Positions 1 to 64,000 of a stretch of 64,000 nt of DNA are shown here, piece by piece (within the stretch, counting starts at the first letter, position 1; each line of letters starts with the position of its first letter). A program made the translations under genes and the position numbers. The DNA is taken from assembly GCF_900111165.1 (NCBI RefSeq), contig NZ_FOGH01000004.1, forward strand, positions 1 to 64,000, given 5' to 3'. Below the pieces are notes generated by a model. The model was not told where the DNA came from, ran no database searches, and saw only the letters and a program-made list of their open reading frames with translations. The stretch comes from Nitrosomonas sp. Nm51 (GTDB lineage Bacteria; Pseudomonadota; Gammaproteobacteria; Burkholderiales; Nitrosomonadaceae).

Positions 1-1
1 A

Positions 2-118
2 GCAGGTCGCTGGCCAGCCTTGGTGCGTTATATCATCAGTAAAATTATTGCCAGCAAACCCCAGAAATCACAATTTCTTGATTCATTTCCCGCTACGTTG
101 GCATTTGATTCCAGCTAA
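2..118 (+). CDS. C-terminal end of an unidentified protein (partial)
   Basis: Reading frame 2 is open from the left edge of the window to a TAA at 116-118, giving 38 residues that contain RWPALVRYIISKII and end in LAFDSS. The stretch is amphipathic and basic, then polar. The rest of the gene lies outside the window, so I cannot assign a family. A hairpin follows about 20 bases downstream. It could also be a chance open frame; the lack of stops over only 38 codons is weak evidence. Confidence 0.4.
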   Translation, partial: AGRWPALVRYIISKIIASKPQKSQFLDSFPATLAFDSS

Positions 119-138
119 CTGAGGAATTTAGGTTAAAA

Positions 139-162
139 AGCCCTCTTCCAGGGAAGAAGGCT
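139..162 (-). terminator. Hairpin, possible terminator
   Basis: An inverted repeat with arms AGCC..CTTCC and GAAG..GGCT surrounds a 3-base loop. Read on the minus strand it is followed by a run of five T, as in an intrinsic terminator. On the plus strand it follows the partial gene but is trailed by A-rich sequence. No minus-strand gene runs into it from the right within 1 kb, so its client is unclear. Confidence 0.35.
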
Positions 163-1250
163 GAAAAAGCAAGAAACCGTTTACGCTGCCACAAACAAGC
201 AAATACAGCCTTTGCAGGTACATCATCGCCAAAAAATTACCGGCGCCATAATTATAGGGCAGCGCATCAGTGTTGGATAAGCTTGCCGGCTTTTCTGGCA
301 ATGACGATTTTAAAACGCAAACTTGGCATCTTCGTACAATCGCATTTCAATGAGCGTTGAAACAGAAAACAACTCCTTAACTTACCCATTACAGTGTCCA
401 AATAACCGCGGCCACTTCTATGATAACTGGCAGACACTGTTTGTTCGCCTGGCAGAACCAAATAAACATTTTGATGCGATTACTTCAAGGCCGCTATTGT
501 TACATAGCATCGGTAAACAAACGACACATGCCGTGCCAAAAAACCTTAACCATTACCAGTACGCATGGAAGAGCTGCTTATGCTATGCAGGCCTATCAAC
601 GTATCAGCAACTTCTTTTGTAAACTCAAAGCTAATGCGCCGCAGTTAACACCCTTGCAGTGTTGGTGCCATATTTTGAGCGAAGCAATGAAAAAATATCT
701 CCATGGAGCTATCCTGAGACCGCCTGATGAGTTATCAATGAATGCTAATTGACAATCAAATCTCAGAATCTCGTATTAACTTTATTCTGGAATTTGCCGG
801 CAGGGATTCGTTTAACTGATTTTTTTAGGTTGAACGCACATGCTCCCCATGCCGTGGAATAACCGCGTTTCCGGTCGCGAGCACGCTCAATTCAAAACAG
901 TTCGGTGTTTAAACTCCAGCAACCGATGCAATATCCAAGCTGGTTATCAGGGGACTTTGTCGTAACACTCTATCCATAGGTTGCTAACCTGGAAATGAAG
1001 CATTATGTTAAAGCTAAAAGAGTGCCCAAAATTCTGTGTCAGTTTGCAAATTACCTGTCAATCTGTTTTGAAATAGAAATTTTCGACTCAAATTGCGTTC
1101 CGGTACACAATAATCTTGACAGCCAGCCCGGATACAAACTGCATGTTTTATCCTGTGAGATATACCTCTGCGAACCAACTGAATTAGTTCTGCACAATGA
1201 CTTTACTTTCGGTGGCGTTTCTGATTTTTCGCACAAAAACATTGTCAAAC
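163..1250. other. About 1.1 kb with no gene I can support
   Basis: Several short open frames overlap here (for example plus-strand frames around 323-622 and 420-752), but none has a recognisable motif, a good ribosome binding site or consistent frame use. Segments such as HGRAAYAMQAYQRIS near 560-610 read like coding sequence that has lost its frame, so a decayed gene is possible. The only structure I can define is a copy of a dispersed repeat at 829-936. Confidence 0.4.
829..936 (+). repeat. Dispersed repeat, copy B
   Basis: This roughly 108-base segment aligns along its whole length with the reverse complement of 5496-5604, roughly three quarters identical by eye. Conserved blocks include CGCACATGC, CGGTCGCG, GTTTAAA and GATGCAATATCC at the end. 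No open frame is shared between copies, so it behaves as a non-coding dispersed element rather than a gene fragment. Confidence 0.6.
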
Positions 1251-1251
1251 A

Positions 1252-1542
1252 CTATTCAGCAATCGGTCCTTTTTTAACCATTGTTTCCACCTTACTCGAT
1301 TCTTCCGCCCCGGTATCCGATAACCGCCAGATACCGAATGTCACGCTTGGTGGAATGCCCATGCCTAGATTGAGACTGCCGATGCGGTAGTTCGAGCCGC
1401 GCGCTTTCAGAATGGCATTGACTTTCTCCTGCTTCTCCACCGCTTTGATAATCGTGCTGGCGATCACCTCGTCGCTGCTGAATTCAACAGTTTTGTCGGC
1501 CACACGGTTCGACAGTTCTTTTGCCTTGTCCAGAATACTCAT
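1252..1542 (-). CDS. Conserved hypothetical protein, 96 residues
   Basis: A small soluble protein starting MSILDKAKELSNRV. The first half is helical and charged (to about residue 50); the second half is glycine-rich (GSLNLGMGIPPSV) and ends in a lysine-rich tail. I chose the ATG at 1542 because GGAAAGAG lies just upstream; an ATG 15 bases earlier would add MERVK but has no ribosome binding site. No signal peptide or membrane segment is seen. The gene sits alone, 86 bases downstream of the metH stop, on the same strand. I do not recognise the family and cannot state a function. Confidence 0.7.
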   Translation of the reverse strand: MSILDKAKELSNRVADKTVEFSSDEVIASTIIKAVEKQEKVNAILKARGSNYRIGSLNLGMGIPPSVTFGIWRLSDTGAEESSKVETMVKKGPIAE

Positions 1543-1627
1543 TTTCACTCTTTCCATAAAACACAGGATATAGAGCCATTGATAAACTGCTTAAATCCAT
1601 TACGGACGCGTGCATGTACAATAGCAT

Positions 1628-5338
<3,711 letters not shown>

Positions 5339-5495
5339 TACTTTGCTTGCTTTTTAAATTTAAAATAAAGCGATTGATTATACCTTACCAGCCACCCTAA
5401 ACCTAAAGCCATTCGGTCAGGATACGTTAAAGTATCCATAACTTTTTGAAGAATAATAGTATTTTCTATCCATACGATATTGTCGGGTTTGGTCT

Positions 5496-5758
5496 GGATA
5501 TTGCATCAGTCGCTGGAATTTAAACGCTGAATTGTGTTGAATTGATCGTGCCCGCGACCGCAGACGCAGTTATTTTGCGCCATAGGGGCATGTGCGCTCA
5601 ATTCAGGACAGGGCAAGTTAAAAACCGGCAAGTGGATCAGTGAGTACAAACTGTAGTACTTTCGCTGGAATCCATGAAAACCAACAGGCACAACAACAGG
5701 CACAACAACAGGCACAACTAATGACAGGTCAAAATCCAGCGTACTGATGCAATATTGG
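5496..5758. repeat. 263-bp element with inverted ends (copy A of dispersed repeat)
   Basis: The left end reads GGATATTGCATCAGTCGCTG and the right end, on the other strand, CCAATATTGCATCAGTACGC, so the termini are imperfect inverted repeats of about 28 bases. The left 109 bases (5496-5604) match, in inverse orientation, the repeat at 829-936. It has no convincing open frame and fills most of the metH upstream gap. The layout is that of a small non-autonomous element or a REP/BIME-type palindrome cluster; no mobilising transposase can be named. Confidence 0.55.
5682..5717 (+). repeat. Three tandem copies of a 12-bp unit
   Basis: The unit CAACAGGCACAA occurs three times head to tail without mismatches, inside the inverted-repeat element spanning 5496-5758. 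Copy number is likely to vary between strains by slippage. With no spacers it is not CRISPR-like. Confidence 0.85.
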
Positions 5759-5835
5759 TTAGTAAACTTGCCAGCTTACAAGGCAAGGCGCACCTTGATG
5801 TATTAATTAACATCACTGCAGCACTGCTGCCTGAC

Positions 5836-5860
5836 AGTATCGCATTGGATAGAGCGCTAG
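5836..5860 (+). repeat. Single end of the TAGTGC..ATATC repeat family
   Basis: The segment reads as GTATCGCATTGGATAGAGCG followed by CTAG. It resembles the ends of the palindromic element at 45126-45243 and the solo ends at 14483 and 16593, with several mismatches. It lies across the stop of the zinc-ribbon gene. Confidence 0.35.
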
Positions 5861-6723
5861 ATATAGAGTATCTGCAGCCGATAACCAATAGGATTGAGCT
5901 GGCTGTTATCCAGATAAAGTCGAACGGTTATTTCATGGTTTGGCAGGATGGTTGTTTTTCTCCAATCCACTGCAGATAGATAGTCTGCTGCGGTGAAAAT
6001 ACGGCTGGCCAGCATCTGGCCATGCATATCCGTCAAAGACAATTTCAGTGCAGGTAATGCTTGCGCCTGCGCTGCATGATTACGGATGATCGCGGTCAGC
6101 GTTGCTACATCGGGTTGATTCTCGGGATCGCTTACCTGTAAATCCGACGACACGATGCTAAGCAACTGTATGTTTGCCGGCAGAGGCACCGAGCAACCGA
6201 AAATATCGCATAACTGCTCCAAATAAGATCTGGTCTGCGGCAGCTGTATCGCCAAATCAGACCGGAATATCATTATCACCTGTACCATCAGCACAAAAAA
6301 TAATACCACGCTGGCGGTTTGCCACAAACGATGCCGGGTCAGATTTTCGGGTGCCGCGTCAGATAGAAAATCACTTGTCGACACATCGGATTCGGCATTT
6401 TCTGCAAACGCTTCCGGTACCATCGCAGTAACGGCAGTCGCTGTTCCAGCCTGCTGTGCTGCCGCCGCATATTCGCTCCTGTGAGTATGCATGGCTTTCA
6501 CATCCATCTGCCGTACATTTACATCGTCATGCAGTGCGGTCGAATTGTCAGCAGGTGCCGGTAAATATTCAATTTCAGTCTCGTCAATCGTGATCAACGT
6601 GGAGAATCCGTTAAAAATAACTTGACATTTCCCGCACCGCACCAAGCCGTTCTGGGCCTGCAACTGTTCAGGATAAATTTTGTAAGTTGTGCCACAACCC
6701 GGACACAATGTCACCAGCGCCAT
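5857..6723 (-). CDS. Zinc-ribbon and DUF3426 single-pass membrane protein
   Basis: A 288-residue protein beginning with an MJ0042-type zinc ribbon: Cys-x2-Cys in TLCPGCGT and Cys-x2-Cys in VRCGKCQ, within the first 35 residues. A low-complexity linker follows, then one membrane helix (about 135-155, VVLFFVLMVQVIMIF) and a DUF3426 domain that should lie in the periplasm. This layout is conserved next to prmA and accBC in many betaproteobacteria; the function is not established. It is the last gene of the accB-accC-prmA run, 149 bases after prmA. The 3' end overlaps a copy of a dispersed repeat, which may supply its last codons. Confidence 0.85.
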   Translation of the reverse strand: MALVTLCPGCGTTYKIYPEQLQAQNGLVRCGKCQVIFNGFSTLITIDETEIEYLPAPADNSTALHDDVNVRQMDVKAMHTHRSEYAAAAQQAGTATAVTAMVPEAFAENAESDVSTSDFLSDAAPENLTRHRLWQTASVVLFFVLMVQVIMIFRSDLAIQLPQTRSYLEQLCDIFGCSVPLPANIQLLSIVSSDLQVSDPENQPDVATLTAIIRNHAAQAQALPALKLSLTDMHGQMLASRIFTAADYLSAVDWRKTTILPNHEITVRLYLDNSQLNPIGYRLQILYI

Positions 6724-6872
6724 CGGCTACCCCGTTCAACAGTCCGTCAAATTTTGAAGCAAATGAATGTTGTAAAAACACTTGCCGCTTCACGTGATTT
6801 AAATGATCGATGATCGTTTTTACCAATCTGGCCAACTTATTTTGTAAAGACCGAAGTATACCCTCCGCTGAT

Positions 6873-7799
6873 TTACTGATCCGAGTTTTTGACTCCAGTC
6901 AACAATACCCAGTCTTCCTGTGCAGCATTAATCTGCATCTCAAACCACTGGCTGTAAGCCGACATTGCTCCCATTGCCTGCGGCTCGAGTACGCCCGATA
7001 ACACAATCCGCCCACCTGGGCGAGTCGCCCGGGCGAGGATTGGCGCCAGCACGATCAAGGGATTGGATAAGATATTCGCCACAACAACGTCGACCTGTCC
7101 AGCTTTGCAGGTCTCTGCGTTTTCTACCGGATATTGCGTTGCAAACGTACAATCTGTTGGTTCGCATGCATTCAACAATGCATTGGCGTGACTTGCCTTG
7201 ACAGCATGCGGGTCGATATCGATACCGATTACGCGGCCCGCACCCAGCTTTAATGCCGCAATGGCGAGCACTCCCGAGCCGCAACCATAATCAAGAAGCG
7301 TCTCTCCCTGTTTTAGATTCTGATCAAGCCAGGCAAGGCACAACTGCGTTGTTGGATGACTGCCCGTTCCGAATGCCAGTCCCGGATCAAGAATTAAATT
7401 AATCGCGGACGGGTCGGGAGGCTGATGCCATGTAGGTACTATCCACAAACGCGACGAAATACAAATGGGACTAAACTGCGATTGTGTCAATCGCACCCAG
7501 TCCTGCGCTTCAATTGCTTCTATCCGAAAAGCCGGCAAATCTGGTAACGCTAGCGCTTTTGTGATCGACTGCATCACGGCATTGATGTCGGTATCAGGAT
7601 CGAACATGCCGCTGACTTCAGCTTTCTGCCATACTTCGTCTGCAGGCAGACCGGGTTCGCCGTATATCGGCTGCTCCTGATCAGTGTCTGCGGCAGCATC
7701 ATGTATATCTACCGACAAAGCCCCTTGTTCCAGTAATGCGTCACCCAGCAGTTCAGCTGAGGCGCTATCTGTTTTAATAAAAATCGTTTTCCAGGACAT
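6873..7799 (-). CDS. prmA: Ribosomal protein L11 methyltransferase PrmA
   Basis: Trimethylates amino groups of ribosomal protein L11 using S-adenosylmethionine in the cytoplasm. The substrate-recognition domain occupies about residues 1-60. The Rossmann methyltransferase domain carries LLDYGCGSGVLAIAALKLGA as the S-adenosylmethionine loop and VANILSNPL as the catalytic N-x-L region. I chose the ATG at 7799 (MSWKTIFIK) because it matches the family start and has AGGTG six bases upstream; a longer frame to 7856 would overlap the accC stop region. At 308 residues it is close to the usual 290-300. It lies 57 bases after accC and is probably co-transcribed with accBC. Confidence 0.96.
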   Translation of the reverse strand: MSWKTIFIKTDSASAELLGDALLEQGALSVDIHDAAADTDQEQPIYGEPGLPADEVWQKAEVSGMFDPDTDINAVMQSITKALALPDLPAFRIEAIEAQDWVRLTQSQFSPICISSRLWIVPTWHQPPDPSAINLILDPGLAFGTGSHPTTQLCLAWLDQNLKQGETLLDYGCGSGVLAIAALKLGAGRVIGIDIDPHAVKASHANALLNACEPTDCTFATQYPVENAETCKAGQVDVVVANILSNPLIVLAPILARATRPGGRIVLSGVLEPQAMGAMSAYSQWFEMQINAAQEDWVLLTGVKNSDQ

Positions 7800-7856
7800 A
7801 CTCGGCACCTGTAAAGTGAATCTTGCCGCAACCACAGAAAATCCGGACGAATTCAA

Positions 7857-9215
7857 TCAGTCTGCCTGTTGATTGTGCAAGGCAAGCTTGCGTTCCAGGT
7901 AATGAATTGAAAATTGCCCATTCAGAAAAGAGGCGTCCGTCAGTAAGTCAAGATGCAACGGAATATTGGTTTTAATACCCTGCACCACCGTTTCAGAGAG
8001 CGCGATGCGCATACGTGCTATCGCCTGCTCGCGGGTGTCGCCATAGGTAATAATCTTGCCAATCATCGAATCGTAATAAGGTGGCACCATATAATTGTGA
8101 TATACATGCGTATCAACGCGTACCCCGGGGCCACCTGGCGCATGGTATTGGGTGATGCGGCCGGCAGAAGGGGTCAGTTTGTACGCATCCTCGGCATTAA
8201 TGCGGCACTCAATCGCGTGACCTTTAATTGCGATATCATTTTGTTTAAATGGTAATATTTCTCCAGCAGCTATGTTGATCTGCGCCTGCACAAGATCAAT
8301 GCCGGTAACGGCTTCTGTCACAGGATGCTCAACCTGCAGCCGTGTATTCATCTCTATGAAATAAAATTCATCCTTCTCAAAGAGAAATTCAAATGTCCCA
8401 ACCCCGCGATATTTGATTTGTCGGCAGGCCTCGGCGCAACGCACGCCGATTTTATTGCGCAGTGCTTCGGAAATACCCTGCGCAGGGGCTTCTTCAAGGA
8501 TTTTCTGGTGCCTGCGCTGCAACGAACACTCACGTTCACCCAGATGCACGGCGTTGCCCTGCCCGTCGATCAGCAATTGAAATTCAATGTGGCGCGGATT
8601 TTCCAGATACTTTTCAGCATACACCACAGGATTGCCAAAAGCTGCTTGCGCTTCGTTGCGTGTCATAATTACTGCGTTTGGTAACGCGGCTTCGGTATGT
8701 ACTACACGCATACCGCGCCCGCCACCACCGCCGGCAGCCTTGATGATCACCGGATAACCAATTTTCCTGGTCACCTTTTTAATTGTGTCTATGTCTTCCG
8801 GCAGTGCACCATCCGAGCCTGGTACACAGGGAACGCCGGCCACTTTCATAGCGTTTTTCGCACTCACTTTATCGCCCATCAAACGTATCGTTTCCGGACG
8901 CGGACCAATAAAAACAAAACCGCTTTTCTCTACCCGCTCAGCAAAATCGGCGTTTTCCGAGAGAAACCCGTAACCGGGATGGATGGCTTCAGCATCTGTC
9001 ACTTCAGCGGCACTGATAATTGCTGGAATATTCAAATAACTTTGGGCAACGGGTGCAGGGCCGATACAAACCGATTCATCGGCAAGCTTGACATATTTGG
9101 CCTCAGAATCCGCCTCGGAATAAACTATAACGGTCTTAATTCCCATAGCACGGCAGGCTCTCTGGATACGCAAAGCTATTTCACCGCGGTTTGCGATAAG
9201 GATTTTTTCAAACAT
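7857..9215 (-). CDS. accC: Biotin carboxylase subunit of acetyl-CoA carboxylase
   Basis: ATP- and bicarbonate-dependent carboxylation of biotin on AccB, the first half-reaction of malonyl-CoA synthesis. At 452 residues it is full length. The N-terminal Rossmann-like domain begins [17 protein letters not shown]; the ATP-grasp domain holds the glycine-rich loop [11 protein letters not shown], the metal-binding [16 protein letters not shown] stretch, and the C-terminal biotin carboxylase domain. It follows accB by 72 bases on the same strand, the normal accBC arrangement. Nothing unusual is seen. Confidence 0.98.
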
Positions 9216-9287
9216 ATATACTCACATGTGTTTAGCTTAACCGCCCGGAATCATCGAACACGCAGCTTCCATGCGATCATCAATGTA

Positions 9288-9779
9288 CTACCGGATGACG
9301 AACAGGTGTTCGCCATATTCAACCGGCTGACCGTTCTCGACCAGTATTGACTTAATTACACCATCTTTGTCGGCTTCAATCTCATTCAGCAGTTTCATAG
9401 CCTCAATAATGCACAATGTTTCACCCGTTTTTACAGCTTGGCCAACTTCGACAAAAGGGATGGCGCCGGGCGACGGTGAACGGTAAAAAGTACCTACCAT
9501 CGGTGATTTGACGATATGTCCGTCGGGTTGTACATCCTTTTTCCCATCAACGGAATTAACCGCCTTAGTATCGTTGGATGCTACGGCTTGTCCCGGTTGG
9601 GTTTGATCCTGATGCAAAGGCACGACAGTTTGCTGCATGGGCGGCAACAAGGCATATCCAGGTATTGATGCGCCTGATTTACTGATACGAACCTTTTCTT
9701 CACCTTCAGTAATCTCCAACTCAGTAATACCGGACTCCTCAACCAGTTCAATGAGCTTCTTTAGCTTTCTTAAATCCAT
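9288..9779 (-). CDS. accB: Biotin carboxyl carrier protein of acetyl-CoA carboxylase
   Basis: Carries the biotin that shuttles carboxyl groups between AccC and the carboxyltransferase. A helical N-terminus ([16 protein letters not shown]) is followed by a Pro/Gln-rich linker with a Gln-Thr-rich stretch (about 45-80) and the biotinyl domain (about 85-163). Lys129 in EAMKLLNEI is the biotinylation site. Length, 163 residues, is normal. The gene begins the accB-accC-prmA run. A palindromic element (9847-10096) lies only 68 bases upstream of the start, where an acc promoter would be expected. Confidence 0.97.
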
Positions 9780-9846
9780 AACACCCCCTGCATCACCCCA
9801 AACAATCCGGGGCCGTTGAAAATAAATTACATCAACATGTGTACCT

Positions 9847-10096
9847 GGGGGGTGTTTACAATTGTGAACTGTTGCTGCCGATACCCGTTTTAGTCCTCAG
9901 CAAGGCGGCGTGAGCCTGGTGTAGCCACGCTACATGGGCGAATGATACCGCAACGAAGGACTAAAACGGGCTCTCAGCCCTATGGGTTGTTCCTGAAATG
10001 GCGCGATGCCGCGTTATTCGCCGATTACTTGGAATAACCAAACGACGCTTCGCGTTCAGAAACAACAAAAATAATTCACAATTGTTAACACCCCCT
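9847..10096. repeat. 250-bp nested-palindrome element upstream of accB
   Basis: The outer ends are inverted: GGGGGGTGTTTACAATTGTG at the left and, on the opposite strand, TAGGGGGTGTTAACAATTGT at the right. Inside, CCGTTTTAGTCCT (about 9884-9896) pairs with AGGACTAAAACGG (about 9957-9969). A second pair, GTTGTTCCTGAA (about 9988) and TTCAGAAACAAC (about 10053), forms another stem. There is no open frame. The element should fold into two large hairpins when single-stranded. It resembles a MITE or REP-type composite. Confidence 0.65.
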
Positions 10097-10349
10097 AATG
10101 ATTAACCGAACAGTTTACAAACAGCTATCAACTAAACGCATACAGCTTTATCAAAAGGGTCGCCCTCTTTTCAAATACTGTAACGCGGCTGCAGGACACC
10201 ATGGTAACGTCCTGCGGGTGAGCTTGTCAGCATTCATAGCCATAGCCTGCGTTGTGTCTTTTGACATTAGACTATTGCCCGCAAGGCGCGCCTTATAGAG
10301 TACTAGCCTGGCAAAATGCTTAAGTAAAATAAACAAGTGCACAGCATTT

Positions 10350-10808
10350 TTACCGATGAACCGTCAAGGCATATTCCAATGCCAATTCATAGCCTTTTGA
10401 ACCCAAACCGCTGATTACACCCAAGGCCATGTCTGAAAAATAGGAATGGTGGCGGAAAGTTTCGCGAGAAAAAATATTGGACAAATGAATCTCTATGAAA
10501 GGTAGCCGCGCCGCCGTCAGCGCATCACGCATAGCAACGCTGGTATGCGTATAAGCCGCCGGATTGATAATAATAAAATCAGTGCCATCACTCATGGCCT
10601 GCTGGATTCTGTCAATCAACGCAGATTCTGCATTGCTTTGAAAAAAAACAATGTCTGACGTTACCTTTTCCGCGATCCGGGCCAAATTCTTGTTAATATC
10701 CTGCAGCGTTTCACAACCATAGATCTCCGGTTCCCGCATACCGAGAAGATTCAAATTCGGGCCATGAATAACCAGAATATTTCTTGCGCCGATATTTTCC
10801 GTACTCAT
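10350..10808 (-). CDS. aroQ: Type II 3-dehydroquinate dehydratase
   Basis: Converts 3-dehydroquinate to 3-dehydroshikimate in the shikimate pathway. At 152 residues it has the compact type II flavodoxin-like fold. Visible motifs are HGPNLNLLG near the N-terminus, the lid with the catalytic Tyr in [19 protein letters not shown] in the middle, and the active-site His in [11 protein letters not shown]. The start [10 protein letters not shown] is an ATG at 10808; no alternative improves it. Unlike many betaproteobacteria, where aroQ directly precedes accB, here about 570 bases including the palindromic element separate them. That suggests the repeat split an ancestral aroQ-accBC arrangement. Confidence 0.96.
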
Positions 10809-11160
10809 GAAGAATTATTGCATTTTATTGTCTAAAAGTACAGTTTATTGGCGAAATTAGCAGAACTTAACAACATTCAAAAATTTAAGTTCCGTTTAAG
10901 GATCCGTTTGCAATGATTAAAACCAACAGGCTGTAGTTTCAGTCTTTTAAGAACAATACTACTGATGTCAGCGCTACCATATATGTTATATACCATTAAA
11001 AACAGACCCAGAATGGCATTTATTACACATACAACCCACTTCTGCGCCTGTATTTATCTTGCCGCCTCAAAATTGCTTGTATCGACACGTCAATGATTTT
11101 TAGTTAACTGAAGCTTGTTATATGGATATGCCTATCGCGCGCAGGCTTCTCCAGAACCGT
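10809..11160. other. 350-bp gap between sppA and aroQ
   Basis: AT-rich sequence with no supportable gene. It should hold the aroQ promoter near its left end, as aroQ is read leftwards from 10808. I see no clear hairpin terminator for sppA and no recognisable RNA gene. Confidence 0.5.
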
Positions 11161-12111
11161 TTACCTAAACCCCCAGCCATTATTTGTCAGTATTCCCAAC
11201 ATCGTTGTACTGACCCGTTTGGCAAAAAGATCAATCAGGCTTTCGCGCGTTGAATAGTTGACGATATCTTCGGCATTAATCACTTCGCGCGCAACATATT
11301 CGGCGCTGCCCATGGCGTCAGCCAGGCCAAGTTCGATACTTTTTTGTCCCGTCCATATTACCCCGCTGAATATTTCCGCTGTGTCTTTCAAACGATCACC
11401 CCTGCCCATTTGAACAACATGTTTAAACTGTTCGTGTATTTCTTTTAACAAACCGGTCGCATGTTCACGTTGTTTTGGATCCAAGGGCGTGAATGGATCC
11501 AAAAAACCTTTATGCTCGCCCGCAGTCAGTAATCGGCGTTCTATACCCAGCTTCTCCAGAGTGCCTGCAAAGCCAAAACCATCCATCAGTACACCAATTG
11601 AGCCGACCAGGCTTGCTTTATCAACAAAAATCTTGTCAGCCGCAGACGCTATATAATATCCACCTGATGCACATACATCGCCAATAACCACATACAACGG
11701 AATTTCAGGATACTCTGTACGCAAGCGGTGTATTTCGTCATTGACGTATCCCGCTTGGACAGGACTGCCCCCCGTGCTGTTAATTCGCAAAATAACGCCC
11801 TGCGTACCTTTATCCTCGAACGCAGATCTTAGGCTTGCGTTAATATTATCGGCGCTATTAATCGTATCGGGCATTATCATACCGTCCAGATTAACCAAAG
11901 CAGTATGTTTATCCGAAACCCGCGCAGCTGAATCGCCAAACCAATCTGTAAAAGCGAAAAGCAGCAAAAAAAGATATATCAAGGTAAGCGACTTGAAAAA
12001 AATACCCCAAACACGGCTTCGCCTTTGTTCACGCAATGCCGCAAAAGCAAGCCCCTCGATTAACTGCCTCTCCCACCCTGGATTTACAGGTTTTTTCTCC
12101 TCATCAGTCAT
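11161..12111 (-). CDS. sppA: Signal peptide peptidase SppA, S49 family
   Basis: A membrane-anchored serine protease that degrades cleaved signal peptides, with its active site facing the periplasm. At 316 residues it is the short single-repeat form. One N-terminal membrane helix occupies about residues 38-58 (SLTLIYLFLLLFAFTDWF). The nucleophile Ser lies in VCASGGYYIAS and the general-base Lys in GEHKGFLDPF, the Ser/Lys dyad of the short SppA enzymes. The start at 12111 gives a cytoplasmic N-terminus of about 35 residues, normal for the family. Confidence 0.93.
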   Translation of the reverse strand: MTDEEKKPVNPGWERQLIEGLAFAALREQRRSRVWGIFFKSLTLIYLFLLLFAFTDWFGDSAARVSDKHTALVNLDGMIMPDTINSADNINASLRSAFEDKGTQGVILRINSTGGSPVQAGYVNDEIHRLRTEYPEIPLYVVIGDVCASGGYYIASAADKIFVDKASLVGSIGVLMDGFGFAGTLEKLGIERRLLTAGEHKGFLDPFTPLDPKQREHATGLLKEIHEQFKHVVQMGRGDRLKDTAEIFSGVIWTGQKSIELGLADAMGSAEYVAREVINAEDIVNYSTRESLIDLFAKRVSTTMLGILTNNGWGFR

Positions 12112-12207
12112 ATAATCTCATCCATCCATTTTCAATCGGTTATTAAATTTCTATTCGCTTAAATACTGTATAAAGCACTATTATAAAAACAAACAAATAA
12201 TTTAAAT

Positions 12208-12306
12208 TTATTTTTTACCCGGCTTTTGCGCTTTATTTTGCCTTTCGGCATCTACACACCCGGCAATGCCTGCAATCAGCATCGTATAAACGATATACTT
12301 TTCCAT
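12208..12306 (-). CDS. Possible 32-residue exported or lipoprotein-like small protein
   Basis: A minus-strand frame from an ATG at 12306 to TAA at 12208 encodes MEKYIVYTMLIAGIAGCVDA and then a basic tail ending KPGKK. The N-terminus has a hydrophobic run followed by IAGC, like a lipobox, and then a short charged tail. The ribosome binding site is weak. It lies between divergently read sppA and the EVE gene. It could be a chance frame; the ordered hydrophobic-Cys-basic layout is the only support. Confidence 0.35.
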   Translation of the reverse strand: MEKYIVYTMLIAGIAGCVDAERQNKAQKPGKK

Positions 12307-12341
12307 TCTGGGATTATTCTCTTAACGCACATAAAATTCAA

Positions 12342-12803
12342 ATGCGCTATTGGCTGATGAAATCGGAACCCTACAAATTCAGTATTGACGACTTGGCAGC
12401 CTCACCCGGTCAGACGACAGCGTGGGACGGGGTGCGCAATTATCAGGCGCGCAATTTCATGTGGAAACAGATGCGTCTCGGCGACCAGGCTTTTTTTTAC
12501 CATTCCTGCTGCGCTGAACCCGGCATCACCGGCATCGCCGAAATTTCCACACCCGCATATCCGGACGGCACGCAATTTGACCCGCAAAGCAGGTATTATG
12601 ATCCCAAAGCCAGTCAAGATAGCCCACGCTGGTTTAACGTTGAAATCACTCTCAAGAAAAAAACACGCTTGCTGACCATCAGAGAATTACGGCAATATCC
12701 GGACCTTGAGCGCATGCGCGTATTGCAGACCGGCAACCGGTTATCCATCACCCCGGTTGATCCGGATGAATGGAAATTCATCCTACAACTACTGAAGGTT
12801 TGA
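12342..12803 (+). CDS. EVE domain protein
   Basis: A 153-residue single-domain protein of the EVE (PUA-like) superfamily: MRYWLMKSEPYKFS at the start, TAWDGVRNYQARNFM with the conserved Trp-Asp-Gly-Val-Arg-Asn-Tyr stretch, then FFYHSC and the Gly-Ile-x-Gly-Ile strand. EVE domains bind modified bases in RNA or DNA. In proteobacteria the free-standing form is common and its partner is unknown. It is 10 bases upstream of the TSUP gene and probably co-transcribed with it. Confidence 0.92.
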   Translation: MRYWLMKSEPYKFSIDDLAASPGQTTAWDGVRNYQARNFMWKQMRLGDQAFFYHSCCAEPGITGIAEISTPAYPDGTQFDPQSRYYDPKASQDSPRWFNVEITLKKKTRLLTIRELRQYPDLERMRVLQTGNRLSITPVDPDEWKFILQLLKV

Positions 12804-12813
12804 TTCCGGCGCG

Positions 12814-13653
12814 ATGGAATGGTGGTTGATGTATTTACTGCTCGGTGCCGTGGTCGGCTTTTTTGCCGGATTGTTAGGCATCGGTGGCGGGCTGATAACC
12901 GTACCGGCGCTTACATTTATGTTCACGGCTCAGAATTTCCCCCCTGACCGAATTCTGCATCTCGCGCTGGGAACCACCATGGCGACCATTATTTTCACCT
13001 CTGCCGTCAGTTTATACACACATCATAAACATGCTGCCGTTAACTGGATCATTTTCAGATACATGACGCCTGGCATCATCATTGGCACGCTCGCCGGGAC
13101 AGTGCTGGCCAGCGCGCTGGCAACCCAGTTTCTGAGCATTATTTTCACGCTGTTTATTTGTTATGCCGCGACCAATATGTTGCTGAAACTCTTTTCTAAA
13201 TCCAGGCCCGGTATGGGGTCAAACACAAATTCAAACCAGAACCGCCGGATGTTTTCAAAAAAAACGGAATTTCAGGCCGCCGGCGGTGTCATTGGCGCAA
13301 TATCCAGCCTGGTCGCCATCGGCGGCGGTATTCTCACGGTCCCCTTCCTGACGCTTTGCAATATCAGACTCCAGCACGCTATTGGCACAGCTGCCGCCAT
13401 CGGATTCCCGATCGCACTAACGGGAACAACCGGCTACATCGTAAACGGTTTTATGCAGGTTCAGCAACTGCCGCCTTACAGCCTGGGCTATGTCTACCTG
13501 CCCGCCTTGGGCTGGTTAATACTGGCCAGCATGCTCACGGCACCGCTTGGCGCAAAAACCACGCATTCGGCACAAACAGACACGTTAAAAAAACTATTCG
13601 TCGCCTTACTGTACGGACTGGCCGGAAAAATGCTGTTTGACCTGTTCGCGTAA
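12814..13653 (+). CDS. TSUP family (TauE/SafE) membrane transporter
   Basis: A 279-residue integral membrane protein with about eight membrane helices in two related halves, each beginning with a glycine-rich motif: FAGLLGIGGGLITVPAL and ISSLVAIGGGILTVPFL. Family members export sulfite, sulfoacetate or other sulfur and organic anions; the substrate here cannot be read from the sequence. It follows the EVE gene by 10 bases. The cytoplasmic loop between the halves is extended and Asn/Arg-rich (about 130-150). Confidence 0.9.
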   Translation: MEWWLMYLLLGAVVGFFAGLLGIGGGLITVPALTFMFTAQNFPPDRILHLALGTTMATIIFTSAVSLYTHHKHAAVNWIIFRYMTPGIIIGTLAGTVLASALATQFLSIIFTLFICYAATNMLLKLFSKSRPGMGSNTNSNQNRRMFSKKTEFQAAGGVIGAISSLVAIGGGILTVPFLTLCNIRLQHAIGTAAAIGFPIALTGTTGYIVNGFMQVQQLPPYSLGYVYLPALGWLILASMLTAPLGAKTTHSAQTDTLKKLFVALLYGLAGKMLFDLFA

Positions 13654-14072
13654 TCGCATTTAAGGGATTCGCTCGGGCACCGTGCGTTAGTGACGACAAA
13701 CTGCGACCATCGCGGTGCGACTCGCAGAATCTGCTCCGGGTGGTGGATTAGTCCAAAATTCAAATTCTTGTCTCGGAATACATTTTAAAATTTGTGAAAG
13801 AATTATATTAACCTTCAGGGTAGCCGGATTTTTCCCATCGCATGCAACTCATTACTTAAAATCCTATGATTACAATTTTGGCCGGGCAGGTTTTCTTGTT
13901 CAAAAGTTAACGAAAAGACGAAGTGTACATCAGACAAAAATGACAGAAACAGTGACGGGCGAATATTGTCTACTATTCCGGACAGCGCTGAAATGACCTC
14001 ATTTTTGACAATGGACTCTGGCTTTGATGGTATATTCCCAGGCTTATAACCATGCTATAAGGAGAAACCGCA
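13654..14072. other. 420-bp gap upstream of the DoxX gene
   Basis: No gene can be supported. A small GC-rich palindromic patch (CACCG..CGGTG, about 13679-13718) lies at the left. The right end carries AAGGAG about 10 bases before the DoxX ATG, a good ribosome binding site. Confidence 0.5.
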
Positions 14073-14477
14073 ATGAGCCTTCCATTTCAAAGCGACGCAC
14101 TGGGCAAATTGCTGCTGCGTCTGACTGTTGGCGTACTGATGTTGTTTCATGGTGTGCATAAACTGTTGAACCCTGGTTCGATCGATTTTATCAGCATCCA
14201 GCTTGCCGGCATCGATATGCCGCAAGTACTGGCGTACGGAGTCTATGTGGGAGAGATCGTTGCACCATTGATGGTTATTTTCGGTGTGTTTACGCGGTTG
14301 GGTGGCGTGTTGATTTTCTGCAACATGATCGTTGCAATCGTACTGGCACACCGTAATCAATTATTTTCGTTAACCGACCACGGCGGACTGGCACTGGAAT
14401 TGCAGCTGTTTTTTTTATTGACCGGTCTTGCGGTCTTCTTTCTCGGTAGCGGCAGAATTGCAGTCAAACCAGACTAA
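14073..14477 (+). CDS. DoxX family membrane protein
   Basis: A 134-residue protein with four membrane helices, beginning GKLLLRLTVGVLMLFHGVHKL, the conserved first helix of DoxX/SURF4-like proteins. The middle shows GEIVAPLMVIFGVFTRLGG. DoxX proteins are linked to thiosulfate or redox metabolism in some organisms and are otherwise uncharacterised. The start is supported by AAGGAG upstream. It stands alone. Confidence 0.88.
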   Translation: MSLPFQSDALGKLLLRLTVGVLMLFHGVHKLLNPGSIDFISIQLAGIDMPQVLAYGVYVGEIVAPLMVIFGVFTRLGGVLIFCNMIVAIVLAHRNQLFSLTDHGGLALELQLFFLLTGLAVFFLGSGRIAVKPD

Positions 14478-14482
14478 TGCTA

Positions 14483-14506
14483 CCAATATCATATTGATAG
14501 CGTTAG
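14483..14506 (+). repeat. Solo end of the TAGTGC..ATATC repeat family
   Basis: The segment contains CAATATCATATTGATAGCG and then TTAG, just after the DoxX stop. It matches the better-preserved solo end at 16593-16622 and one end of the complete element at 45126-45243. Confidence 0.5.
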
Positions 14507-14624
14507 AAGCGAAACGCCGGTATATTCAATTACGAATAATGATCAATATCCTTACGCGCTATGTAATAATATCGGTACTGTTACGCACACGGCGGCAACA
14601 ATATTACCTGATAATAGCATCACC

Positions 14625-15065
14625 ATGATTCGGTTCATTCTCACAACAGCGTTTTTTCTCGTCATCGCTCTTTTGAGCTACAACTATTTCTTTGGCACAG
14701 CGGAAGAAAAAAAACAGGCGCAGGAAATATTCAGCAAAGGGGCCGAAGTTGTCGGGGCCGGAGCGGACCTGTTGAAATCCGAATATGAAAAATATCAGCA
14801 TGGCAAATATGACGATGCACTTGATAATATCAGCCATTTCTTGAACAGGCTCAAGGAGCAGGGAGATGAATTTCCTGAAGAAATTGAAAGCTGGAACCAG
14901 AGAAAAAACGAATGGGACCGAAAAAATCAGGATCTTCAGCAACTACTTGACGCCGAGCCGGATTCCATAAACAAAGAAGAACTCAGAAACGCTATCGTTG
15001 AATTGGAAAAAGAGAGAAAAATGCTGGAAACTGAGGGCAATCGGCTGAAAGAACAGGCGCAATGA
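14625..15065 (+). CDS. Membrane-anchored coiled-coil protein, function unknown
   Basis: A 146-residue protein with one N-terminal membrane helix (about 3-22, IRFILTTAFFLVIALLSYNYFF), followed by a highly charged helical region rich in Glu, Lys and Gln. The C-terminal half (about 75-146) has heptad-like spacing expected of a coiled coil. The N-terminus resembles a signal anchor with the body outside the cytoplasm. I do not recognise a family. It has its own gap upstream and is followed by a convergent rhodanese gene. Confidence 0.65.
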   Translation: MIRFILTTAFFLVIALLSYNYFFGTAEEKKQAQEIFSKGAEVVGAGADLLKSEYEKYQHGKYDDALDNISHFLNRLKEQGDEFPEEIESWNQRKNEWDRKNQDLQQLLDAEPDSINKEELRNAIVELEKERKMLETEGNRLKEQAQ

Positions 15066-15132
15066 TTAGGCGCGCACGAGCCCTGCAGAAAAGACCGGCA
15101 TGCTGTGTAGAGTCATTATAAGCATGCGTCTA

Positions 15133-15525
15133 TCAATCCATTCCTTCATTCACTTTGCCGCATTCAAGCGGATACCCCGCTTCACGCCAGGCCTGAACGC
15201 CGCCTGCCATGGATAAAACACGGGTATAACCCATTCGCTGTAATGCATCTGCCGCCAAAGCAGAACGATATCCGCCGCCGCAATACAATATGATCGACGC
15301 CTGCCTGTCAGGTATCAGTGTTTCAATATCGCGTTCGATAACACCTTTTCCCAGATGGCGGGCGCCTGCCGCATGGTCGCTCTGATATTCGTGATCTTCA
15401 CGCACATCAATAAAATGAAACGGCTCATTTTTTTTCTGGCGGGATCGCACATCAGCCACAGTACATTCTTGTATTCGCTGTTTTGCGCTCTCAACCAATT
15501 TCAGAAAGCCCCGATTATGTTGCAT
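15133..15525 (-). CDS. Rhodanese-like sulfurtransferase
   Basis: A single rhodanese domain of 130 residues. FIDVREDHEYQSDHAAGARHL is the CH2A-like first motif, and the active-site loop ILYCGGGYRSALAAD contains Cys82. Such proteins move sulfane sulfur to acceptors; the physiological partner is unknown. The six-residue active loop CGGGYR is typical of sulfur-binding rather than arsenate or phosphate-binding members. No signal peptide is present, so it is cytoplasmic. Confidence 0.92.
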   Translation of the reverse strand: MQHNRGFLKLVESAKQRIQECTVADVRSRQKKNEPFHFIDVREDHEYQSDHAAGARHLGKGVIERDIETLIPDRQASIILYCGGGYRSALAADALQRMGYTRVLSMAGGVQAWREAGYPLECGKVNEGMD

Positions 15526-15677
15526 GGTAATTCCTCTTGTTTATCGAACTTCGTACTATGTCGCGATGCGGCATAGCTCAGTATTGAAAACAGAACGCAG
15601 TGCGCAATGTGCCTGCTCAAAATTTTTTGGCTCCGGAAAAAATAACTGATGCTCAAAAAAACATTGTCGCTGTGCAG

Positions 15678-16577
15678 TCATCCTTTAGCGATTTGCATGC
15701 GCTTTGCTGCACGACGATTATGGTTAATCAATATACGCAAATCATTTTCCCATTTATTTAGCTTGTCATGCACATGGAGACGCTGCGTTGACGTGGCGCT
15801 GTTGTGCAGGCGGGCGATGAAACCACATGTATATTCTGACAATTTCCGCTGATATGTCCGGTAGTCAGCATCGTCAGAACGGTGCATATGTTCGATCAAT
15901 TGACGCAGTTCGGTTACCACATCTGCGGCTGGAATGGATTCTGTAGCGATCCGCTGCAAGACGGATATTGTTACCCGCTGCCGGCGTTGACGTTCAAGCA
16001 GCCACGCTTCCGGATCAAACGGAGAAGCTTCTATACTGGAAACGATCAGCACCCGTTGTTCTTCATCAATTGTGCCATACAAATTCTCAATACGCCTGAC
16101 GGTCCGTTTTACCGCAGCATTCAACCGGTCATCGGGATCGGGCTGCAGGTATTTGCTGCGCAATTTGTCGTTGCTTTTTGCGTAACGCTGTTCCAAATAC
16201 TGCCACTGCGCTTCGCCAAGGCTTAATACCACCGGCGTTCCCAGTTGCGCAGCATAATCGAATGCTGGTGCGATAATATTCTGCAAATCTTCCGACCATC
16301 GGCAAACCTGTTCTGCGGTCAACGGGTTATCGAGCCGGCTGCGAACGCCGGATAGCCAGGCGGCGTAGGCCGGCAGCTGAGCACTGCGGTGCCAGTCAAA
16401 CCAGTCGTGGATGGCCTGCTTTGCAAGCGGCTTTTGGTCCCGATCGAAATCGACATAACCGTCAAGCCACCACCACGCCAGATATGGTCCACGATCGTAA
16501 CCGAACCGCACGATGCTGCAGCCGCTCGACAGCAGTAATAGTATAGCCAGCATCAAGAATACGAACTTTTTTTGCAT
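15678..16577 (-). CDS. DUF6279-type lipoprotein
   Basis: A 299-residue protein with a lipoprotein signal: hydrophobic MLAILLLL, then SSGC with Cys20 as the probable lipidation site. The mature part is helical and Trp-rich near the start (YLAWWWLDGYVDFDRDQ), the signature of DUF6279 lipoproteins. Function is unknown. Residue +2 is Ser, which under the Lol rule would favour the outer membrane. It is followed at 16593 by a repeat end, with the Adhesin-E-like gene upstream on the same strand. Confidence 0.8.
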   Translation of the reverse strand: MQKKFVFLMLAILLLLSSGCSIVRFGYDRGPYLAWWWLDGYVDFDRDQKPLAKQAIHDWFDWHRSAQLPAYAAWLSGVRSRLDNPLTAEQVCRWSEDLQNIIAPAFDYAAQLGTPVVLSLGEAQWQYLEQRYAKSNDKLRSKYLQPDPDDRLNAAVKRTVRRIENLYGTIDEEQRVLIVSSIEASPFDPEAWLLERQRRQRVTISVLQRIATESIPAADVVTELRQLIEHMHRSDDADYRTYQRKLSEYTCGFIARLHNSATSTQRLHVHDKLNKWENDLRILINHNRRAAKRMQIAKG

Positions 16578-16592
16578 ATATCCGGCTCATTT

Positions 16593-16622
16593 CCCGGCAA
16601 TATCATATTGATAGAGCACTAG
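16593..16622 (+). repeat. Solo end of the TAGTGC..ATATC repeat family
   Basis: Thirty bases beginning CCCGGCAATATCATATTGAT and ending GAGCACTAG. It matches 45214-45243 with about three mismatches by eye. It lies between the DUF6279 start and the stop of the next upstream gene. Confidence 0.6.
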
Positions 16623-16629
16623 TATCCGG

Positions 16630-17025
16630 TTAAGGCTTTTCACAGGCCGTTTTCCATTCAACCGCTTTCATACTGCCGGGCTGGACTCGCTCCCATTGTT
16701 GCGGCTGATTATAAGAACGCAGCAATTCTCCTTTCTCCATATTCCAGCTGAATAAAGAGAAGGCGAGCGTTCTTATGCCTGCTTCTCTGCAATTGTAGTC
16801 TCGACGTATTTTTTTGGATAAAAAATTAGTGCCGGAGGCTTTCTGTTCAGTTTTATAATCGTACAAAACCCACATTTTGACTCTGCCACCGGCGCTTTGA
16901 GCAGAAATCAAATCAGCGTAAACAATATAGCCGTCATCACTGTCGTTTTCGCCGATCTGCGTCCAATCAGCCCATGCAGGTAAACTTATTAGTATCAGCG
17001 TTAAGATTATTAATATTTTTTTCAT
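16630..17025 (-). CDS. Exported surface-adhesin E-like protein
   Basis: A 131-residue protein with a clear signal peptide (MKKILIILTLILISLPAWA, cleavage after Ala19). The mature domain shows WTQIG..DGYIVYADL, VKMWVLYDYK, and a Cys pair (CREAG and ACEKP) likely to form a disulfide. This pattern matches the surface-adhesin protein E family first described in Haemophilus. In free-living betaproteobacteria such proteins are common and adhesion has not been shown. It is upstream of the DUF6279 lipoprotein on the same strand. Confidence 0.75.
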   Translation of the reverse strand: MKKILIILTLILISLPAWADWTQIGENDSDDGYIVYADLISAQSAGGRVKMWVLYDYKTEQKASGTNFLSKKIRRDYNCREAGIRTLAFSLFSWNMEKGELLRSYNQPQQWERVQPGSMKAVEWKTACEKP

Positions 17026-17425
17026 AGTCGTTTTATGTTCGGAACGGATGTCATTTTTCTACTTGAATACAAAAACTTATTTTACTGATTTGATCAAGCT
17101 GACAAATCGATATATCACTATATGCAGGGATTTTCACATTATCATCACACTAACGCAAATTATCAGCGCATAACATGTTTTTCCAAAAAAGATTAGATGC
17201 CATAAATTTATATTAATAGATTGATTATCATGATTATTTTTAACTTCTTTCGGTATATCGCAACAAAAGGTCAGGACAAACACTTATCGCACCGTGCCCT
17301 CGACCCTGCAACTATCATTTTTTTACTGAAAATCGGGCAGCTGCCTGCAAGTGACTATTAATAGCCCTTACAAGTTTCAATTGTATAAAATCCAAACAAC
17401 CCCATATAGAAAAAAATATCAAACC
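17026..17425. other. 400-bp AT-rich divergent gap
   Basis: The gap separates the divergent Adhesin-E-like gene and pcm and should hold promoters for both. An imperfect palindrome around ATCATGAT (about 17222-17240) loosely resembles a Fur box but has too many mismatches to assert. I see no RNA gene or mobile remnant. Confidence 0.4.
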
Positions 17426-18190
17426 ATGAAAGAAAATTTAATGAATCACTTTATTTTCAAACAGTTCTTTTTATTATGGATAGTACTTTTTAATGCATTC
17501 TTTATTTCATCTGCAGTCCGCGCAGAAGACTTCTATGCGGTAAAAAGAGCACAAATGATTAAGGCAATAGAGGCGGATGTCCGGACTGGATATGGCAATC
17601 TGGCAAAGAAAGAACTGGATGAAAATGTCATTAAAGCCCTGAATACTGTACCGCGCCATGAATTTGTGCCGAAGAAATTGCAGCAAAGCGCTTACGACAA
17701 CCGGCCATTGCCAATTGGCCATGGACAAACGATCTCACAGCCATACATCGTAGCAATTATGACCAATTTACTGGGTGTTGGTAAAAATGACAGGATATTG
17801 GAAATCGGCACTGGTTCAGGATATCAAATTGCGGTACTTGCTGAATTGGTGAACAAAGCTTACAGCATTGAAATTATCGAACCGCTGGGCAAGGAGGCCA
17901 AGGCACGGCTGCAACGGCTCGGTTACGATAATATTTCGCTTAAAATCGGTGATGGATATTACGGCTGGGAAGAACATGCCCCCTTTGACGCGATTATCGT
18001 CACGGCCGCCGCGAGTCACATTCCGCCTCCACTGATTCAGCAGCTCAGACCCGGTGGCCGCATGCTGATTCCAGTGGGTTCACGTTTTATGGTACAGGAG
18101 CTGTTACTGGTTGAAAAAACGGAAGAAGGCAAGATCAGCACTCAGCAACTACTGCCTGTTGCCTTTGTGCCGCTCACGGGAAAACACTAA
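17426..18190 (+). CDS. pcm: Exported protein-L-isoaspartate O-methyltransferase
   Basis: Methylates L-isoaspartyl residues in damaged proteins with S-adenosylmethionine. The methyltransferase core shows LPIGHGQTISQPYIVAIM, the S-adenosylmethionine loop ILEIGTGSGYQIAVLAEL, and FDAIIVTAAASHIP. A signal peptide (MNHFIFKQFFLL.. to SSAVRA) precedes the core, so the protein should be exported, unlike cytoplasmic E. coli Pcm. Candidate starts are ATG at 17426 and ATG at 17441; a GTG at 17351 would spoil the signal peptide. It ends 8 bases before the spermidine-synthase-like gene. Exported Pcm forms occur in other proteobacteria, but how S-adenosylmethionine would reach them is unclear. Confidence 0.9.
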   Translation: MKENLMNHFIFKQFFLLWIVLFNAFFISSAVRAEDFYAVKRAQMIKAIEADVRTGYGNLAKKELDENVIKALNTVPRHEFVPKKLQQSAYDNRPLPIGHGQTISQPYIVAIMTNLLGVGKNDRILEIGTGSGYQIAVLAELVNKAYSIEIIEPLGKEAKARLQRLGYDNISLKIGDGYYGWEEHAPFDAIIVTAAASHIPPPLIQQLRPGGRMLIPVGSRFMVQELLLVEKTEEGKISTQQLLPVAFVPLTGKH

Positions 18191-18198
18191 ACCGCTTC

Positions 18199-20628
18199 AT
18201 GGAATCCCGGCCGCCGTTTTTTACAATTGCTCTTTTGTCATCAGCCATCCTTGCGTATGAGATTCTGCTGATGCGGCTTTTCTCAATTATTCAATGGCAT
18301 CATTTTGCCTATATGATCATCAGTCTTGCGTTGCTGGGATTTGGTGCCAGCGGCACATTTGTCTCCATTTTTCAACGCGCTTTCAGCAAACGTTTCTCCC
18401 TTGCTTTTCTTATCAACATCATGCTGTTTTCAATTAGCAGCATCGGCAGTTTCTTATTGGCGCAATCGGTATCATTCAATCCCGACGAAATTCTCTGGGA
18501 CCATCGGCAACCGCTGCGGCTGCTGGGCATTTACCTGTTACTATCTCTGCCTTTCTTCTTTGCCGCCAACGCGATTGCGCTGGCGTTAACCTGTTTCCAT
18601 CAACATATAGCCCGTCTTTATGCATTTGATTTAGTGGGCGCCGGTATTGGCTGCCTGGGAATTGTTTTGTTGCTGTTCATTGCGATGCCATTACAAGCAC
18701 TGTTCATTATCGGTTGCATCGGATTGACGGCATTGGCTTTGGCCGTGTGGGAGTTAAACCTGCAACAACGCAACAAAGTTTATTTTTTACTGTTATTGAC
18801 AGGCATCGCAATGACTATCTTGCAGCATCACAGCGAGCTGCGCCTGTCACCCTACAAAGAACTCGTCCAAATGCAGCGTATTCAAGGAACGGAAGTCATT
18901 GGCGAGTATTCCAGTCCGTTGGGCCTGCTTTCAATCGTGCAAAGTCATATCATACCGTTGCGGCATGCGCCCGGATTAAGTCTGAATGCCAGAAACGAAC
19001 CGCCTGAGCAAATCGGTGTTTTTACCGATGGCGGCGGCATGACGGCTATCACCCGCGGAACTGGAAATCCGGCTGACTATGCCTATCTTGACCAGGTCAC
19101 ATCAGCAGCGCCCTATCACCTTGCCCAGCCTGAACGGGTACTGGTATTGGGTGCTGGCGGCGGCAGCAGCATTTTACAGGCGCGATATCATGAGACACGG
19201 CAAATAGATGCTGTGGAATTAAATCCACAGCTTATCAAACTGCTGCGTGAAGACTACACCAAATTTACCGGCAACTTGCTGAATACCGATACGGTACAGC
19301 TTTATCAGGGAGAGGCACGTGGATTCATCAGCGAAACAAAAAAGCGCTATGACCTGATTGAAATCGCATTGTTGGATTCGTTCGCGGCTTCTTCTGCGGG
19401 TTTATATGCATTAAACGAAAGCTATCTTTATACTGTCGAGGCGCTGCAGGATATGTTGAAGAAGCTGCGGCCCGGGGGTTATCTGGCCATTACACGCTGG
19501 ATAAAACTGCCGCTTCGCGACAATCTTAAGCTGTTCGCCACCGCTGCTGATGCTTTAAAAAACACCGGCAGTGATAATCCGGGCCAACAGTTAATATTTT
19601 TGCGCAGCTGGCAAACCGGCACACTACTGATTAAAAACAGCCCGTTCACATTTGATGAAATTGATGCACTTAAGACATTTTGTAACGCACGTGCATTTGA
19701 TCTTGACTGGTATCCGGGCATTACGTCCGAAGAAACCAACCGGTTTAATCAGTTGGCAGAATCTTATTTTTTTCAAGCTGCAACAGCAATTTTAAGCAAT
19801 GAACGCAAAGATTTTTTCGACCGTTACAAATTTGCGCTGGAACCTGCAACCGATGACCGCCCTTACTTTTTCCATTTTTTTAAATGGTCAGTATTGCCTG
19901 AAATTATCTCGCTGCGTAACAGCGGCGGTTTGCCGCTGCTTGAGGGCGGATACCTGGTACTGGCAGCCACATTCATTCAGGCGATTGTCGCCAGTATTAT
20001 TCTAATACTGCTGCCTTTGTTGTTTACGTCTAAAACGACTGTAACCGCATCGCCTGCGGTTACAGTCAGCAGGAAACGGATAGCAACATACTTTTCAGCC
20101 ATCGGACTGGCATTTTTATTCATTGAAATCGCATTTATACAAAAATTCATTTTGTTTCTTCATCATCCGCTGTATGCAGTAGCGCTGGTACTGACTGCCT
20201 TTTTGATTTTTGCCGGCCTAGGCAGTAGATTTTCACAACGATTGGCCCAGCCGGGGCTTTATCTGCGCGCCATTACCTTCTCAGTGACCGGCATTGTCGT
20301 ACTTGGCTTCTTATATATGCTTTCTTTACAGTCAATTTTTGCGGCGAGCCTGGCTTTAGCCATGCCATACAAGATTATTCTGACAATCAGCCTGATTGCA
20401 CCGTTGGCCTTTTGCATGGGAATGCCTTTTCCGTTAGCACTGGCAAGGCTCGGTACCATTGCGCAGGATATGATTCCCTGGGCATGGGGAATCAATGGCT
20501 GCGCTTCGGTTATAAGTGCCGTTTTGGCAACTTTGCTGGCTATCTCAATTGGATTTAATGCAGTGATTGTGCTTGCTTTATTGTTATATATATTGGCCTG
20601 GGCAAGCTTCCCGGCACAGCGCAAGTGA
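18199..20628 (+). CDS. Membrane-embedded spermidine synthase-like protein
   Basis: An 809-residue protein with three parts: five to six membrane helices (1-200), a soluble spermidine-synthase-like Rossmann domain (about 220-590), and five or six more membrane helices (about 590-809). The nucleotide-binding loop reads VLVLGAGGGSSILQAR, followed by acidic IDAVELNP. This fused architecture is widespread and the substrate is unknown; aminopropyl transfer is only presumed. It is 8 bases after pcm and probably coupled to it, putting two S-adenosyl-type transferases of the envelope in one transcription unit. Confidence 0.85.
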   Translation: MESRPPFFTIALLSSAILAYEILLMRLFSIIQWHHFAYMIISLALLGFGASGTFVSIFQRAFSKRFSLAFLINIMLFSISSIGSFLLAQSVSFNPDEILWDHRQPLRLLGIYLLLSLPFFFAANAIALALTCFHQHIARLYAFDLVGAGIGCLGIVLLLFIAMPLQALFIIGCIGLTALALAVWELNLQQRNKVYFLLLLTGIAMTILQHHSELRLSPYKELVQMQRIQGTEVIGEYSSPLGLLSIVQSHIIPLRHAPGLSLNARNEPPEQIGVFTDGGGMTAITRGTGNPADYAYLDQVTSAAPYHLAQPERVLVLGAGGGSSILQARYHETRQIDAVELNPQLIKLLREDYTKFTGNLLNTDTVQLYQGEARGFISETKKRYDLIEIALLDSFAASSAGLYALNESYLYTVEALQDMLKKLRPGGYLAITRWIKLPLRDNLKLFATAADALKNTGSDNPGQQLIFLRSWQTGTLLIKNSPFTFDEIDALKTFCNARAFDLDWYPGITSEETNRFNQLAESYFFQAATAILSNERKDFFDRYKFALEPATDDRPYFFHFFKWSVLPEIISLRNSGGLPLLEGGYLVLAATFIQAIVASIILILLPLLFTSKTTVTASPAVTVSRKRIATYFSAIGLAFLFIEIAFIQKFILFLHHPLYAVALVLTAFLIFAGLGSRFSQRLAQPGLYLRAITFSVTGIVVLGFLYMLSLQSIFAASLALAMPYKIILTISLIAPLAFCMGMPFPLALARLGTIAQDMIPWAWGINGCASVISAVLATLLAISIGFNAVIVLALLLYILAWASFPAQRK

Positions 20629-20652
20629 GCGCGATTAACCGGAATCCGGTTC

Positions 20653-20866
20653 TTTAACAGGCCGTGGAAAAACGTTTTCGATATAACCGGTTAAAACAAA
20701 AACGGGGGACGCAAGCAAAACGCAGCAAACAGCCATAGTGCAGGCCCGAAGGACGATACACAGAATATGCCGTGTAAGAACTTGAATTCATGCAATAAGC
20801 GTACATGTTGAATCTGTTTTTAACGTTGCCGCAGCAATGCAGATAGTTTTCCAGCAGCCTGTTAAA
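20653..20866. repeat. 214-bp inverted-repeat (MITE-like) element
   Basis: The left end reads TTTAACAGGCCGTGGAAAAA and the right end, on the opposite strand, TTTAACAGGCTGCTGGAAAA. The interior has no supportable gene. The element directly follows the spermidine-synthase-like gene. A diverged single end is seen at 23937-23964. The ends look like transposon termini, but no intact transposase with such ends is in the window. Confidence 0.6.
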
Positions 20867-21096
20867 TTCAACGCCAATAACACAGCGTGCCAAATTATTC
20901 ATATGCCGTCTTACATAATATTCGGACCGCAGCAATAATAAAAACGATATAGATTGTGTTTTTTATAAAAACTTTATTTTTTTCAATGAAATTTGCATAG
21001 CATTCATTGAATCACTATAATCGAACCGTACAGTTTGTTTTACATAAACTTACGTTAGCAAACATTTCCTCGAAATTTTGGAAAGGGAGGTCAGCC

Positions 21097-22029
21097 ATGT
21101 CCAACCGGTTCAATCCGCTTAATCAGCGAAGACACAGTATATTTCCGTTCGCACCCCGTCTAGCTCTGGTAGTTACCGCCTGTTTGTTGGTGTTAGCGTA
21201 TACTGTCAGTACTGCAACCGCTGCGCTATTGCCGCCGGATCTGAAAATTACAACCCGCACCAATGCGCTTGATACCAACGCTTTCGCCAATGGACTCAGC
21301 TTTGATGAGGCCAATTCAGATGCGGCCATCGGCAACGCAACGCATACCGGCAGCATGGTGCAGACAATAGGCGGAACCTCCGCAACGACCACGATTGACG
21401 ACATCACCATAACATCAGGCGCTAATCCGCTTGAAGGCATGCTTACAGACACCAACGACGGCTGGGAAATACATTCAAACGTCGGTGGAAGCTATGCCGG
21501 TACAAGCGCCGAAACACCCGAAAACATCTATGACCTTTTTTTCGGCTTGGAAAATCAATCAGCTGCGGATAGCATACAGGTTACCATCATGCTGGATTTC
21601 GATAACCGCGTGAACGCCGGCGGTGCAGATGCTTTTGCGGCATCAGAAATTATCCTTTACGACGGCCCTTCTATAGCCACCAACGAATTATTTTTCTCAG
21701 ATATCGAATCCGATACTGTTGTAGGCAACCGGTTTAACAGTGGCAACCGCACGGGAAACTTCGGTGGCCCGCTGAATGATACCGGCATTTTTCAGCACGT
21801 CGTCACACTTAACCCCGGCGACATTTTTGATTTCCATATTTTTCACTTGATCGAAGGAGGCGCTTTTGCAGCCGGTTCCAGTTATTCCGCTTCACTGGAT
21901 GCACTCATTTCTTTTGATGCCACAAATAATACTAATCCCCTGCCCACCCCGGTAACAGAACCTACCATACTGTTTTTAATCAGCGCAGGTGTACTTGGTT
22001 TTATGTTTAAACGCAAAACCAAAAATTAA
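21097..22029 (+). CDS. Exported protein with PEP-CTERM-like sorting tail
   Basis: A 310-residue secreted protein. The ATG at 21097 is chosen because GGGAGG lies seven bases upstream; a longer frame to 21007 has none. The signal peptide is long (about 1-43, LALVVTACLLVLAYTVSTATA). The mature domain is rich in Asn, Thr, Asp and Gly, with beta-strand character. The C-terminus has PTPVTEPTILFLISAGVLGF followed by MFKRKTKN: a VxEP motif, membrane helix and basic tail as in PEP-CTERM proteins, but with Thr in place of the usual Pro of PEP. Exosortase would be the sorting enzyme; none lies in the window. Likely roles involve biofilm matrix or cell surface. Confidence 0.75.
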   Translation: MSNRFNPLNQRRHSIFPFAPRLALVVTACLLVLAYTVSTATAALLPPDLKITTRTNALDTNAFANGLSFDEANSDAAIGNATHTGSMVQTIGGTSATTTIDDITITSGANPLEGMLTDTNDGWEIHSNVGGSYAGTSAETPENIYDLFFGLENQSAADSIQVTIMLDFDNRVNAGGADAFAASEIILYDGPSIATNELFFSDIESDTVVGNRFNSGNRTGNFGGPLNDTGIFQHVVTLNPGDIFDFHIFHLIEGGAFAAGSSYSASLDALISFDATNNTNPLPTPVTEPTILFLISAGVLGFMFKRKTKN

Positions 22030-22121
22030 TCATCGTCTGTATAACCTGCCAGCATTGGATGCCGGCTTTTTACTACCAAGGTAAGAACACTTTTTTGTGT
22101 ATAACTAGAAAGGAGTTTTTC

Positions 22122-22745
22122 ATGATATTCCATATCCGTCGTTCCGCCTTATTGTTTACAGTGTCTGTTTCGCTGTTTCTGGGAATACTGGCCAGTAACA
22201 AAGTGCAAGCCTGCAGCAGCGACCCTATGCTTGGCAGCATGTGTGTTTTTGCCGGAAATTTCGCGCCACGCAAATGGGCTCTGGCAAATGGTCAGTTAAT
22301 GTCCATATCTGAGAATCAGGCGCTCTTTTCACTACTGGGAACGACATACGGTGGTGACGGGAGAACCACTTTCGCCCTGCCGGATACAAGGGGGCGCGCA
22401 ATCATCGGTGCAGGACATGGAACGGGACTGTCTAATTATACGCTTGGAGCAAAAGGTGGTGCTGAGACTGTCACATTAACCCAGCCGCAACTTCCGGTCA
22501 TCACACCTACCGCAACTGTTCACGCACAAAGCGGCAACGTGAGCACCGGTTCTCCAGGTAATAATGTCTGGGCAACGGATGGCCGTCAAAATCTATATTC
22601 AAATGTCGCACCCGATGTGACTATGAACCCGGGAGCTGTTACGGTTAATCCTTTTGGCGGCGGGGAAAGCCATGAAAACAGACCGCCCTATATCGCGATG
22701 AACTGGATTATTGCATTACAAGGCGAATATCCTTCCCGCAATTAA
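22122..22745 (+). CDS. Exported tail-collar domain protein (microcystin-dependent-protein type)
   Basis: A 207-residue protein with a signal peptide (MIFHIRRSALLFTVSVSLFL.. to NKVQA) followed by a phage tail collar domain: APRKWALANGQLM, LFSLLGTTYGGDGRTTFALP and DTRGRAIIGAGHG, ending HENRPPYIAMNWIIALQG. The ATG at 22122 has AAGGAG nine bases upstream; the frame to 22059 is rejected. Such proteins derive from phage tail fibres and are found as exported proteins in many bacteria, with unknown role. It is 92 bases after the PEP-CTERM-like gene and is closed by a strong terminator. Confidence 0.88.
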   Translation: MIFHIRRSALLFTVSVSLFLGILASNKVQACSSDPMLGSMCVFAGNFAPRKWALANGQLMSISENQALFSLLGTTYGGDGRTTFALPDTRGRAIIGAGHGTGLSNYTLGAKGGAETVTLTQPQLPVITPTATVHAQSGNVSTGSPGNNVWATDGRQNLYSNVAPDVTMNPGAVTVNPFGGGESHENRPPYIAMNWIIALQGEYPSRN

Positions 22746-22770
22746 GTGATAACGGTATATCAAAATCCGA

Positions 22771-22798
22771 CTGCCGGTTCTCGGCACCGGCAGTTTTT
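22771..22798 (+). terminator. Intrinsic terminator after the tail-collar gene
   Basis: A perfect 8-bp stem, CTGCCGGT and ACCGGCAG, with a 7-base loop is followed by five T. It lies 26 bases after the tail-collar stop. Confidence 0.9.
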
Positions 22799-22829
22799 GC
22801 CATCGATGCTCTAAGGCAGTCGACATATA

Positions 22830-23813
22830 ATGCTTCAAGCCTCAAAAAAAACATTTTTTTGGAATTCAGTTCTTAAAGTTTTCGTCGGGTTTCTCTGGCT
22901 GCCCGCACTGTTTGCCCAACATCCCCCTGACGCTCACACGGAACTGGCAAAAGCTCAACAATGGCTGGCAGAGGGAAAATACAACAGCGCTTATCAGGTA
23001 TTTTTATCCCACGCACAGCATTACAACAGTGCATTGGCACAATTTACGCTGGGACTTTTCCATCAATACGGCTGGGGAATAACAATCGACCCCAAAACTG
23101 CCTGCCACTGGCACCATAAAGCAGCTAAAGCTGATATTCCAGCAGCCAGTCATTTTCTGGCCGAATGCCTGCAACATGGTACGCATCAACCGGTCGATTA
23201 CACTGCCGCCCTGCACTGGTACCGGAGAGCAGCTGAACTCGGTCATTACATTTCCTTGTGTTCAATCGCCGAATTAATCATGCAGGGCAAAGGCACAGAA
23301 AAAAATCCTCGACATGCACTGGATCAATGCCGACAAGCCGCTTTGGCAGGCTCGGCACCTGCGCAGTTAAAAATGGGAGAGTTTTATTTATCTGGTGATG
23401 AATCAATTCGCGATATCCATCAGGCCATCGTCTGGTTCAATTATGCGGCTGAAAGCGGTTCTGTGGAAGCCTGCTATCATCTTGGCAACGTCTATTTAAA
23501 CTATCTCGATCACCATGTTATGGCGCTTAACTGGTTTGAAACCGCAGCAAGCCGGGGATTCTTGCCCGCCTATTTACCTACCGCCCAACTTTATTTCAAC
23601 GCACCGGTATCTGAAGAAACACAAATGCCAACTGCTGAAAACCTGGCAAAGGCATATCTGTGGCTATCCACGGCTGACCAAGTGTCTGAAAATGAAAATG
23701 AACTGAATAAAATTGCAAGAATGCTGAAAAAAGTCGAGCAAATTATGCCGAAAAACTGGAAAAAAGATCTCGATCAGAAAATTAACCAGCACCTTTCGGC
23801 TTTTCATCCTTAA
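22830..23813 (+). CDS. Exported Sel1-repeat protein
   Basis: A 327-residue protein with a hydrophobic N-terminus (about 12-30) likely to be a signal peptide, followed by about six Sel1 (TPR-like) repeats from residue 35 to 270. Typical repeat sequences are ALAQFTLGLFHQYGWGI, AALHWYRRAAELGHY and AIVWFNYAAESGSVEACYHL. Sel1 repeats build solenoids for protein-protein contacts in the envelope. The C-terminus is lysine-rich. It lies 31 bases after the terminator and should have its own promoter. The specific partner is unknown. Confidence 0.85.
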   Translation: MLQASKKTFFWNSVLKVFVGFLWLPALFAQHPPDAHTELAKAQQWLAEGKYNSAYQVFLSHAQHYNSALAQFTLGLFHQYGWGITIDPKTACHWHHKAAKADIPAASHFLAECLQHGTHQPVDYTAALHWYRRAAELGHYISLCSIAELIMQGKGTEKNPRHALDQCRQAALAGSAPAQLKMGEFYLSGDESIRDIHQAIVWFNYAAESGSVEACYHLGNVYLNYLDHHVMALNWFETAASRGFLPAYLPTAQLYFNAPVSEETQMPTAENLAKAYLWLSTADQVSENENELNKIARMLKKVEQIMPKNWKKDLDQKINQHLSAFHP

Positions 23814-23936
23814 ATGCCATTCTTATACACCCCGATTCGTCATACAACACCCCTTGGGTGACTTGAATATACCAATTCCTTTCAAATCTCTGAATTAATC
23901 GCTTATTCACGCATGTTTTTCCAAGCGACAGTCATC

Positions 23937-23964
23937 GCGCCAACAAACTGCTGAAAAACTACCT
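23937..23964 (+). repeat. Diverged single end of the 214-bp element family
   Basis: The segment contains AACAAACTGCTGAAAAACTA, closely similar to the right inverted end of the element at 20653-20866 (AACAGGCTGCTGGAAAACTA). Only one end is seen, so this is a remnant. It sits upstream of the chemotaxis operon. Confidence 0.35.
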
Positions 23965-24054
23965 GGCAAGCGCTCGAATCGATCACGACTCGTATAGATT
24001 CACAGTTCCATTTTGCTGAGCGTTCTCATTCCGGTCAAACGGGCGAGAAAAATT

Positions 24055-24080
24055 TAAGAATCAGGCCTCGCAGTCGATAG
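24055..24080 (+). promoter_or_regulatory. Possible FliA (sigma-28) promoter of the chemotaxis operon
   Basis: TAAGAATC at 24055-24062 and GTCGATAG at 24073-24080 are separated by 10 bases. They resemble the sigma-28 consensus TAAAGTTT, N11, GCCGATAA, matching 6 of 8 positions in the -10. The site is 50 bases before the first gene of the operon, and fliA itself is in this window. The match is imperfect. Confidence 0.35.
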
Positions 24081-24130
24081 TCAATACCAGAAATTGCAGA
24101 GTTATAACTGATTGTTATGCGGAGAACTGA

Positions 24131-25375
24131 ATGGAAAATATTTACCTTGCCAAACAACCCATACTTGATCGAAACAAAGACCTGGTCGCATACGAGCTGT
24201 TTTTTAGATCACATGCACTGGAAGAATCAGCCGATTTTGAGAACGGTCTTTCCGCTACGGCGAATGTTATCGTAAATGCATACGGGAATCTGGGAATACA
24301 AAACGTACTGGGTCAACAGCGCGGATTTATCAATATCAATAAAGAACTGATAAAAAGCGATCTGGTAAAACTGCTGCCAAATAAACATGTTGTTCTGGAA
24401 ATCAGCAGTTCTGAAGTAATAGATGATGAATTCATCACACTTTGTTCGGAACTGAAAAAATCGGGTTATCAATTTGCAATTGCAAGTGTAACTGCAGTGA
24501 ATGAAAACATACGGCGCATCCTGCCTCTGATCAATATCGTAAAAATTGATGTTTCCAGTTTGCCTAAAGAAGAACTTGCCAATCTGGTTCACCAGATAAA
24601 ACCCTGGCCGGTTCTCCTGCTCGCTGAAAAAGTTGAAAGCCACGAACTGGCAAACCAATGTATGGGAATCGGTTTTGAGATGTTTCAGGGTTACTTTTAC
24701 GCCAAACCGGAAAACATTTCAGGAAAACGGGCTGACCCGGCGAAGCTATCGCTACTGCAACTACTCACCCTGGTTATGAGTGACAGCGACATAGAAGAGA
24801 TCGACAAAGAATTCAAGCGGCAACCAGGGCTAAGTTATAACCTGATGCGTATGGTGAATTCTGTTGCTTGCGGCTTGCCGCAAAAAGTAAATTCGATTAA
24901 ACAATCAATTATGTTGCTGGGAAGAAAGCAGCTGCAGCGCTGGATTCAATTGCTGTTGTATACAACAGAAAACCCGGGAAACAGCGAAGGCATGGACAAT
25001 GCATTACTCAAAACGGCAGCGGCACGCGGCAAGCTGATGGAGCTTGTTGCCATGGCAGAACGTCCGCATGACAAAAATTATCATGAAAGAGCCTTTATGG
25101 TAGGCATTTTATCCTTGCTGGATGCCGTACTTGGTATCGAAATGCAAAAAATTATCGACAAACTGGGCATACCTGAAGACATGAGTCAGGCGTTGCTTGC
25201 ACGTGAAGGACGCCTGGGTCAGGAGCTTAAATTAATAGAAGCCACTGAAGCCGGTGAGGTAAAAACAATTCAATGCCTGTTAAAAGCACTCGGATTCTTA
25301 AGCCTTGAAGAATTGGCGCGTTTTGAACTTGAATCGTTAAGCTGGGTAAACGGAATCGGTGAAGCCGTCAACTAA
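24131..25375 (+). CDS. EAL-HDOD domain signalling protein
   Basis: A 414-residue cytoplasmic regulator with an N-terminal EAL-like domain (about 1-200; YLAKQPILDRNKDLVAYELF) and a C-terminal HDOD domain (about 200-400; FKRQPGLSYNLMRMVNS, SIKQSIMLLGRKQLQRWIQL). This architecture (YuxH/CdgJ type) usually lacks c-di-GMP phosphodiesterase activity, and the signature reads YELFF rather than a full catalytic EAL set. CdgJ of Vibrio controls motility. Here it opens the chemotaxis operon, 59 bases before the CheZ-like gene, which fits a motility role. Confidence 0.9.
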   Translation: MENIYLAKQPILDRNKDLVAYELFFRSHALEESADFENGLSATANVIVNAYGNLGIQNVLGQQRGFININKELIKSDLVKLLPNKHVVLEISSSEVIDDEFITLCSELKKSGYQFAIASVTAVNENIRRILPLINIVKIDVSSLPKEELANLVHQIKPWPVLLLAEKVESHELANQCMGIGFEMFQGYFYAKPENISGKRADPAKLSLLQLLTLVMSDSDIEEIDKEFKRQPGLSYNLMRMVNSVACGLPQKVNSIKQSIMLLGRKQLQRWIQLLLYTTENPGNSEGMDNALLKTAAARGKLMELVAMAERPHDKNYHERAFMVGILSLLDAVLGIEMQKIIDKLGIPEDMSQALLAREGRLGQELKLIEATEAGEVKTIQCLLKALGFLSLEELARFELESLSWVNGIGEAVN

Positions 25376-25434
25376 CGGCTCGCAATAATTTTCATGCTTC
25401 TCACGGACTAAAAGGAAAACCAATAGGAAAGCCA

Positions 25435-26010
25435 ATGCCAAAAGATAATTATGAGAAAGACATGCAAAATCAGTACGACGATACCGGACATGTACGTGAT
25501 GTTTCTACCAATCCTTACAATGAAGAAGTCGCCGAATATTTCATAAACATTAAAAGCGACCTGAACCAAATCGAGCGATTAGTCAATGATGCTGTCACCA
25601 ATCTGGTCATCAATTTCAAATACATCAAAAAATTATCAAAATCACACCACGAAATGGTCCTGACAATTGAAAAGCTGTCGATTCCCAAAGAAAACAAACC
25701 GGTTCTGGAATTACTGCAAAAGCAAATGGCGATTGCTGACAGCATCGAACGAGAACTGGGCCACGCCATGATTTCTCTACAATTTGGCGATCTGGTCGCT
25801 CAATTACTCGTACACACAACAAAACAAATCGAAACGTTAAACCTTGCATTGCAACGCGTAGGCCTTCAGGACATTCCGGGAAGCGATAATATTAATCAAA
25901 TAGATACATCATCGCCAATCGTCCAGGCAATACAACAGGCCAAATCAAAAAAATCAAACAAACCTGTCGTTCAAGATGCGATGCAGAAAGGAAAAATAGA
26001 ACTATTTTAG
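25435..26010 (+). CDS. CheZ-like CheY phosphatase candidate
   Basis: A 191-residue, largely helical cytoplasmic protein. The centre (about 35-145) is predicted long helices, and it carries LQFGDLVAQLL with Asp and Gln four residues apart, as in the catalytic D-x3-Q helix of CheZ (Asp143/Gln147 in E. coli, in a Gln-Phe-Gln-Asp-Leu-x-x-Gln context). The C-terminus is a Lys/Ser/Gln-rich linker ending in KGKIELF; CheZ likewise ends in a flexible linker and a short CheY-binding peptide ending in Phe. It lies 70 bases before cheY. The assignment is by motif, spacing and location; overall similarity to CheZ is low. Confidence 0.6.
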   Translation: MPKDNYEKDMQNQYDDTGHVRDVSTNPYNEEVAEYFINIKSDLNQIERLVNDAVTNLVINFKYIKKLSKSHHEMVLTIEKLSIPKENKPVLELLQKQMAIADSIERELGHAMISLQFGDLVAQLLVHTTKQIETLNLALQRVGLQDIPGSDNINQIDTSSPIVQAIQQAKSKKSNKPVVQDAMQKGKIELF

Positions 26011-26080
26011 TTGTTTACATAAAGACTTTGATTCTCAAATTTCAGGCTATATTTATCAAATCAACACCAGGGGTAAACAA

Positions 26081-26452
26081 ATGGAGATGGGTAAAACAAT
26101 TTTAACTGTGGACGATTCCGCATCTATTCGCCAAATGGTCACATTCACCTTAAAAGGTGCAGGATACGAAGTTATTGAAGCTGTTGATGGTCAGGATGCA
26201 CTGGATAAAGCCAATCACCAGGCATTTAATCTTGTCCTGACAGATATCAACATGCCCCGTATGGACGGTTTAAAGCTGCTTGAGAGACTGAGAGATTTGG
26301 CGCATTACAAAAACATACCGATTTTGATGCTGACCACAGAATCCGACGAGCAAATGAAGGCCAAAGGCAGAGCCGCGGGTGCTACGGGATGGCTGGTCAA
26401 ACCATTCAATCCAGAGAGCCTGCTGGAAGTCATTAAAAAAGTCATAAACTAA
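26081..26452 (+). CDS. cheY: Chemotaxis response regulator CheY
   Basis: A single receiver domain of 123 residues that carries phosphate from CheA to the flagellar switch. The acidic pair is in TVDDSAS, the phospho-acceptor is Asp55 in LTDINMPRMDG, the conserved Thr is in LMLTTES, and the Lys is in WLVKPFNP. There is no output domain. It sits between the CheZ-like gene and a PAS-MCP gene in the operon. Confidence 0.96.
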   Translation: MEMGKTILTVDDSASIRQMVTFTLKGAGYEVIEAVDGQDALDKANHQAFNLVLTDINMPRMDGLKLLERLRDLAHYKNIPILMLTTESDEQMKAKGRAAGATGWLVKPFNPESLLEVIKKVIN

Positions 26453-26566
26453 AATTAAATTGGCATCAAAAAAACTCTTTAATTAAGCGTTTAATTTTAA
26501 TTAATTATTGCTAATGTATTCATATAAAAATCTTGTACCGATAATTAATCGCAAGAATGATCTGAG

Positions 26567-28012
26567 ATGCTAAAAGCACTTAAAACTTTTGCAAACAAGT
26601 TCGCAAAAAAATTTGCTCCATTCCGGGACTGTTCTCTGGGCGACATCGGGCGGTATCAGGGTTTTGTTGAACTCGCTCTGGACCGAAGAATTATTACGGC
26701 GAATGGCGTTTTTCTTAACATGCTGGGCTACTCTCAGAGCGAGATTACCAATATGGATTATGGCTTACTAGTCAGTCCGGAATTTCGCGGCAGCACCAAC
26801 TACCATAAATTCTGGCAACAACTCAATAGTGGCGAATGTGTATCCGATGATTTCCTCTATCATAATCGCGACGGCAAAGAAGTCTGGGGCCGTGCCACTT
26901 TTAATCCGATCAGAGATGAAAGCGGCAAACTGTCAAAGGTTATGGGCCTGATAACAGATGTAACAGCCGTAAAAAAAGATTCGGCGAATGCGATATTAAA
27001 TGCCGTTACAGAAATCGCTTCAGATAACAGCGATTTATCCGGACGCACAAAAAAACATGCTGCGAATCTGGAAGAAGCTGCCGCAAGTATTGAGCAATCG
27101 ACCAGCACCGCATGTCAAAATGCCAAAAATGTTCAGCAAACGAGCCAGTTGGCAATAGGCGCATCAGACGTTGCGGAAAAAGGTGGTAGTGTCGTCAGCC
27201 AGGCCGTCATAGCCATGTCATCCATCAACGGCAGTTCCAAAAAAATTGTCGATATCGTCAGCGTTATCGATGGCATTGCATTCCAAACCAATATTCTGGC
27301 ACTTAATGCCGCGGTTGAAGCCGCACGCACCGATGAACAAGGCCGCGGCTTTGCAGTTGTTGCGTCAGAAATACGTAATCTGGCTCAACGCAGCTCTACT
27401 GCGGCCAAAGAAATCAAAGCGCCGGCCAACGGTTCGGTTGAAAAAGCATATCCTTTACTCATCAAGCTTCGACAGTCATATTTATTATTTTTCAATAAAA
27501 TAAAAGAGCTGGAATACATAAAAACCAGAATCTTTCGAACAAACGGCATAGAGAACGGTGCGAAGCTGGCTGACGAAGCCGGCACAACGATGGACGAATT
27601 CGTTCAATCCATCAAACATGTAGCCGACATTATCGATGAAATCACTACGGTATCTCACGAACAGAGTTCTGGAATCGAACAAGTGAATGATGCGATCAGC
27701 CAGGTCGATGAAGGCGCGCAGCAAGACGCCGCACTGGTTGAGAAAAAGACAGCAACTGCTGAGGAAATGCAAACCCGGGCTCAGTGGCATTTGATACAGG
27801 TAATCGACGCATTCAGCTTACATGCATCACAAGCAAAACCAGCCAAAGCACACCGGCCCGAGCGGCGCGACTTTGCATCAAGGCCGTTTACTGAAAGAAA
27901 AGCGCCTGGCCAGGATGTTGAAGCCGCTAAAGCGGCTGGCTCGGAAGTTAAGAAAACTGCTGCGATCAGATCCAAGATCGCTAACGCCAAAAATAACTGG
28001 GATGAGTTTTAA
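26567..28012 (+). CDS. Cytoplasmic PAS-MCP chemoreceptor with an inserted segment
   Basis: A 481-residue receptor with no membrane helix. The PAS domain (about 25-135; [29 protein letters not shown]) is followed by a methyl-accepting signalling domain (about 140-440) with the hairpin tip [16 protein letters not shown]. Residues 294-327 form an extra, AT-rich 34-residue segment absent from the other two receptors here and placed between SVEK and IENGAKL in the descending helix. Several usually invariant tip-region residues differ ([16 protein letters not shown]). It ends in NNWDEF, a CheR/CheB-tethering type pentapeptide. It may be a receptor with altered signalling or one under decay. Confidence 0.85.
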
Positions 28013-28182
28013 TCGTCAACAACCACCAGCATGATTCATTTTATTGCAAACATACCTGTGAACACGCATCAAACACGCAGCCGGCAAGAATTGGCAGTCA
28101 AACATTTGAATACTGTGTTCGCAGGCGGTTCGATAAAATTATCGGCAGTGAGCGAATCACTTTTTGAAATCTAGGATAAAAA

Positions 28183-30384
28183 ATGAGTGCAGACCTTGAA
28201 CAATTTTATGAGGTGTTTTTCGAAGAATCCTCAGAATTACTCGCAGAGATGGAAACTTGTTTGCTGGGACTGGATATCAGTTCGCCAGATCCGGAAGACT
28301 TAAATGCCATCTTCCGCGCTGCACATTCCATCAAGGGTGGAGCAGGCACATTTGGATTTACGGACATGACGGAGATGACGCATATGCTGGAATCGTTACT
28401 TGACAAGCTGCGCAAGGGCGAAATAGAAATTCGCCCTGAAATGATTGACGCCTTTCTTAGAGCAGGTGATGTAATCAAGGGACAGTTGGGCGCCCACAGA
28501 GGCGATGGTGAGGCCGATGTGGCTGTCGCGGCTGAAGTCGGTAACGAATTAAAGCTGTTTTCTGAACAAGCTGATATAGCTTCTGCCGAACAAAAAGAAG
28601 CGTCTAAACCGCCGCGGTCCGAGGAACACCAGATACAGGCAACCAACAACACGATACCCGTTGCTGAAGAAACACCATCGATGGCCTCAAAAACCGAAGC
28701 GGCGCGTTTCATCATCGCATTTTCCAGTAATGGCGTTAATCCAAAATCAATGGAAAACCTGTTTTCCAGCCTCGAGGCATTCGGAAAACTGGAAAAGCTA
28801 TTACTATCGGATGAAGAACAACTGTGTAAATTGCGTCTGACAACCGGCGCATGCGAAGAAGATGTATGGGAAGCACTCGCATTTGTCGTTGATCCGTCTC
28901 AACTAACCATTGAAAAAGACTTGCAGCATGAACCCTCAAGCCCGGCGGTTGGAAATAATATTGCCACCGAACCAATTAACAGCACAGTTTCTGAAAATTC
29001 AGAGAAAGCAACCATTGACAACCCGGCGCAGTTAAAACAATCTGAGGCGCCATATGGATTCTTTCCGGGCGCACCGGCTGCTCCAGGTGACGCAGAAAAT
29101 ACGGAAAAAAATGAAACAGTTTCACAGCTGCCCGCGGATTGCAACACATCAGCAAAACCAAATAATCCACAACCCGGTTCAAAACAGCCTAAATCGAATA
29201 CACCATCCAGTGAATCATCCTCAATCCGTGTCAGTATTGAAAAAGTCGACCAGATGATCAACCTGGTAGGCGAGCTTGTGATAACGCAGGCAATGCTTAC
29301 ACAAACCGCTTCAGAAGTCGATCCGGTGCTTTACGAAAAACTGAATAGCGGTATGAATCAGCTGGAACGTAACACACGCGATCTGCAGGAAGCCGTTATG
29401 TCTATTCGAATGCTGCCAATTAACTTCGTATTCAGCCGATATCCCAGGGTTGTGCGTGATGTGGCAGCGAAACTCGACAAAAAAGTTGAACTGAAAACAG
29501 TTGGTGAAGGCACTGAACTGGACAAAGGACTCATTGAAAAAATAGCGGATCCGTTGACACACCTGGTTAGAAACAGTCTGGATCATGGCATTGAATCCCC
29601 TGAAAAAAGAATTGCCGCCGGAAAAATGGCGAAGGGAACCATTACATTACGCGCCTTCCACCAGGGCGGCAACATCGTTATTGAGGTGGGCGATGATGGT
29701 GCGGGATTGAATCGTGAAAAAATCATGACAAAGGCGAAAGAACGCAGCATTGCAGTTCACGAAGGCATGTCGGACCAGGAAGTTTGGATGCTTATTTTCG
29801 AACCGGGTTTCTCAACCGCAGAACAGGTTACCGATGTTTCTGGCCGCGGCGTTGGCATGGACGTTGTAAAACGCAACATTCAGAGCATGGGCGGACGTGT
29901 GGAAATTGATTCGGTTTTTGGTGTGGGAACACGCATCACCATTCGCTTGCCGCTCACACTGGCCATACTCGACGGGTTATCCGTTGCTGTCGGTGATCAG
30001 ATGTTTATTGTTCCCCTGACTTACATCACCGAATCTCTCCAGGCTAGAAGCACGGACATCAAAACCGTTGGTGGCGTTGGACGTGTCGTCCATGTACGCG
30101 GCGACTATTTACCGGTAATCGCGCTGCACGAAGTCTTCAATATCAAACCTGATTCAACCAATATCGAGGATGGCATTCTTGTCATACTGGATACGGAAGG
30201 GCATAAGGCCGCAATGTTTGTCGATGCACTGATTGGCCAGCATCAGGTTGTCATCAAAAGCCTGGAAAAAAACTACCGCAGGGTGGTGGGCGTTTCCGGC
30301 GCCACAATCATGGGCGATGGAAAAGTGGCACTTATTCTAGATTCTGCCGGTTTGGTCATGGCTTCACAAAATATATCCATGTAA
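28183..30384 (+). CDS. cheA: Chemotaxis histidine kinase CheA
   Basis: A 733-residue sensor kinase that autophosphorylates and passes phosphate to CheY and CheB. Domains in order: HPt (1-110) with His48 in AAHSIKGGAGTFG; a long linker with a CheY-binding-like module (about 165-250) and low-complexity stretches; the dimerisation domain from about 345 (SIRVSIEKVDQMINLVGELV); the ATPase domain with LVRNSLDHGIESPEKR (N box) and SGRGVGMDVVKRNI; and a C-terminal CheW-like domain (about 590-733). Length is slightly above the usual 650-700 because of the linker. It is followed by cheW after 59 bases. Confidence 0.98.
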   Translation: MSADLEQFYEVFFEESSELLAEMETCLLGLDISSPDPEDLNAIFRAAHSIKGGAGTFGFTDMTEMTHMLESLLDKLRKGEIEIRPEMIDAFLRAGDVIKGQLGAHRGDGEADVAVAAEVGNELKLFSEQADIASAEQKEASKPPRSEEHQIQATNNTIPVAEETPSMASKTEAARFIIAFSSNGVNPKSMENLFSSLEAFGKLEKLLLSDEEQLCKLRLTTGACEEDVWEALAFVVDPSQLTIEKDLQHEPSSPAVGNNIATEPINSTVSENSEKATIDNPAQLKQSEAPYGFFPGAPAAPGDAENTEKNETVSQLPADCNTSAKPNNPQPGSKQPKSNTPSSESSSIRVSIEKVDQMINLVGELVITQAMLTQTASEVDPVLYEKLNSGMNQLERNTRDLQEAVMSIRMLPINFVFSRYPRVVRDVAAKLDKKVELKTVGEGTELDKGLIEKIADPLTHLVRNSLDHGIESPEKRIAAGKMAKGTITLRAFHQGGNIVIEVGDDGAGLNREKIMTKAKERSIAVHEGMSDQEVWMLIFEPGFSTAEQVTDVSGRGVGMDVVKRNIQSMGGRVEIDSVFGVGTRITIRLPLTLAILDGLSVAVGDQMFIVPLTYITESLQARSTDIKTVGGVGRVVHVRGDYLPVIALHEVFNIKPDSTNIEDGILVILDTEGHKAAMFVDALIGQHQVVIKSLEKNYRRVVGVSGATIMGDGKVALILDSAGLVMASQNISM

Positions 30385-30443
30385 CAGGATACTCGGTATT
30401 CTGAATTAATGTCCCTGTAATTTTTAAAATAGGAGAAAACCGC

Positions 30444-30953
30444 ATGTCACAACAACAGACCATAACACCGACTGATACAGCAGGCAATCCCCCTGCTGTG
30501 AATGCGAGTGAATTTTTGACGTTCAGACTAGGTAATGAAGAATATGGTATCGATATTCTGAAAGTACAGGAAATCCGCGGTTATGACGCCATTACGCAAA
30601 TTGCCAATTCACCCGAATTTATCAAAGGTGTTGTTAATCTGCGTGGTGTAATCGTACCCATTATCGATATGCGTATCAAATTTAAATTAGGAACTGTTGA
30701 ATACGATCAATTTACAGTAGTGATTATTCTGAATGTTTCAGATCGTGTGATGGGCATCGTTGTCGATGGTGTTTCCGATGTCATCAGACTTGACATGGAG
30801 CAGGTGCGCGCCACACCGGAATTCGGCTCTGTCATTGACACCAAATACATTATGGGCCTGGGTACCATCGATGAACGCATGTTAATTCTGGTTAATATCG
30901 AAAAACTAATGGCCAGTGATGATATGGGATTGATCGACCACGCGCTGAATTAA
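30444..30953 (+). CDS. cheW: Chemotaxis coupling protein CheW
   Basis: A 169-residue single CheW domain that links receptors to CheA. Characteristic stretches are [38 protein letters not shown] and [21 protein letters not shown]. The first 25 residues form a flexible extension. It sits between cheA and a transmembrane receptor gene. AGGAG about eight bases upstream of the ATG supports the start. Confidence 0.97.
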
Positions 30954-30970
30954 TTTTAGCAACTGAACTA

Positions 30971-30995
30971 TCTTCGCCTATAAGACGAAGAGTTT
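30971..30995 (+). terminator. Weak hairpin between cheW and the MCP gene
   Basis: A 6-bp stem TCTTCG/CGAAGA with a 9-base loop is followed by a short T run (AGTTTT). It may attenuate rather than end transcription, since the chemotaxis genes continue downstream. Confidence 0.4.
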
Positions 30996-31047
30996 TAACC
31001 ATCCCAGAAAGAAGCACTAACTAGTAAATTAAGTGAGGTAATAAAAC

Positions 31048-32772
31048 ATGGTAAACAATATGACGATTAAATCAAAACTGGTGATACTGATCGGTATGCT
31101 GTCATCCTTGCTGATAGCTATTGGCGGGCTAGGATTGTATGGTATTTACGAATCTAATCAGGGATTAAAAACAGTGTATGAAGACCGCACCGTACCCGCC
31201 GTCGATTTAGGCTTTATACTTGACCGGATGCAGCGCAGCCGCATTAACATGATTTTCGCTGCCAACTTGAACGATATAGAAGTGGCCAAAACACGCACTC
31301 AATTGATAGTCGAACGCGATGCGGAAATCGCCGAGATCTGGGCAAAATACATCGTCACAACTCTGACTCCTGAAGAGGAACAGCTTGCAAATACCTGGGT
31401 GCGTCAATGGGATGCGTACAAAGAAGTGCGCGACCGGATTATGCGCCTTTCCGTGGCGGGAGATTTTGCGGCGGCTGTGCAAACCAGACGGAATGATGCC
31501 CAAGCCAAGTTTGACGCAGTGGATGAAACCATGTTTAATTTAATTTCACTGCAGGGGCGTGTCGCCGAACAGGAATTTGCGCAGGCCCAGAATAGTTTTA
31601 ACACTATTCTCATGATTATTTCTGTCGCGATTGTTACAGGCGTCATTCTGGCAATTGTGATTGGTATGATGTTGATACGCTCGATTATCGGGCCGTTAAA
31701 TAACGCCGTTGCGGTCGCCAAAGCCGTTGCTTCCGGCGATCTGACCAGCCGTATCGAAGTCAATTCAACCAATGAAACAGGCCGTTTGATGCAGGCATTG
31801 AAACAAATGAACGGCAACCTGGTTGACCTGGTGGGCAAGATTCGCTCCGGTACCGATTCTATCTTTACTTCCTCGGGTGAAATTGCGTCGGGTAATTTGG
31901 ATTTGAGCCAGCGCACCGAAGAACAGGCATCCAGTCTGGAAGAGACCGCCGCTTCCATGGAAGAATTGACATCTACCGTCAAACAAAATGCAGACAATGC
32001 GCGTCAGGCCAATCAACTGGCTTCGGGTGCTTCTGAAGTAGCCGTTAAAGGTGGAGCTGTAGTCGGACAAGTGGTACAGACCATGAGTGCGATCAACGAC
32101 AGTTCCAAAAAAATTGTCGACATTATCAGCGTTATCGATGGTATTGCATTTCAAACGAATATTTTGGCATTGAATGCGGCAGTTGAAGCGGCACGTGCCG
32201 GTGAGCAGGGGCGCGGATTTGCTGTGGTGGCGACCGAAGTACGCACACTGGCGCAGCGATCCGCAGCGGCCGCCAAAGAAATCAAGGAATTGATCAGCAA
32301 TTCCGTCAATAAGGTTGAGGATGGCACCAGACTGGTTGATGAAGCGGGCACGACCATGGATGAAATCGTCAACGCCGTCAAGCGTGTGACAGACATTATG
32401 GCTGAAATCTCAGCGGCGTCGCAGGAGCAAAGCTCAGGTATCGAGCAGGTCAACCAGGCGGTTACCCAGATGGATGAAGTAACGCAGCAAAATGCCGCGC
32501 TGGTCGAAGAAGCTGCCGCCGCTGCCGAATCAATGAAAGAGCAGGCAGAAGAACTGGCCCGGGCAATAGCATCGTTTACGCTATCCGACAGTATGTTGAA
32601 AAAATCGGCTGCAAGCAGCAGGAAACCGGAAAATGTGACGCAGCTACCAAACCGCGCCACATCAGCTAAACACGTTATGAGCAGTAGCAATGAGAGTGCC
32701 GCAGCCCAGGCTGTATCTAAACCGAAAAAGGTTGCGATAGGTGGCGGCAATGATCACTGGGAAGAATTCTAG
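31048..32772 (+). CDS. Transmembrane methyl-accepting chemotaxis protein
   Basis: A 574-residue receptor. One membrane helix lies at about 8-32 and a second at about 188-215, flanking a periplasmic four-helix-bundle ligand domain (about 33-187). HAMP follows (about 212-265), then the signalling domain (about 270-530) with [20 protein letters not shown] at the tip. The C-terminus, after a variable linker, is NDHWEEF, which fits the pentapeptide that tethers CheR and CheB. It lies directly upstream of cheR-cheD-cheB. The ligand cannot be predicted. Confidence 0.96.
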   Translation: MVNNMTIKSKLVILIGMLSSLLIAIGGLGLYGIYESNQGLKTVYEDRTVPAVDLGFILDRMQRSRINMIFAANLNDIEVAKTRTQLIVERDAEIAEIWAKYIVTTLTPEEEQLANTWVRQWDAYKEVRDRIMRLSVAGDFAAAVQTRRNDAQAKFDAVDETMFNLISLQGRVAEQEFAQAQNSFNTILMIISVAIVTGVILAIVIGMMLIRSIIGPLNNAVAVAKAVASGDLTSRIEVNSTNETGRLMQALKQMNGNLVDLVGKIRSGTDSIFTSSGEIASGNLDLSQRTEEQASSLEETAASMEELTSTVKQNADNARQANQLASGASEVAVKGGAVVGQVVQTMSAINDSSKKIVDIISVIDGIAFQTNILALNAAVEAARAGEQGRGFAVVATEVRTLAQRSAAAAKEIKELISNSVNKVEDGTRLVDEAGTTMDEIVNAVKRVTDIMAEISAASQEQSSGIEQVNQAVTQMDEVTQQNAALVEEAAAAAESMKEQAEELARAIASFTLSDSMLKKSAASSRKPENVTQLPNRATSAKHVMSSSNESAAAQAVSKPKKVAIGGGNDHWEEF

Positions 32773-32912
32773 CCAGTCCAGACGCTTCACATCATGATCT
32801 GGCCAACCAGGTTTTTTGAGTTTCCGGCAAATAAATTTTGCTTGAACTCAAAAAACCAGCAGGCCGGATCAAAAAGTATAAGTATAAAATTTACGACCGG
32901 AGTGCATAAACT

Positions 32913-33839
32913 ATGTGGGAAACTCAGATAAAAAAAACGGAAAGCGCATCCCGTGAATATACCTATACGCAAGCAGATTTCGAAAAAGTCAAAGAAACAA
33001 TCTATGCATATACCGGTATTTCCTTATCGGAATCCAAGCATAATATGGTGTACAGCCGATTGGCCCGGCGCTTACGTGTCTATGGCTTAACAAGCTTTAA
33101 AGAATATCTCAGTCTGCTGGATAGCGCCGGCTCGACAGAGCAACAGGAATTTGTCAACGCACTGACGACCAACCTGACTGCTTTTTTTCGAGAAAACCAT
33201 CATTTTCCGATTCTGGAACAGCACCTCAAAACATGCAAAAAGCCGCGTTCGCTGCATACGAATGATTTTTCCAGTTCAGATGATTACCATCAAATGCGGG
33301 GGAATCAACACAAGATCCACCTCTGGTGCACTGCTTCTTCAACCGGAGAAGAACCCTATTCCATGGCGATTACAGCTATCAGGGCATTCAATTCGCTGAC
33401 ACCACCGGTCCATATCCTGGCGACAGACATCGATACGCAAGTGCTGCAAAAAGCGCGTGAAGGCATCTATACAATGGATCGCGTGGAAAAATTACCGCAA
33501 AACGTGCTGCAGGCATTTTTTTACAAGGGCAAAGGACGTAATGCAGGCACCGTCAAAGTGCGGGATGAAGTACGTAATTTAGTGACATTCCGGAAAATCA
33601 ATTTACTCGAAAACAACTGGTCTATTCGAGGCGCTTTTCAGGCTATTTTCTGCCGCAATGTCATGATTTATTTTGATAAACAAACGCAATACAAGATTTT
33701 GAAAAAATTCGCGCCATTACTCGATGAAGGCGGGCTGCTGTTTGCAGGTCATTCTGAAAGTTTGCAGCATGCTTCAGACCTTTTCAAACTACGGTCAAAT
33801 ACGGTGTATGAAGTTGCAGATAACAGGAATAAATCATGA
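32913..33839 (+). CDS. cheR: Chemoreceptor glutamate methyltransferase CheR
   Basis: Methylates receptor glutamates with S-adenosylmethionine during adaptation. At 308 residues it has the helical N-terminal domain (about 20-85) and the methyltransferase domain with WCTASSTGEEPYSMAI as the S-adenosylmethionine loop, ILATDIDTQVLQKAREG, and AIFCRNVMIYFDK. Its stop overlaps the cheD start by four bases (ATGA), indicating translational coupling. Pentapeptide-tailed receptors in the same operon are its likely substrates. Confidence 0.97.
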   Translation: MWETQIKKTESASREYTYTQADFEKVKETIYAYTGISLSESKHNMVYSRLARRLRVYGLTSFKEYLSLLDSAGSTEQQEFVNALTTNLTAFFRENHHFPILEQHLKTCKKPRSLHTNDFSSSDDYHQMRGNQHKIHLWCTASSTGEEPYSMAITAIRAFNSLTPPVHILATDIDTQVLQKAREGIYTMDRVEKLPQNVLQAFFYKGKGRNAGTVKVRDEVRNLVTFRKINLLENNWSIRGAFQAIFCRNVMIYFDKQTQYKILKKFAPLLDEGGLLFAGHSESLQHASDLFKLRSNTVYEVADNRNKS

Positions 33840-34483
33840 TCGAGATTGAGAATAAAAAAATCACATCGATTGACAAACAAATAGCAACAAATTTTTATTA
33901 CGCTAATGATTTCAAAATACAAGCAGTTAAATTATTGCCCGGCGAGTACTTTATAACAGACAGCGACAAGTTACTGGTGACTACCCTTGGCTCATGTATT
34001 GCCGCTTGTTTGCGCGACAAACAAAGCGGTATCGGCGGCATGAATCATTTTATGCTGCCTGACGGTGGGCCATCGGATGCCAATACACAGCTCGGCGCAT
34101 CTGCGCGTTATGGGACTTATGCAATGGAAATACTGATTAATCGATTATTAAAGCTCGGTGCGCGGCGCGCAAACCTGGAAGCAAAAGTATTTGGCGGCGG
34201 CAATGTGATGAAAGAGCTTGCAACATCCAATGTAGGGCAACGTAACGCTGATTTCGTACTCAGGTTTTTGGCTACTGAAAATATTCGGATAGTTGCAAAG
34301 GATTTAGTCGACATCTATCCACGGAAAGTTTTTTTCTTTCCGAAAACCGGCAAGGTTTTGGTCAAGAAACTGAAAGACAGCTATCTGAAAAATATTTCGG
34401 AATATGAGAAAAATTACATTCAGCAAGTTAATCAATTAAATCACTCAGGTGAAACGAGTGGAACGATTGAGCTTTTTTCCTGA
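33836..34483 (+). CDS. cheD: Chemoreceptor glutamine deamidase CheD
   Basis: Deamidates specific receptor glutamines. The 215-residue protein carries LLVTTLGSCIAACLRD with the catalytic Cys, then GGMNHFMLPDGG with the catalytic His, and KVFGGGNVM. It ends after a Ser/Gly-rich stretch in SGTIELFS, resembling the KIELF end of the CheZ-like protein. The ATG overlaps the cheR stop; cheB follows after 35 bases. Confidence 0.95.
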   Translation: MIEIENKKITSIDKQIATNFYYANDFKIQAVKLLPGEYFITDSDKLLVTTLGSCIAACLRDKQSGIGGMNHFMLPDGGPSDANTQLGASARYGTYAMEILINRLLKLGARRANLEAKVFGGGNVMKELATSNVGQRNADFVLRFLATENIRIVAKDLVDIYPRKVFFFPKTGKVLVKKLKDSYLKNISEYEKNYIQQVNQLNHSGETSGTIELFS

Positions 34484-34518
34484 CATCAAAATATTGCATC
34501 TTTGTTTAGGATTGGTTT

Positions 34519-35598
34519 ATGCGCAAAACTAGAGTTTTAATCATTGACGATTCCGCACTTGTCCGGAAAATGTTAACTGAAATTATCAGCAGTCAGGCGG
34601 ATATGGAAGTAATTGGCGCGGCGCCCGACCCACTGGTTGCCCGGGAAATGATTCGCGAAATGAACCCCGATGTGTTAACGCTGGATGTTGAAATGCCGAA
34701 AATGGATGGTCTCGACTTTCTCGAGCGATTAATGCGGCTAAGACCGATGCCTGTTTTAATGATTTCCACTTTAACTGAAAGAGATTCAGAGATCACATTG
34801 CGCGCACTTGAACTTGGCGCGGTGGATTTTATCGCAAAACCGAAAATTGAGATTGCATCAGGTTTGCAGGAATACTCCGATCAAATTGCGCACAAACTGC
34901 GTATCGCCAGACGTGCGCGCATCAAACGTATTGCACCCGGCACTAGCGCGGAATCACAGATGAAGACACAAACCCTGCCAGCGTTAACCAGCCGTGTCGC
35001 CTCAACAGAAAAACTCATTATTATTGGCGCCTCGACAGGCGGTACCGAAGCACTCAAGGATTTTCTCATACAATTGCCGTCCAATTGCCCGGGTATTCTG
35101 ATCGCGCAGCATATGCCTGAACTGTTTACAAAATCGTTTGCGGATCGGCTGGACAAGTTATGTAAAATCAGAGTCGTTGAAGCGCAAGGTGGTGAGCGCG
35201 TCCTGCCTGGTCACGCATTTATCGCGCCAGGACATTCCCATCTTTTACTGCAGCGCAGCGGCGCGAACTATATCACTGAACTGAATCAGGGAGAACCGGT
35301 TAACCGTCACTGTCCTTCGGTTGACGTGCTCTTTTACTCAGCAGCAAAAACTGCGGGCAAGAATGCGGTCGGCGTCATTATGACCGGCATGGGTAAGGAT
35401 GGTGCTGCCGGTATGTTAGCCATGCATGACGCTGGCACCTATAATTTTGCGCAGGATGAAGCCAGCTGTGTTGTCTATGGCATGCCCAAAGAGGCGGTTA
35501 CCGCAGGTGGTGTTGATGAAATTGTTCCACTGCGGGATATGGCAAGAAAAGTGCTGACAAAGATCGCCGGTATGGGTACGCACGCTGTCCGTGTCTAA
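34519..35598 (+). CDS. cheB: Chemotaxis response regulator methylesterase CheB
   Basis: Removes methyl groups from receptors when phosphorylated by CheA. The 359-residue protein has a receiver domain (1-120) with Asp56 in [12 protein letters not shown], a linker, and a methylesterase domain (about 160-350). The catalytic triad is Ser in [11 protein letters not shown], His in [14 protein letters not shown] and Asp in [11 protein letters not shown]. Its TAA stop at 35596-35598 is also the first bases of an inverted-repeat element (35596-35760), so the natural C-terminus may have been altered. Confidence 0.96.
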
Positions 35599-35760
35599 GG
35601 AGTCGTTCATAAATAACTGTAACACCCGGATCACATCTGGCGGGCACACTGCGGCGTCGTTCGTCGTCGCCATAGCTTGTGCTATGACTCATCCTCCCGC
35701 CTTGCATTGCATCCCGCCAGACGCGCCCGATTGTCACACTTATTTATTCGCGACTCCTAA
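35596..35760. repeat. 165-bp MITE-like inverted-repeat element abutting cheB
   Basis: The left arm begins TAAGGAGTCGTTCATAAATA and the right arm, read on the other strand, begins TTAGGAGTCGCGAATAAATA. Homology between the arms continues inward to CTGGCGGG, about 47 bases each with mismatches. There is no open frame. The outermost TAA of the left arm is the cheB stop codon. The flanks are too short to prove a target-site duplication. Confidence 0.75.
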
Positions 35761-35885
35761 AATCATCTCGTCACGGAATTTGGGGTTTGTTTAAAAAAGA
35801 GAACATTCAGGATTCCGACAAAGTATATATTGCCGCAAAAACCAGTCGATCAAACTAACCATGCACTTAATGGAGGAAATAAATT

Positions 35886-37592
35886 ATGCGCGTAAACATG
35901 CCAATCACCACAATCGAAAAAGACTTCCGCGAATCGGATGGATTGATATCCAAAACAGATCCAAAAGGCCGGATAACTTTCGTGAACGATGCATTTGTTC
36001 AAGTCAGCGGTTTTTCGCGTGAAGAACTGCACGGCAAGGCGCATAATATCGTTCGCCATCCGGATATGCCGGAAGAAGCGTTTGATGACTTATGGAAAAC
36101 AATCAAATCCGGAAAGCCATGGACGGGAGTCATCAAGAACAGATGTAAAAACGGGGATTATTATTGGGTAGAAGCCAATGTGTCGCCGCTGCGCGAAGGC
36201 AATCAAATTACCGGCTATATTTCGATCCGCAACAAACCGACAAGCGAACAGATAAAATCTGCCGAAGCATTGTTTTGCGATATTAAAGCGGAAAAAGCCG
36301 TCCTTAAAGAAGGCAGGATTGTCAAAAAGGGTATTGCAGGCAAATTGACAGGCATGATGAATCCATCGGTAAAGGCCAAATTAAGTCTGGCATTCGCTAT
36401 CCCATGCATGACGCTTCTTCTGGCGGTGACCGGCGCTGTAATTGGGCTGGCGGCGCAATACCCAACCGGCTATGCGACAACCATAGGGTTTGGTTTTCTG
36501 GTTTCAGTAATACTGGGTTACTACAGTGTTTCATCCATTTCGCGGCCGTTAAAAGATCTTTCGGATGCAATTATTCGCGCGGCATCCGGTGACTTTTCTC
36601 CTTTAAACTATCCGCCTGCAAATGGCGAATTGGGACGGTTGCAGGAATTGTTAAAGCTCATGAACAGAAACATGCGCCGTATCTTGCTGAATATTTCTAT
36701 CAGTACCGACATCGTCTCACGCACTTCGGAGGATTTGGTTACTGGAAATGACGAATTAAGCCGGCGCACGACTGAACAGACAGCAAATCTTGAAAAAACA
36801 GCGGCATCCATGGAAGAATTGACTTCAACCGTGGCGCAGAATGACGAAAACGTGCAGGAAGTCAATAAGCTTGGAATACAGGCCAGTACTGTAGCCTCCA
36901 AGGGCGGCGAAATTGTCAATGACGTTGTGCATACCATGAATTTGATTCATGAAAGCGCCAAAAAGGTTGTTAATATCATCAGTGTCATTGACGAAATTGC
37001 GTTTCAGACCAATATTCTGGCATTAAATGCAGGCGTTGAGTCGGCGCGCGCAGGAGAACATGGCCGGGGATTTGCAGTCGTCGCTTCGGAAGTGCGCATG
37101 CTTGCGCAGCGCTCGGCAACCGCGGCAAAAGAAATAGCCGCGTTGATTAACAATTCGGTTAATCAGATCGAGGCCGGCACAGAACTGGCCGACAAAGCGG
37201 GACAGACAATGACTGAAGTCGTGAATGCCGTGCAAAAAGTAACCGAAATTATGGCCGATATTACCAATGCATCCCGCGAGCAAAATTCCGGTATTGAGCA
37301 GATTAATGAAGCCATGATCAGTCTGGATACAGTTACTCAGCAGAACACTGCTTTAGTGCAGGATATTGCAGAATCAACTGAAATACTGCAAAAACAAACA
37401 GATAATGTCACAGAAGCGTTTACTGTGTTAAAACTAAATAATACTGCAAGCCCCGAGGTAAAATTTGACCGGCGTAACAAAACAAGAATTGCATCAAGAG
37501 TACGACAACAAAATACTGCCGATAGAAGGAGCGGCCAACGCCCGGCTAATATTCACCGCATTCCAGAACGCAAAAACAACGCTGCTGGATAA
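35886..37592 (+). CDS. Aer-like PAS chemoreceptor
   Basis: A 568-residue receptor resembling Aer, the flavin-based energy and oxygen sensor. The N-terminal PAS domain (about 20-120) has [20 protein letters not shown] and the Aer-type [10 protein letters not shown] motif. Two membrane-spanning segments lie at about 165-225 with a short loop. A HAMP-like segment and signalling domain follow, with [20 protein letters not shown] at the tip. Unlike the other two receptors it lacks a pentapeptide, ending in KNNAAG, so it probably depends on the others for adaptation. An ATG at 35886 follows GGAGG. It lies after the MITE-like element, which separates it from cheB. Confidence 0.93.
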
Positions 37593-37817
37593 CAACAAAA
37601 ACATGTGCGTTCCACATCATTAGAAGGGGCGCGCATAAACAGTCATCAGCTGATCTTTTTACTCTGAAAGGGAGCATGTGATTTTTTCACGCACCATATT
37701 AGGCATTGTTTGAAAAAGATACAAAAAACACGCAAGCCTTGATTTATCGCCGCTCAGGTTGATTTTCCGGGCTATTTTGATAAGATGACACGCGTTTTGT
37801 TATAAAAAACACAAACC

Positions 37818-38342
37818 ATGTATTATCAAGACGCAAAACGACATACAAAGAAATCTTGCTTATTTGGCGCAGGCCTTTTGTTCATATGGTTGATTGCTGG
37901 ATGTGGCGCGCTTCCTGAAAGGCAGGCAGGAAGCTATAAATTCAAATCCGCGACGCTCGTTAAACAGTCTTCACACAAGTCAGTTATTCACAGCCTGTAT
38001 CACCAACATCAGGAATGGGCAGGTGTCCGCTACAGACTGGGAGGGTTAAGTAAAAACGGTATTGATTGCTCGGGCTTCGTTTATCTGACGTACAAATCAA
38101 AAATGGGCGTGCATTTACCGAGGACGACACGCCAGCAGTCCAGGCTGGGCAGAGAGATTAAAAAGCATGAATTGAGTGCGGGCGATTTGGTGTTCTTTCG
38201 CACCGGGCCAACATCGAGACACGTCGGCATTTATTTAGAAAAAAATAAATTCCTCCATGTTTCCCAAAAAAAAGGCGTTACGATTTCGCGCCTAGATAAT
38301 ATCTACTGGAATGCTAAATACTGGAAATCCATCCGGGTATGA
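37818..38342 (+). CDS. NlpC/P60 peptidoglycan hydrolase lipoprotein
   Basis: A 174-residue lipoprotein with lipobox LIAGC, Cys29 being the lipidation site. The NlpC/P60 domain carries the catalytic triad: Cys84 in GIDCSGFVYLTY, His135 in SRHVGIYL, and a third polar residue in the FLHVS stretch. It should cleave peptide cross-links of peptidoglycan at the outer membrane, like Spr (MepS) of E. coli. It has its own short gap and is followed after 24 bases by a methyltransferase-like gene. Confidence 0.93.
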   Translation: MYYQDAKRHTKKSCLFGAGLLFIWLIAGCGALPERQAGSYKFKSATLVKQSSHKSVIHSLYHQHQEWAGVRYRLGGLSKNGIDCSGFVYLTYKSKMGVHLPRTTRQQSRLGREIKKHELSAGDLVFFRTGPTSRHVGIYLEKNKFLHVSQKKGVTISRLDNIYWNAKYWKSIRV

Positions 38343-38366
38343 GCGTTTGTCAATAGCGGGGCAAAA

Positions 38367-38828
38367 ATGCACCAGCAGCCACCATTGATTCCACCTGTAC
38401 TGGTGTGGGTTGTTTTTGCGTTAGCAATGTGGTTTCTTTCTGTTTCGGTGCCAGTTTTATTACTAAAAACCGGGCCCAATATTGTTTTCCCAGTAATCAT
38501 GACCGCGATTGGCGCATTCATTATTTTATCGTGCGCTGTTACGTTTATGCGCAAAAAAACAACTTTAAATCCAATGAAGCCGGAACTTGCCACAGCTTTA
38601 ATAAAAACCGGCTTGTACCAATATAGCCGCAACCCAATTTATCTGGGATTCGTCATTATGTTGACAGGTTGGAGTGTGTACTTAAATAATGTACCCGCAT
38701 TCATCCTGATTGCAGGCTTTATTTTCTACATGAATCGATTTCAGATTGAACCAGAAGAAAGATCACTGAGTCGAATCTTTGGGGCCGAATTTGAATTATA
38801 CAAACGAACCGTACGACGTTGGCTATAA
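38367..38828 (+). CDS. Isoprenylcysteine carboxyl methyltransferase-like membrane protein
   Basis: A 153-residue protein with four or five membrane helices. It carries the family signature near the C-terminus: LIKTGLYQYSRNPIYLGF and FYMNRFQIEPEERSLSRIFG, with the His/Arg-Asn-Pro and Glu-Glu residues that bind S-adenosylmethionine. In bacteria these are ICMT/PEMT-like methyltransferases, and the acceptor is unknown. It lies between the NlpC lipoprotein and a DUF4389 gene, all close-packed. Confidence 0.88.
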   Translation: MHQQPPLIPPVLVWVVFALAMWFLSVSVPVLLLKTGPNIVFPVIMTAIGAFIILSCAVTFMRKKTTLNPMKPELATALIKTGLYQYSRNPIYLGFVIMLTGWSVYLNNVPAFILIAGFIFYMNRFQIEPEERSLSRIFGAEFELYKRTVRRWL

Positions 38829-38861
38829 ACACACATCCGCTTAATGGAGTTTAATAGAAAA

Positions 38862-39176
38862 ATGACTGAAAAATCCATACAAAAAAACGAGATTCTGATC
38901 CGCGGACTCTTTATGTTATTTTTTATCGTGATTTACAGCATCTCAAAATTTCTTATTATTGGTGTTATGTTATTTCAGTTTGTTACGATTTTACTGACGG
39001 AAAAACCAAACGAACAAATCCTCAAATTTTCATATGGCCTTGGCGCCTATATTTATCAAATTATTCAATTTCTGTCATTCAACAGCGAACAGCGCCCGTT
39101 TCCTTTTAGCAAGTGGCCGGATGGCACTCAAACTCATATTAAAAACAATACATCGGATCAGATATCAGGCCAATAA
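38862..39176 (+). CDS. DUF4389 small membrane protein
   Basis: A 104-residue protein starting MTEKSIQKNEILIRG. It has two membrane helices (about 20-45) in LFMLFFIVIYSISKFLIIGV and a conserved region containing LTEKPNEQILKFSYGLGAYI, characteristic of DUF4389. The C-terminus ends with FPFSKWPDG. GGAG lies 12 bases before this ATG; the in-frame ATG at 38844 overlaps that site. Function is unknown. In related genomes it often accompanies lipid-linked or envelope genes. Confidence 0.8.
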   Translation: MTEKSIQKNEILIRGLFMLFFIVIYSISKFLIIGVMLFQFVTILLTEKPNEQILKFSYGLGAYIYQIIQFLSFNSEQRPFPFSKWPDGTQTHIKNNTSDQISGQ

Positions 39177-39179
39177 CCA

Positions 39180-39620
39180 AACTTACTCTGCATTGTAGAT
39201 TTTAACGCGTTTTTAGATGCTGGTTAATTCGGATTCGACCAACCTTGCCCCTATTGAATCGGACCCGGCAGGTTTGGGCACTGAAGCGCCGAAAATAAGG
39301 AGTTATTTTCTGTAGGGTTACTTTTATAAAGAAGATAAATACAGAAAAAATAAAGTGCGCAAAAAACGCAGAAATCATTCACCGGAACTCAAACCAATAG
39401 TCTCGCTGGCGGTGATCCATGGATGATCAGTCGCTAACTGAGCTGTCTTACAAGACATCAACAGCAATCTGTTCATCACTGTAGAGAAAATGACAATATT
39501 GACCGGAATTTCTGAATAAAAACGAATGCGGAAATTTAAATCACAGTTTCAATCCTGCATTGCGGTGCTGAGAATTTTCGGTAAAAACATTAATAGAAAT
39601 TAATTCAAAGCCGATTTCAT
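39180..39620. other. 440-bp gap with insertion-sequence debris
   Basis: Apart from the degenerate OrfA segment in its second half, the sequence shows nothing recognisable. The promoter of the downstream APH/P-loop kinase gene should lie in the last 150 bases. Confidence 0.4.
39356..39500 (+). pseudogene. IS3-family OrfA remnant, multiply frameshifted
   Basis: Conceptual translation gives KKRRNHSPELKPIVSLAVIHG, then in another frame DQSLTELSYK, then DINSN and HHCREND in further frames. Together these follow the order of an IS3-type OrfA helix-turn-helix N-terminus (RRNHSPELKAKVALAAI..LTELSQKFDINSNQIHHWKR). At least three frame changes and a stop show it is long dead. No OrfB, ends or duplications are seen. 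Confidence 0.6.
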
Positions 39621-41228
39621 ATGCAAGCAGACAGCAAACCGTCCAGTGAACTTATCCGTTCACTCATGCAGGCCGAGGTATATGACCATCCGGTCAAAGC
39701 CATCAAACTCATCGAAACGCATATTTCCTGGGTGATTCTGACCGGCACCTATGCTTACAAAATCAAAAAGCCGTGTAATCTCGGATTCCTCGATTTCTCA
39801 TCGTTGTCTCAACGCAGGTATTTTTGCCATGAAGAATTACGTTTGAATAAACGACTCGCCGCACCTATTTACCTGGACATAATTACTATTACAGGCAGCC
39901 CGGCACACCCCGTTTTACAGGGAACCGGAGAAGTCATTGAGTATGCGCTTAAAATGGTTCAGTTTCCGCAGAGTGCCCAGCTTGACATTATGCTTGAAGA
40001 CGGCAAACTCGGAAATACACACATTGATGCATTCGCGCATCGTTTGGCAGTGTTCCATCAAAACGCCGCAATAGCCGCGCCAGACATCTGCTACGGCAGT
40101 CCCGAGCATGTCAAACAATCTGTTACACAAACATTTGAAAATATCCGTTCCAGCCAGGAAGCGCAGCAACACGGCGCAAAGTTGACTGAATTGGAGAATT
40201 GGAGCAGTTCTTTTTTCTCAACACGAAAACATCTGTTTGAACAACGCAAACGGGACGGATTTATTCGTGAATGTCATGGTGATCTGCATTTACGCAATCT
40301 TTTATGGTTGCATGACAAGCCACTCGCCTTTGACTGTCTGGAATTCGATCCGAATTTACGCTGGATAGATACGCTATCCGACATTGCGTTTCTAGTTATG
40401 GATTTGCAGGACAAAAAAAAACCACAATTGGCTTATCGTCTCCTGAATGCATACTTGGCGTATTGCGGAGATTACTCTGGACTTCAGGTATTCCGTTTTT
40501 ATCTGGTTTACCGTGCAATCATCCGCGCCATGGTTGAAGCAATCAGAGCCGGGCAAGCCGGTATCTCGACAGCGGAAAAGTACAAAGCAGAAAAAGACTG
40601 CCATACTTATATGACTCTCGCAAAGTCATATATCTGTCCTCAAAAACCGGTTTTGGTTATTGCACACGGCTTCTCCGCTTCAGGGAAAAGTACGTTATCA
40701 CAACTTTTGCTTGAACGTATCGGTGCCATACGCGTTCGCTCCGATGTAGAACGAAAGCGTATATTCGGCCTGCTTGACAACACGAGCACAACAAATAGCA
40801 GGTCAAATACAGACCGTGCTAATGCACATTACGGCACCCCTCCACACATTTATTCACCTGAAGCCAGCACAAAGGCATATGCAAAACTCAGCATACTGGC
40901 TGAGGACATACTCGAAGCCGGTTTTCCAGTGATTCTTGACGCGGCTTTTCTCAAGCATAAGGAGCGACTCTCCTTTCAAGAATTGGCGCAAAACAGACAG
41001 TTACCGTTTATTATACTGTCAGTAAATGCAAGCCCTGATACATTGCGCCGCCGCATACGTGCCAGGCCAAAAGGTATCTCAGATGCTGATATTTCAGTTC
41101 TCGAACATCAACTGAAGACATCCGAGCCTCTACACGAAGATGAGCTGCCTTATGTTATAACCGTCGATACCGAACAAAATTTAAATTTGGATGAACTGGC
41201 CATGGCGATTTTGCAAAAGAGCTGCTAA
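39621..41228 (+). CDS. Fused APH-like and P-loop kinase protein
   Basis: A 535-residue protein with two kinase-like halves. The N-terminal half (about 1-340) resembles aminoglycoside phosphotransferases, with ECHGDLHLRNLLWLHDKP as catalytic loop and AFDCLEFDP as the metal-binding Asp motif. The C-terminal half (about 345-535) is a P-loop kinase with VIAHGFSASGKSTLSQLL (Walker A) and an ILDAAFLKHKER region. Such fusions are conserved but uncharacterised; drug resistance should not be inferred. No signal or membrane segments. The ATG at 39621 is the only good start. Confidence 0.88.
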   Translation: MQADSKPSSELIRSLMQAEVYDHPVKAIKLIETHISWVILTGTYAYKIKKPCNLGFLDFSSLSQRRYFCHEELRLNKRLAAPIYLDIITITGSPAHPVLQGTGEVIEYALKMVQFPQSAQLDIMLEDGKLGNTHIDAFAHRLAVFHQNAAIAAPDICYGSPEHVKQSVTQTFENIRSSQEAQQHGAKLTELENWSSSFFSTRKHLFEQRKRDGFIRECHGDLHLRNLLWLHDKPLAFDCLEFDPNLRWIDTLSDIAFLVMDLQDKKKPQLAYRLLNAYLAYCGDYSGLQVFRFYLVYRAIIRAMVEAIRAGQAGISTAEKYKAEKDCHTYMTLAKSYICPQKPVLVIAHGFSASGKSTLSQLLLERIGAIRVRSDVERKRIFGLLDNTSTTNSRSNTDRANAHYGTPPHIYSPEASTKAYAKLSILAEDILEAGFPVILDAAFLKHKERLSFQELAQNRQLPFIILSVNASPDTLRRRIRARPKGISDADISVLEHQLKTSEPLHEDELPYVITVDTEQNLNLDELAMAILQKSC

Positions 41229-41455
41229 CGCCATCATTTTAAGCGTCCACCGGACAGCATATTCACGATTGATTGCGCATCTACCCTTTCATGCATTCGT
41301 TCTGTTACAAATCTTATGTTTGTTTACTATCGAGTGGTCAACCGGATCGTAATGTTATCCCATAATTCCTTTTTGGCTCTATAATCCATTTATAACAACC
41401 GTGATTGGCCCGGAAACAGTCGGCTGCAAGTTGATCACTTATCAAACGATTACAC

Positions 41456-41926
41456 ATGAAGTTCTTTATCTTTGCCGTAGGAAACAGAATGCCTGAATGG
41501 ATCAATACTGCTTTCACAGAATATGCCAAACGCTTTAGCCAAGACATTACGGTACACTTATATGAAATCAAACCGGAGAAACGCGCCGGTAGCAAGCAAA
41601 GAGAACATATATTGCAGGCGGAATGTCAGCGCATCAAATCCGCAATACCCGCAGGATGCCGCATCATTATACTTGACGAGCATGGCAAGCAAAAAACGAC
41701 TGTTCAACTGGCCGGCACCATTGAACAATGGTTGCTGGAAGGCGGAGATTCAGCATTTATCATTGGTGGCGCCGATGGTTTGCATAATGAAATCAAATCA
41801 GGCAGCCAGTATTCATGGGCACTGTCAAAGCTTACTTTTCCGCATGGACTGGTGCGTGTGATGCTCATTGAACAACTGTATCGCGCTGTATCATTGATCA
41901 AGAATCATCCCTATCATCGCATATAA
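41456..41926 (+). CDS. rlmH: 23S rRNA pseudouridine-1915 N3-methyltransferase RlmH
   Basis: A 156-residue SPOUT methyltransferase that acts on 23S rRNA position 1915 (E. coli numbering) in the assembled 70S ribosome. It begins MKFFIFAVGNRMPEWI and contains IILDEHGKQ, the trefoil-knot region AFIIGGADGLHNEI and the C-terminal LTFPHGLVRVMLIEQLYRA..HPYHRI. Length is exactly typical. It is followed by maf and rng, the common rlmH-maf-rng run of betaproteobacteria; the usual rsfS neighbour is absent here. Confidence 0.97.
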   Translation: MKFFIFAVGNRMPEWINTAFTEYAKRFSQDITVHLYEIKPEKRAGSKQREHILQAECQRIKSAIPAGCRIIILDEHGKQKTTVQLAGTIEQWLLEGGDSAFIIGGADGLHNEIKSGSQYSWALSKLTFPHGLVRVMLIEQLYRAVSLIKNHPYHRI

Positions 41927-41986
41927 TAACGAATCAACAATTGATGACTATATGACTATAATTCATAATCGAGATAAATTACCATT

Positions 41987-42610
41987 ATGGCTTTTCCGGA
42001 AAACCAGATTTACCTTGCTTCACGCAGTCTGCGCAGACGCGAATTGCTAAAGCAGATCGGCGTGAAATTTAAAATTCTGCTCATGCGTGAAACCTTGAGC
42101 CGACCCAGCGATATTGATGAAACACCACTTCAGAATGAATCGCCGAATGATTATATATACCGCATTACCAGCACTAAGGCAGAAGCAGGCTGGCTGCGAC
42201 TAACTCAGCGACAGTTGCCATTATTGCCGGTTCTGGTGGCGGACACGGTGGTTTCACTAGACGGCTGCATTCTGGGAAAACCGAAAAATCAGGCACATGC
42301 CGAAGAAATGCTGGCTACCCTGTCGGGTCGTTCTCATCAAGTATTGACAGCTATCGGCGTTGTTTATAAAAATAAAACACAAATTAAATTGTCGACTACG
42401 ACTGTACGCCTCCGCGATATCACGTCACAAGAAATCCGCTACTGTATTGAATATGACAATGTATATGACAAAGCCGGCGCTTATGCAATTCAGGGATTGG
42501 CCGCGGTCTTTATAACCGAAATCAGCGGAAGTTACAGCGGCGTTAAAGGGCTGCCATTATTTGAAACATCGCAACTGCTGGAAGAAGTAGGAATAGAAAT
42601 ATTCAAATAA
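41987..42610 (+). CDS. maf: Maf-like nucleoside triphosphate pyrophosphatase
   Basis: A 207-residue protein of the Maf/Ham1 fold that hydrolyses non-canonical or pyrimidine nucleoside triphosphates. It starts IYLASRSLRRRELLKQIG and carries the catalytic Asp in LVADTVVSLDG, then LSGRSHQVLTAI and EISGSYSGVKGLPLFET. The last motif resembles the YhdE (dTTP/UTP) subgroup. It lies 60 bases after rlmH and 84 bases before rng. Confidence 0.94.
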   Translation: MAFPENQIYLASRSLRRRELLKQIGVKFKILLMRETLSRPSDIDETPLQNESPNDYIYRITSTKAEAGWLRLTQRQLPLLPVLVADTVVSLDGCILGKPKNQAHAEEMLATLSGRSHQVLTAIGVVYKNKTQIKLSTTTVRLRDITSQEIRYCIEYDNVYDKAGAYAIQGLAAVFITEISGSYSGVKGLPLFETSQLLEEVGIEIFK

Positions 42611-42694
42611 TTTCAGTTGTGTTAATCGTGAACTTATTGCGCATCAATTCATGGCTTCCTCCAGTTGCTGTACTTTGATTTGCCCTCCTCGTCT

Positions 42695-44149
42695 ATGGAT
42701 AATGAAATTCTAATAAATATCACACCCCAGGAAACCCGTGTTGCCATCCTGGAACAGGCAGTTACACAAGAATTGCATATTGAACGCACTAGCAATTGCG
42801 GTATTGTTGGCAACATTTATCACGGACGTGTTAGCCGTGTTTTGCCTGGTATGCAGTCCGCTTTTATCGATATCGGGCTAGGACGCGCTGCTTTCTTGCA
42901 TGTGGCTGACATCTGGGAATCAAGTCATAACGGCCGGTTAGCTCAACCCATCGAAAAATTATTGTTTGAAGGCAATTACATTCTCGTCCAGGTTATTAAG
43001 GACGCCATAGGCATGAAAGGTGCGCGTTTATCCACCCAAATCAGTCTGGCAGGCCGAATGCTGGTTTATCTACCGCAAGAATCACATATCGGTATATCGC
43101 AGCGTATCGAAGATGATGCTGAACGCGAGTTTTTACGTCAGAAATTACTGCAGGTATTGCCAAACGAAGAGTCTGGCGGCTATATTATTCGCACAATGGC
43201 TGAAACTGCGGATGAGGACGATCTGCGAGCGGATATCGAGTATCTGCATAAACTTTGGAATAATATTCAAGAAACCGCCTTAACAGCTTCAACACCCGTA
43301 CTGCTCTATCAGGATCTGGATTTAAGCCATAGAGTTCTGCGCGATTTTGTTAATGAAAATACATCATGTATACAGGTCGACTCACGGGAAAACCATCAGC
43401 GACTGGTTGCATTTGCGCGCAACTATATGCCGAACATAGCGGATCGAATTACGGTATATACCGGAGAACGTCCCCTGTTCGATCTTTATGGCGTCGATGA
43501 TGAGATTCAGAAATCCTTGGCAAAGCGTGTCAATCTAAAATCAGGTGGATACCTCATCATTGATCAAACAGAAGCGCTAACTACCATGGATGTCAATACA
43601 GGCGGTTTTATCGGCGTACGCAACTTCGATGACACAGTTTTTAAAACCAACCTGGAAGCCGCGCAAGTAATCGCCAGACAACTGCGTTTACGTAATATTG
43701 GCGGTATTATTGTGATTGATTTTATTGATATGGATTCGGAAGATCATAAAAAAGCAGTATTAACCGAATTCAAAAAAACATTGTCAAAAGATCGTACACG
43801 TATGACCGTCAACGATTTCAGTTCACTGGGTCTCGTCGAAATGACACGCAAGCGCATGCGAGAAAGCCTTTCGCATATTCTCTGCGAATCCTGCCCGACC
43901 TGTAGCGGGCGTGGCGAGATTAAAACCGCACAAACAGTATGTTATGAAATTCTTCGCGAATTACTGCGTGAATCTCGCCAGTTTGATGCAAATGAATTTC
44001 GTATTCTCGCCTCTCAACAGGTGATTGATTTGTTTCTCGATGAAGAGTCTCAAAGCCTTGCACAACTAGGCGACTTTATTGCCAAACCGATCAGCCTTCA
44101 GGTTGAAGAAACTTATTCACAGGAGCAGTACGACGTGATCATAATGTAG
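42695..44149 (+). CDS. rng: Ribonuclease G
   Basis: An endoribonuclease involved in 16S rRNA 5' maturation and mRNA decay. I set the start at ATG 42695 (MDNEILINITPQETRVAIL), which matches the family; the frame extends to TTG 42665. At 484 residues it is full length. The S1 domain (about 35-115) contains YHGRVSRVLPGMQSAFIDIG. The catalytic region has MDVNTGGFIG and VIDFIDMDSEDHK with metal-binding Asp residues, and the zinc link is in CESCPTCSGRGE. It closes the rlmH-maf-rng run. Confidence 0.97.
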   Translation: MDNEILINITPQETRVAILEQAVTQELHIERTSNCGIVGNIYHGRVSRVLPGMQSAFIDIGLGRAAFLHVADIWESSHNGRLAQPIEKLLFEGNYILVQVIKDAIGMKGARLSTQISLAGRMLVYLPQESHIGISQRIEDDAEREFLRQKLLQVLPNEESGGYIIRTMAETADEDDLRADIEYLHKLWNNIQETALTASTPVLLYQDLDLSHRVLRDFVNENTSCIQVDSRENHQRLVAFARNYMPNIADRITVYTGERPLFDLYGVDDEIQKSLAKRVNLKSGGYLIIDQTEALTTMDVNTGGFIGVRNFDDTVFKTNLEAAQVIARQLRLRNIGGIIVIDFIDMDSEDHKKAVLTEFKKTLSKDRTRMTVNDFSSLGLVEMTRKRMRESLSHILCESCPTCSGRGEIKTAQTVCYEILRELLRESRQFDANEFRILASQQVIDLFLDEESQSLAQLGDFIAKPISLQVEETYSQEQYDVIIM

Positions 44150-44304
44150 CATCCGCTCAGAAATTATAATCGATTGATTAAACTGAATAGCTGTATTTGA
44201 TAAATCAACATGTAAAATCGGCGTAATAACTCCAAAACTTGCCTGCATGATTTGTATATTTCTATTTTTAACAGTAACGCATTGATCTATAAACAAGATA
44301 TAGA

Positions 44305-45099
44305 TTAATTCAAACTGACAGGAATCTCTGTCACTTTCTCTTGTTCATTGGACATGATCATGATGGTTACACGTCGATTGCGCATTCTGCCTTCGATGGT
44401 GTCGTTGGTATCTACAGGTCTATTTTCACCATAACCAATTGCTGTCAGCCTCTGTCCATTCAAGCCACTGTTAATGAATAATCGAATAACGCTGCTTGCC
44501 CGCGCAGTCGACAATTCCCAGTTAGATGGAAAAAAGGCGGTATAAATCGGCAGATTATCTGTATGTCCTTCAACCTGAATTTCATGATCATGGTGTTTTA
44601 ACACATGCGCCACCGCCTGCAATGTCTCAATTGAATCATTGGATAACTGCGCTTCGCCGGGAGAAAAAAGCACACTCGCATTAATTTCTACGGTAATGCC
44701 CAAATTGCTCTGCGTCACTCTGACTTTTCCATTGTCAACCAGTGGCGCCAGCACTCTCAACACATTTTTGGCCATCGATTGCATTACTTTCTGCTTTTTA
44801 ATACGCTGCTGCACCTTCTTTTCTTCCATAATCTTAATAAGGTTTTCCTGCTCAGGCTCTTTATTAATCATTGGAGACGCATGAACCGGTTGTGTCGTCC
44901 CGGCATTTACAACAGGATTTTTAAAAGCATTTACCAGAGAGCCGCTTAACACTTTGTATTTACCTTCATTGATGGAAGAAACCGCGTACATAACTACAAA
45001 AAAAGCAAATAACAAAGTAATAAAATCAGCATATGAAACCAGCCAGCGTTCATGATTTTCATGAATTTCTTCATTAGTGTAGAACTTTTTTCTTGTCAT
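44305..45099 (-). CDS. Flagellar motor protein, MotB type (MotD-like)
   Basis: A 264-residue stator subunit with one N-terminal membrane helix (about 20-45, VSYADFITLLFAFFVVMYAV). The proton-carrying Asp is Asp25 in that helix. An OmpA/MotB peptidoglycan-binding domain occupies about 130-255 (EGHTDNLPIYTAFFPSNWEL, GYGENRPVDTND). Short length and linkage to fliA make it closer to the MotCD pair of Pseudomonas than to the MotAB pair. A 118-bp repeat separates it from the MotA-type gene. Confidence 0.9.
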   Translation of the reverse strand: MTRKKFYTNEEIHENHERWLVSYADFITLLFAFFVVMYAVSSINEGKYKVLSGSLVNAFKNPVVNAGTTQPVHASPMINKEPEQENLIKIMEEKKVQQRIKKQKVMQSMAKNVLRVLAPLVDNGKVRVTQSNLGITVEINASVLFSPGEAQLSNDSIETLQAVAHVLKHHDHEIQVEGHTDNLPIYTAFFPSNWELSTARASSVIRLFINSGLNGQRLTAIGYGENRPVDTNDTIEGRMRNRRVTIMIMSNEQEKVTEIPVSLN

Positions 45100-45125
45100 A
45101 ATTAGTTATCAATTCTTTGTAGCTG

Positions 45126-45243
45126 TAGTGCTCTATCCATATTATGCCTTTTGACAACAGAACAGCTATTGTCAAAAGGCACGCCTTGCCATGTACGTGA
45201 CAAACCCGCTGAACCCGGCAATATCATATGGATAGCGCACTAG
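45126..45243. repeat. 118-bp palindromic element between the two mot genes
   Basis: The left end reads TAGTGCTCTATCCATATTAT and the right end, on the opposite strand, CTAGTGCGCTATCCATATGA, forming imperfect terminal inverted repeats. An internal stem pairs CTTTTGACAA (about 45148) with TTGTCAAAAG (about 45169). Solo ends of the same family occur at 14483 and 16593, with weaker matches at 5836 and about 966. It lies in the space between motB-like and motA-like genes, which are normally adjacent or overlapping. Confidence 0.75.
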
Positions 45244-45244
45244 T

Positions 45245-46027
45245 TTACTTTTCTGTACAGTAACTCATCAGGCGATTCTCTATTAACCGTGGATTTTCTC
45301 CGTACGCAATGGCAACCAATCCATCAATCAACATTTCACGCATCACAAGCTGTTCATTAATAATGCTTTTCAGTTTGTTCGCTATCGGCAGAAAAAATAA
45401 ATTTGCCAGACCTACACCATAAATTGTGGCGACAAATGCAACTGCAATTCCGCTACCTAAAAGACTCGGTTCAGTCAGGTTTTCCATGACATGAATTAAT
45501 CCGAGTACCGCACCGAGAATACCGATGGTCGGCGCATAACCGCCGGCTGCTTCCCATATTTTTGCAGATTGACGTTGGAATGAAACTTCCGCTTCCACCT
45601 CGATTTCCAGTATTTCACGCAGTTTTTCTGCTTTGCTACCGTCTGCAAGTAACAACAATCCTTTTTTGGTTAGCGGATCTGTTGCAGATTCTGCATGTTT
45701 TTCAAGAACCAGCAAACCTTCTTTGCGTGAAAGATACGACCAGCCGACTACTTGTTTGATCAGAGCTTGAGTCGGGCTTCCCGGCGGAAAAAGAACCCAT
45801 TTTGACATCTTTACGCCATTGATTAGAATTCTTACAGGACTCTGTAATAAAACAGCGCCGACTGTACCACCCATGACAATAAAGAAAGCGGCAAATTGCA
45901 ATAACGCGCCCAGATGACCGCCTTCGAGCATCTGCCCGCCCATAATTGCGGCTAGCGCCAGGATAATTCCGGCTAAACTGTTTAAATCTATCTTAGCTTT
46001 ATTATCCATCGTATTTCTTGAATTCAT
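45245..46027 (-). CDS. Flagellar motor protein, MotA type (MotC-like)
   Basis: A 260-residue protein with four membrane helices: two at about 12-55 and two at about 150-205 (GYAPTIGILGAVLGLIHVM, GIAVAFVATIYGVGLANLFF). The cytoplasmic loop between has the basic and acidic residues used for rotor contact. It forms the ion channel with the downstream MotB-type protein. A second ATG at 46009 (MDNKAKID) is also plausible. It follows fliA by 22 bases, and its stop nearly touches the repeat element at 45126-45243. Confidence 0.92.
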   Translation of the reverse strand: MNSRNTMDNKAKIDLNSLAGIILALAAIMGGQMLEGGHLGALLQFAAFFIVMGGTVGAVLLQSPVRILINGVKMSKWVLFPPGSPTQALIKQVVGWSYLSRKEGLLVLEKHAESATDPLTKKGLLLLADGSKAEKLREILEIEVEAEVSFQRQSAKIWEAAGGYAPTIGILGAVLGLIHVMENLTEPSLLGSGIAVAFVATIYGVGLANLFFLPIANKLKSIINEQLVMREMLIDGLVAIAYGENPRLIENRLMSYCTEK

Positions 46028-46049
46028 CTACGATTAATAATTTTAAGCG

Positions 46050-46760
46050 TTAAAGATTTCTCAGGCGGCTGCGCAAGCGCGCGACGGCCTGGGTATGTAA
46101 TTGACATACACGCGACTCACTTACACCTAAAACTTCTCCGATTTCCCGCAGATTCATTTCCTGCTCATAGTGCATACCCATCACCATTTTCTCGCGCGGC
46201 GGCAGATTCTCGATAGCTTGAACCAGGAGGGTCCTGAGATTCTCATCAACCAATGCGTCCAATGGATTGTTCTTATCATCCGCAAGTAATCGATCTAAAA
46301 ATGGTTCTTCGTCATCCTGTTGAAAATCCTCATAATAAATTAACTGAGCACCCCGCGCGCTCTGGAGTGTCGAATGATATTCATCGAGTGATATTTTCAA
46401 TTCATCGGCCAGATCTTGCTCATTGGGTGCGCAACCGTTTCGTTGTTCAAGCGTATTAACCGCAGCTTCTATTTGCCGCATTTTTTTTCGAACGCTGCGC
46501 GGCAGCCAATCTGCATCGCGCAATTCATCCAGAATTGAACCTCGAATCCGCTGCGCCGCGTAACTCTCAAATTGCCGGCCATAAGAACCTTCATAGCGGC
46601 TTACTGCATCGAGAAGACCGATCATTCCTACTTGAATCAGATCATCCACCTGAACGCTAGCGGGAAGTTTAGCCATCATATGGTAAGCGATACGCTTGAC
46701 CAGTGGCGAAAATTCATCAACAAAGTCTTCCTTACTTTTAATTCCAGTCGCAGTATACAT
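46050..46760 (-). CDS. fliA: Flagellar RNA polymerase sigma factor FliA (sigma-28)
   Basis: A 236-residue sigma-28. Region 2 holds DDLIQVGMIGLLDAVSRY and QFESYAAQRIRGSILDELR; region 3 begins RKKMRQIEAAV; region 4 ends with LREIGEVLGVSESRVCQLHTQ. It directs transcription of late flagellar and chemotaxis genes. I place the start at ATG 46760 (MYTATGIKS); the frame reaches a TTG at 46769, which overlaps the flhG stop. Either way it is translationally coupled to flhG. No anti-sigma FlgM is in the window. Confidence 0.96.
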   Translation of the reverse strand: MYTATGIKSKEDFVDEFSPLVKRIAYHMMAKLPASVQVDDLIQVGMIGLLDAVSRYEGSYGRQFESYAAQRIRGSILDELRDADWLPRSVRKKMRQIEAAVNTLEQRNGCAPNEQDLADELKISLDEYHSTLQSARGAQLIYYEDFQQDDEEPFLDRLLADDKNNPLDALVDENLRTLLVQAIENLPPREKMVMGMHYEQEMNLREIGEVLGVSESRVCQLHTQAVARLRSRLRNL

Positions 46761-46765
46761 AGTTA

Positions 46766-47659
46766 TCAAACCGTTAAATTTGCCATACTCAAATGGCTTG
46801 TGTGAATGAGACGCTGCATAAAACCATCTACCAGCCCCTCAAAATAATCCATGCCAGGGGCATACAAAACATTATCAGCGAGAAATCTGAAGTTATTGCC
46901 GGCATGAGAATTTGGAAATAAATTAAGCACTGGCCGACATAGTCGATTTGACTGAAATATTTTTTCATCCGTTTCTGTAAATCCGGCAAATTCAGGCGAT
47001 ATTTCCAGATACCTGCGAACAACGCGTGAAAAATTTTCAAATACAGTCTGTGCTGCCAATTTTGTTTCCGCTTTATTGACAAATATTAGAAAATGTTTTT
47101 TCGCATATTCCCTGCTCATTATTTTGATTAATGCATAAGCACCTGTCAGCGAAACAGCCGAGCCCGAAATCACAACCAGAACCTGTTCCGATGCAAGACT
47201 CAACGGCAGCACATGCGTTTCACCTTTCATAGCGGTATCGATTAATATGACATCGATTAGCGCAGAAATCTGACCGAAGCTTTTAACAAGTCTTTTTTGA
47301 CCGGTCATGTCCAGTTTAGACAGCGCGTGAATGCCTCTTTGTGCCGACAAAACGAATAGATTCTGCGCGCCCTGTAAAATAATCTGATCCAGTCTTCTGT
47401 CTTGTTGTATCGCATGTATCAGATCGAAGCGCGCTTTTAGTCCGAGCCTTGCACAAATGTTATTCGGGCATGCATTCTCATCAATCAACAATACCCGTTT
47501 GCCTTTTTCAGCTAATGCGGCAGCCAGATTAATGGTCACTTCCGTTTTTCCAATGCCTTTCGCACCACCCGTAACAGTGATTACGCGCATTGAGCTATCT
47601 GTCTGCAAGGAAACCAGATTGCGCAGCCCTGCTGCCTGATCACGAGAAAATTTATTCAT
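46766..47659 (-). CDS. flhG: Flagellar number regulator FlhG (FleN)
   Basis: A MinD-like ATPase of 297 residues that limits flagellar number as partner of FlhF. The start is ATG 47659 (MNKFSRDQAAGLRNL), carrying the DQAxxLR motif by which FlhG activates FlhF; longer frames overlap flhF. The ATPase loop is TGGAKGIGKTEVTINLAAAL, followed by LLIDENACPNN and a DTAMKGETH switch-like region that differs from the usual DTAAG. It overlaps flhF by 8 bases and fliA is coupled to its stop. Confidence 0.93.
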   Translation of the reverse strand: MNKFSRDQAAGLRNLVSLQTDSSMRVITVTGGAKGIGKTEVTINLAAALAEKGKRVLLIDENACPNNICARLGLKARFDLIHAIQQDRRLDQIILQGAQNLFVLSAQRGIHALSKLDMTGQKRLVKSFGQISALIDVILIDTAMKGETHVLPLSLASEQVLVVISGSAVSLTGAYALIKIMSREYAKKHFLIFVNKAETKLAAQTVFENFSRVVRRYLEISPEFAGFTETDEKIFQSNRLCRPVLNLFPNSHAGNNFRFLADNVLYAPGMDYFEGLVDGFMQRLIHTSHLSMANLTV

Positions 47660-48944
47660 GTTTACTGCCTGCGTATATTTTCGATTCCGAATCATCCGGA
47701 TTGTTATTTCCCGCCATGACCAGTGCAAATTCCGCATCTTGAAGCGTAAATGCCGAATCGCCTGATTTTGCGTTAAATATTCGATGCAGCAGATATCTGG
47801 GATTCGCCGCATGAATATCCTCTGGCACCTTTTGTCCATTAGTTACATAATGCAGCACCAGCTTCCGCCTGATGACCGCGTCAAGTGCCACACCAAGACC
47901 TGCTGCTTCATCCACCTTGGTTACGATGCATCCATGAATGACATATTTACGGTAAGCTGTAATAATTTCGTCAAGCGTTCTATCACTTGAAGCTGCGCTT
48001 ATCACCAGTATTTTGTTAATGACCGTCTCCGGATTGCCCAGCATTGCAATCTGTTCAGCCATCATCTGGTCGCGATGACTCATCCCCACGGTATCAATAA
48101 AAACGATATGCTTGTTTCTCAATTCAGATAAGGTAAGCTGAAGATCATCCGCATCTTGAATATTTCTCACCGACAGGCCCAATAATCTGCCATAAACTCG
48201 TAGCTGCTCATGCCCTCCAATCCGGTAACTGTCCGTTGTAAGCAACGCAACTTTTTCAGCACCATGTCTGATAACGCTTCTTGCCGCGAGCTTGGCTATA
48301 GTCGTCGTTTTACCAACACCTGTTGCGCCTACCAACGCGTATACACCGCCTTTTTTAATCATTTCATCATCAGATGCTGTATGTAAATTAAACGTTAACG
48401 CAGAAACTGCCTGCTTCATGCTTTGTGTGTAGTCAAGGCCTGCTGATAATTTGTCAACTAAACGGCGTGACAATAACGGGCTGAATCCAGCGTTTAATAG
48501 CGTGCGCAACACCTTCATTTTTTCAGGATTACGCTGCGCGTTATTTCCCCAGGCAACGGTCGCCAGCTGATCTTCAAGCGTACATTTCATCGCATGAATT
48601 TCTTTCATCACGGTTTGTACAAATTCTTCGGAAACGATGTTTTCCGGAATACGTACCGCCGTTTCATTTTCAGTCTTAGGCAAAATATTTTGAGCGCCGT
48701 GAACAGATGAATGATGAGCGGAATTGGTTTCGCTGGCTGTTGGTTTGTTCTTTTCTTGGGTCTTTAAATGGCCAGTTTGTTGAGTATCCACCAGACTGGT
48801 CATGTCCGTATCGGCCAATGCCATAATCTCAACACCCGCATCGGTTTGCCTGTTGGATAAAATAATGGCTTCGGCACCGAGATCTGCTTTGACTTTACGC
48901 AGTGCTTCACGCGATGTTGCCGCCAGATAGCGCTTTACTTTCAT
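47652..48944 (-). CDS. flhF: Flagellar biosynthesis GTPase FlhF
   Basis: An SRP-type GTPase of 430 residues that positions the flagellum. It starts MKVKRYLAATSREALRKVK, the basic N-terminal B domain, followed by a variable linker (about 70-135). The NG domain from about 150 has GATGVGKTTTIAKLA (Lys212), TTDSYRIGGHEQL, FIDTVGMSHRD and VTKVDEA. The ATG overlaps the flhA stop by four bases. Together with flhG it sets flagellar placement and number. Confidence 0.96.
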   Translation of the reverse strand: MKVKRYLAATSREALRKVKADLGAEAIILSNRQTDAGVEIMALADTDMTSLVDTQQTGHLKTQEKNKPTASETNSAHHSSVHGAQNILPKTENETAVRIPENIVSEEFVQTVMKEIHAMKCTLEDQLATVAWGNNAQRNPEKMKVLRTLLNAGFSPLLSRRLVDKLSAGLDYTQSMKQAVSALTFNLHTASDDEMIKKGGVYALVGATGVGKTTTIAKLAARSVIRHGAEKVALLTTDSYRIGGHEQLRVYGRLLGLSVRNIQDADDLQLTLSELRNKHIVFIDTVGMSHRDQMMAEQIAMLGNPETVINKILVISAASSDRTLDEIITAYRKYVIHGCIVTKVDEAAGLGVALDAVIRRKLVLHYVTNGQKVPEDIHAANPRYLLHRIFNAKSGDSAFTLQDAEFALVMAGNNNPDDSESKIYAGSKHE

Positions 48945-51025
48945 GACTTACCTCCAATTAAGGAAGTGACTTTAATTTTCCGGGTATCAGGCACTTCAGT
49001 ATGCGCAATCACATTGATCTGCGGCACTGCTCTGCGTAAAAAATGCGATAGCAGACTGCGAATTGGACCGGATACCAATAAAACAGCCGGCAGACCTAAT
49101 TTTTCCTGCTGGCTGGCGGCAGCGGCGGCTTCATTTAACAGCATATCCGCCAACCCTGGTTCTATCCCGCCACCTTCTTTGCCACCCGTTTGCACAACTT
49201 GCATCAGAATACTTTCCAGTTCGTGATGCAAGCCAATTACCTGCATTTCAGCGTTGGCGGGAAAAAACTGTTCGACAATCGCACGCCCCAGTGCGGTCCG
49301 AACAAATGCAGTCAACTGAGCGGCGTCTTGTGTATCGGGAGAATGTTCGGTCAGCACATCAATAATGGTACGCATATCTCGAATATGCACATTCTCAACC
49401 AGCAAGTTCTGAAGAATTTTCTGCACCGAAGACAACGGCAGCAGTTTTGGCACCAGATCTTCAATTAGCTTAGGCACCTTGGTGCTTAAATGATCCAGTA
49501 ACAGCTGAAGCTCTTGCCGGCCTAATAATTCGGAAGCATGCGCGTGAATCAAGTGATTGATGTGTGTTGTTACAACAGTACTTGCATCGACAACGGTATA
49601 ACCGTTCGCCTGCGCTTGTTCTCTAAGCCCGGCTTCAATCCATACAGCTGGCAGTCCAAATGCAGGATCACTTGTTGGCGTTCCAGGTAAAGTTATGGTT
49701 ACTCTTCCTGGATTAATCGCAAGATACATGCCGTTATACGATTCTCCTTGTCCGATCACAGAACCTTTCAGAGTAATCCGATAAGCGTTTGGACGCAGTT
49801 CAAGATTGTCACGAATATGTACTACAGGCGGAAGGAAACCAATATCCTGGGCAAATTTACGCCGTATACCGTTAATCCGTTTAAGCAGATCTCCCTGCTG
49901 CGCCTTATCTACAAGTGGAATCAGCCGGTAACCTACTTCCAGTCCCAGTGTATCAATCGGTGTAACATCATCCCAGCTGGCGTCCTGTTGTTCGATAACA
50001 GGAACAGCTTCTGTTTCTGTCTGTTCCGTTTCCTTTGCCGCAGCGCTTATTCTCATAAAATAAGCACCCAGTCCCAGCGTGCTCGCTAATAGTAGAAATA
50101 CAAAATGCGGCATGCCCGGCACAAAGCCCATTATCGCCAGAATACTCGCAGTTATCACTAGCACTTGTGGTTGAGTAAACAGCTGGCCCAAAACTTGTTC
50201 GCTCAGATCTTCTTCGGTCGTTACTCGACTAACCACCAAGCCGGCAGCAGTTGAAATAACCAGTGCTGGAATTTGTGCCACCAGACCGTCACCAATAGTT
50301 AACAGGGTGTAATTCCGTGCTGCGGTATCCAGATCCAGATCATGCTGTAGCATTCCCACGACCAGGCCACCAATAATGGTAATCAGCATAACCATTACAC
50401 CTGCAATCGCATCACCGCGGACAAACTTACTGGCACCATCCATCGAGCCGAAAAAATCGGCTTCTTTGGATATAGCCGCACGGCGATTGCGCGCTTCTTC
50501 CTCGCCTATCAGGCCTGCGTTCAAATCAGCATCAATCGCCATTTGTTTACCCGGCATTGCATCTAATGTGAAGCGGGCGCTCACTTCGGCAATTCGTCCC
50601 GCACCCTTGGTAATCACAACAAAATTGATCACTACCAGAATGATGAAAACGACCATGCCAACCGCATAATTACCGCCAACGAGAAAGTGTCCAAAAGCCT
50701 CTATGACTTTTCCAGCTGCATCAGGGCCGGTATGCCCTTCCAATAAAACAACCCGTGTAGATGCAACATTTAAAGATAAACGCAACAGTGTCGTTATCAA
50801 TAAAACAGTTGGAAATACTGCAAACTCAAGCGGATTCTTGGTATACAGGCTCACCATCAAAACGATAATGGCCAGCGCAATGTTAAAGGTAAACAAAACA
50901 TCCAGAATGAATGGCGGCAGAGGCAGCACCATCATTCCCAGAATCATAATGATCAGAATCGGACCGGCCAGCGCTTTCAAGTTGCTTCCAGACATCAAGC
51001 TGGAAAATGTCAATGTTGTATTCAT
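48941..51025 (-). CDS. flhA: Flagellar export gate protein FlhA
   Basis: A 694-residue inner-membrane export gate. Eight membrane helices occupy about residues 15-320, with the FHIPEP-type loop (LSLNVASTRVVLLEGHTG, then GRIAEVSARFTLDAMPGKQM). The cytoplasmic domain (about 350-694) forms the nonameric ring that docks substrate-chaperone complexes. Length and motifs are normal. The gene lies 63 bases after flhB and overlaps flhF. The GRIAEVSARF-LDAMPGKQM region is fully conserved. Confidence 0.98.
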   Translation of the reverse strand: MNTTLTFSSLMSGSNLKALAGPILIIMILGMMVLPLPPFILDVLFTFNIALAIIVLMVSLYTKNPLEFAVFPTVLLITTLLRLSLNVASTRVVLLEGHTGPDAAGKVIEAFGHFLVGGNYAVGMVVFIILVVINFVVITKGAGRIAEVSARFTLDAMPGKQMAIDADLNAGLIGEEEARNRRAAISKEADFFGSMDGASKFVRGDAIAGVMVMLITIIGGLVVGMLQHDLDLDTAARNYTLLTIGDGLVAQIPALVISTAAGLVVSRVTTEEDLSEQVLGQLFTQPQVLVITASILAIMGFVPGMPHFVFLLLASTLGLGAYFMRISAAAKETEQTETEAVPVIEQQDASWDDVTPIDTLGLEVGYRLIPLVDKAQQGDLLKRINGIRRKFAQDIGFLPPVVHIRDNLELRPNAYRITLKGSVIGQGESYNGMYLAINPGRVTITLPGTPTSDPAFGLPAVWIEAGLREQAQANGYTVVDASTVVTTHINHLIHAHASELLGRQELQLLLDHLSTKVPKLIEDLVPKLLPLSSVQKILQNLLVENVHIRDMRTIIDVLTEHSPDTQDAAQLTAFVRTALGRAIVEQFFPANAEMQVIGLHHELESILMQVVQTGGKEGGGIEPGLADMLLNEAAAAASQQEKLGLPAVLLVSGPIRSLLSHFLRRAVPQINVIAHTEVPDTRKIKVTSLIGGKS

Positions 51026-51088
51026 TATGCTAAATTACATTAAAATCTGATAAAGGCATCACTCAAATAAAGACATAAATATGCTTGT

Positions 51089-52237
51089 TTATTCCGCGCT
51101 ATCAGGAACAGGCACATCCAATTCGTGCGGCACATGTATTTCTTCAAGCGGCCTAGGTTTATCACCGCCATAATCCTGATATCGTTTGAGCTGGAAAACA
51201 TAGGCCAAAACCTCCGCTACAGCGGTGTAAAGTTTTTCAGGTATCTCGGCATCCAGTTCTGCATGGTGATACAGTGCGCGAGCAAGTGGCGGCGCTTCCA
51301 ATATCGGAACATGATGTGTTTCACCCAACTCACGTATACGTGCTGCAAGCAAGTGCACCCCTTTGGCAACTACTTTCGGCGCGCGCATCGAATTGCTTTT
51401 GTAACGCAACGCAACCGCATAGTGCGTCGGGTTTGTAACAATTACGTCCGCTTCAGGGACTTCGGACATCATTCTTCGCCGCGCTGCCTCACGCTGCAAG
51501 CTTCGAATACGCCCTTTGATCAAAGGATCTCCTTCACTTTCTTTAGCCTCTCGCCGAATTTCTTCTTTCGTCATGCGTAATTTTTTAGCATGACTCCATA
51601 ACTGAAATGGCACATCAATCGCCACAATCAGAATCATCGCGCCTGTAATCAGCAAAAAGCTCAGTATCAACAACTCACCTGTCCGGGTAACCCCCGAATT
51701 CACCGGTATCGCGATCAACGCCAACACCGATTCTTTGTTACCCCAAATTACCAATGTGGCAACACTGCCAACGATCAGTGTTTTAGCGATGGCTTTCAGC
51801 AGCTCTGTCAGTCCATGTACAGAAAAAATTCTACCGAATCCTGAAGCCGGGTTTAAACGTTTGAAATCCGGGATGAGCGCCTTAGTGCTGAATAACCAGC
51901 CACTAAGCAGCATAGGTGCAAGAAATGCCGCAATAACTAACAAAACCAATATTGGCACCAATGACCTAAGACCTTCGATAGCCAATAAATACAGACGATT
52001 TATCATGAGATCCGTTTGAAACGCTATATCCCGTTCCATTTGCATTCCTTCACGCATGATGTTTGACAAATGCTCGATCAGGCCTCCACCCATAAAAACC
52101 AGACCTGCGGCTGCAGCCAGTAATAATGTGAACGTGGTTAACTCTTGCGAACGTGCAACCTGACCTTCTTCCCGCGCTTTTTGTATGCGCTGAGGCGTCG
52201 CGTCTTCCGTACGTTCCAAATCGCTGTCTTCAGCCAT
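51089..52237 (-). CDS. flhB: Flagellar export switch protein FlhB
   Basis: A 382-residue inner-membrane protein that controls the switch of export specificity from rod/hook to filament. Four membrane helices lie at about 30-210. The cytoplasmic domain self-cleaves between Asn269 and Pro270 in VTNPTHYAVALRY. I place the start at ATG 52237 (MAEDSDLERTEDATPQRI), just after GGAGGTGTG; a frame to 52264 has no such site. The C-terminus after about 350 is extended and acidic. It is first in the flhB-flhA-flhF-flhG-fliA-mot run. Confidence 0.97.
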   Translation of the reverse strand: MAEDSDLERTEDATPQRIQKAREEGQVARSQELTTFTLLLAAAAGLVFMGGGLIEHLSNIMREGMQMERDIAFQTDLMINRLYLLAIEGLRSLVPILVLLVIAAFLAPMLLSGWLFSTKALIPDFKRLNPASGFGRIFSVHGLTELLKAIAKTLIVGSVATLVIWGNKESVLALIAIPVNSGVTRTGELLILSFLLITGAMILIVAIDVPFQLWSHAKKLRMTKEEIRREAKESEGDPLIKGRIRSLQREAARRRMMSEVPEADVIVTNPTHYAVALRYKSNSMRAPKVVAKGVHLLAARIRELGETHHVPILEAPPLARALYHHAELDAEIPEKLYTAVAEVLAYVFQLKRYQDYGGDKPRPLEEIHVPHELDVPVPDSAE

Positions 52238-52650
52238 CACACCTCCAAATTTCGACACACGCATTATGCGTGCGCCGATTTCAGTCCGATGTCAGAAAAA
52301 AAGAAGTTTCTGCCCGTTATTTAGCCGGGATTTAAAATGAAACGGTTATTGATGTTATGCAGCGAGTAAATACGCAGATCCAACTTAAACGATTAATCAT
52401 GAATCTGCCAGTCATGCACGCATTGCGAGCAGAAAAAATATAGTTTTTATCACTGCTGTTCTGTTAACTTTCAAAATAGAGTAAGCTGACAATCATATTT
52501 GCAATGACTGACAGGAGGATCGTCTCGCAACAGTGCCATAAGATCACGTTTTTCAAATAGGTTGAGGTGCAATAATCGTAATATCTGCTGCGTGCCGATC
52601 TGAATTTTTGACTGGAATTTCATAAACGCGATCAGCTAGGGCAATCAGGC
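52238..52650. other. 410-bp gap upstream of flhB
   Basis: Must hold the flhB operon promoter, but I cannot point to a convincing sigma-54 or sigma-28 site. From about 52500 the sequence looks like the start of accessory debris. No open frame is supportable. Confidence 0.4.
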
Positions 52651-52948
52651 TTAAATTGCACCAGTAATTTTTAGCAAGTAATCATTGCTCCAACCAGCCT
52701 TTGGCCGTTTTGTTTTTACGCCAACCCTCGATGTTTTTTCTTTTTTTATCAGATTCAATGCAATATGTCTGATAATGGCAAGATTGGCTACGCCATGGCC
52801 TTTGCGTGTGCGATTGCTGCTCCGTCAAAAGCAATATCCAGAACCCAGTGCAAATTGTTTTCAATAGCCCAGTGAGCACGGACGGCATGCTCCAGCTTGG
52901 CAGGATTATTGGCATTCAGACTGCTGATAAAATATACTAATCGTGAAT
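52651..52948 (-). pseudogene. ISAs1-family transposase, C-terminal fragment with frameshift
   Basis: Read leftwards from about 52948, one frame gives YFISSLNANNPAKLEHAVRA and HWAIENNLHWVLDIAFD. After a frame change near 52815 the sequence continues KGHGVANLAIIRHIALNLIK and ends AGWSNDYLLKITGAI at a stop (52651-52653). This follows the C-terminal third of DDE transposases of the ISAs1 family. The N-terminal two-thirds are missing, cut where the IS630 remnant begins, so it is inactive. Confidence 0.85.
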
Positions 52949-53002
52949 GAAAATTTGGTTTAGCTTAGTGCAATAAAGTCATGAATAGAATAAAATTGCT
53001 TT

Positions 53003-53720
53003 ATGTCTTCATGCTACAATCTGACCAACCAAGAACTCGATAGTTTGGGGTTTGAGCATCGTCATGCCGCTGACAAGCGTTATGCTGACCGGGTAAAAGC
53101 CCAAGTTGATTCCGGGCAAGGCCAATGCTGATCAGCAAAAGGATTTTGTTGAACGCTATCAAAATCTGAAAGCAGAAAAAGCACCGGATGATCCAGTTTA
53201 TTTCATGGATGCCACGCATCCGCATCATAACCCGATCGCTGGATATGGCTGGATCAGGCGTGGCCGGAAACATGGAATCCGCAGCAGCACGGGGCGGCAA
53301 CGCATCAACATCAATGGCGCCGTCGATTGCGCAGGGCTTTATCCAATCGTCCGTTATGATGACACTATCAATGCACAATCTACGGTAGCGTTGTTACAAC
53401 AGATCGGGCAACAGCACCCTGCTGCTGCCCGTATTTATGTCATCTGCGATAATGCCCGTTATTACCGTTCACAGATCGTTACCGATTACTTGCCGGATTC
53501 AAAAACCGGATTAATCTTCCTGCCGCCATATGCGCCCAATCCAAACCTGATTGAACGTTATTGGCGGTTTTTCAAGAAAGAAATCCTGTATGGCAAGTAC
53601 TATGAAACCTTTTCTCTGTGCAAACAGGCCTGTGATGATTTTTTTGCCTCACCCGAGCGCTATAAAGAATCGCTACGTTCCTTGCTGAACGATAATTTTC
53701 AGATTATCGATTGTACCTGA
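53003..53720 (+). pseudogene. IS630-family transposase with internal deletion
   Basis: The first 35 codons (LTNQELDSLGFEHRHAADKR, then YADRVKA) are an IS630-type N-terminus. The frame then shifts near 53100 and resumes as KLIPGKANADQQKDFVERY and the catalytic domain. That domain has the first Asp in YFMDATHPHH, the second in YVICDNARYYRS, and the Glu in PNPNLIERYWRFFKK. Most of the helix-turn-helix DNA-binding region is deleted. The catalytic residues survive but the protein cannot be made intact. A frame from TTG at 53106 would give 204 residues. Confidence 0.88.
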
Positions 53721-53819
53721 GTGCCGAAATTTGAAGTGCGGTGAGTATAATCCCCGCGTGTATGATTCAAACTTTGGTACTCCTTCATTTTTAACTCCTC
53801 GTCTCGTGGTTGGGGCGAG

Positions 53820-53882
53820 AACGTTACAGCGATTGCCGTAACGGCCAAGCCTTTAGAAGTCCCCCGGCATAGCCGGGGTTTT
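53820..53882 (+). mobile_element. Possible IS200/IS605-type right end with hairpin
   Basis: GCGATTGCCGTAACGGCCAA and then CCTTTAGAAGT precede a perfect 7-bp hairpin CCCCGGC-ATA-GCCGGGG (53862-53878) and four T. This order (TnpB tail-like sequence, CTTTAGAAG, GC-rich hairpin) recalls the right end of IS200/IS605 elements. The short open frame upstream (RGWGENVTAIAVTAKPLEV) is consistent with a TnpB tail but is not proof. It can also act as an intrinsic terminator. Confidence 0.4.
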
Positions 53883-53986
53883 ACCTATTATTAATTAGAT
53901 CGAAACTTCCGAAAAACGTGAAACTTAGTTAATGGCAAAGCATAGCCTATAAACCGTATCAGAACGATTTATAGCAGAGATGACAA

Positions 53987-55786
53987 TTAGAACGATTGCA
54001 ACGGATTACGCTGTTGTTCCGTCAGCTTGTTTTGCCAGGCTTGTGGAAGATTTTGCACCCAACCATTATAAATAACTGGTATGGGTAGCAAGCCCTGCCC
54101 GCCCATCCCGTCATACGCACGAATTCTATCATCCATTATTGTATTTTCCGTTGACGTCAGCAATACTCTGCCAACTATTTTTGCATCTACAGGATTGCCA
54201 TCGCCATTCGGATCGATATCGACAACCTGCAATACGTTGGATGACTGGCTGCTGATATATGCATAATATCCGCCGCCCGCTTTGGCTCCAAACTGTACGC
54301 CATGGCAACCCGCCGCGCACGGCAAGGCAGCCACCAATTCATCTGTGCGTGTATCCAGAATCGTTATCGTATCCGACAGGATATTTGCTGTAACCATAGC
54401 TATACCATCTGGGCTAACCGGTGTTTGAATCGGCAGACCACCAATCGGGCCTGTGATTTCTCCTGTTATAGGATTGTAGTTTTCTAACAGATTGATTGTT
54501 TTTAGTACATTGCCCGTTGCAGTTTCAATAACGGTAAAAGTACTGTCCAGAAAATTCGCTACATAATACTTGCTGGAATCGGGCATCATGCCCGTGGCAA
54601 TAGGATGAGATTCAACACCACCGGTGCTTACGATGTTTTGAATGTCGTCCTGAACGAAATCATAGATCGTTGAGTCACCAGTAAAAACATTTGGTGTAAC
54701 CATAATTTCACCATCATGTCCCATCCAGTGCGCATGTGGACCAGGGCGACCGATATCAATGCGCCTTTCTACTCCTCCAGCTAGTGGCGATAATTCAACC
54801 ACAGATTCTTCATCATCCGAACCATTGATGGAGACATGCAGTTGATCGGTATCCACGCGAGTCATAACATGTGCGGGTGCTTCGCCAACATCAATACGAT
54901 CTATAAATTGGCCTGTCATACGGTCGAAAACTGTCAATTTGCTATCAAACCATTCGGTAACATAGATTAGGCTCTGGTCCCGGTCTGTCCACATATTGTG
55001 CGGATTGTTCATTTCCACATCCGGAAAAAATACCTTGCGTTTTACTTCCCAAGTAGACGCATCTACTACGGCGGCAGCCCCCGGTTTACGTTTATTGGCT
55101 GTTTTCTCGAATTGTGTGTTTATCCAAACTTCACCAACACCTGGAGGCGGCGTCAACAACGAAGGCAACGAGATATCATTGCCGTAACGCGCATTCAATA
55201 CTGTGGCCAGATTTACAGTTCCAATATCAATTCGAACGTCTACATCGGGATAGTTAATGTGCCATGGTGCGCTTGATGCAAAATTCTGCCAATTTGATGG
55301 TTCGGTCAAGACCAGGAATCCACGCAGTAAACGGGTTGCCAGATCGCTGCTAGTAGGTACGGTTATTCCATTGACCAACGTAATGCTATCGCCCAAATCA
55401 AGCCCAGGTGTATCGGGATCATCCACAATCACTGCACCCAACATGAATGGGTGCACTTGGCAGAAAAAAACGTACAATCCAGGCGTTGTTAATCTAACCC
55501 TTTCACTTCCCTTTTGCGGCGGCGTATCAAAAGGCATATTTTTTGCGCCAGTTGGATAAAGCAAGCTAGTCATCGTATGTACGGTATTAGAATCATCCCG
55601 TCTGAAATCAACTTCGACGCCAGGCCTGCCCACCGCAAGAGAACCAGACCCTGCTATTGGACCGCTCGAGTTTCTAAACCAATTACCCGGACCGTCATTG
55701 AGCTCGAAACGAATTCGGTCCCCTCCACCGGCCCAAACCAGGTTTGGAATCAATAAAAAAACTGAGATAAGCAACCACTTCTTCAT
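53987..55786 (-). CDS. Exported cupredoxin fused to a YVTN-type beta-propeller
   Basis: A 599-residue protein with a signal peptide (MKKWLLISVFLLIPNLVWAG). Residues about 20-130 form a cupredoxin domain with a type 1 copper set: His70 in TVHTMTS, then Cys109, His112 and Met115 in FFCQVHPFM. From about 225 to 560 runs a beta-propeller of YVTN/YncE type, with repeated strands such as LIYVTEWFDSKLTVFDRMTG, YYVANFLDSTFTVIETATG and TANILSDTITILDTRTD. A CAAGCH stretch (490-495) resembles, but is one residue too long for, a c-type heme motif. The fusion suggests a periplasmic copper redox or scaffold protein; its reaction is unknown. It sits between IS debris and tRNA-Val. Confidence 0.85.
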   Translation of the reverse strand: MKKWLLISVFLLIPNLVWAGGGDRIRFELNDGPGNWFRNSSGPIAGSGSLAVGRPGVEVDFRRDDSNTVHTMTSLLYPTGAKNMPFDTPPQKGSERVRLTTPGLYVFFCQVHPFMLGAVIVDDPDTPGLDLGDSITLVNGITVPTSSDLATRLLRGFLVLTEPSNWQNFASSAPWHINYPDVDVRIDIGTVNLATVLNARYGNDISLPSLLTPPPGVGEVWINTQFEKTANKRKPGAAAVVDASTWEVKRKVFFPDVEMNNPHNMWTDRDQSLIYVTEWFDSKLTVFDRMTGQFIDRIDVGEAPAHVMTRVDTDQLHVSINGSDDEESVVELSPLAGGVERRIDIGRPGPHAHWMGHDGEIMVTPNVFTGDSTIYDFVQDDIQNIVSTGGVESHPIATGMMPDSSKYYVANFLDSTFTVIETATGNVLKTINLLENYNPITGEITGPIGGLPIQTPVSPDGIAMVTANILSDTITILDTRTDELVAALPCAAGCHGVQFGAKAGGGYYAYISSQSSNVLQVVDIDPNGDGNPVDAKIVGRVLLTSTENTIMDDRIRAYDGMGGQGLLPIPVIYNGWVQNLPQAWQNKLTEQQRNPLQSF

Positions 55787-56359
55787 TCAATTCACTCCTT
55801 TTGAGATTTTATAAACAATTAGTGCAAAAATTGAAAACGCTAATAATTCGCATTTATAATCATAAATGATTTTTCCGCTATTAGTTGGTACAACAGATAA
55901 ATTTCCGCGCGGCATTTTCGGGAGAAATCAGCCAAAATTACGCAAAAAGTCGAGTATTGTCCGGCCAATCGTCGGCTGATTCTGAAAAGAATTGCAATGA
56001 TAACAAGATGAATATTAAAGATAATAGTCATCCAGTTCAACTTGACCGGCCAAAAAACAAGGGACGTGAATTGTTCGCCGCAAAATTACAACAAAAAAAA
56101 GCTTACTAAAAATTTAGTAAAAGTCGAAGTAGTTGTTCAGCGAATTTTATCTGTCAATCAGTCACTAAGATAAAATTGGGTAATTCACCTGCGAAGAGTA
56201 GCGCAAACGCTTCAGAAGCAGAAACATCTACCCCCATTTATATCCTTTCTTTTACCGGTTGCAAGCGGACAAATACGGACTAGCACGGAAAGAAAAACTT
56301 GGAAAACCCTTTATTTATATTGTCTTGCGGATTGATTCGGATGGGTACGGAAGATTATA
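55787..56359. other. 570-bp gap between the cupredoxin gene and tRNA-Val
   Basis: A short plus-strand frame ends at 56109 with MNIKDNSHPVQLDRPKNKGR from an ATG at about 56009; it has no clear ribosome binding site or family. The rest is AT-rich with no element I can name. The cupredoxin gene promoter should lie at the left, as it is read leftwards from 55786. Confidence 0.4.
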
Positions 56360-56436
56360 TGGTAGGCGCGACTGGATTCGAACCAACGACCCCCACCATG
56401 TCAAGGTGGTGCTCTAACCAACTGAGCTACACGCCT
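56360..56436 (-). tRNA. tRNA-Val with anticodon GAC
   Basis: The minus strand folds into a full cloverleaf. The acceptor stem AGGCGTG pairs with CGCGCCT; the D arm is GCTC..GAGC; the anticodon stem CCACC/GGTGG encloses TTGACAT with anticodon GAC; the T arm holds TTCGAAT. A discriminator A and encoded CCA follow. It reads Val codons GUC and GUU. Confidence 0.95.
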
Positions 56437-56554
56437 ATTGAAATTGCACAGACTACAGCCGAAAGATGAGCTTTAATAACAAGCCCTGTTTGGACCGCAA
56501 CTGCAAGTATAAAATTCTATCTGAAACATGCTTAAGATACAAATTAATTTAGGT

Positions 56555-56865
56555 TTAACAGTTTTCCAAACAACGCTTCATCAAGCTATAAGGCTTGTGC
56601 TCATTCATGCGCGCAAGATTAGAGCGTGTCAGTTTCGCACTGCCCAGATGATATAGACGGTGTGCTTGTGCGCTCACGCTGCCAACACAATACCGCGCAA
56701 GCTGATACGGCCAGACAACTTGTCCATTGCCATGGTGACAAACTGCGGCCAGCGGGTTTCTGTACGGAATGCCCGGACCGAATGATGACGATTGGCCAGA
56801 GGCTCAAATTCATGTCCCGGAACAAATCTTAGAATTTGTGACAGGATTGTATTACAATGGGCCAT
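56555..56865 (-). pseudogene. IS4-type (DUF4372) transposase, N-terminal fragment
   Basis: The minus strand begins MAHCNTILSQILRFVPGHEF at 56865, the N-terminus of DUF4372-containing IS4-type transposases. The frame breaks near 56675 after KLSGRISLRGIV and resumes in another as SVSAQAHRLYHLGSAKLTRS, then NLARMNEHKPYSL, and changes again before a stop at 56555. The catalytic domain is absent. Its upstream end lies in a PIN-toxin fragment, suggesting insertion into that gene. Confidence 0.85.
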
Positions 56866-56949
56866 GGCCTGATTCTCCAATCTTATTCAAGAAGTTAGAG
56901 AAAACCCTATTGTAACAACTTTGGTCGAATCAGGCCTTCTTGTTTATCA

Positions 56950-56984
56950 GTTAACGGGACAGCAGTGGTATCAACCACAATCAT
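56950..56984 (-). pseudogene. N-terminal stub of a FitB/VapC-type PIN toxin
   Basis: An ATG at 56984 preceded by GAGGAG starts MIVVDTTAVPL, the first strand of PIN-domain RNases (MIVVDTN..), with the catalytic first Asp at position 5. After about 11 codons the sequence no longer resembles a PIN domain and runs into the IS4-type remnant. It lies 52 bases after the stop of a FitA-like antitoxin frame, the normal order for such pairs. Confidence 0.55.
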
Positions 56985-57036
56985 GCGTGGTCTCCTCACT
57001 TGAGCGAATCTATACCGCACACACATATTGAACCGA

Positions 57037-57236
57037 TCATCGGACAAACTGCGCCGCAGCTATACGCGCACGCGACAATCGTTCTTCAGGCGACACCTTT
57101 GTCGACAGCAATACGGTTTCCAGACATACAATCACTTCGCTGTTCAGGCTGCGATGGTCGTTTCTTTGTGCAGATGTTTTAAGTCGGTCATATAAACGTC
57201 ATCGGGAATATTTTTGAGTGTCAGTGATGTCGGCAT
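57037..57236 (-). pseudogene. FitA-like ribbon-helix-helix antitoxin with frameshift
   Basis: ATG at 57236 gives MPTSLTLKNIPDDVY and then leaves frame; two bases onward another frame continues DRLKTSAQRNDHRSLNSEVI and ERLSRARIAAAQFVR to a stop at 57037. The reconstructed protein matches FitA/VapB-type antitoxins: an N-terminal ribbon-helix-helix DNA-binding domain (SLTLKNIPDDVYDRLK..RSLNSEVI) and a C-terminal toxin-binding tail. The extra AT lies in a TATAT run, where slippage is easy. With the toxin destroyed, the antitoxin is free to decay. Confidence 0.8.
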
Positions 57237-57339
57237 ACAATATAATCTGCAACTAATTCTACTTTGTCAGATTCAAATGATCCCAAAATTGTATCAAGCT
57301 GATATATAATAACACTTTGTTTAATAACTATTAATCACG

Positions 57340-58074
57340 ACCATGTCGTGAAAATACCAAACAGTCTCTCAAATATGCCCTTCAGGGGCTTCCAGAAGCG
57401 CTTAACACGCATTTATCGTCATTTTCATCATTTTTCGTATCCTCGACGCGGATGCGACAGCGACGTTTTACGGTTATTTGCGCGGACTTTTCCAGTCAGA
57501 ACGGGCGAATATGCTGCGCATGGGAGAAGTCAATGAAGTTGGTCACCAGGCGATGCAGCACATGCTGACATCGGAGACGATTGACTGGCATGGGTTTGGC
57601 GAGCAAACTGCGTGTGAAACGGATGCGTTGTTGGGTGGTTCTGCTGCTGTTTTGATTATCGATGAAAGCGCTTTTGCGAAGAAAGGAGAGTCATCAGCGG
57701 GTGTTTCCCGGCAATGGAATGGCCGTCTTGGTAAGGTAGACAATTGTCAGGTTGGTGTGTTTGCCAGCTTGTGCCAGAACAGCATGGCCGGTTTGGTTGA
57801 TGTACGCTTGTATTTGCCGGAACATTGGGTGAGCGATTCGGGTCGTTGCAAGAAGGCGGCAATACCTGAGGGATGCTGGCATGTCATGGATGCCGATCAG
57901 GTCAAGCGCTTCCTAAGTCCCGGCAGTGACAATCTTATTGTTACGCGGGCAGGCATGCGGGCCTTAAAGCTTAAGAATGAATCCTACTTCAAGGCGCTGC
58001 CCGTGTGTAAATATGCGGCTGATCCGGCGCACCGGGGAGCCTTTTTTCGCAGGATCATGCGCGGGTTTTTTTAA
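57340..58074 (+). pseudogene. IS701-type transposase, 5' part, frameshifted and truncated
   Basis: A start region in one frame reads KYALQGLPEALNTHLSSFSS, then FFVSSTR; from about 57465 another frame continues ATFYGYLRGLFQSERANM. The DDE nuclease domain follows: VLIIDESAFAKKGESSAGVS holds a catalytic Asp, followed by RQWNGRLGKVDNCQVGVFA and YLPEHW. After CKKAAIP (about codon 133 of the second frame) similarity to IS701-type transposases stops and unrelated sequence (GCWHVMDADQVKRF onward) runs to a stop at 58074, which is followed by two hairpin-T tracts. The 3' part of such a transposase occurs at 59243-59629. Confidence 0.85.
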
Positions 58075-58391
58075 TTTTATGAGGAATCACTTGTTACCGC
58101 GTCCATTTCGGGCGCGGTAGAAATCTGTGCAGGGGCCGAAAAACAGGTTTGAATTTAGGCGATGAGAATTTGCCCCATAGCGTCGTTGTGGAACGTGGGC
58201 TTTATGAAAATGTTCGGTAAGATTCATGAAAACCACCCGTATTTGAAGTGTGTTCCTGAGCGTTGTTATCAGTGTAAATGTAATGTGACAGAACGTGTAT
58301 ATTTTATTTCTGAACCATTGGTGATATTCACAACTTTGTGTATTTTCCAAAGTATTATTACCCGATCCAGGGATAGAGGCGGTAGATCACG
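58075..58391. other. 320-bp gap after the IS701 5' part
   Basis: Contains a GC hairpin (CCGCGTCCATTTCGGGCGCGG, about 58099) and no supportable gene. Frames here use rare codons, and none has a ribosome binding site. It separates convergently read IS701 5' part and higA. Confidence 0.4.
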
Positions 58392-58721
58392 TTAAGTATG
58401 TGGGTGGCTTGCTGTAGTTTGTGTGGCTTTGTGATCGTACGGGACAATACCATTAAGTGTATTGCCAATTTGTTTTGACGCAGCATCTAACTCATATGCT
58501 TTCTGCAGGTTAAGCCAAATTCTGGGGCCTGTTCCAAAGAATTTGCCAAGACGCAAAGCAGTATCAGCCGTAACGCTGCGCTTACCACTCACTATCTGAT
58601 AGACGCGGTTCTTGGGCACGCCAATTTTTTTGGCCAGTTCAGCCGCGTTGATGCCAATAAATTCAAGTTCATCGGCCAGAATTTCACCGGGGTGTATGGG
58701 TTCGCCTATTTTCCTTGTCAT
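58392..58721 (-). CDS. higA: HigA-family antitoxin
   Basis: A 109-residue helix-turn-helix antitoxin of the HigA/VapI type. It starts MTRKIGEPIHPGEILADELE and carries the XRE-type helix-turn-helix AAELAKKIGVPKNRVYQIV, then GKRSVTADTALRLGKFFGT and PRIWLNLQKAYEL. It should neutralise the HigB toxin encoded 12 bases upstream and repress the shared promoter. The C-terminal tail (about 95-109) is His/Thr-rich. The pair is intact, lying between two IS701 parts. Confidence 0.95.
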   Translation of the reverse strand: MTRKIGEPIHPGEILADELEFIGINAAELAKKIGVPKNRVYQIVSGKRSVTADTALRLGKFFGTGPRIWLNLQKAYELDAASKQIGNTLNGIVPYDHKATQTTASHPHT

Positions 58722-58733
58722 GCCTTGTACTTC

Positions 58734-59009
58734 CTAATGATAATCGACGATTTCAACGTCATACGGTTCATCATCCCATTTAAAGCAAATACGCCATTGC
58801 ATATTGATGCTAATGCTGTATTGGTCCTTCCTGTCGCGAATCAGTTTTTCAAAGCGGTTGCTGGGGAAGTTTTCCAGTTCTCTTAGTGTTTCAGCTTCAT
58901 CCAGCAATCTTAAACGTCGCTCGGCCTGCCGTCCAATACCGGAAAAACGCCTTACGAACTCGCCGTTATAGAGTTTTTCCGTATATTTGTATTTAAAACT
59001 TCTTATCAT
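58734..59009 (-). CDS. higB: HigB-family (RelE-like) toxin
   Basis: A 91-residue ribosome-dependent mRNA-cleaving toxin candidate. It begins MIRSFKYKYTEKLYNGEF and ends YSISINMQWRICFKWDDEPYDVEIVDYH; the central RRLRLLDEAETLREL and the basic MQWRICFKW strand are typical of HigB. Toxin before antitoxin is the usual higBA order. The ATG at 59009 matches the family start, yet the predicted -10 box ends only four bases upstream, so the mRNA may be leaderless. Upstream of the promoter lies a further 190 bases with GGGGCTTCGCCCCCCGCGCC but no gene. Confidence 0.95.
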   Translation of the reverse strand: MIRSFKYKYTEKLYNGEFVRRFSGIGRQAERRLRLLDEAETLRELENFPSNRFEKLIRDRKDQYSISINMQWRICFKWDDEPYDVEIVDYH

Positions 59010-59013
59010 TTCA

Positions 59014-59050
59014 ATGATAGCATTGGTTATGAGTTACGTCAAGAGTAACT
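59014..59050 (-). promoter_or_regulatory. higBA promoter and probable HigA operator
   Basis: On the minus strand TTGACG (59042-59037) and TATCAT (59019-59014) are 17 bases apart, an excellent sigma-70 promoter. A perfect inverted repeat AGTTAC, 7 bases, GTAACT (59032-59050) overlaps the -35 and is the likely binding site of HigA. Transcription would begin at or inside the first higB codons. Confidence 0.7.
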
Positions 59051-59242
59051 ATAAATATTGCTGTTGTAAATAGAGTTGTTTCTTAAAGAAGACTAAGGGG
59101 CTTCGCCCCCCGCGCCCGCAAGGGTGAAGGCTTTGCCCATATTTAAAAACTTTTCCCCTGCCTTCCGGCCATTCCTCGCGCAGCAAAACTTTTTAAATCT
59201 GCTCTTGCAGTTGCACCCCCACGCTTCGCCAGCGAGTCAAGG

Positions 59243-59629
59243 TTGCATGAGCAACCCTTAACCACTAAAAGAAGACTGGCTCAGATACAGACCCAGCGTT
59301 TCTTCATTGAACACAGCTTTCATGAGGCGAAAAGCGAATGCGGCATGGCCGATTATCAAGTGCGCCGATGGGATGCATGGCATCATCACATGGCGCTGGT
59401 CATGCTGGCAACGCTATTCTCGGTCAAGCAAAAGATGCTCGGGCGCAAACGATGGCCGATGTTATCCTTCAGTGACCTGGTGACCGTATTAGTGCACATG
59501 CTGCCGCAAAGACAACTTACCACCGAGGATCTGGCTGATATTATTCATAAGCGGCACCGACGACGGCTCAGCGCTAAAAAGTCTTCTGCCAGACGGAAAG
59601 TGTGGCTTTTGGGTAATCTGACAAAGTAG
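59243..59629 (+). pseudogene. IS701-type transposase, 3' part
   Basis: The frame contains RLAQIQTQRFFIEHSFHEAK, SECGMADYQVRRWDAWHHHM, and ends LLGNLTK. This is the C-terminal third of an IS701-type transposase, with the conserved Glu-His and the DYQVRRWDAWHHHMALVML stretch. The middle is missing; the 5' part is at 57340-58074 in the same orientation. Between them lie higBA and unrelated sequence. It has no start of its own and cannot act alone. Confidence 0.85.
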
Positions 59630-59678
59630 AAGTAAGCCCTGGTTTAAACTATTTTTGCTTTATACCGCCCCGTCAAAT

Positions 59679-62333
59679 TCAAACTGCGATTCTTCGCGTT
59701 GGCCGCGACGGTTTTTTTGCGGCTGACTGCCGCCTGCGGTAGGCGATAATACTGACCAGAATGCCTATCGATATGACTGCAATCAACGGAATATTTCCTT
59801 CTGCAATGGCTTCCAGGTTTGGATCGAACAATAGCAGCAATAAGGCAACGGTCAGTGCGGGGACAATCGTTGCGAACAGACTGATGATAAAAATATTTTT
59901 ATACTTTCCCTGGAAACGGCATGATTGCAGATAACTGGTCAGCAACACCAGCGACAGCAATGTCAGGGCAACCAGTCCTACCCAGAAAAAGCTGCGGTTT
60001 TCGCAAACAAAGCGGTCAAGCGCGGAATCCGGCTGGCTGTTGCGGTCGGGATGCTGAAAATGCCGTACCAGACAACCACTGACAGCCTGTATCTCCTCAC
60101 AGCGTCCTGACATTTCCGCTGTCAGCGGCGGTTCGTTCAACGGCAGCGGCCAGAATCCCATACCGCCAAAATTATCTTTGAAATACACAATATCATCTTC
60201 CAGCTGTTCCCAGTTGCGATCGCCAAATTCGATCACGGGGATAATATTGCGCAGCAGCAGCTCGCGTAAGATACCATACAGACCATTATTCTCAATATCG
60301 AATCTTAATGTTTTTTTCGTTTTTGTCGTTGGCTCTTCAAGCAATACCAGGATCTTGCCGTTAAAATCATCGCGGATATCCATTTGCTGATAGGAACTGG
60401 CAGCATCACCGGCCTGAATGCCTGAAATGCGCTCAAGCAGATTAAAATGCTGATATAGCCCTTTGCCCAGTTCAGACTGCAGCACCATGATATTGACAAA
60501 GTAATCGCCTCCCGTGGCTTTTAACCGTTCCGTCAGCGCATCATAAAAGTTGTTAAACAGGTCGATCGATACGGTATCATCGGGGAACCCCCTGAAATCG
60601 AGTGTAACGCCGTCGCCTTGTGTCGCTAGCTGTACGGCGCCAAATGTTAATCTCGCATACAGGTCGCTCAGCGGCTGCGTGAGTAACTGATATATACTGT
60701 CTGCCAGCGAAGCAAAAACATTCGCCTTTTGGTTGGAATCGAGCGATTTCCATTCCTTTACCCAATACGACCGGTCCTTATGTATCACCCAGTCCACCCT
60801 GCTGTCGTGCTTTCGCGCCGTCTGAATAAATGCGCTGTTATCATTAAGAAACTGCATGAGATTGAATTTATTTTTGTCGTCGTTGACGTGATTAATCGCC
60901 CCGCCGGCATCAAACGACAATCCGTAATAAGCCACCCGTGACAACACGCTGAAATCGACTGTCTGCGGCGCATCGCTGGCAAGCCAGTAAGGATAAAAGC
61001 CGTATACAGTGCCCGACAAGTCATCCAGTACACACCCGCAATTACCACCGTCCCATTCTGGCGTCGCGGATGAATCATACCCCGGTCTTTTTTTATATAA
61101 CAACGCCACTGCGGGACGCACGGCATGTGTATACAGATTGCCGACAAAGGCATTGACATCGCGCTGCTCTGTTTCATCGCACGCTCCGGAACGCTGCCGC
61201 AGCGCATTGATCAATTTCAGATGTTTACGAATTTCGGGCATGCCGTGATAGCTCTGGTTGTTTAACAAATCGGTTTCCAGCGCCAGAAACGCTTCGTCGC
61301 TGATTTTAATCCCCAGAATATACTGATTATGCAGCGATGTTTCCTGGCACACGCCGATACCGGCGAGAATTTTAGCTTGCACTGCTTTATCGAACAGTAT
61401 CGGGTGCGGATAGGCGGTATCCGCTAATTCTTTTTCAAGCAACTCAGCAAGTACCGGATTCAAGGAAGCCATGAACGGATCGCCGATCATGGCCTGATTC
61501 AGGAACCCGATAAAATCCTTTGTAACCATCAGCGTCCTGTTGCGGTAATAGCGTTTAATCGCAGGTGACAACCGTTGAAACAAATCCGGATAGGCTTTCA
61601 GCACACCTGAGACCGCTCCCTTCAGCAATGCATAATTTTCGAACTGTTTATTCTCCAGCTTGAGCAGCGCTGCCATGATCTGCTCCTTACTTTGCAGCAA
61701 TTTAAAGTCATCCGCTGTCAATTGATAGTAATACATCGGCGATATTGAAAAATCAATGGCCGCGCCAATCGAGAACGGCTCGTTCAGCGACCGGTAGCGG
61801 TAGACCAGATCCAGCAATGCCTGATGTGAACCCTGCTGCCTGATATGATAATCCAGATCTCTTTGAAAACCGGGCAGCCTGTCGTTCCAGTCGGCAAATT
61901 CAGCGCTTAACAGGATTGCCGTTTCCTGTGGAAACAAACTGGCGAATTCGGCGATGGTTTCCAGACGATCGATCAAGGCGTCTCCATAATTACCAATCGG
62001 TTCAATTTTAAAATCATAGGCAAAGCGCTGCAGCCAGAATAATGTTACCGGGCCCATAACACTGTCCGTCAACGGTTGGCTGCTTAGCCGGACATCTCTC
62101 TTCCAGTTCAGATCCTGTCGATAAACGGTGGCAAGATTTTGTTGAATGCGATGGACGGCGGGCTGGTCGAGCCGGCTGAATTCAGATTTGTTCAGCAGTC
62201 GAGCAAAGTGCTGGTCGTGATCCAGCACATAGGGTACATGATCGCCGTATGACATGGCACTGGTACTGACACTGACACTGCCGGTTATCCAGATTAACCA
62301 GAAAAGTATCATTCTTGTGCGTTGCATTTTCAT
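59679..62333 (-). CDS. Envelope protein with GH18-like barrel in an eCIS operon
   Basis: An 884-residue protein. Signal peptide: MKMQRTRMILFWLIWITGSV to about Ala26. Residues about 55-130 include LTDSVMGPVTLFWLQRFAYD, similar to the peptidoglycan-binding-1 fold. A helical region follows to about 430. A barrel domain from 440 to about 740 starts YGFYPYWLASDAP, with strands LSRVAYYGLSFD, VDWVIHKDRS, GDGVTLDFRGF, YFVNIMVLQ and GGMGFWPLPL in glycoside hydrolase family 18 order. The catalytic DxxDxDxE motif reads DGVTLDFR (574-581), with Arg581 at the acid position. Three membrane helices lie at about 780-803, 812-835 and 846-866, then a basic tail. It overlaps the AAA+ gene by four bases (ATGA). 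I infer an envelope role tied to the injection system: anchoring or cell-wall recognition rather than hydrolysis. Confidence 0.75.
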   Translation of the reverse strand: MKMQRTRMILFWLIWITGSVSVSTSAMSYGDHVPYVLDHDQHFARLLNKSEFSRLDQPAVHRIQQNLATVYRQDLNWKRDVRLSSQPLTDSVMGPVTLFWLQRFAYDFKIEPIGNYGDALIDRLETIAEFASLFPQETAILLSAEFADWNDRLPGFQRDLDYHIRQQGSHQALLDLVYRYRSLNEPFSIGAAIDFSISPMYYYQLTADDFKLLQSKEQIMAALLKLENKQFENYALLKGAVSGVLKAYPDLFQRLSPAIKRYYRNRTLMVTKDFIGFLNQAMIGDPFMASLNPVLAELLEKELADTAYPHPILFDKAVQAKILAGIGVCQETSLHNQYILGIKISDEAFLALETDLLNNQSYHGMPEIRKHLKLINALRQRSGACDETEQRDVNAFVGNLYTHAVRPAVALLYKKRPGYDSSATPEWDGGNCGCVLDDLSGTVYGFYPYWLASDAPQTVDFSVLSRVAYYGLSFDAGGAINHVNDDKNKFNLMQFLNDNSAFIQTARKHDSRVDWVIHKDRSYWVKEWKSLDSNQKANVFASLADSIYQLLTQPLSDLYARLTFGAVQLATQGDGVTLDFRGFPDDTVSIDLFNNFYDALTERLKATGGDYFVNIMVLQSELGKGLYQHFNLLERISGIQAGDAASSYQQMDIRDDFNGKILVLLEEPTTKTKKTLRFDIENNGLYGILRELLLRNIIPVIEFGDRNWEQLEDDIVYFKDNFGGMGFWPLPLNEPPLTAEMSGRCEEIQAVSGCLVRHFQHPDRNSQPDSALDRFVCENRSFFWVGLVALTLLSLVLLTSYLQSCRFQGKYKNIFIISLFATIVPALTVALLLLLFDPNLEAIAEGNIPLIAVISIGILVSIIAYRRRQSAAKKPSRPTRRIAV

Positions 62334-63700
62334 TGCGTCCGTCCTTCTTTTAACAGTTCCCTTGTGACACCATTCAGCAGATCGTCATGGGCCATTGTTT
62401 CCCGGTTCATTCGTATTGCCCGGATTGCGGCGTAGCGTACGGCATTGGTGATGGCCCCGCCGGAAAGCGCGTATTTCTCGGCCAGTTCAGTTAAATCCAC
62501 ATTTTTCGATAACAGCCTGCTGTCAGCCAACATGCCCTGCCATAAGCGCAGACGCTGTTCGGCGTCCGGCAGCGCAAAATGTACTGAAGTCTGAAAACGG
62601 CGGGCAAAGGCTTCGTCTATGTTCACTTTCTGATTAGTTGCCAGAATCACAACGCCGGGATAATCTTCAATGCGCTGCAACAGATAGGCGATTTCCTGGT
62701 TGGCATAACGGTCGTTTGCGTTACTGGTTTGGGTTCGCTTGCCGAATAAGGCATCCGCCTCGTCAAAAAAAAGAATCCAGCGTTTGTTGATTGCCTGGTC
62801 AAATACATTGGCCAGATTCTTTTCCGTCTCGCCGATATACTTGGATACAACCATTGACAAATCGATACGGTACACATCGATATCTGCAGCCGCGCCGACA
62901 AGTGTTGCGGTCAGCGTTTTACCGGTGCCCGGGGGGCCGTAAAACAACGCGCGATAACCTGGCTTGATGTTTTTGCCGAGACCCCACTGATGCAGTATTT
63001 TTGCTGAATGCCTCAGCCAGGCGTTAATATTCTCGATTTCGTCCATGACGTCGCCGCTTAACACCAAATCCTGCCAGGTTAATGATGTGGTAATCAGTTT
63101 TGCCGGAAAATGCATGGTGTAATCGGGTTTCTGGCTTTTTCCCGTTGTCATCCGTCCCAGATATTCGGCCGTGATAGTCAACGCGGCGCTTAAAAAAGGC
63201 TCGCCATTCGCCGCTTGCGCAACTTTAATGATTCCATGCTTTGACAGACTGTGGTCCGCCTGAAACAACCGCAATACCTGAAACCTTGTTGATAAATCGT
63301 CGCCGGCAAGTATAAAAACCGCGGTCTCGCAAGTTGGCAGAAAGCCGCTGTGATGTTTGCCGCGCCATCCGCCGAATTCGGTAAATCCGCGTGTCAGATC
63401 CCGATTATTCATCAAAAACAGATCGAGTGTCTGCGGCTGCACATGTGGCAGCAAAGCCAGGATCACAATCAGGCGTTCATCAAAGCGCATGCCGGATTCC
63501 CTGACAATCTGCGCATATTCGGATCGGTCCGACGACAGGTCGGGCGCACTGACCGCGTAAATTTCGCCGACGTCGGTTTCGCGTTCAAAATAAAGGTCAA
63601 AGCGCGCTTTCACGACTGCCTGGAACCAAGCAACTTCTTTTTCAAGCGCCGCGGCATTCAGTTCCTTGTCCGAATCCGATTTTGACAAAACCGCATCCAT
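62330..63700 (-). CDS. eCIS AAA+ ATPase (Afp15/Pvc15 type)
   Basis: A 456-residue ATPase. The N-terminal 220 residues form a family-specific module with a region like the lid of eCIS ATPases. The AAA+ core has Walker A GPPGTGKT at 255-262, Walker B LFFDEADALFG around Asp313/Glu314, sensor-1 ILATNQKVNIDEAFARRF with arginine fingers, and sensor-2 GGAITNAVRYAAIRA. Afp15 and Pvc15 are AAA+ proteins of extracellular contractile injection systems that act in assembly. It starts one base after the tape-measure stop and overlaps the next gene, so all three are coupled. Confidence 0.88.
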   Translation of the reverse strand: MDAVLSKSDSDKELNAAALEKEVAWFQAVVKARFDLYFERETDVGEIYAVSAPDLSSDRSEYAQIVRESGMRFDERLIVILALLPHVQPQTLDLFLMNNRDLTRGFTEFGGWRGKHHSGFLPTCETAVFILAGDDLSTRFQVLRLFQADHSLSKHGIIKVAQAANGEPFLSAALTITAEYLGRMTTGKSQKPDYTMHFPAKLITTSLTWQDLVLSGDVMDEIENINAWLRHSAKILHQWGLGKNIKPGYRALFYGPPGTGKTLTATLVGAAADIDVYRIDLSMVVSKYIGETEKNLANVFDQAINKRWILFFDEADALFGKRTQTSNANDRYANQEIAYLLQRIEDYPGVVILATNQKVNIDEAFARRFQTSVHFALPDAEQRLRLWQGMLADSRLLSKNVDLTELAEKYALSGGAITNAVRYAAIRAIRMNRETMAHDDLLNGVTRELLKEGRTQ

Positions 63701-63701
63701 A

Positions 63702-64000
63702 CTATCGCCAGGTAACGTGAACCGCCCGCGGCATCCAGTTGTGCTTAATCACTGAAAAACTCCAGGGCAATTGATCCAGCAACATATCGAACGGTCCGGG
63801 CGCTATCGTCAGAAACCATATTTCTTCCTGAAGCAGCAACTGTCCTTTACGTTGCAGAAAAGTCTCTTGTAAACCACTAATGGAAGTTTTTCCCAGTACT
63901 TTCCAGTTCCGGATCATGCCATGCAGCAAATCTTCCACTGTCTCCAGCTCATGTACGCTCAGCTCAATTTCACGGCCGACTGGCATGGCTAGTGGCAGGC
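63702..64000 (-). CDS. eCIS tape-measure protein, C-terminus (partial)
   Basis: The frame is open to the right edge of the window (read leftwards; LPLAMPVGREIELSVHEL..), so the true start lies outside. The 99 visible residues end GLQETFLQRKGQLL, LQEEIWFLTIA, LLDQLPWSFSVIK, WMPRAVHVTW. This matches the C-terminus of contractile injection system tape-measure proteins (Afp14 type), with the LLDQLPWxxxxIKxxWM signature. An internal ATG at 63986 is not the start. It is followed after one base by the AAA+ ATPase gene, the normal eCIS order. Confidence 0.8.
   Translation of the reverse strand, partial: LPLAMPVGREIELSVHELETVEDLLHGMIRNWKVLGKTSISGLQETFLQRKGQLLLQEEIWFLTIAPGPFDMLLDQLPWSFSVIKHNWMPRAVHVTWR

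Follow-up and report, generated by a model that had tools for sequence, protein, structure and literature searches.

The closest described systems each share part of their make-up with the protein studied here. Nitrous oxide reductase (NosZ) joins a seven-bladed propeller to a C-terminal cupredoxin domain with binuclear CuA, which has two cysteines, and its propeller holds CuZ, a site with seven histidine ligands according to the available part of PMC11573801. Pseudoazurin, amicyanin and plastocyanin are single small domains with a type 1 (T1) copper ligand set. Hydrazine synthase beta, YncE and the YVTN surface-layer proteins belong to one propeller family. Two-domain (small) laccases are multicopper oxidases (MCOs), and 9cck, from the ammonia oxidiser Nitrosopumilus maritimus, is by its title an MCO core with an extra cupredoxin.

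Like NosZ, the protein described below has a seven-bladed propeller, a cupredoxin domain and histidines where innermost strands begin, and its PH...DG and HG...GY motifs are similar to those of NosZ. It differs in that its cupredoxin is N-terminal and of the mononuclear T1 type with one cysteine, and in that its family conserves five hub histidines, spread differently over the blades. It shares fold and ligand set with the small copper proteins, and the propeller with the YVTN group; within that group, the aligned parts of 1l0q and 5c2v_B show no counterparts of the hub histidines, and no cupredoxin part was matched. Likeness to two-domain laccases lies in the partner or fused MCO of relatives and not in the protein itself, and the long forms differ from laccases in having the MCO ligands split over two proteins. 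Structure 9cck matches both our cupredoxin domain (Z 10.5) and the MCO part of the long form (E 2.1e-7), but has no propeller by title or by its 409-residue length.

A predicted exported protein with a cupredoxin domain and a YVTN propeller

The window, by which we mean the whole stretch of 64,000 nucleotides of Nitrosomonas sp. Nm51 that was analysed, carries the gene as an intact open reading frame with exact bounds and an ATG start. The predicted parts of its product are:

53987..55786, minus strand: coding sequence, 599 aa, exported T1 copper domain plus seven-bladed propeller (open reading frame and relatives)
55730..55786, minus strand: signal peptide, residues 1-19 (MKKWLLISVFLLIPNLVWA), Sec-type, judged by eye
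55415..55717, minus strand: cupredoxin domain, approximately residues 24-124 (family profile, DSSP, domain-only model, fold matches)
55139..55414, minus strand: connecting segment with two helices, approximately residues 125-216 (DSSP of the model)
54074..55138, minus strand: seven-bladed YVTN propeller, approximately residues 217-571 (Pfam, DSSP, fold matches)

The mature protein was modelled with AlphaFold2 at a mean pLDDT of 95.3 and a pTM of 0.94. PF21783 (YVTN/YncE) matched the C-terminal part at 33 bits (cut-off 27.1) and TIGR02276 scored 42.5 (cut-off 27.85); these curated scores and the seven blades of the model place it among the seven-bladed YVTN/YncE propellers. The top fold matches of the propeller were surface-layer and lactonase-type proteins. 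It superposed on 1l0q with Z 38.4 (rmsd 2.1, 296 aligned), on hydrazine synthase beta with Z 33.2 and on NosZ with Z 32.4 (rmsd 2.6, 304 aligned). The hydrazine synthase beta model NF052340 gave 35.2 bits against a cut-off of 560. SBP56, the methanethiol oxidase copper propeller family that we take to be PF05694, was not among the four Pfam families matching the protein at E <= 1; in the comparison with this family, the fold match to 2ece (Z 30.7) was on par with other propellers.

A first-pass annotation made from the DNA alone had described an exported propeller protein in an ammonia oxidiser. The open reading frame, the signal peptide judged by eye and the YVTN propeller all bear out the first part of that description; a 97% identical protein in Nitrosomonas marina Nm22 and an amoA-family gene in the genome of strain Nm51 itself bear out the second.

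The cupredoxin domain has a complete predicted type 1 copper site

The same annotation had proposed a complete T1 ligand set in the N-terminal domain, and we found the four residues at the positions claimed:

55577..55579, minus strand: H70, T1 copper ligand (86/86 rows)
55460..55462, minus strand: C109, T1 copper ligand (86/86 rows)
55451..55453, minus strand: H112, T1 copper ligand (86/86 rows)
55442..55444, minus strand: M115, axial T1 ligand (86/86 rows)

Cysteine, histidine and methionine are spaced C-x2-H-x2-M in the copper loop, which we take to be the amicyanin type. Lack of ligand conservation in orthologues had been named beforehand as one of two findings that would refute the proposal, and the proposal passed this check. 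All four ligands were identical in each of 86 distinct full-length relatives (65 short and 21 long forms; 86 distinct among 101 full-length matches), so the set is not a product of chance. They were also present in all five relatives found later, two of which are near-identical plasmids.

Modelled alone, the domain reached a pLDDT of 87.0, and its fold (VIA) gave Z scores of 11.0-11.4, with 11.4 to pseudoazurin 1py0 and 11.2 to plastocyanin 2plt; 2ux6, titled a pseudoazurin with an engineered amicyanin loop, was among the top matches. The family profile found 2ux6 at E 4.4e-6. The amicyanin model TIGR02657 scored 17 bits against 110.2. Since Pfam Copper-bind (PF00127) fell short of its cut-off (13.3 against 21.2 bits, E 0.11), we base the type 1 assignment on fold and ligands. 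From these we conclude that the N-terminal domain is a cupredoxin with a complete predicted T1 ligand set.

Conserved histidines at the propeller hub suggest a second metal site

The features of the predicted hub are:

54998..55000, minus strand: H263, hub histidine, blade 2 (86/86 rows; innermost strand start by DSSP)
54869..54871, minus strand: H306, hub histidine, blade 3 (86/86 rows)
54734..54736, minus strand: H351, hub histidine, blade 4 (86/86 rows; paired by hhalign with a NosZ CuZ-ligand motif)
54728..54730, minus strand: H353, hub histidine, blade 4 (85/86 rows)
54302..54304, minus strand: H495, hub histidine, blade 7 (86/86 rows)
54305..54319, minus strand: C490 to C494, likely disulfide beside H495 (both cysteines in 82/87 rows)

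The protein has 11 histidines. Seven of them reach a conservation of 98% or more, namely two T1 ligands and the five hub residues, and the T1 site and hub zone between them hold every histidine conserved to this degree. By DSSP the five lie from 2 residues before to 3 residues into the innermost strands of blades 2, 3, 4 (two) and 7; in blade 4, where DSSP gives only single and double bridges, the strand start was set by hand. The hub zone covers 41 of 354 propeller positions, which puts the chance of finding all five histidines inside it at about 2e-5, and a Fisher test that compared them with the remaining propeller residues of equal conservation, of which 12 of 59 lie in the zone, gave 8e-4; both values are guides, because the zone was drawn after the residues were seen and the blade 4 start was hand-set. 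A conserved glutamine, Q454, occupies the matching place of blade 6. In the profile alignments, neither 1l0q nor 5c2v_B has a histidine opposite H306, H351, H353 or H495, and H263 lay outside the alignments inspected. An identity filter at 88% left 55 of 75 rows in alignment A1, to which the window protein was added, and in alignment A3 several rows were cut by the ranges chosen.

We compared the hub with NosZ by mapping the CuZ ligands onto fetched NosZ sequences from the ligand list in the available part of PMC11573801, leaving out the minus-strand frames L112 and L113, together with L115. Judged from sequence and DSSP only, the register of the hub motifs resembles that of the CuZ ligands (PHNMWTDRDQ and PHAHWMGHDG against PHGCNASPDG), and a second likeness sets CHGVQFGAKAGGGYY against IHGLRPQRYPKTGY. 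Unaided, hhalign paired H351 with the NosZ PHG motif at E 4.7e-4, with a probability of only 32%. The superposition on NosZ is not specific, as propellers without a known metal site scored equal or higher. Membership of the NosZ family itself was rejected: the hub has five histidines and not seven, the copper loop has one cysteine and so is T1 and not CuA, and the protein scored 36.4 bits against the 700-bit cut-off of the clade III L-NosZ model (NF052460). Only one of 56 family members touched the NosZ model TIGR04246 (E 0.053).

Of 87 rows, counting the window protein, 82 have both C490 and C494, and in four of the five exceptions both are missing; a disulfide is likely, since the cysteines are kept and lost together. 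Heme c attachment at C490-x3-C494-H495 was considered and rejected, as the cysteines can be lost while H495 is kept in 86 of 86 rows.

The propeller had been cast as a scaffold for a redox centre. That view is incomplete in that the hub has a conserved histidine set of its own. Because five conserved histidines sit at the hub, where nitrous oxide reductase holds CuZ, the model and the alignments suggest that the propeller is probably a second metal site and not just a scaffold.

Multicopper oxidases lie beside or are fused to some relatives

A long form of about 920-980 aa carries a two-domain MCO N-terminal to the T1-propeller and occurs in Nitrosomonas, Nitrosospira, Nitrosovibrio and two contigs titled Nitrosocosmicus. 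Pfam found Cu-oxidase_3 and Cu-oxidase_2 in both long forms run (L100 and L122), and the MCO part of the long form from N. europaea matched 3tas at E 1.4e-15. The oxidase part has HTFHLH and HCHxxxHxxxxM and lacks HxHG in all 15 cases. The gene upstream of the long form also encodes an oxidase (326-407 aa), with HxHG and HDH in 14 of 15 and HCH in none; the exception, L089, is only 146 aa long. L100:5977-9776 and 14 further loci thus hold two adjacent two-domain MCO genes that have lost complementary halves of the copper ligands. Small laccases form their trinuclear copper site between subunits. Since the ligands are split over two adjacent proteins, a heteromeric trinuclear site would be the natural reading of the long-form pair.

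Four loci were examined, on two near-identical Methylocystis plasmids and in genomes G812 and G587. In all four, the gene directly upstream of the T1-propeller encodes a two-domain MCO whose four ligand motifs all fall within one open frame, and these T1-propellers keep the T1 and hub residues. The G812 partner matched small laccases 9ix9 and 4n8u at E of about 1e-32. At the Nitrospira loci L079 and L109, a larger oxidase gene adjoins a paralogue (Pfam on L079). Two multicopper oxidase genes were induced in phage-infected N. europaea, with LFC of 6.16 and 6.14, in the available part of PMC13356812.

The window copy is a solo form with no MCO beside it. The only other family match in the Nm51 genome is a half-propeller remnant of a long form, and the genes on one side of it resemble, by eye, those beside the intact pair in G006. 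On the same genome's contig C49 we also observed an exported protein of 463 aa (L121:5654-7045, minus strand) that resembles YVTN proteins weakly and has no Pfam match. Its gene adjoins a SCO1/SenC copper chaperone gene (L121:4935-5540) and the decayed long-form copy. This gene set may be reminiscent of methanethiol oxidase operons.

The family is enriched in copper-monooxygenase organisms

We found the family in 81 of 120 Nitrosomonadaceae genomes. The amoA family (PF02461) was present in 67 of the same 120 and both were present in 49, which leaves 18 of 67 amoA-bearing genomes without the family (E 1e-60). Within one Nitrospira genus, 45 of 79 genomes had the family and 49 had amoA (both 32, family only 13, amoA only 17, neither 17); the association was not significant (Fisher p 0.065), and 17 of the 49 amoA-bearing genomes were without the family (E 1e-60). 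Some absences may be gaps, because many of the genomes are drafts.

Wider samples gave few members: 13 of 198 Nitrospirota genomes, and four of 369 genomes of the class, namely the Nm51 genome, one of the same genus, and G587 and G812 from other families. Among 72,556 plasmid records, two matched at E 1e-20, both from Methylocystis rosea; Methylocystis is a methanotroph. By title, the 78 loci of nearest relatives, a list that is biased to these because it keeps only them, divide into 44 Nitrosomonadaceae, 18 Nitrospira and 16 others. The others include several groundwater MAGs and a few records titled as archaea, whose contigs may be misbinned. PF02461 was found in 14 of the 31 genomes behind the Nitrospira-titled and other loci. 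A pmoB/amoB-type gene was present in one of seven genomes, G812, and in none of G587, G146 (betaproteobacterial by title), G154, G158, G160 and G161, the last five being MAGs.

Given these genome, MAG and plasmid counts, we conclude that the family is enriched in copper-monooxygenase organisms and is neither universal in them nor confined to them. It is frequent in ammonia oxidisers and rare elsewhere among the genomes sampled. The first-pass annotation had also suggested periplasmic electron transfer in an ammonia oxidiser. The host part of that suggestion holds, and the 18 of 67 weaken the case for a role in ammonia oxidation itself; with the 17 of 49 in Nitrospira, we rejected a core step of ammonia oxidation.

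The window gene belongs to a second lineage of plausibly lateral origin

The window copy sits between flagellar genes (flhB) and transposase remnants, and these remnants, on both sides of the gene, match the mobile debris previously described there:

53106..53720, plus strand: DDE_3 transposase remnant beside the gene (PF13358)
57478..58074, plus strand: DDE_5 transposase fragment (PF13546)
59243..59629, plus strand: DDE_Tnp_1 fragment (PF01609, below cut-off, 18.2 against 23 bits)

Two further observations concern these surroundings. At 58392-59009 (minus strand), two small adjoining open reading frames of 109 and 91 aa look by eye like a HigA/HigB toxin-antitoxin pair, and at 59679-62333 (minus strand) lies an 884-aa protein with a weak DUF4010 match (21.5 against 30 bits).

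A comparison of the window with Nm22 (L032) gave a 95% alignment that spans the gene and roughly 84 bases upstream of it; elsewhere the flanks give short scattered matches only (49-321 bases, 77-85%). In the tree, the window protein groups with those of Nm22, HKST-UBA151 and two copies from Nm33, apart from a 44-row clade (support 100/99) that comprises the short forms of Nitrospira and of the other Nitrosomonas. Both kinds occur in Nm33. The window clade is a second lineage by the tree, possibly a mobile one. Horizontal acquisition had been raised earlier; the separate clade, the two kinds in Nm33 and the differing flanks in Nm22 make a lateral origin plausible, and we put it no more firmly than that.

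The solo forms of Nitrosomonas and Nitrospira have neighbours in common across phyla, as clustered by single-linkage BLAST. An outer-membrane-barrel family lies beside 22 of 79 loci (15 Nitrosomonas-type, 7 Nitrospira), with Pfam Phenol_MetA_deg in the Nitrospira member run and none in the Nitrosomonas member run. Because the barrel proteins hold Gly/Asp-rich stretches, we repeated the search with low-complexity masking, and 98 Nitrosomonas-type/Nitrospira pairs still matched, all at E 1e-5 or better. DUF5666 proteins are neighbours at 15 Nitrosomonas-type and 5 Nitrospira loci (Pfam on one of each). Across the 79 loci compared, none of these clusters lies beside the window copy.

After the MCO/T1-propeller pair, the Methylocystis plasmid carries folE, a norB with an internal stop, SirB2 and NnrS. 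This is a nitric-oxide gene neighbourhood, one island on two near-identical plasmids. G587 shares with it a sigma factor, the oxidase and folE, and its contig ends soon after folE. The plasmid norB (NO reductase; L125:11982-14288) consists of two pieces in one frame with a stop codon between them. Directly upstream of the T1-propeller in nine Nitrospira loci (L036, L044, L046, L048, L049, L065, L079, L081 and L087) is a block of radical SAM/SPASM, DUF547, a further protein and a glycosyltransferase (Pfam on L079). One of the two copies in L083, a record titled uncultured Nitrosospira that may be mislabelled or chimeric, groups with Nitrospira.

A proposed copper oxidoreductase module and its alternatives

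Our reading starts from the computed domain make-up, T1 ligands, hub histidines, MCO adjacency or fusion in relatives and distribution. We favour, at a probability of roughly 55%, a periplasmic copper oxidoreductase module with a hub metal site and a T1 electron carrier. The five hub histidines would hold a catalytic metal site, most likely copper, at which a substrate would be oxidised, and the T1 domain would move single electrons between this site and an outside partner, presumably in that direction. In some relatives the partner would be the two-domain, small-laccase type MCO encoded upstream or fused N-terminally, through which electrons would reach oxygen; for a solo form such as the window copy, this role could fall to a cytochrome c or to an oxidase whose gene lies elsewhere. 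Against this model, no MCO adjoins the solo form and the shared neighbours (DUF5666 and the barrel family) are not redox-like, the five histidines could instead serve folding or a structural metal, and the NosZ superposition is unspecific among propellers.

The main rival, which we consider unlikely, is copper handling. The protein would receive, store or oxidise periplasmic Cu(I) in bacteria that need much copper, the hub copper would be cargo and the laccase-type partner a cuprous oxidase. Many hosts have copper monooxygenases, and among the MCO models matching the partner a copper-resistance one scores best, at 22.8 to 101.2 bits over four proteins, which is far short of its cut-off of 478.95. 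However, storage proteins do not usually have a complete T1 site, the Methylocystis plasmid neighbours include NO genes, and the few annotated neighbours include only one gene for copper export or a copper chaperone, SCO1 near the decayed copy in the Nm51 genome.

The protein could also be a plain electron carrier, with redox activity confined to the T1 site, a propeller that serves for docking and hub histidines that have a structural task. Most YVTN propellers are docking folds without catalytic activity, and the closest fold matches are of the surface-layer and lactonase type. We nevertheless regard this as distinctly improbable, given that the histidines conserved in at least 98% of rows are confined to the T1 site and hub zone and that 1l0q and 5c2v_B have no histidine opposite four of the five hub residues. 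That the protein is related to nitrous oxide reductase and has kept N2O reduction, in the manner of clade III, is highly improbable: although 52 of 56 family members match the L-NosZ model (best E 2.4e-16), the scores are tiny beside its cut-off (59.5 for L120) and similar to those with hydrazine synthase beta and generic YVTN models, histidine number and copper-site type differ as set out above, and no nos accessory gene was found among the few neighbours annotated.

Within the oxidoreductase model, a small reactive nitrogen compound (NO or hydroxylamine) would be one candidate substrate among several, suggested by the shared life style of many hosts and by the Methylocystis plasmid neighbours. 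The patchy presence of the family argues against an essential role as the NO oxidoreductase of nitrifiers. A long shot would be the fuller scheme in which a five-histidine hub copper enzyme, wired through T1 to a sometimes split oxidase, oxidises NO (or hydroxylamine) in ammonia and methane oxidisers as an auxiliary NO oxidoreductase, comammox Nitrospira included.

Significance

No description of a family with a T1 cupredoxin and a histidine-hub propeller, with or without an MCO, was found in our searches of the open-access literature or in the available parts of PMC13122619, PMC11573801, PMC6769254, PMC12758564, PMC13374858, PMC2844404, PMC9797979, PMC13356812, PMC10781756 and PMC6478695. The predicted folds are known ones in a combination for which we found no description: a T1 cupredoxin, a histidine-hub propeller and, beside or fused in some relatives, an MCO. 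From its sequences the family looks like a copper enzyme that has yet to be described. Should copper bind at the hub, the site would join CuZ as a propeller-hub copper centre. In the long forms, the split oxidase neatly illustrates how adjacent proteins can lose metal ligands in a complementary way.

The family recurs in ammonia oxidisers, in amoA-bearing Nitrospira and in some methanotroph-type genomes. PMC6478695 describes as unknown the enzyme with which nitrifiers turn NO into nitrite; nitrosocyanin, the favoured candidate for NO oxidation, is absent from the comammox genomes analysed there. A copper family common to nitrifier groups would be a testable, though not universal, candidate for NO oxidation.
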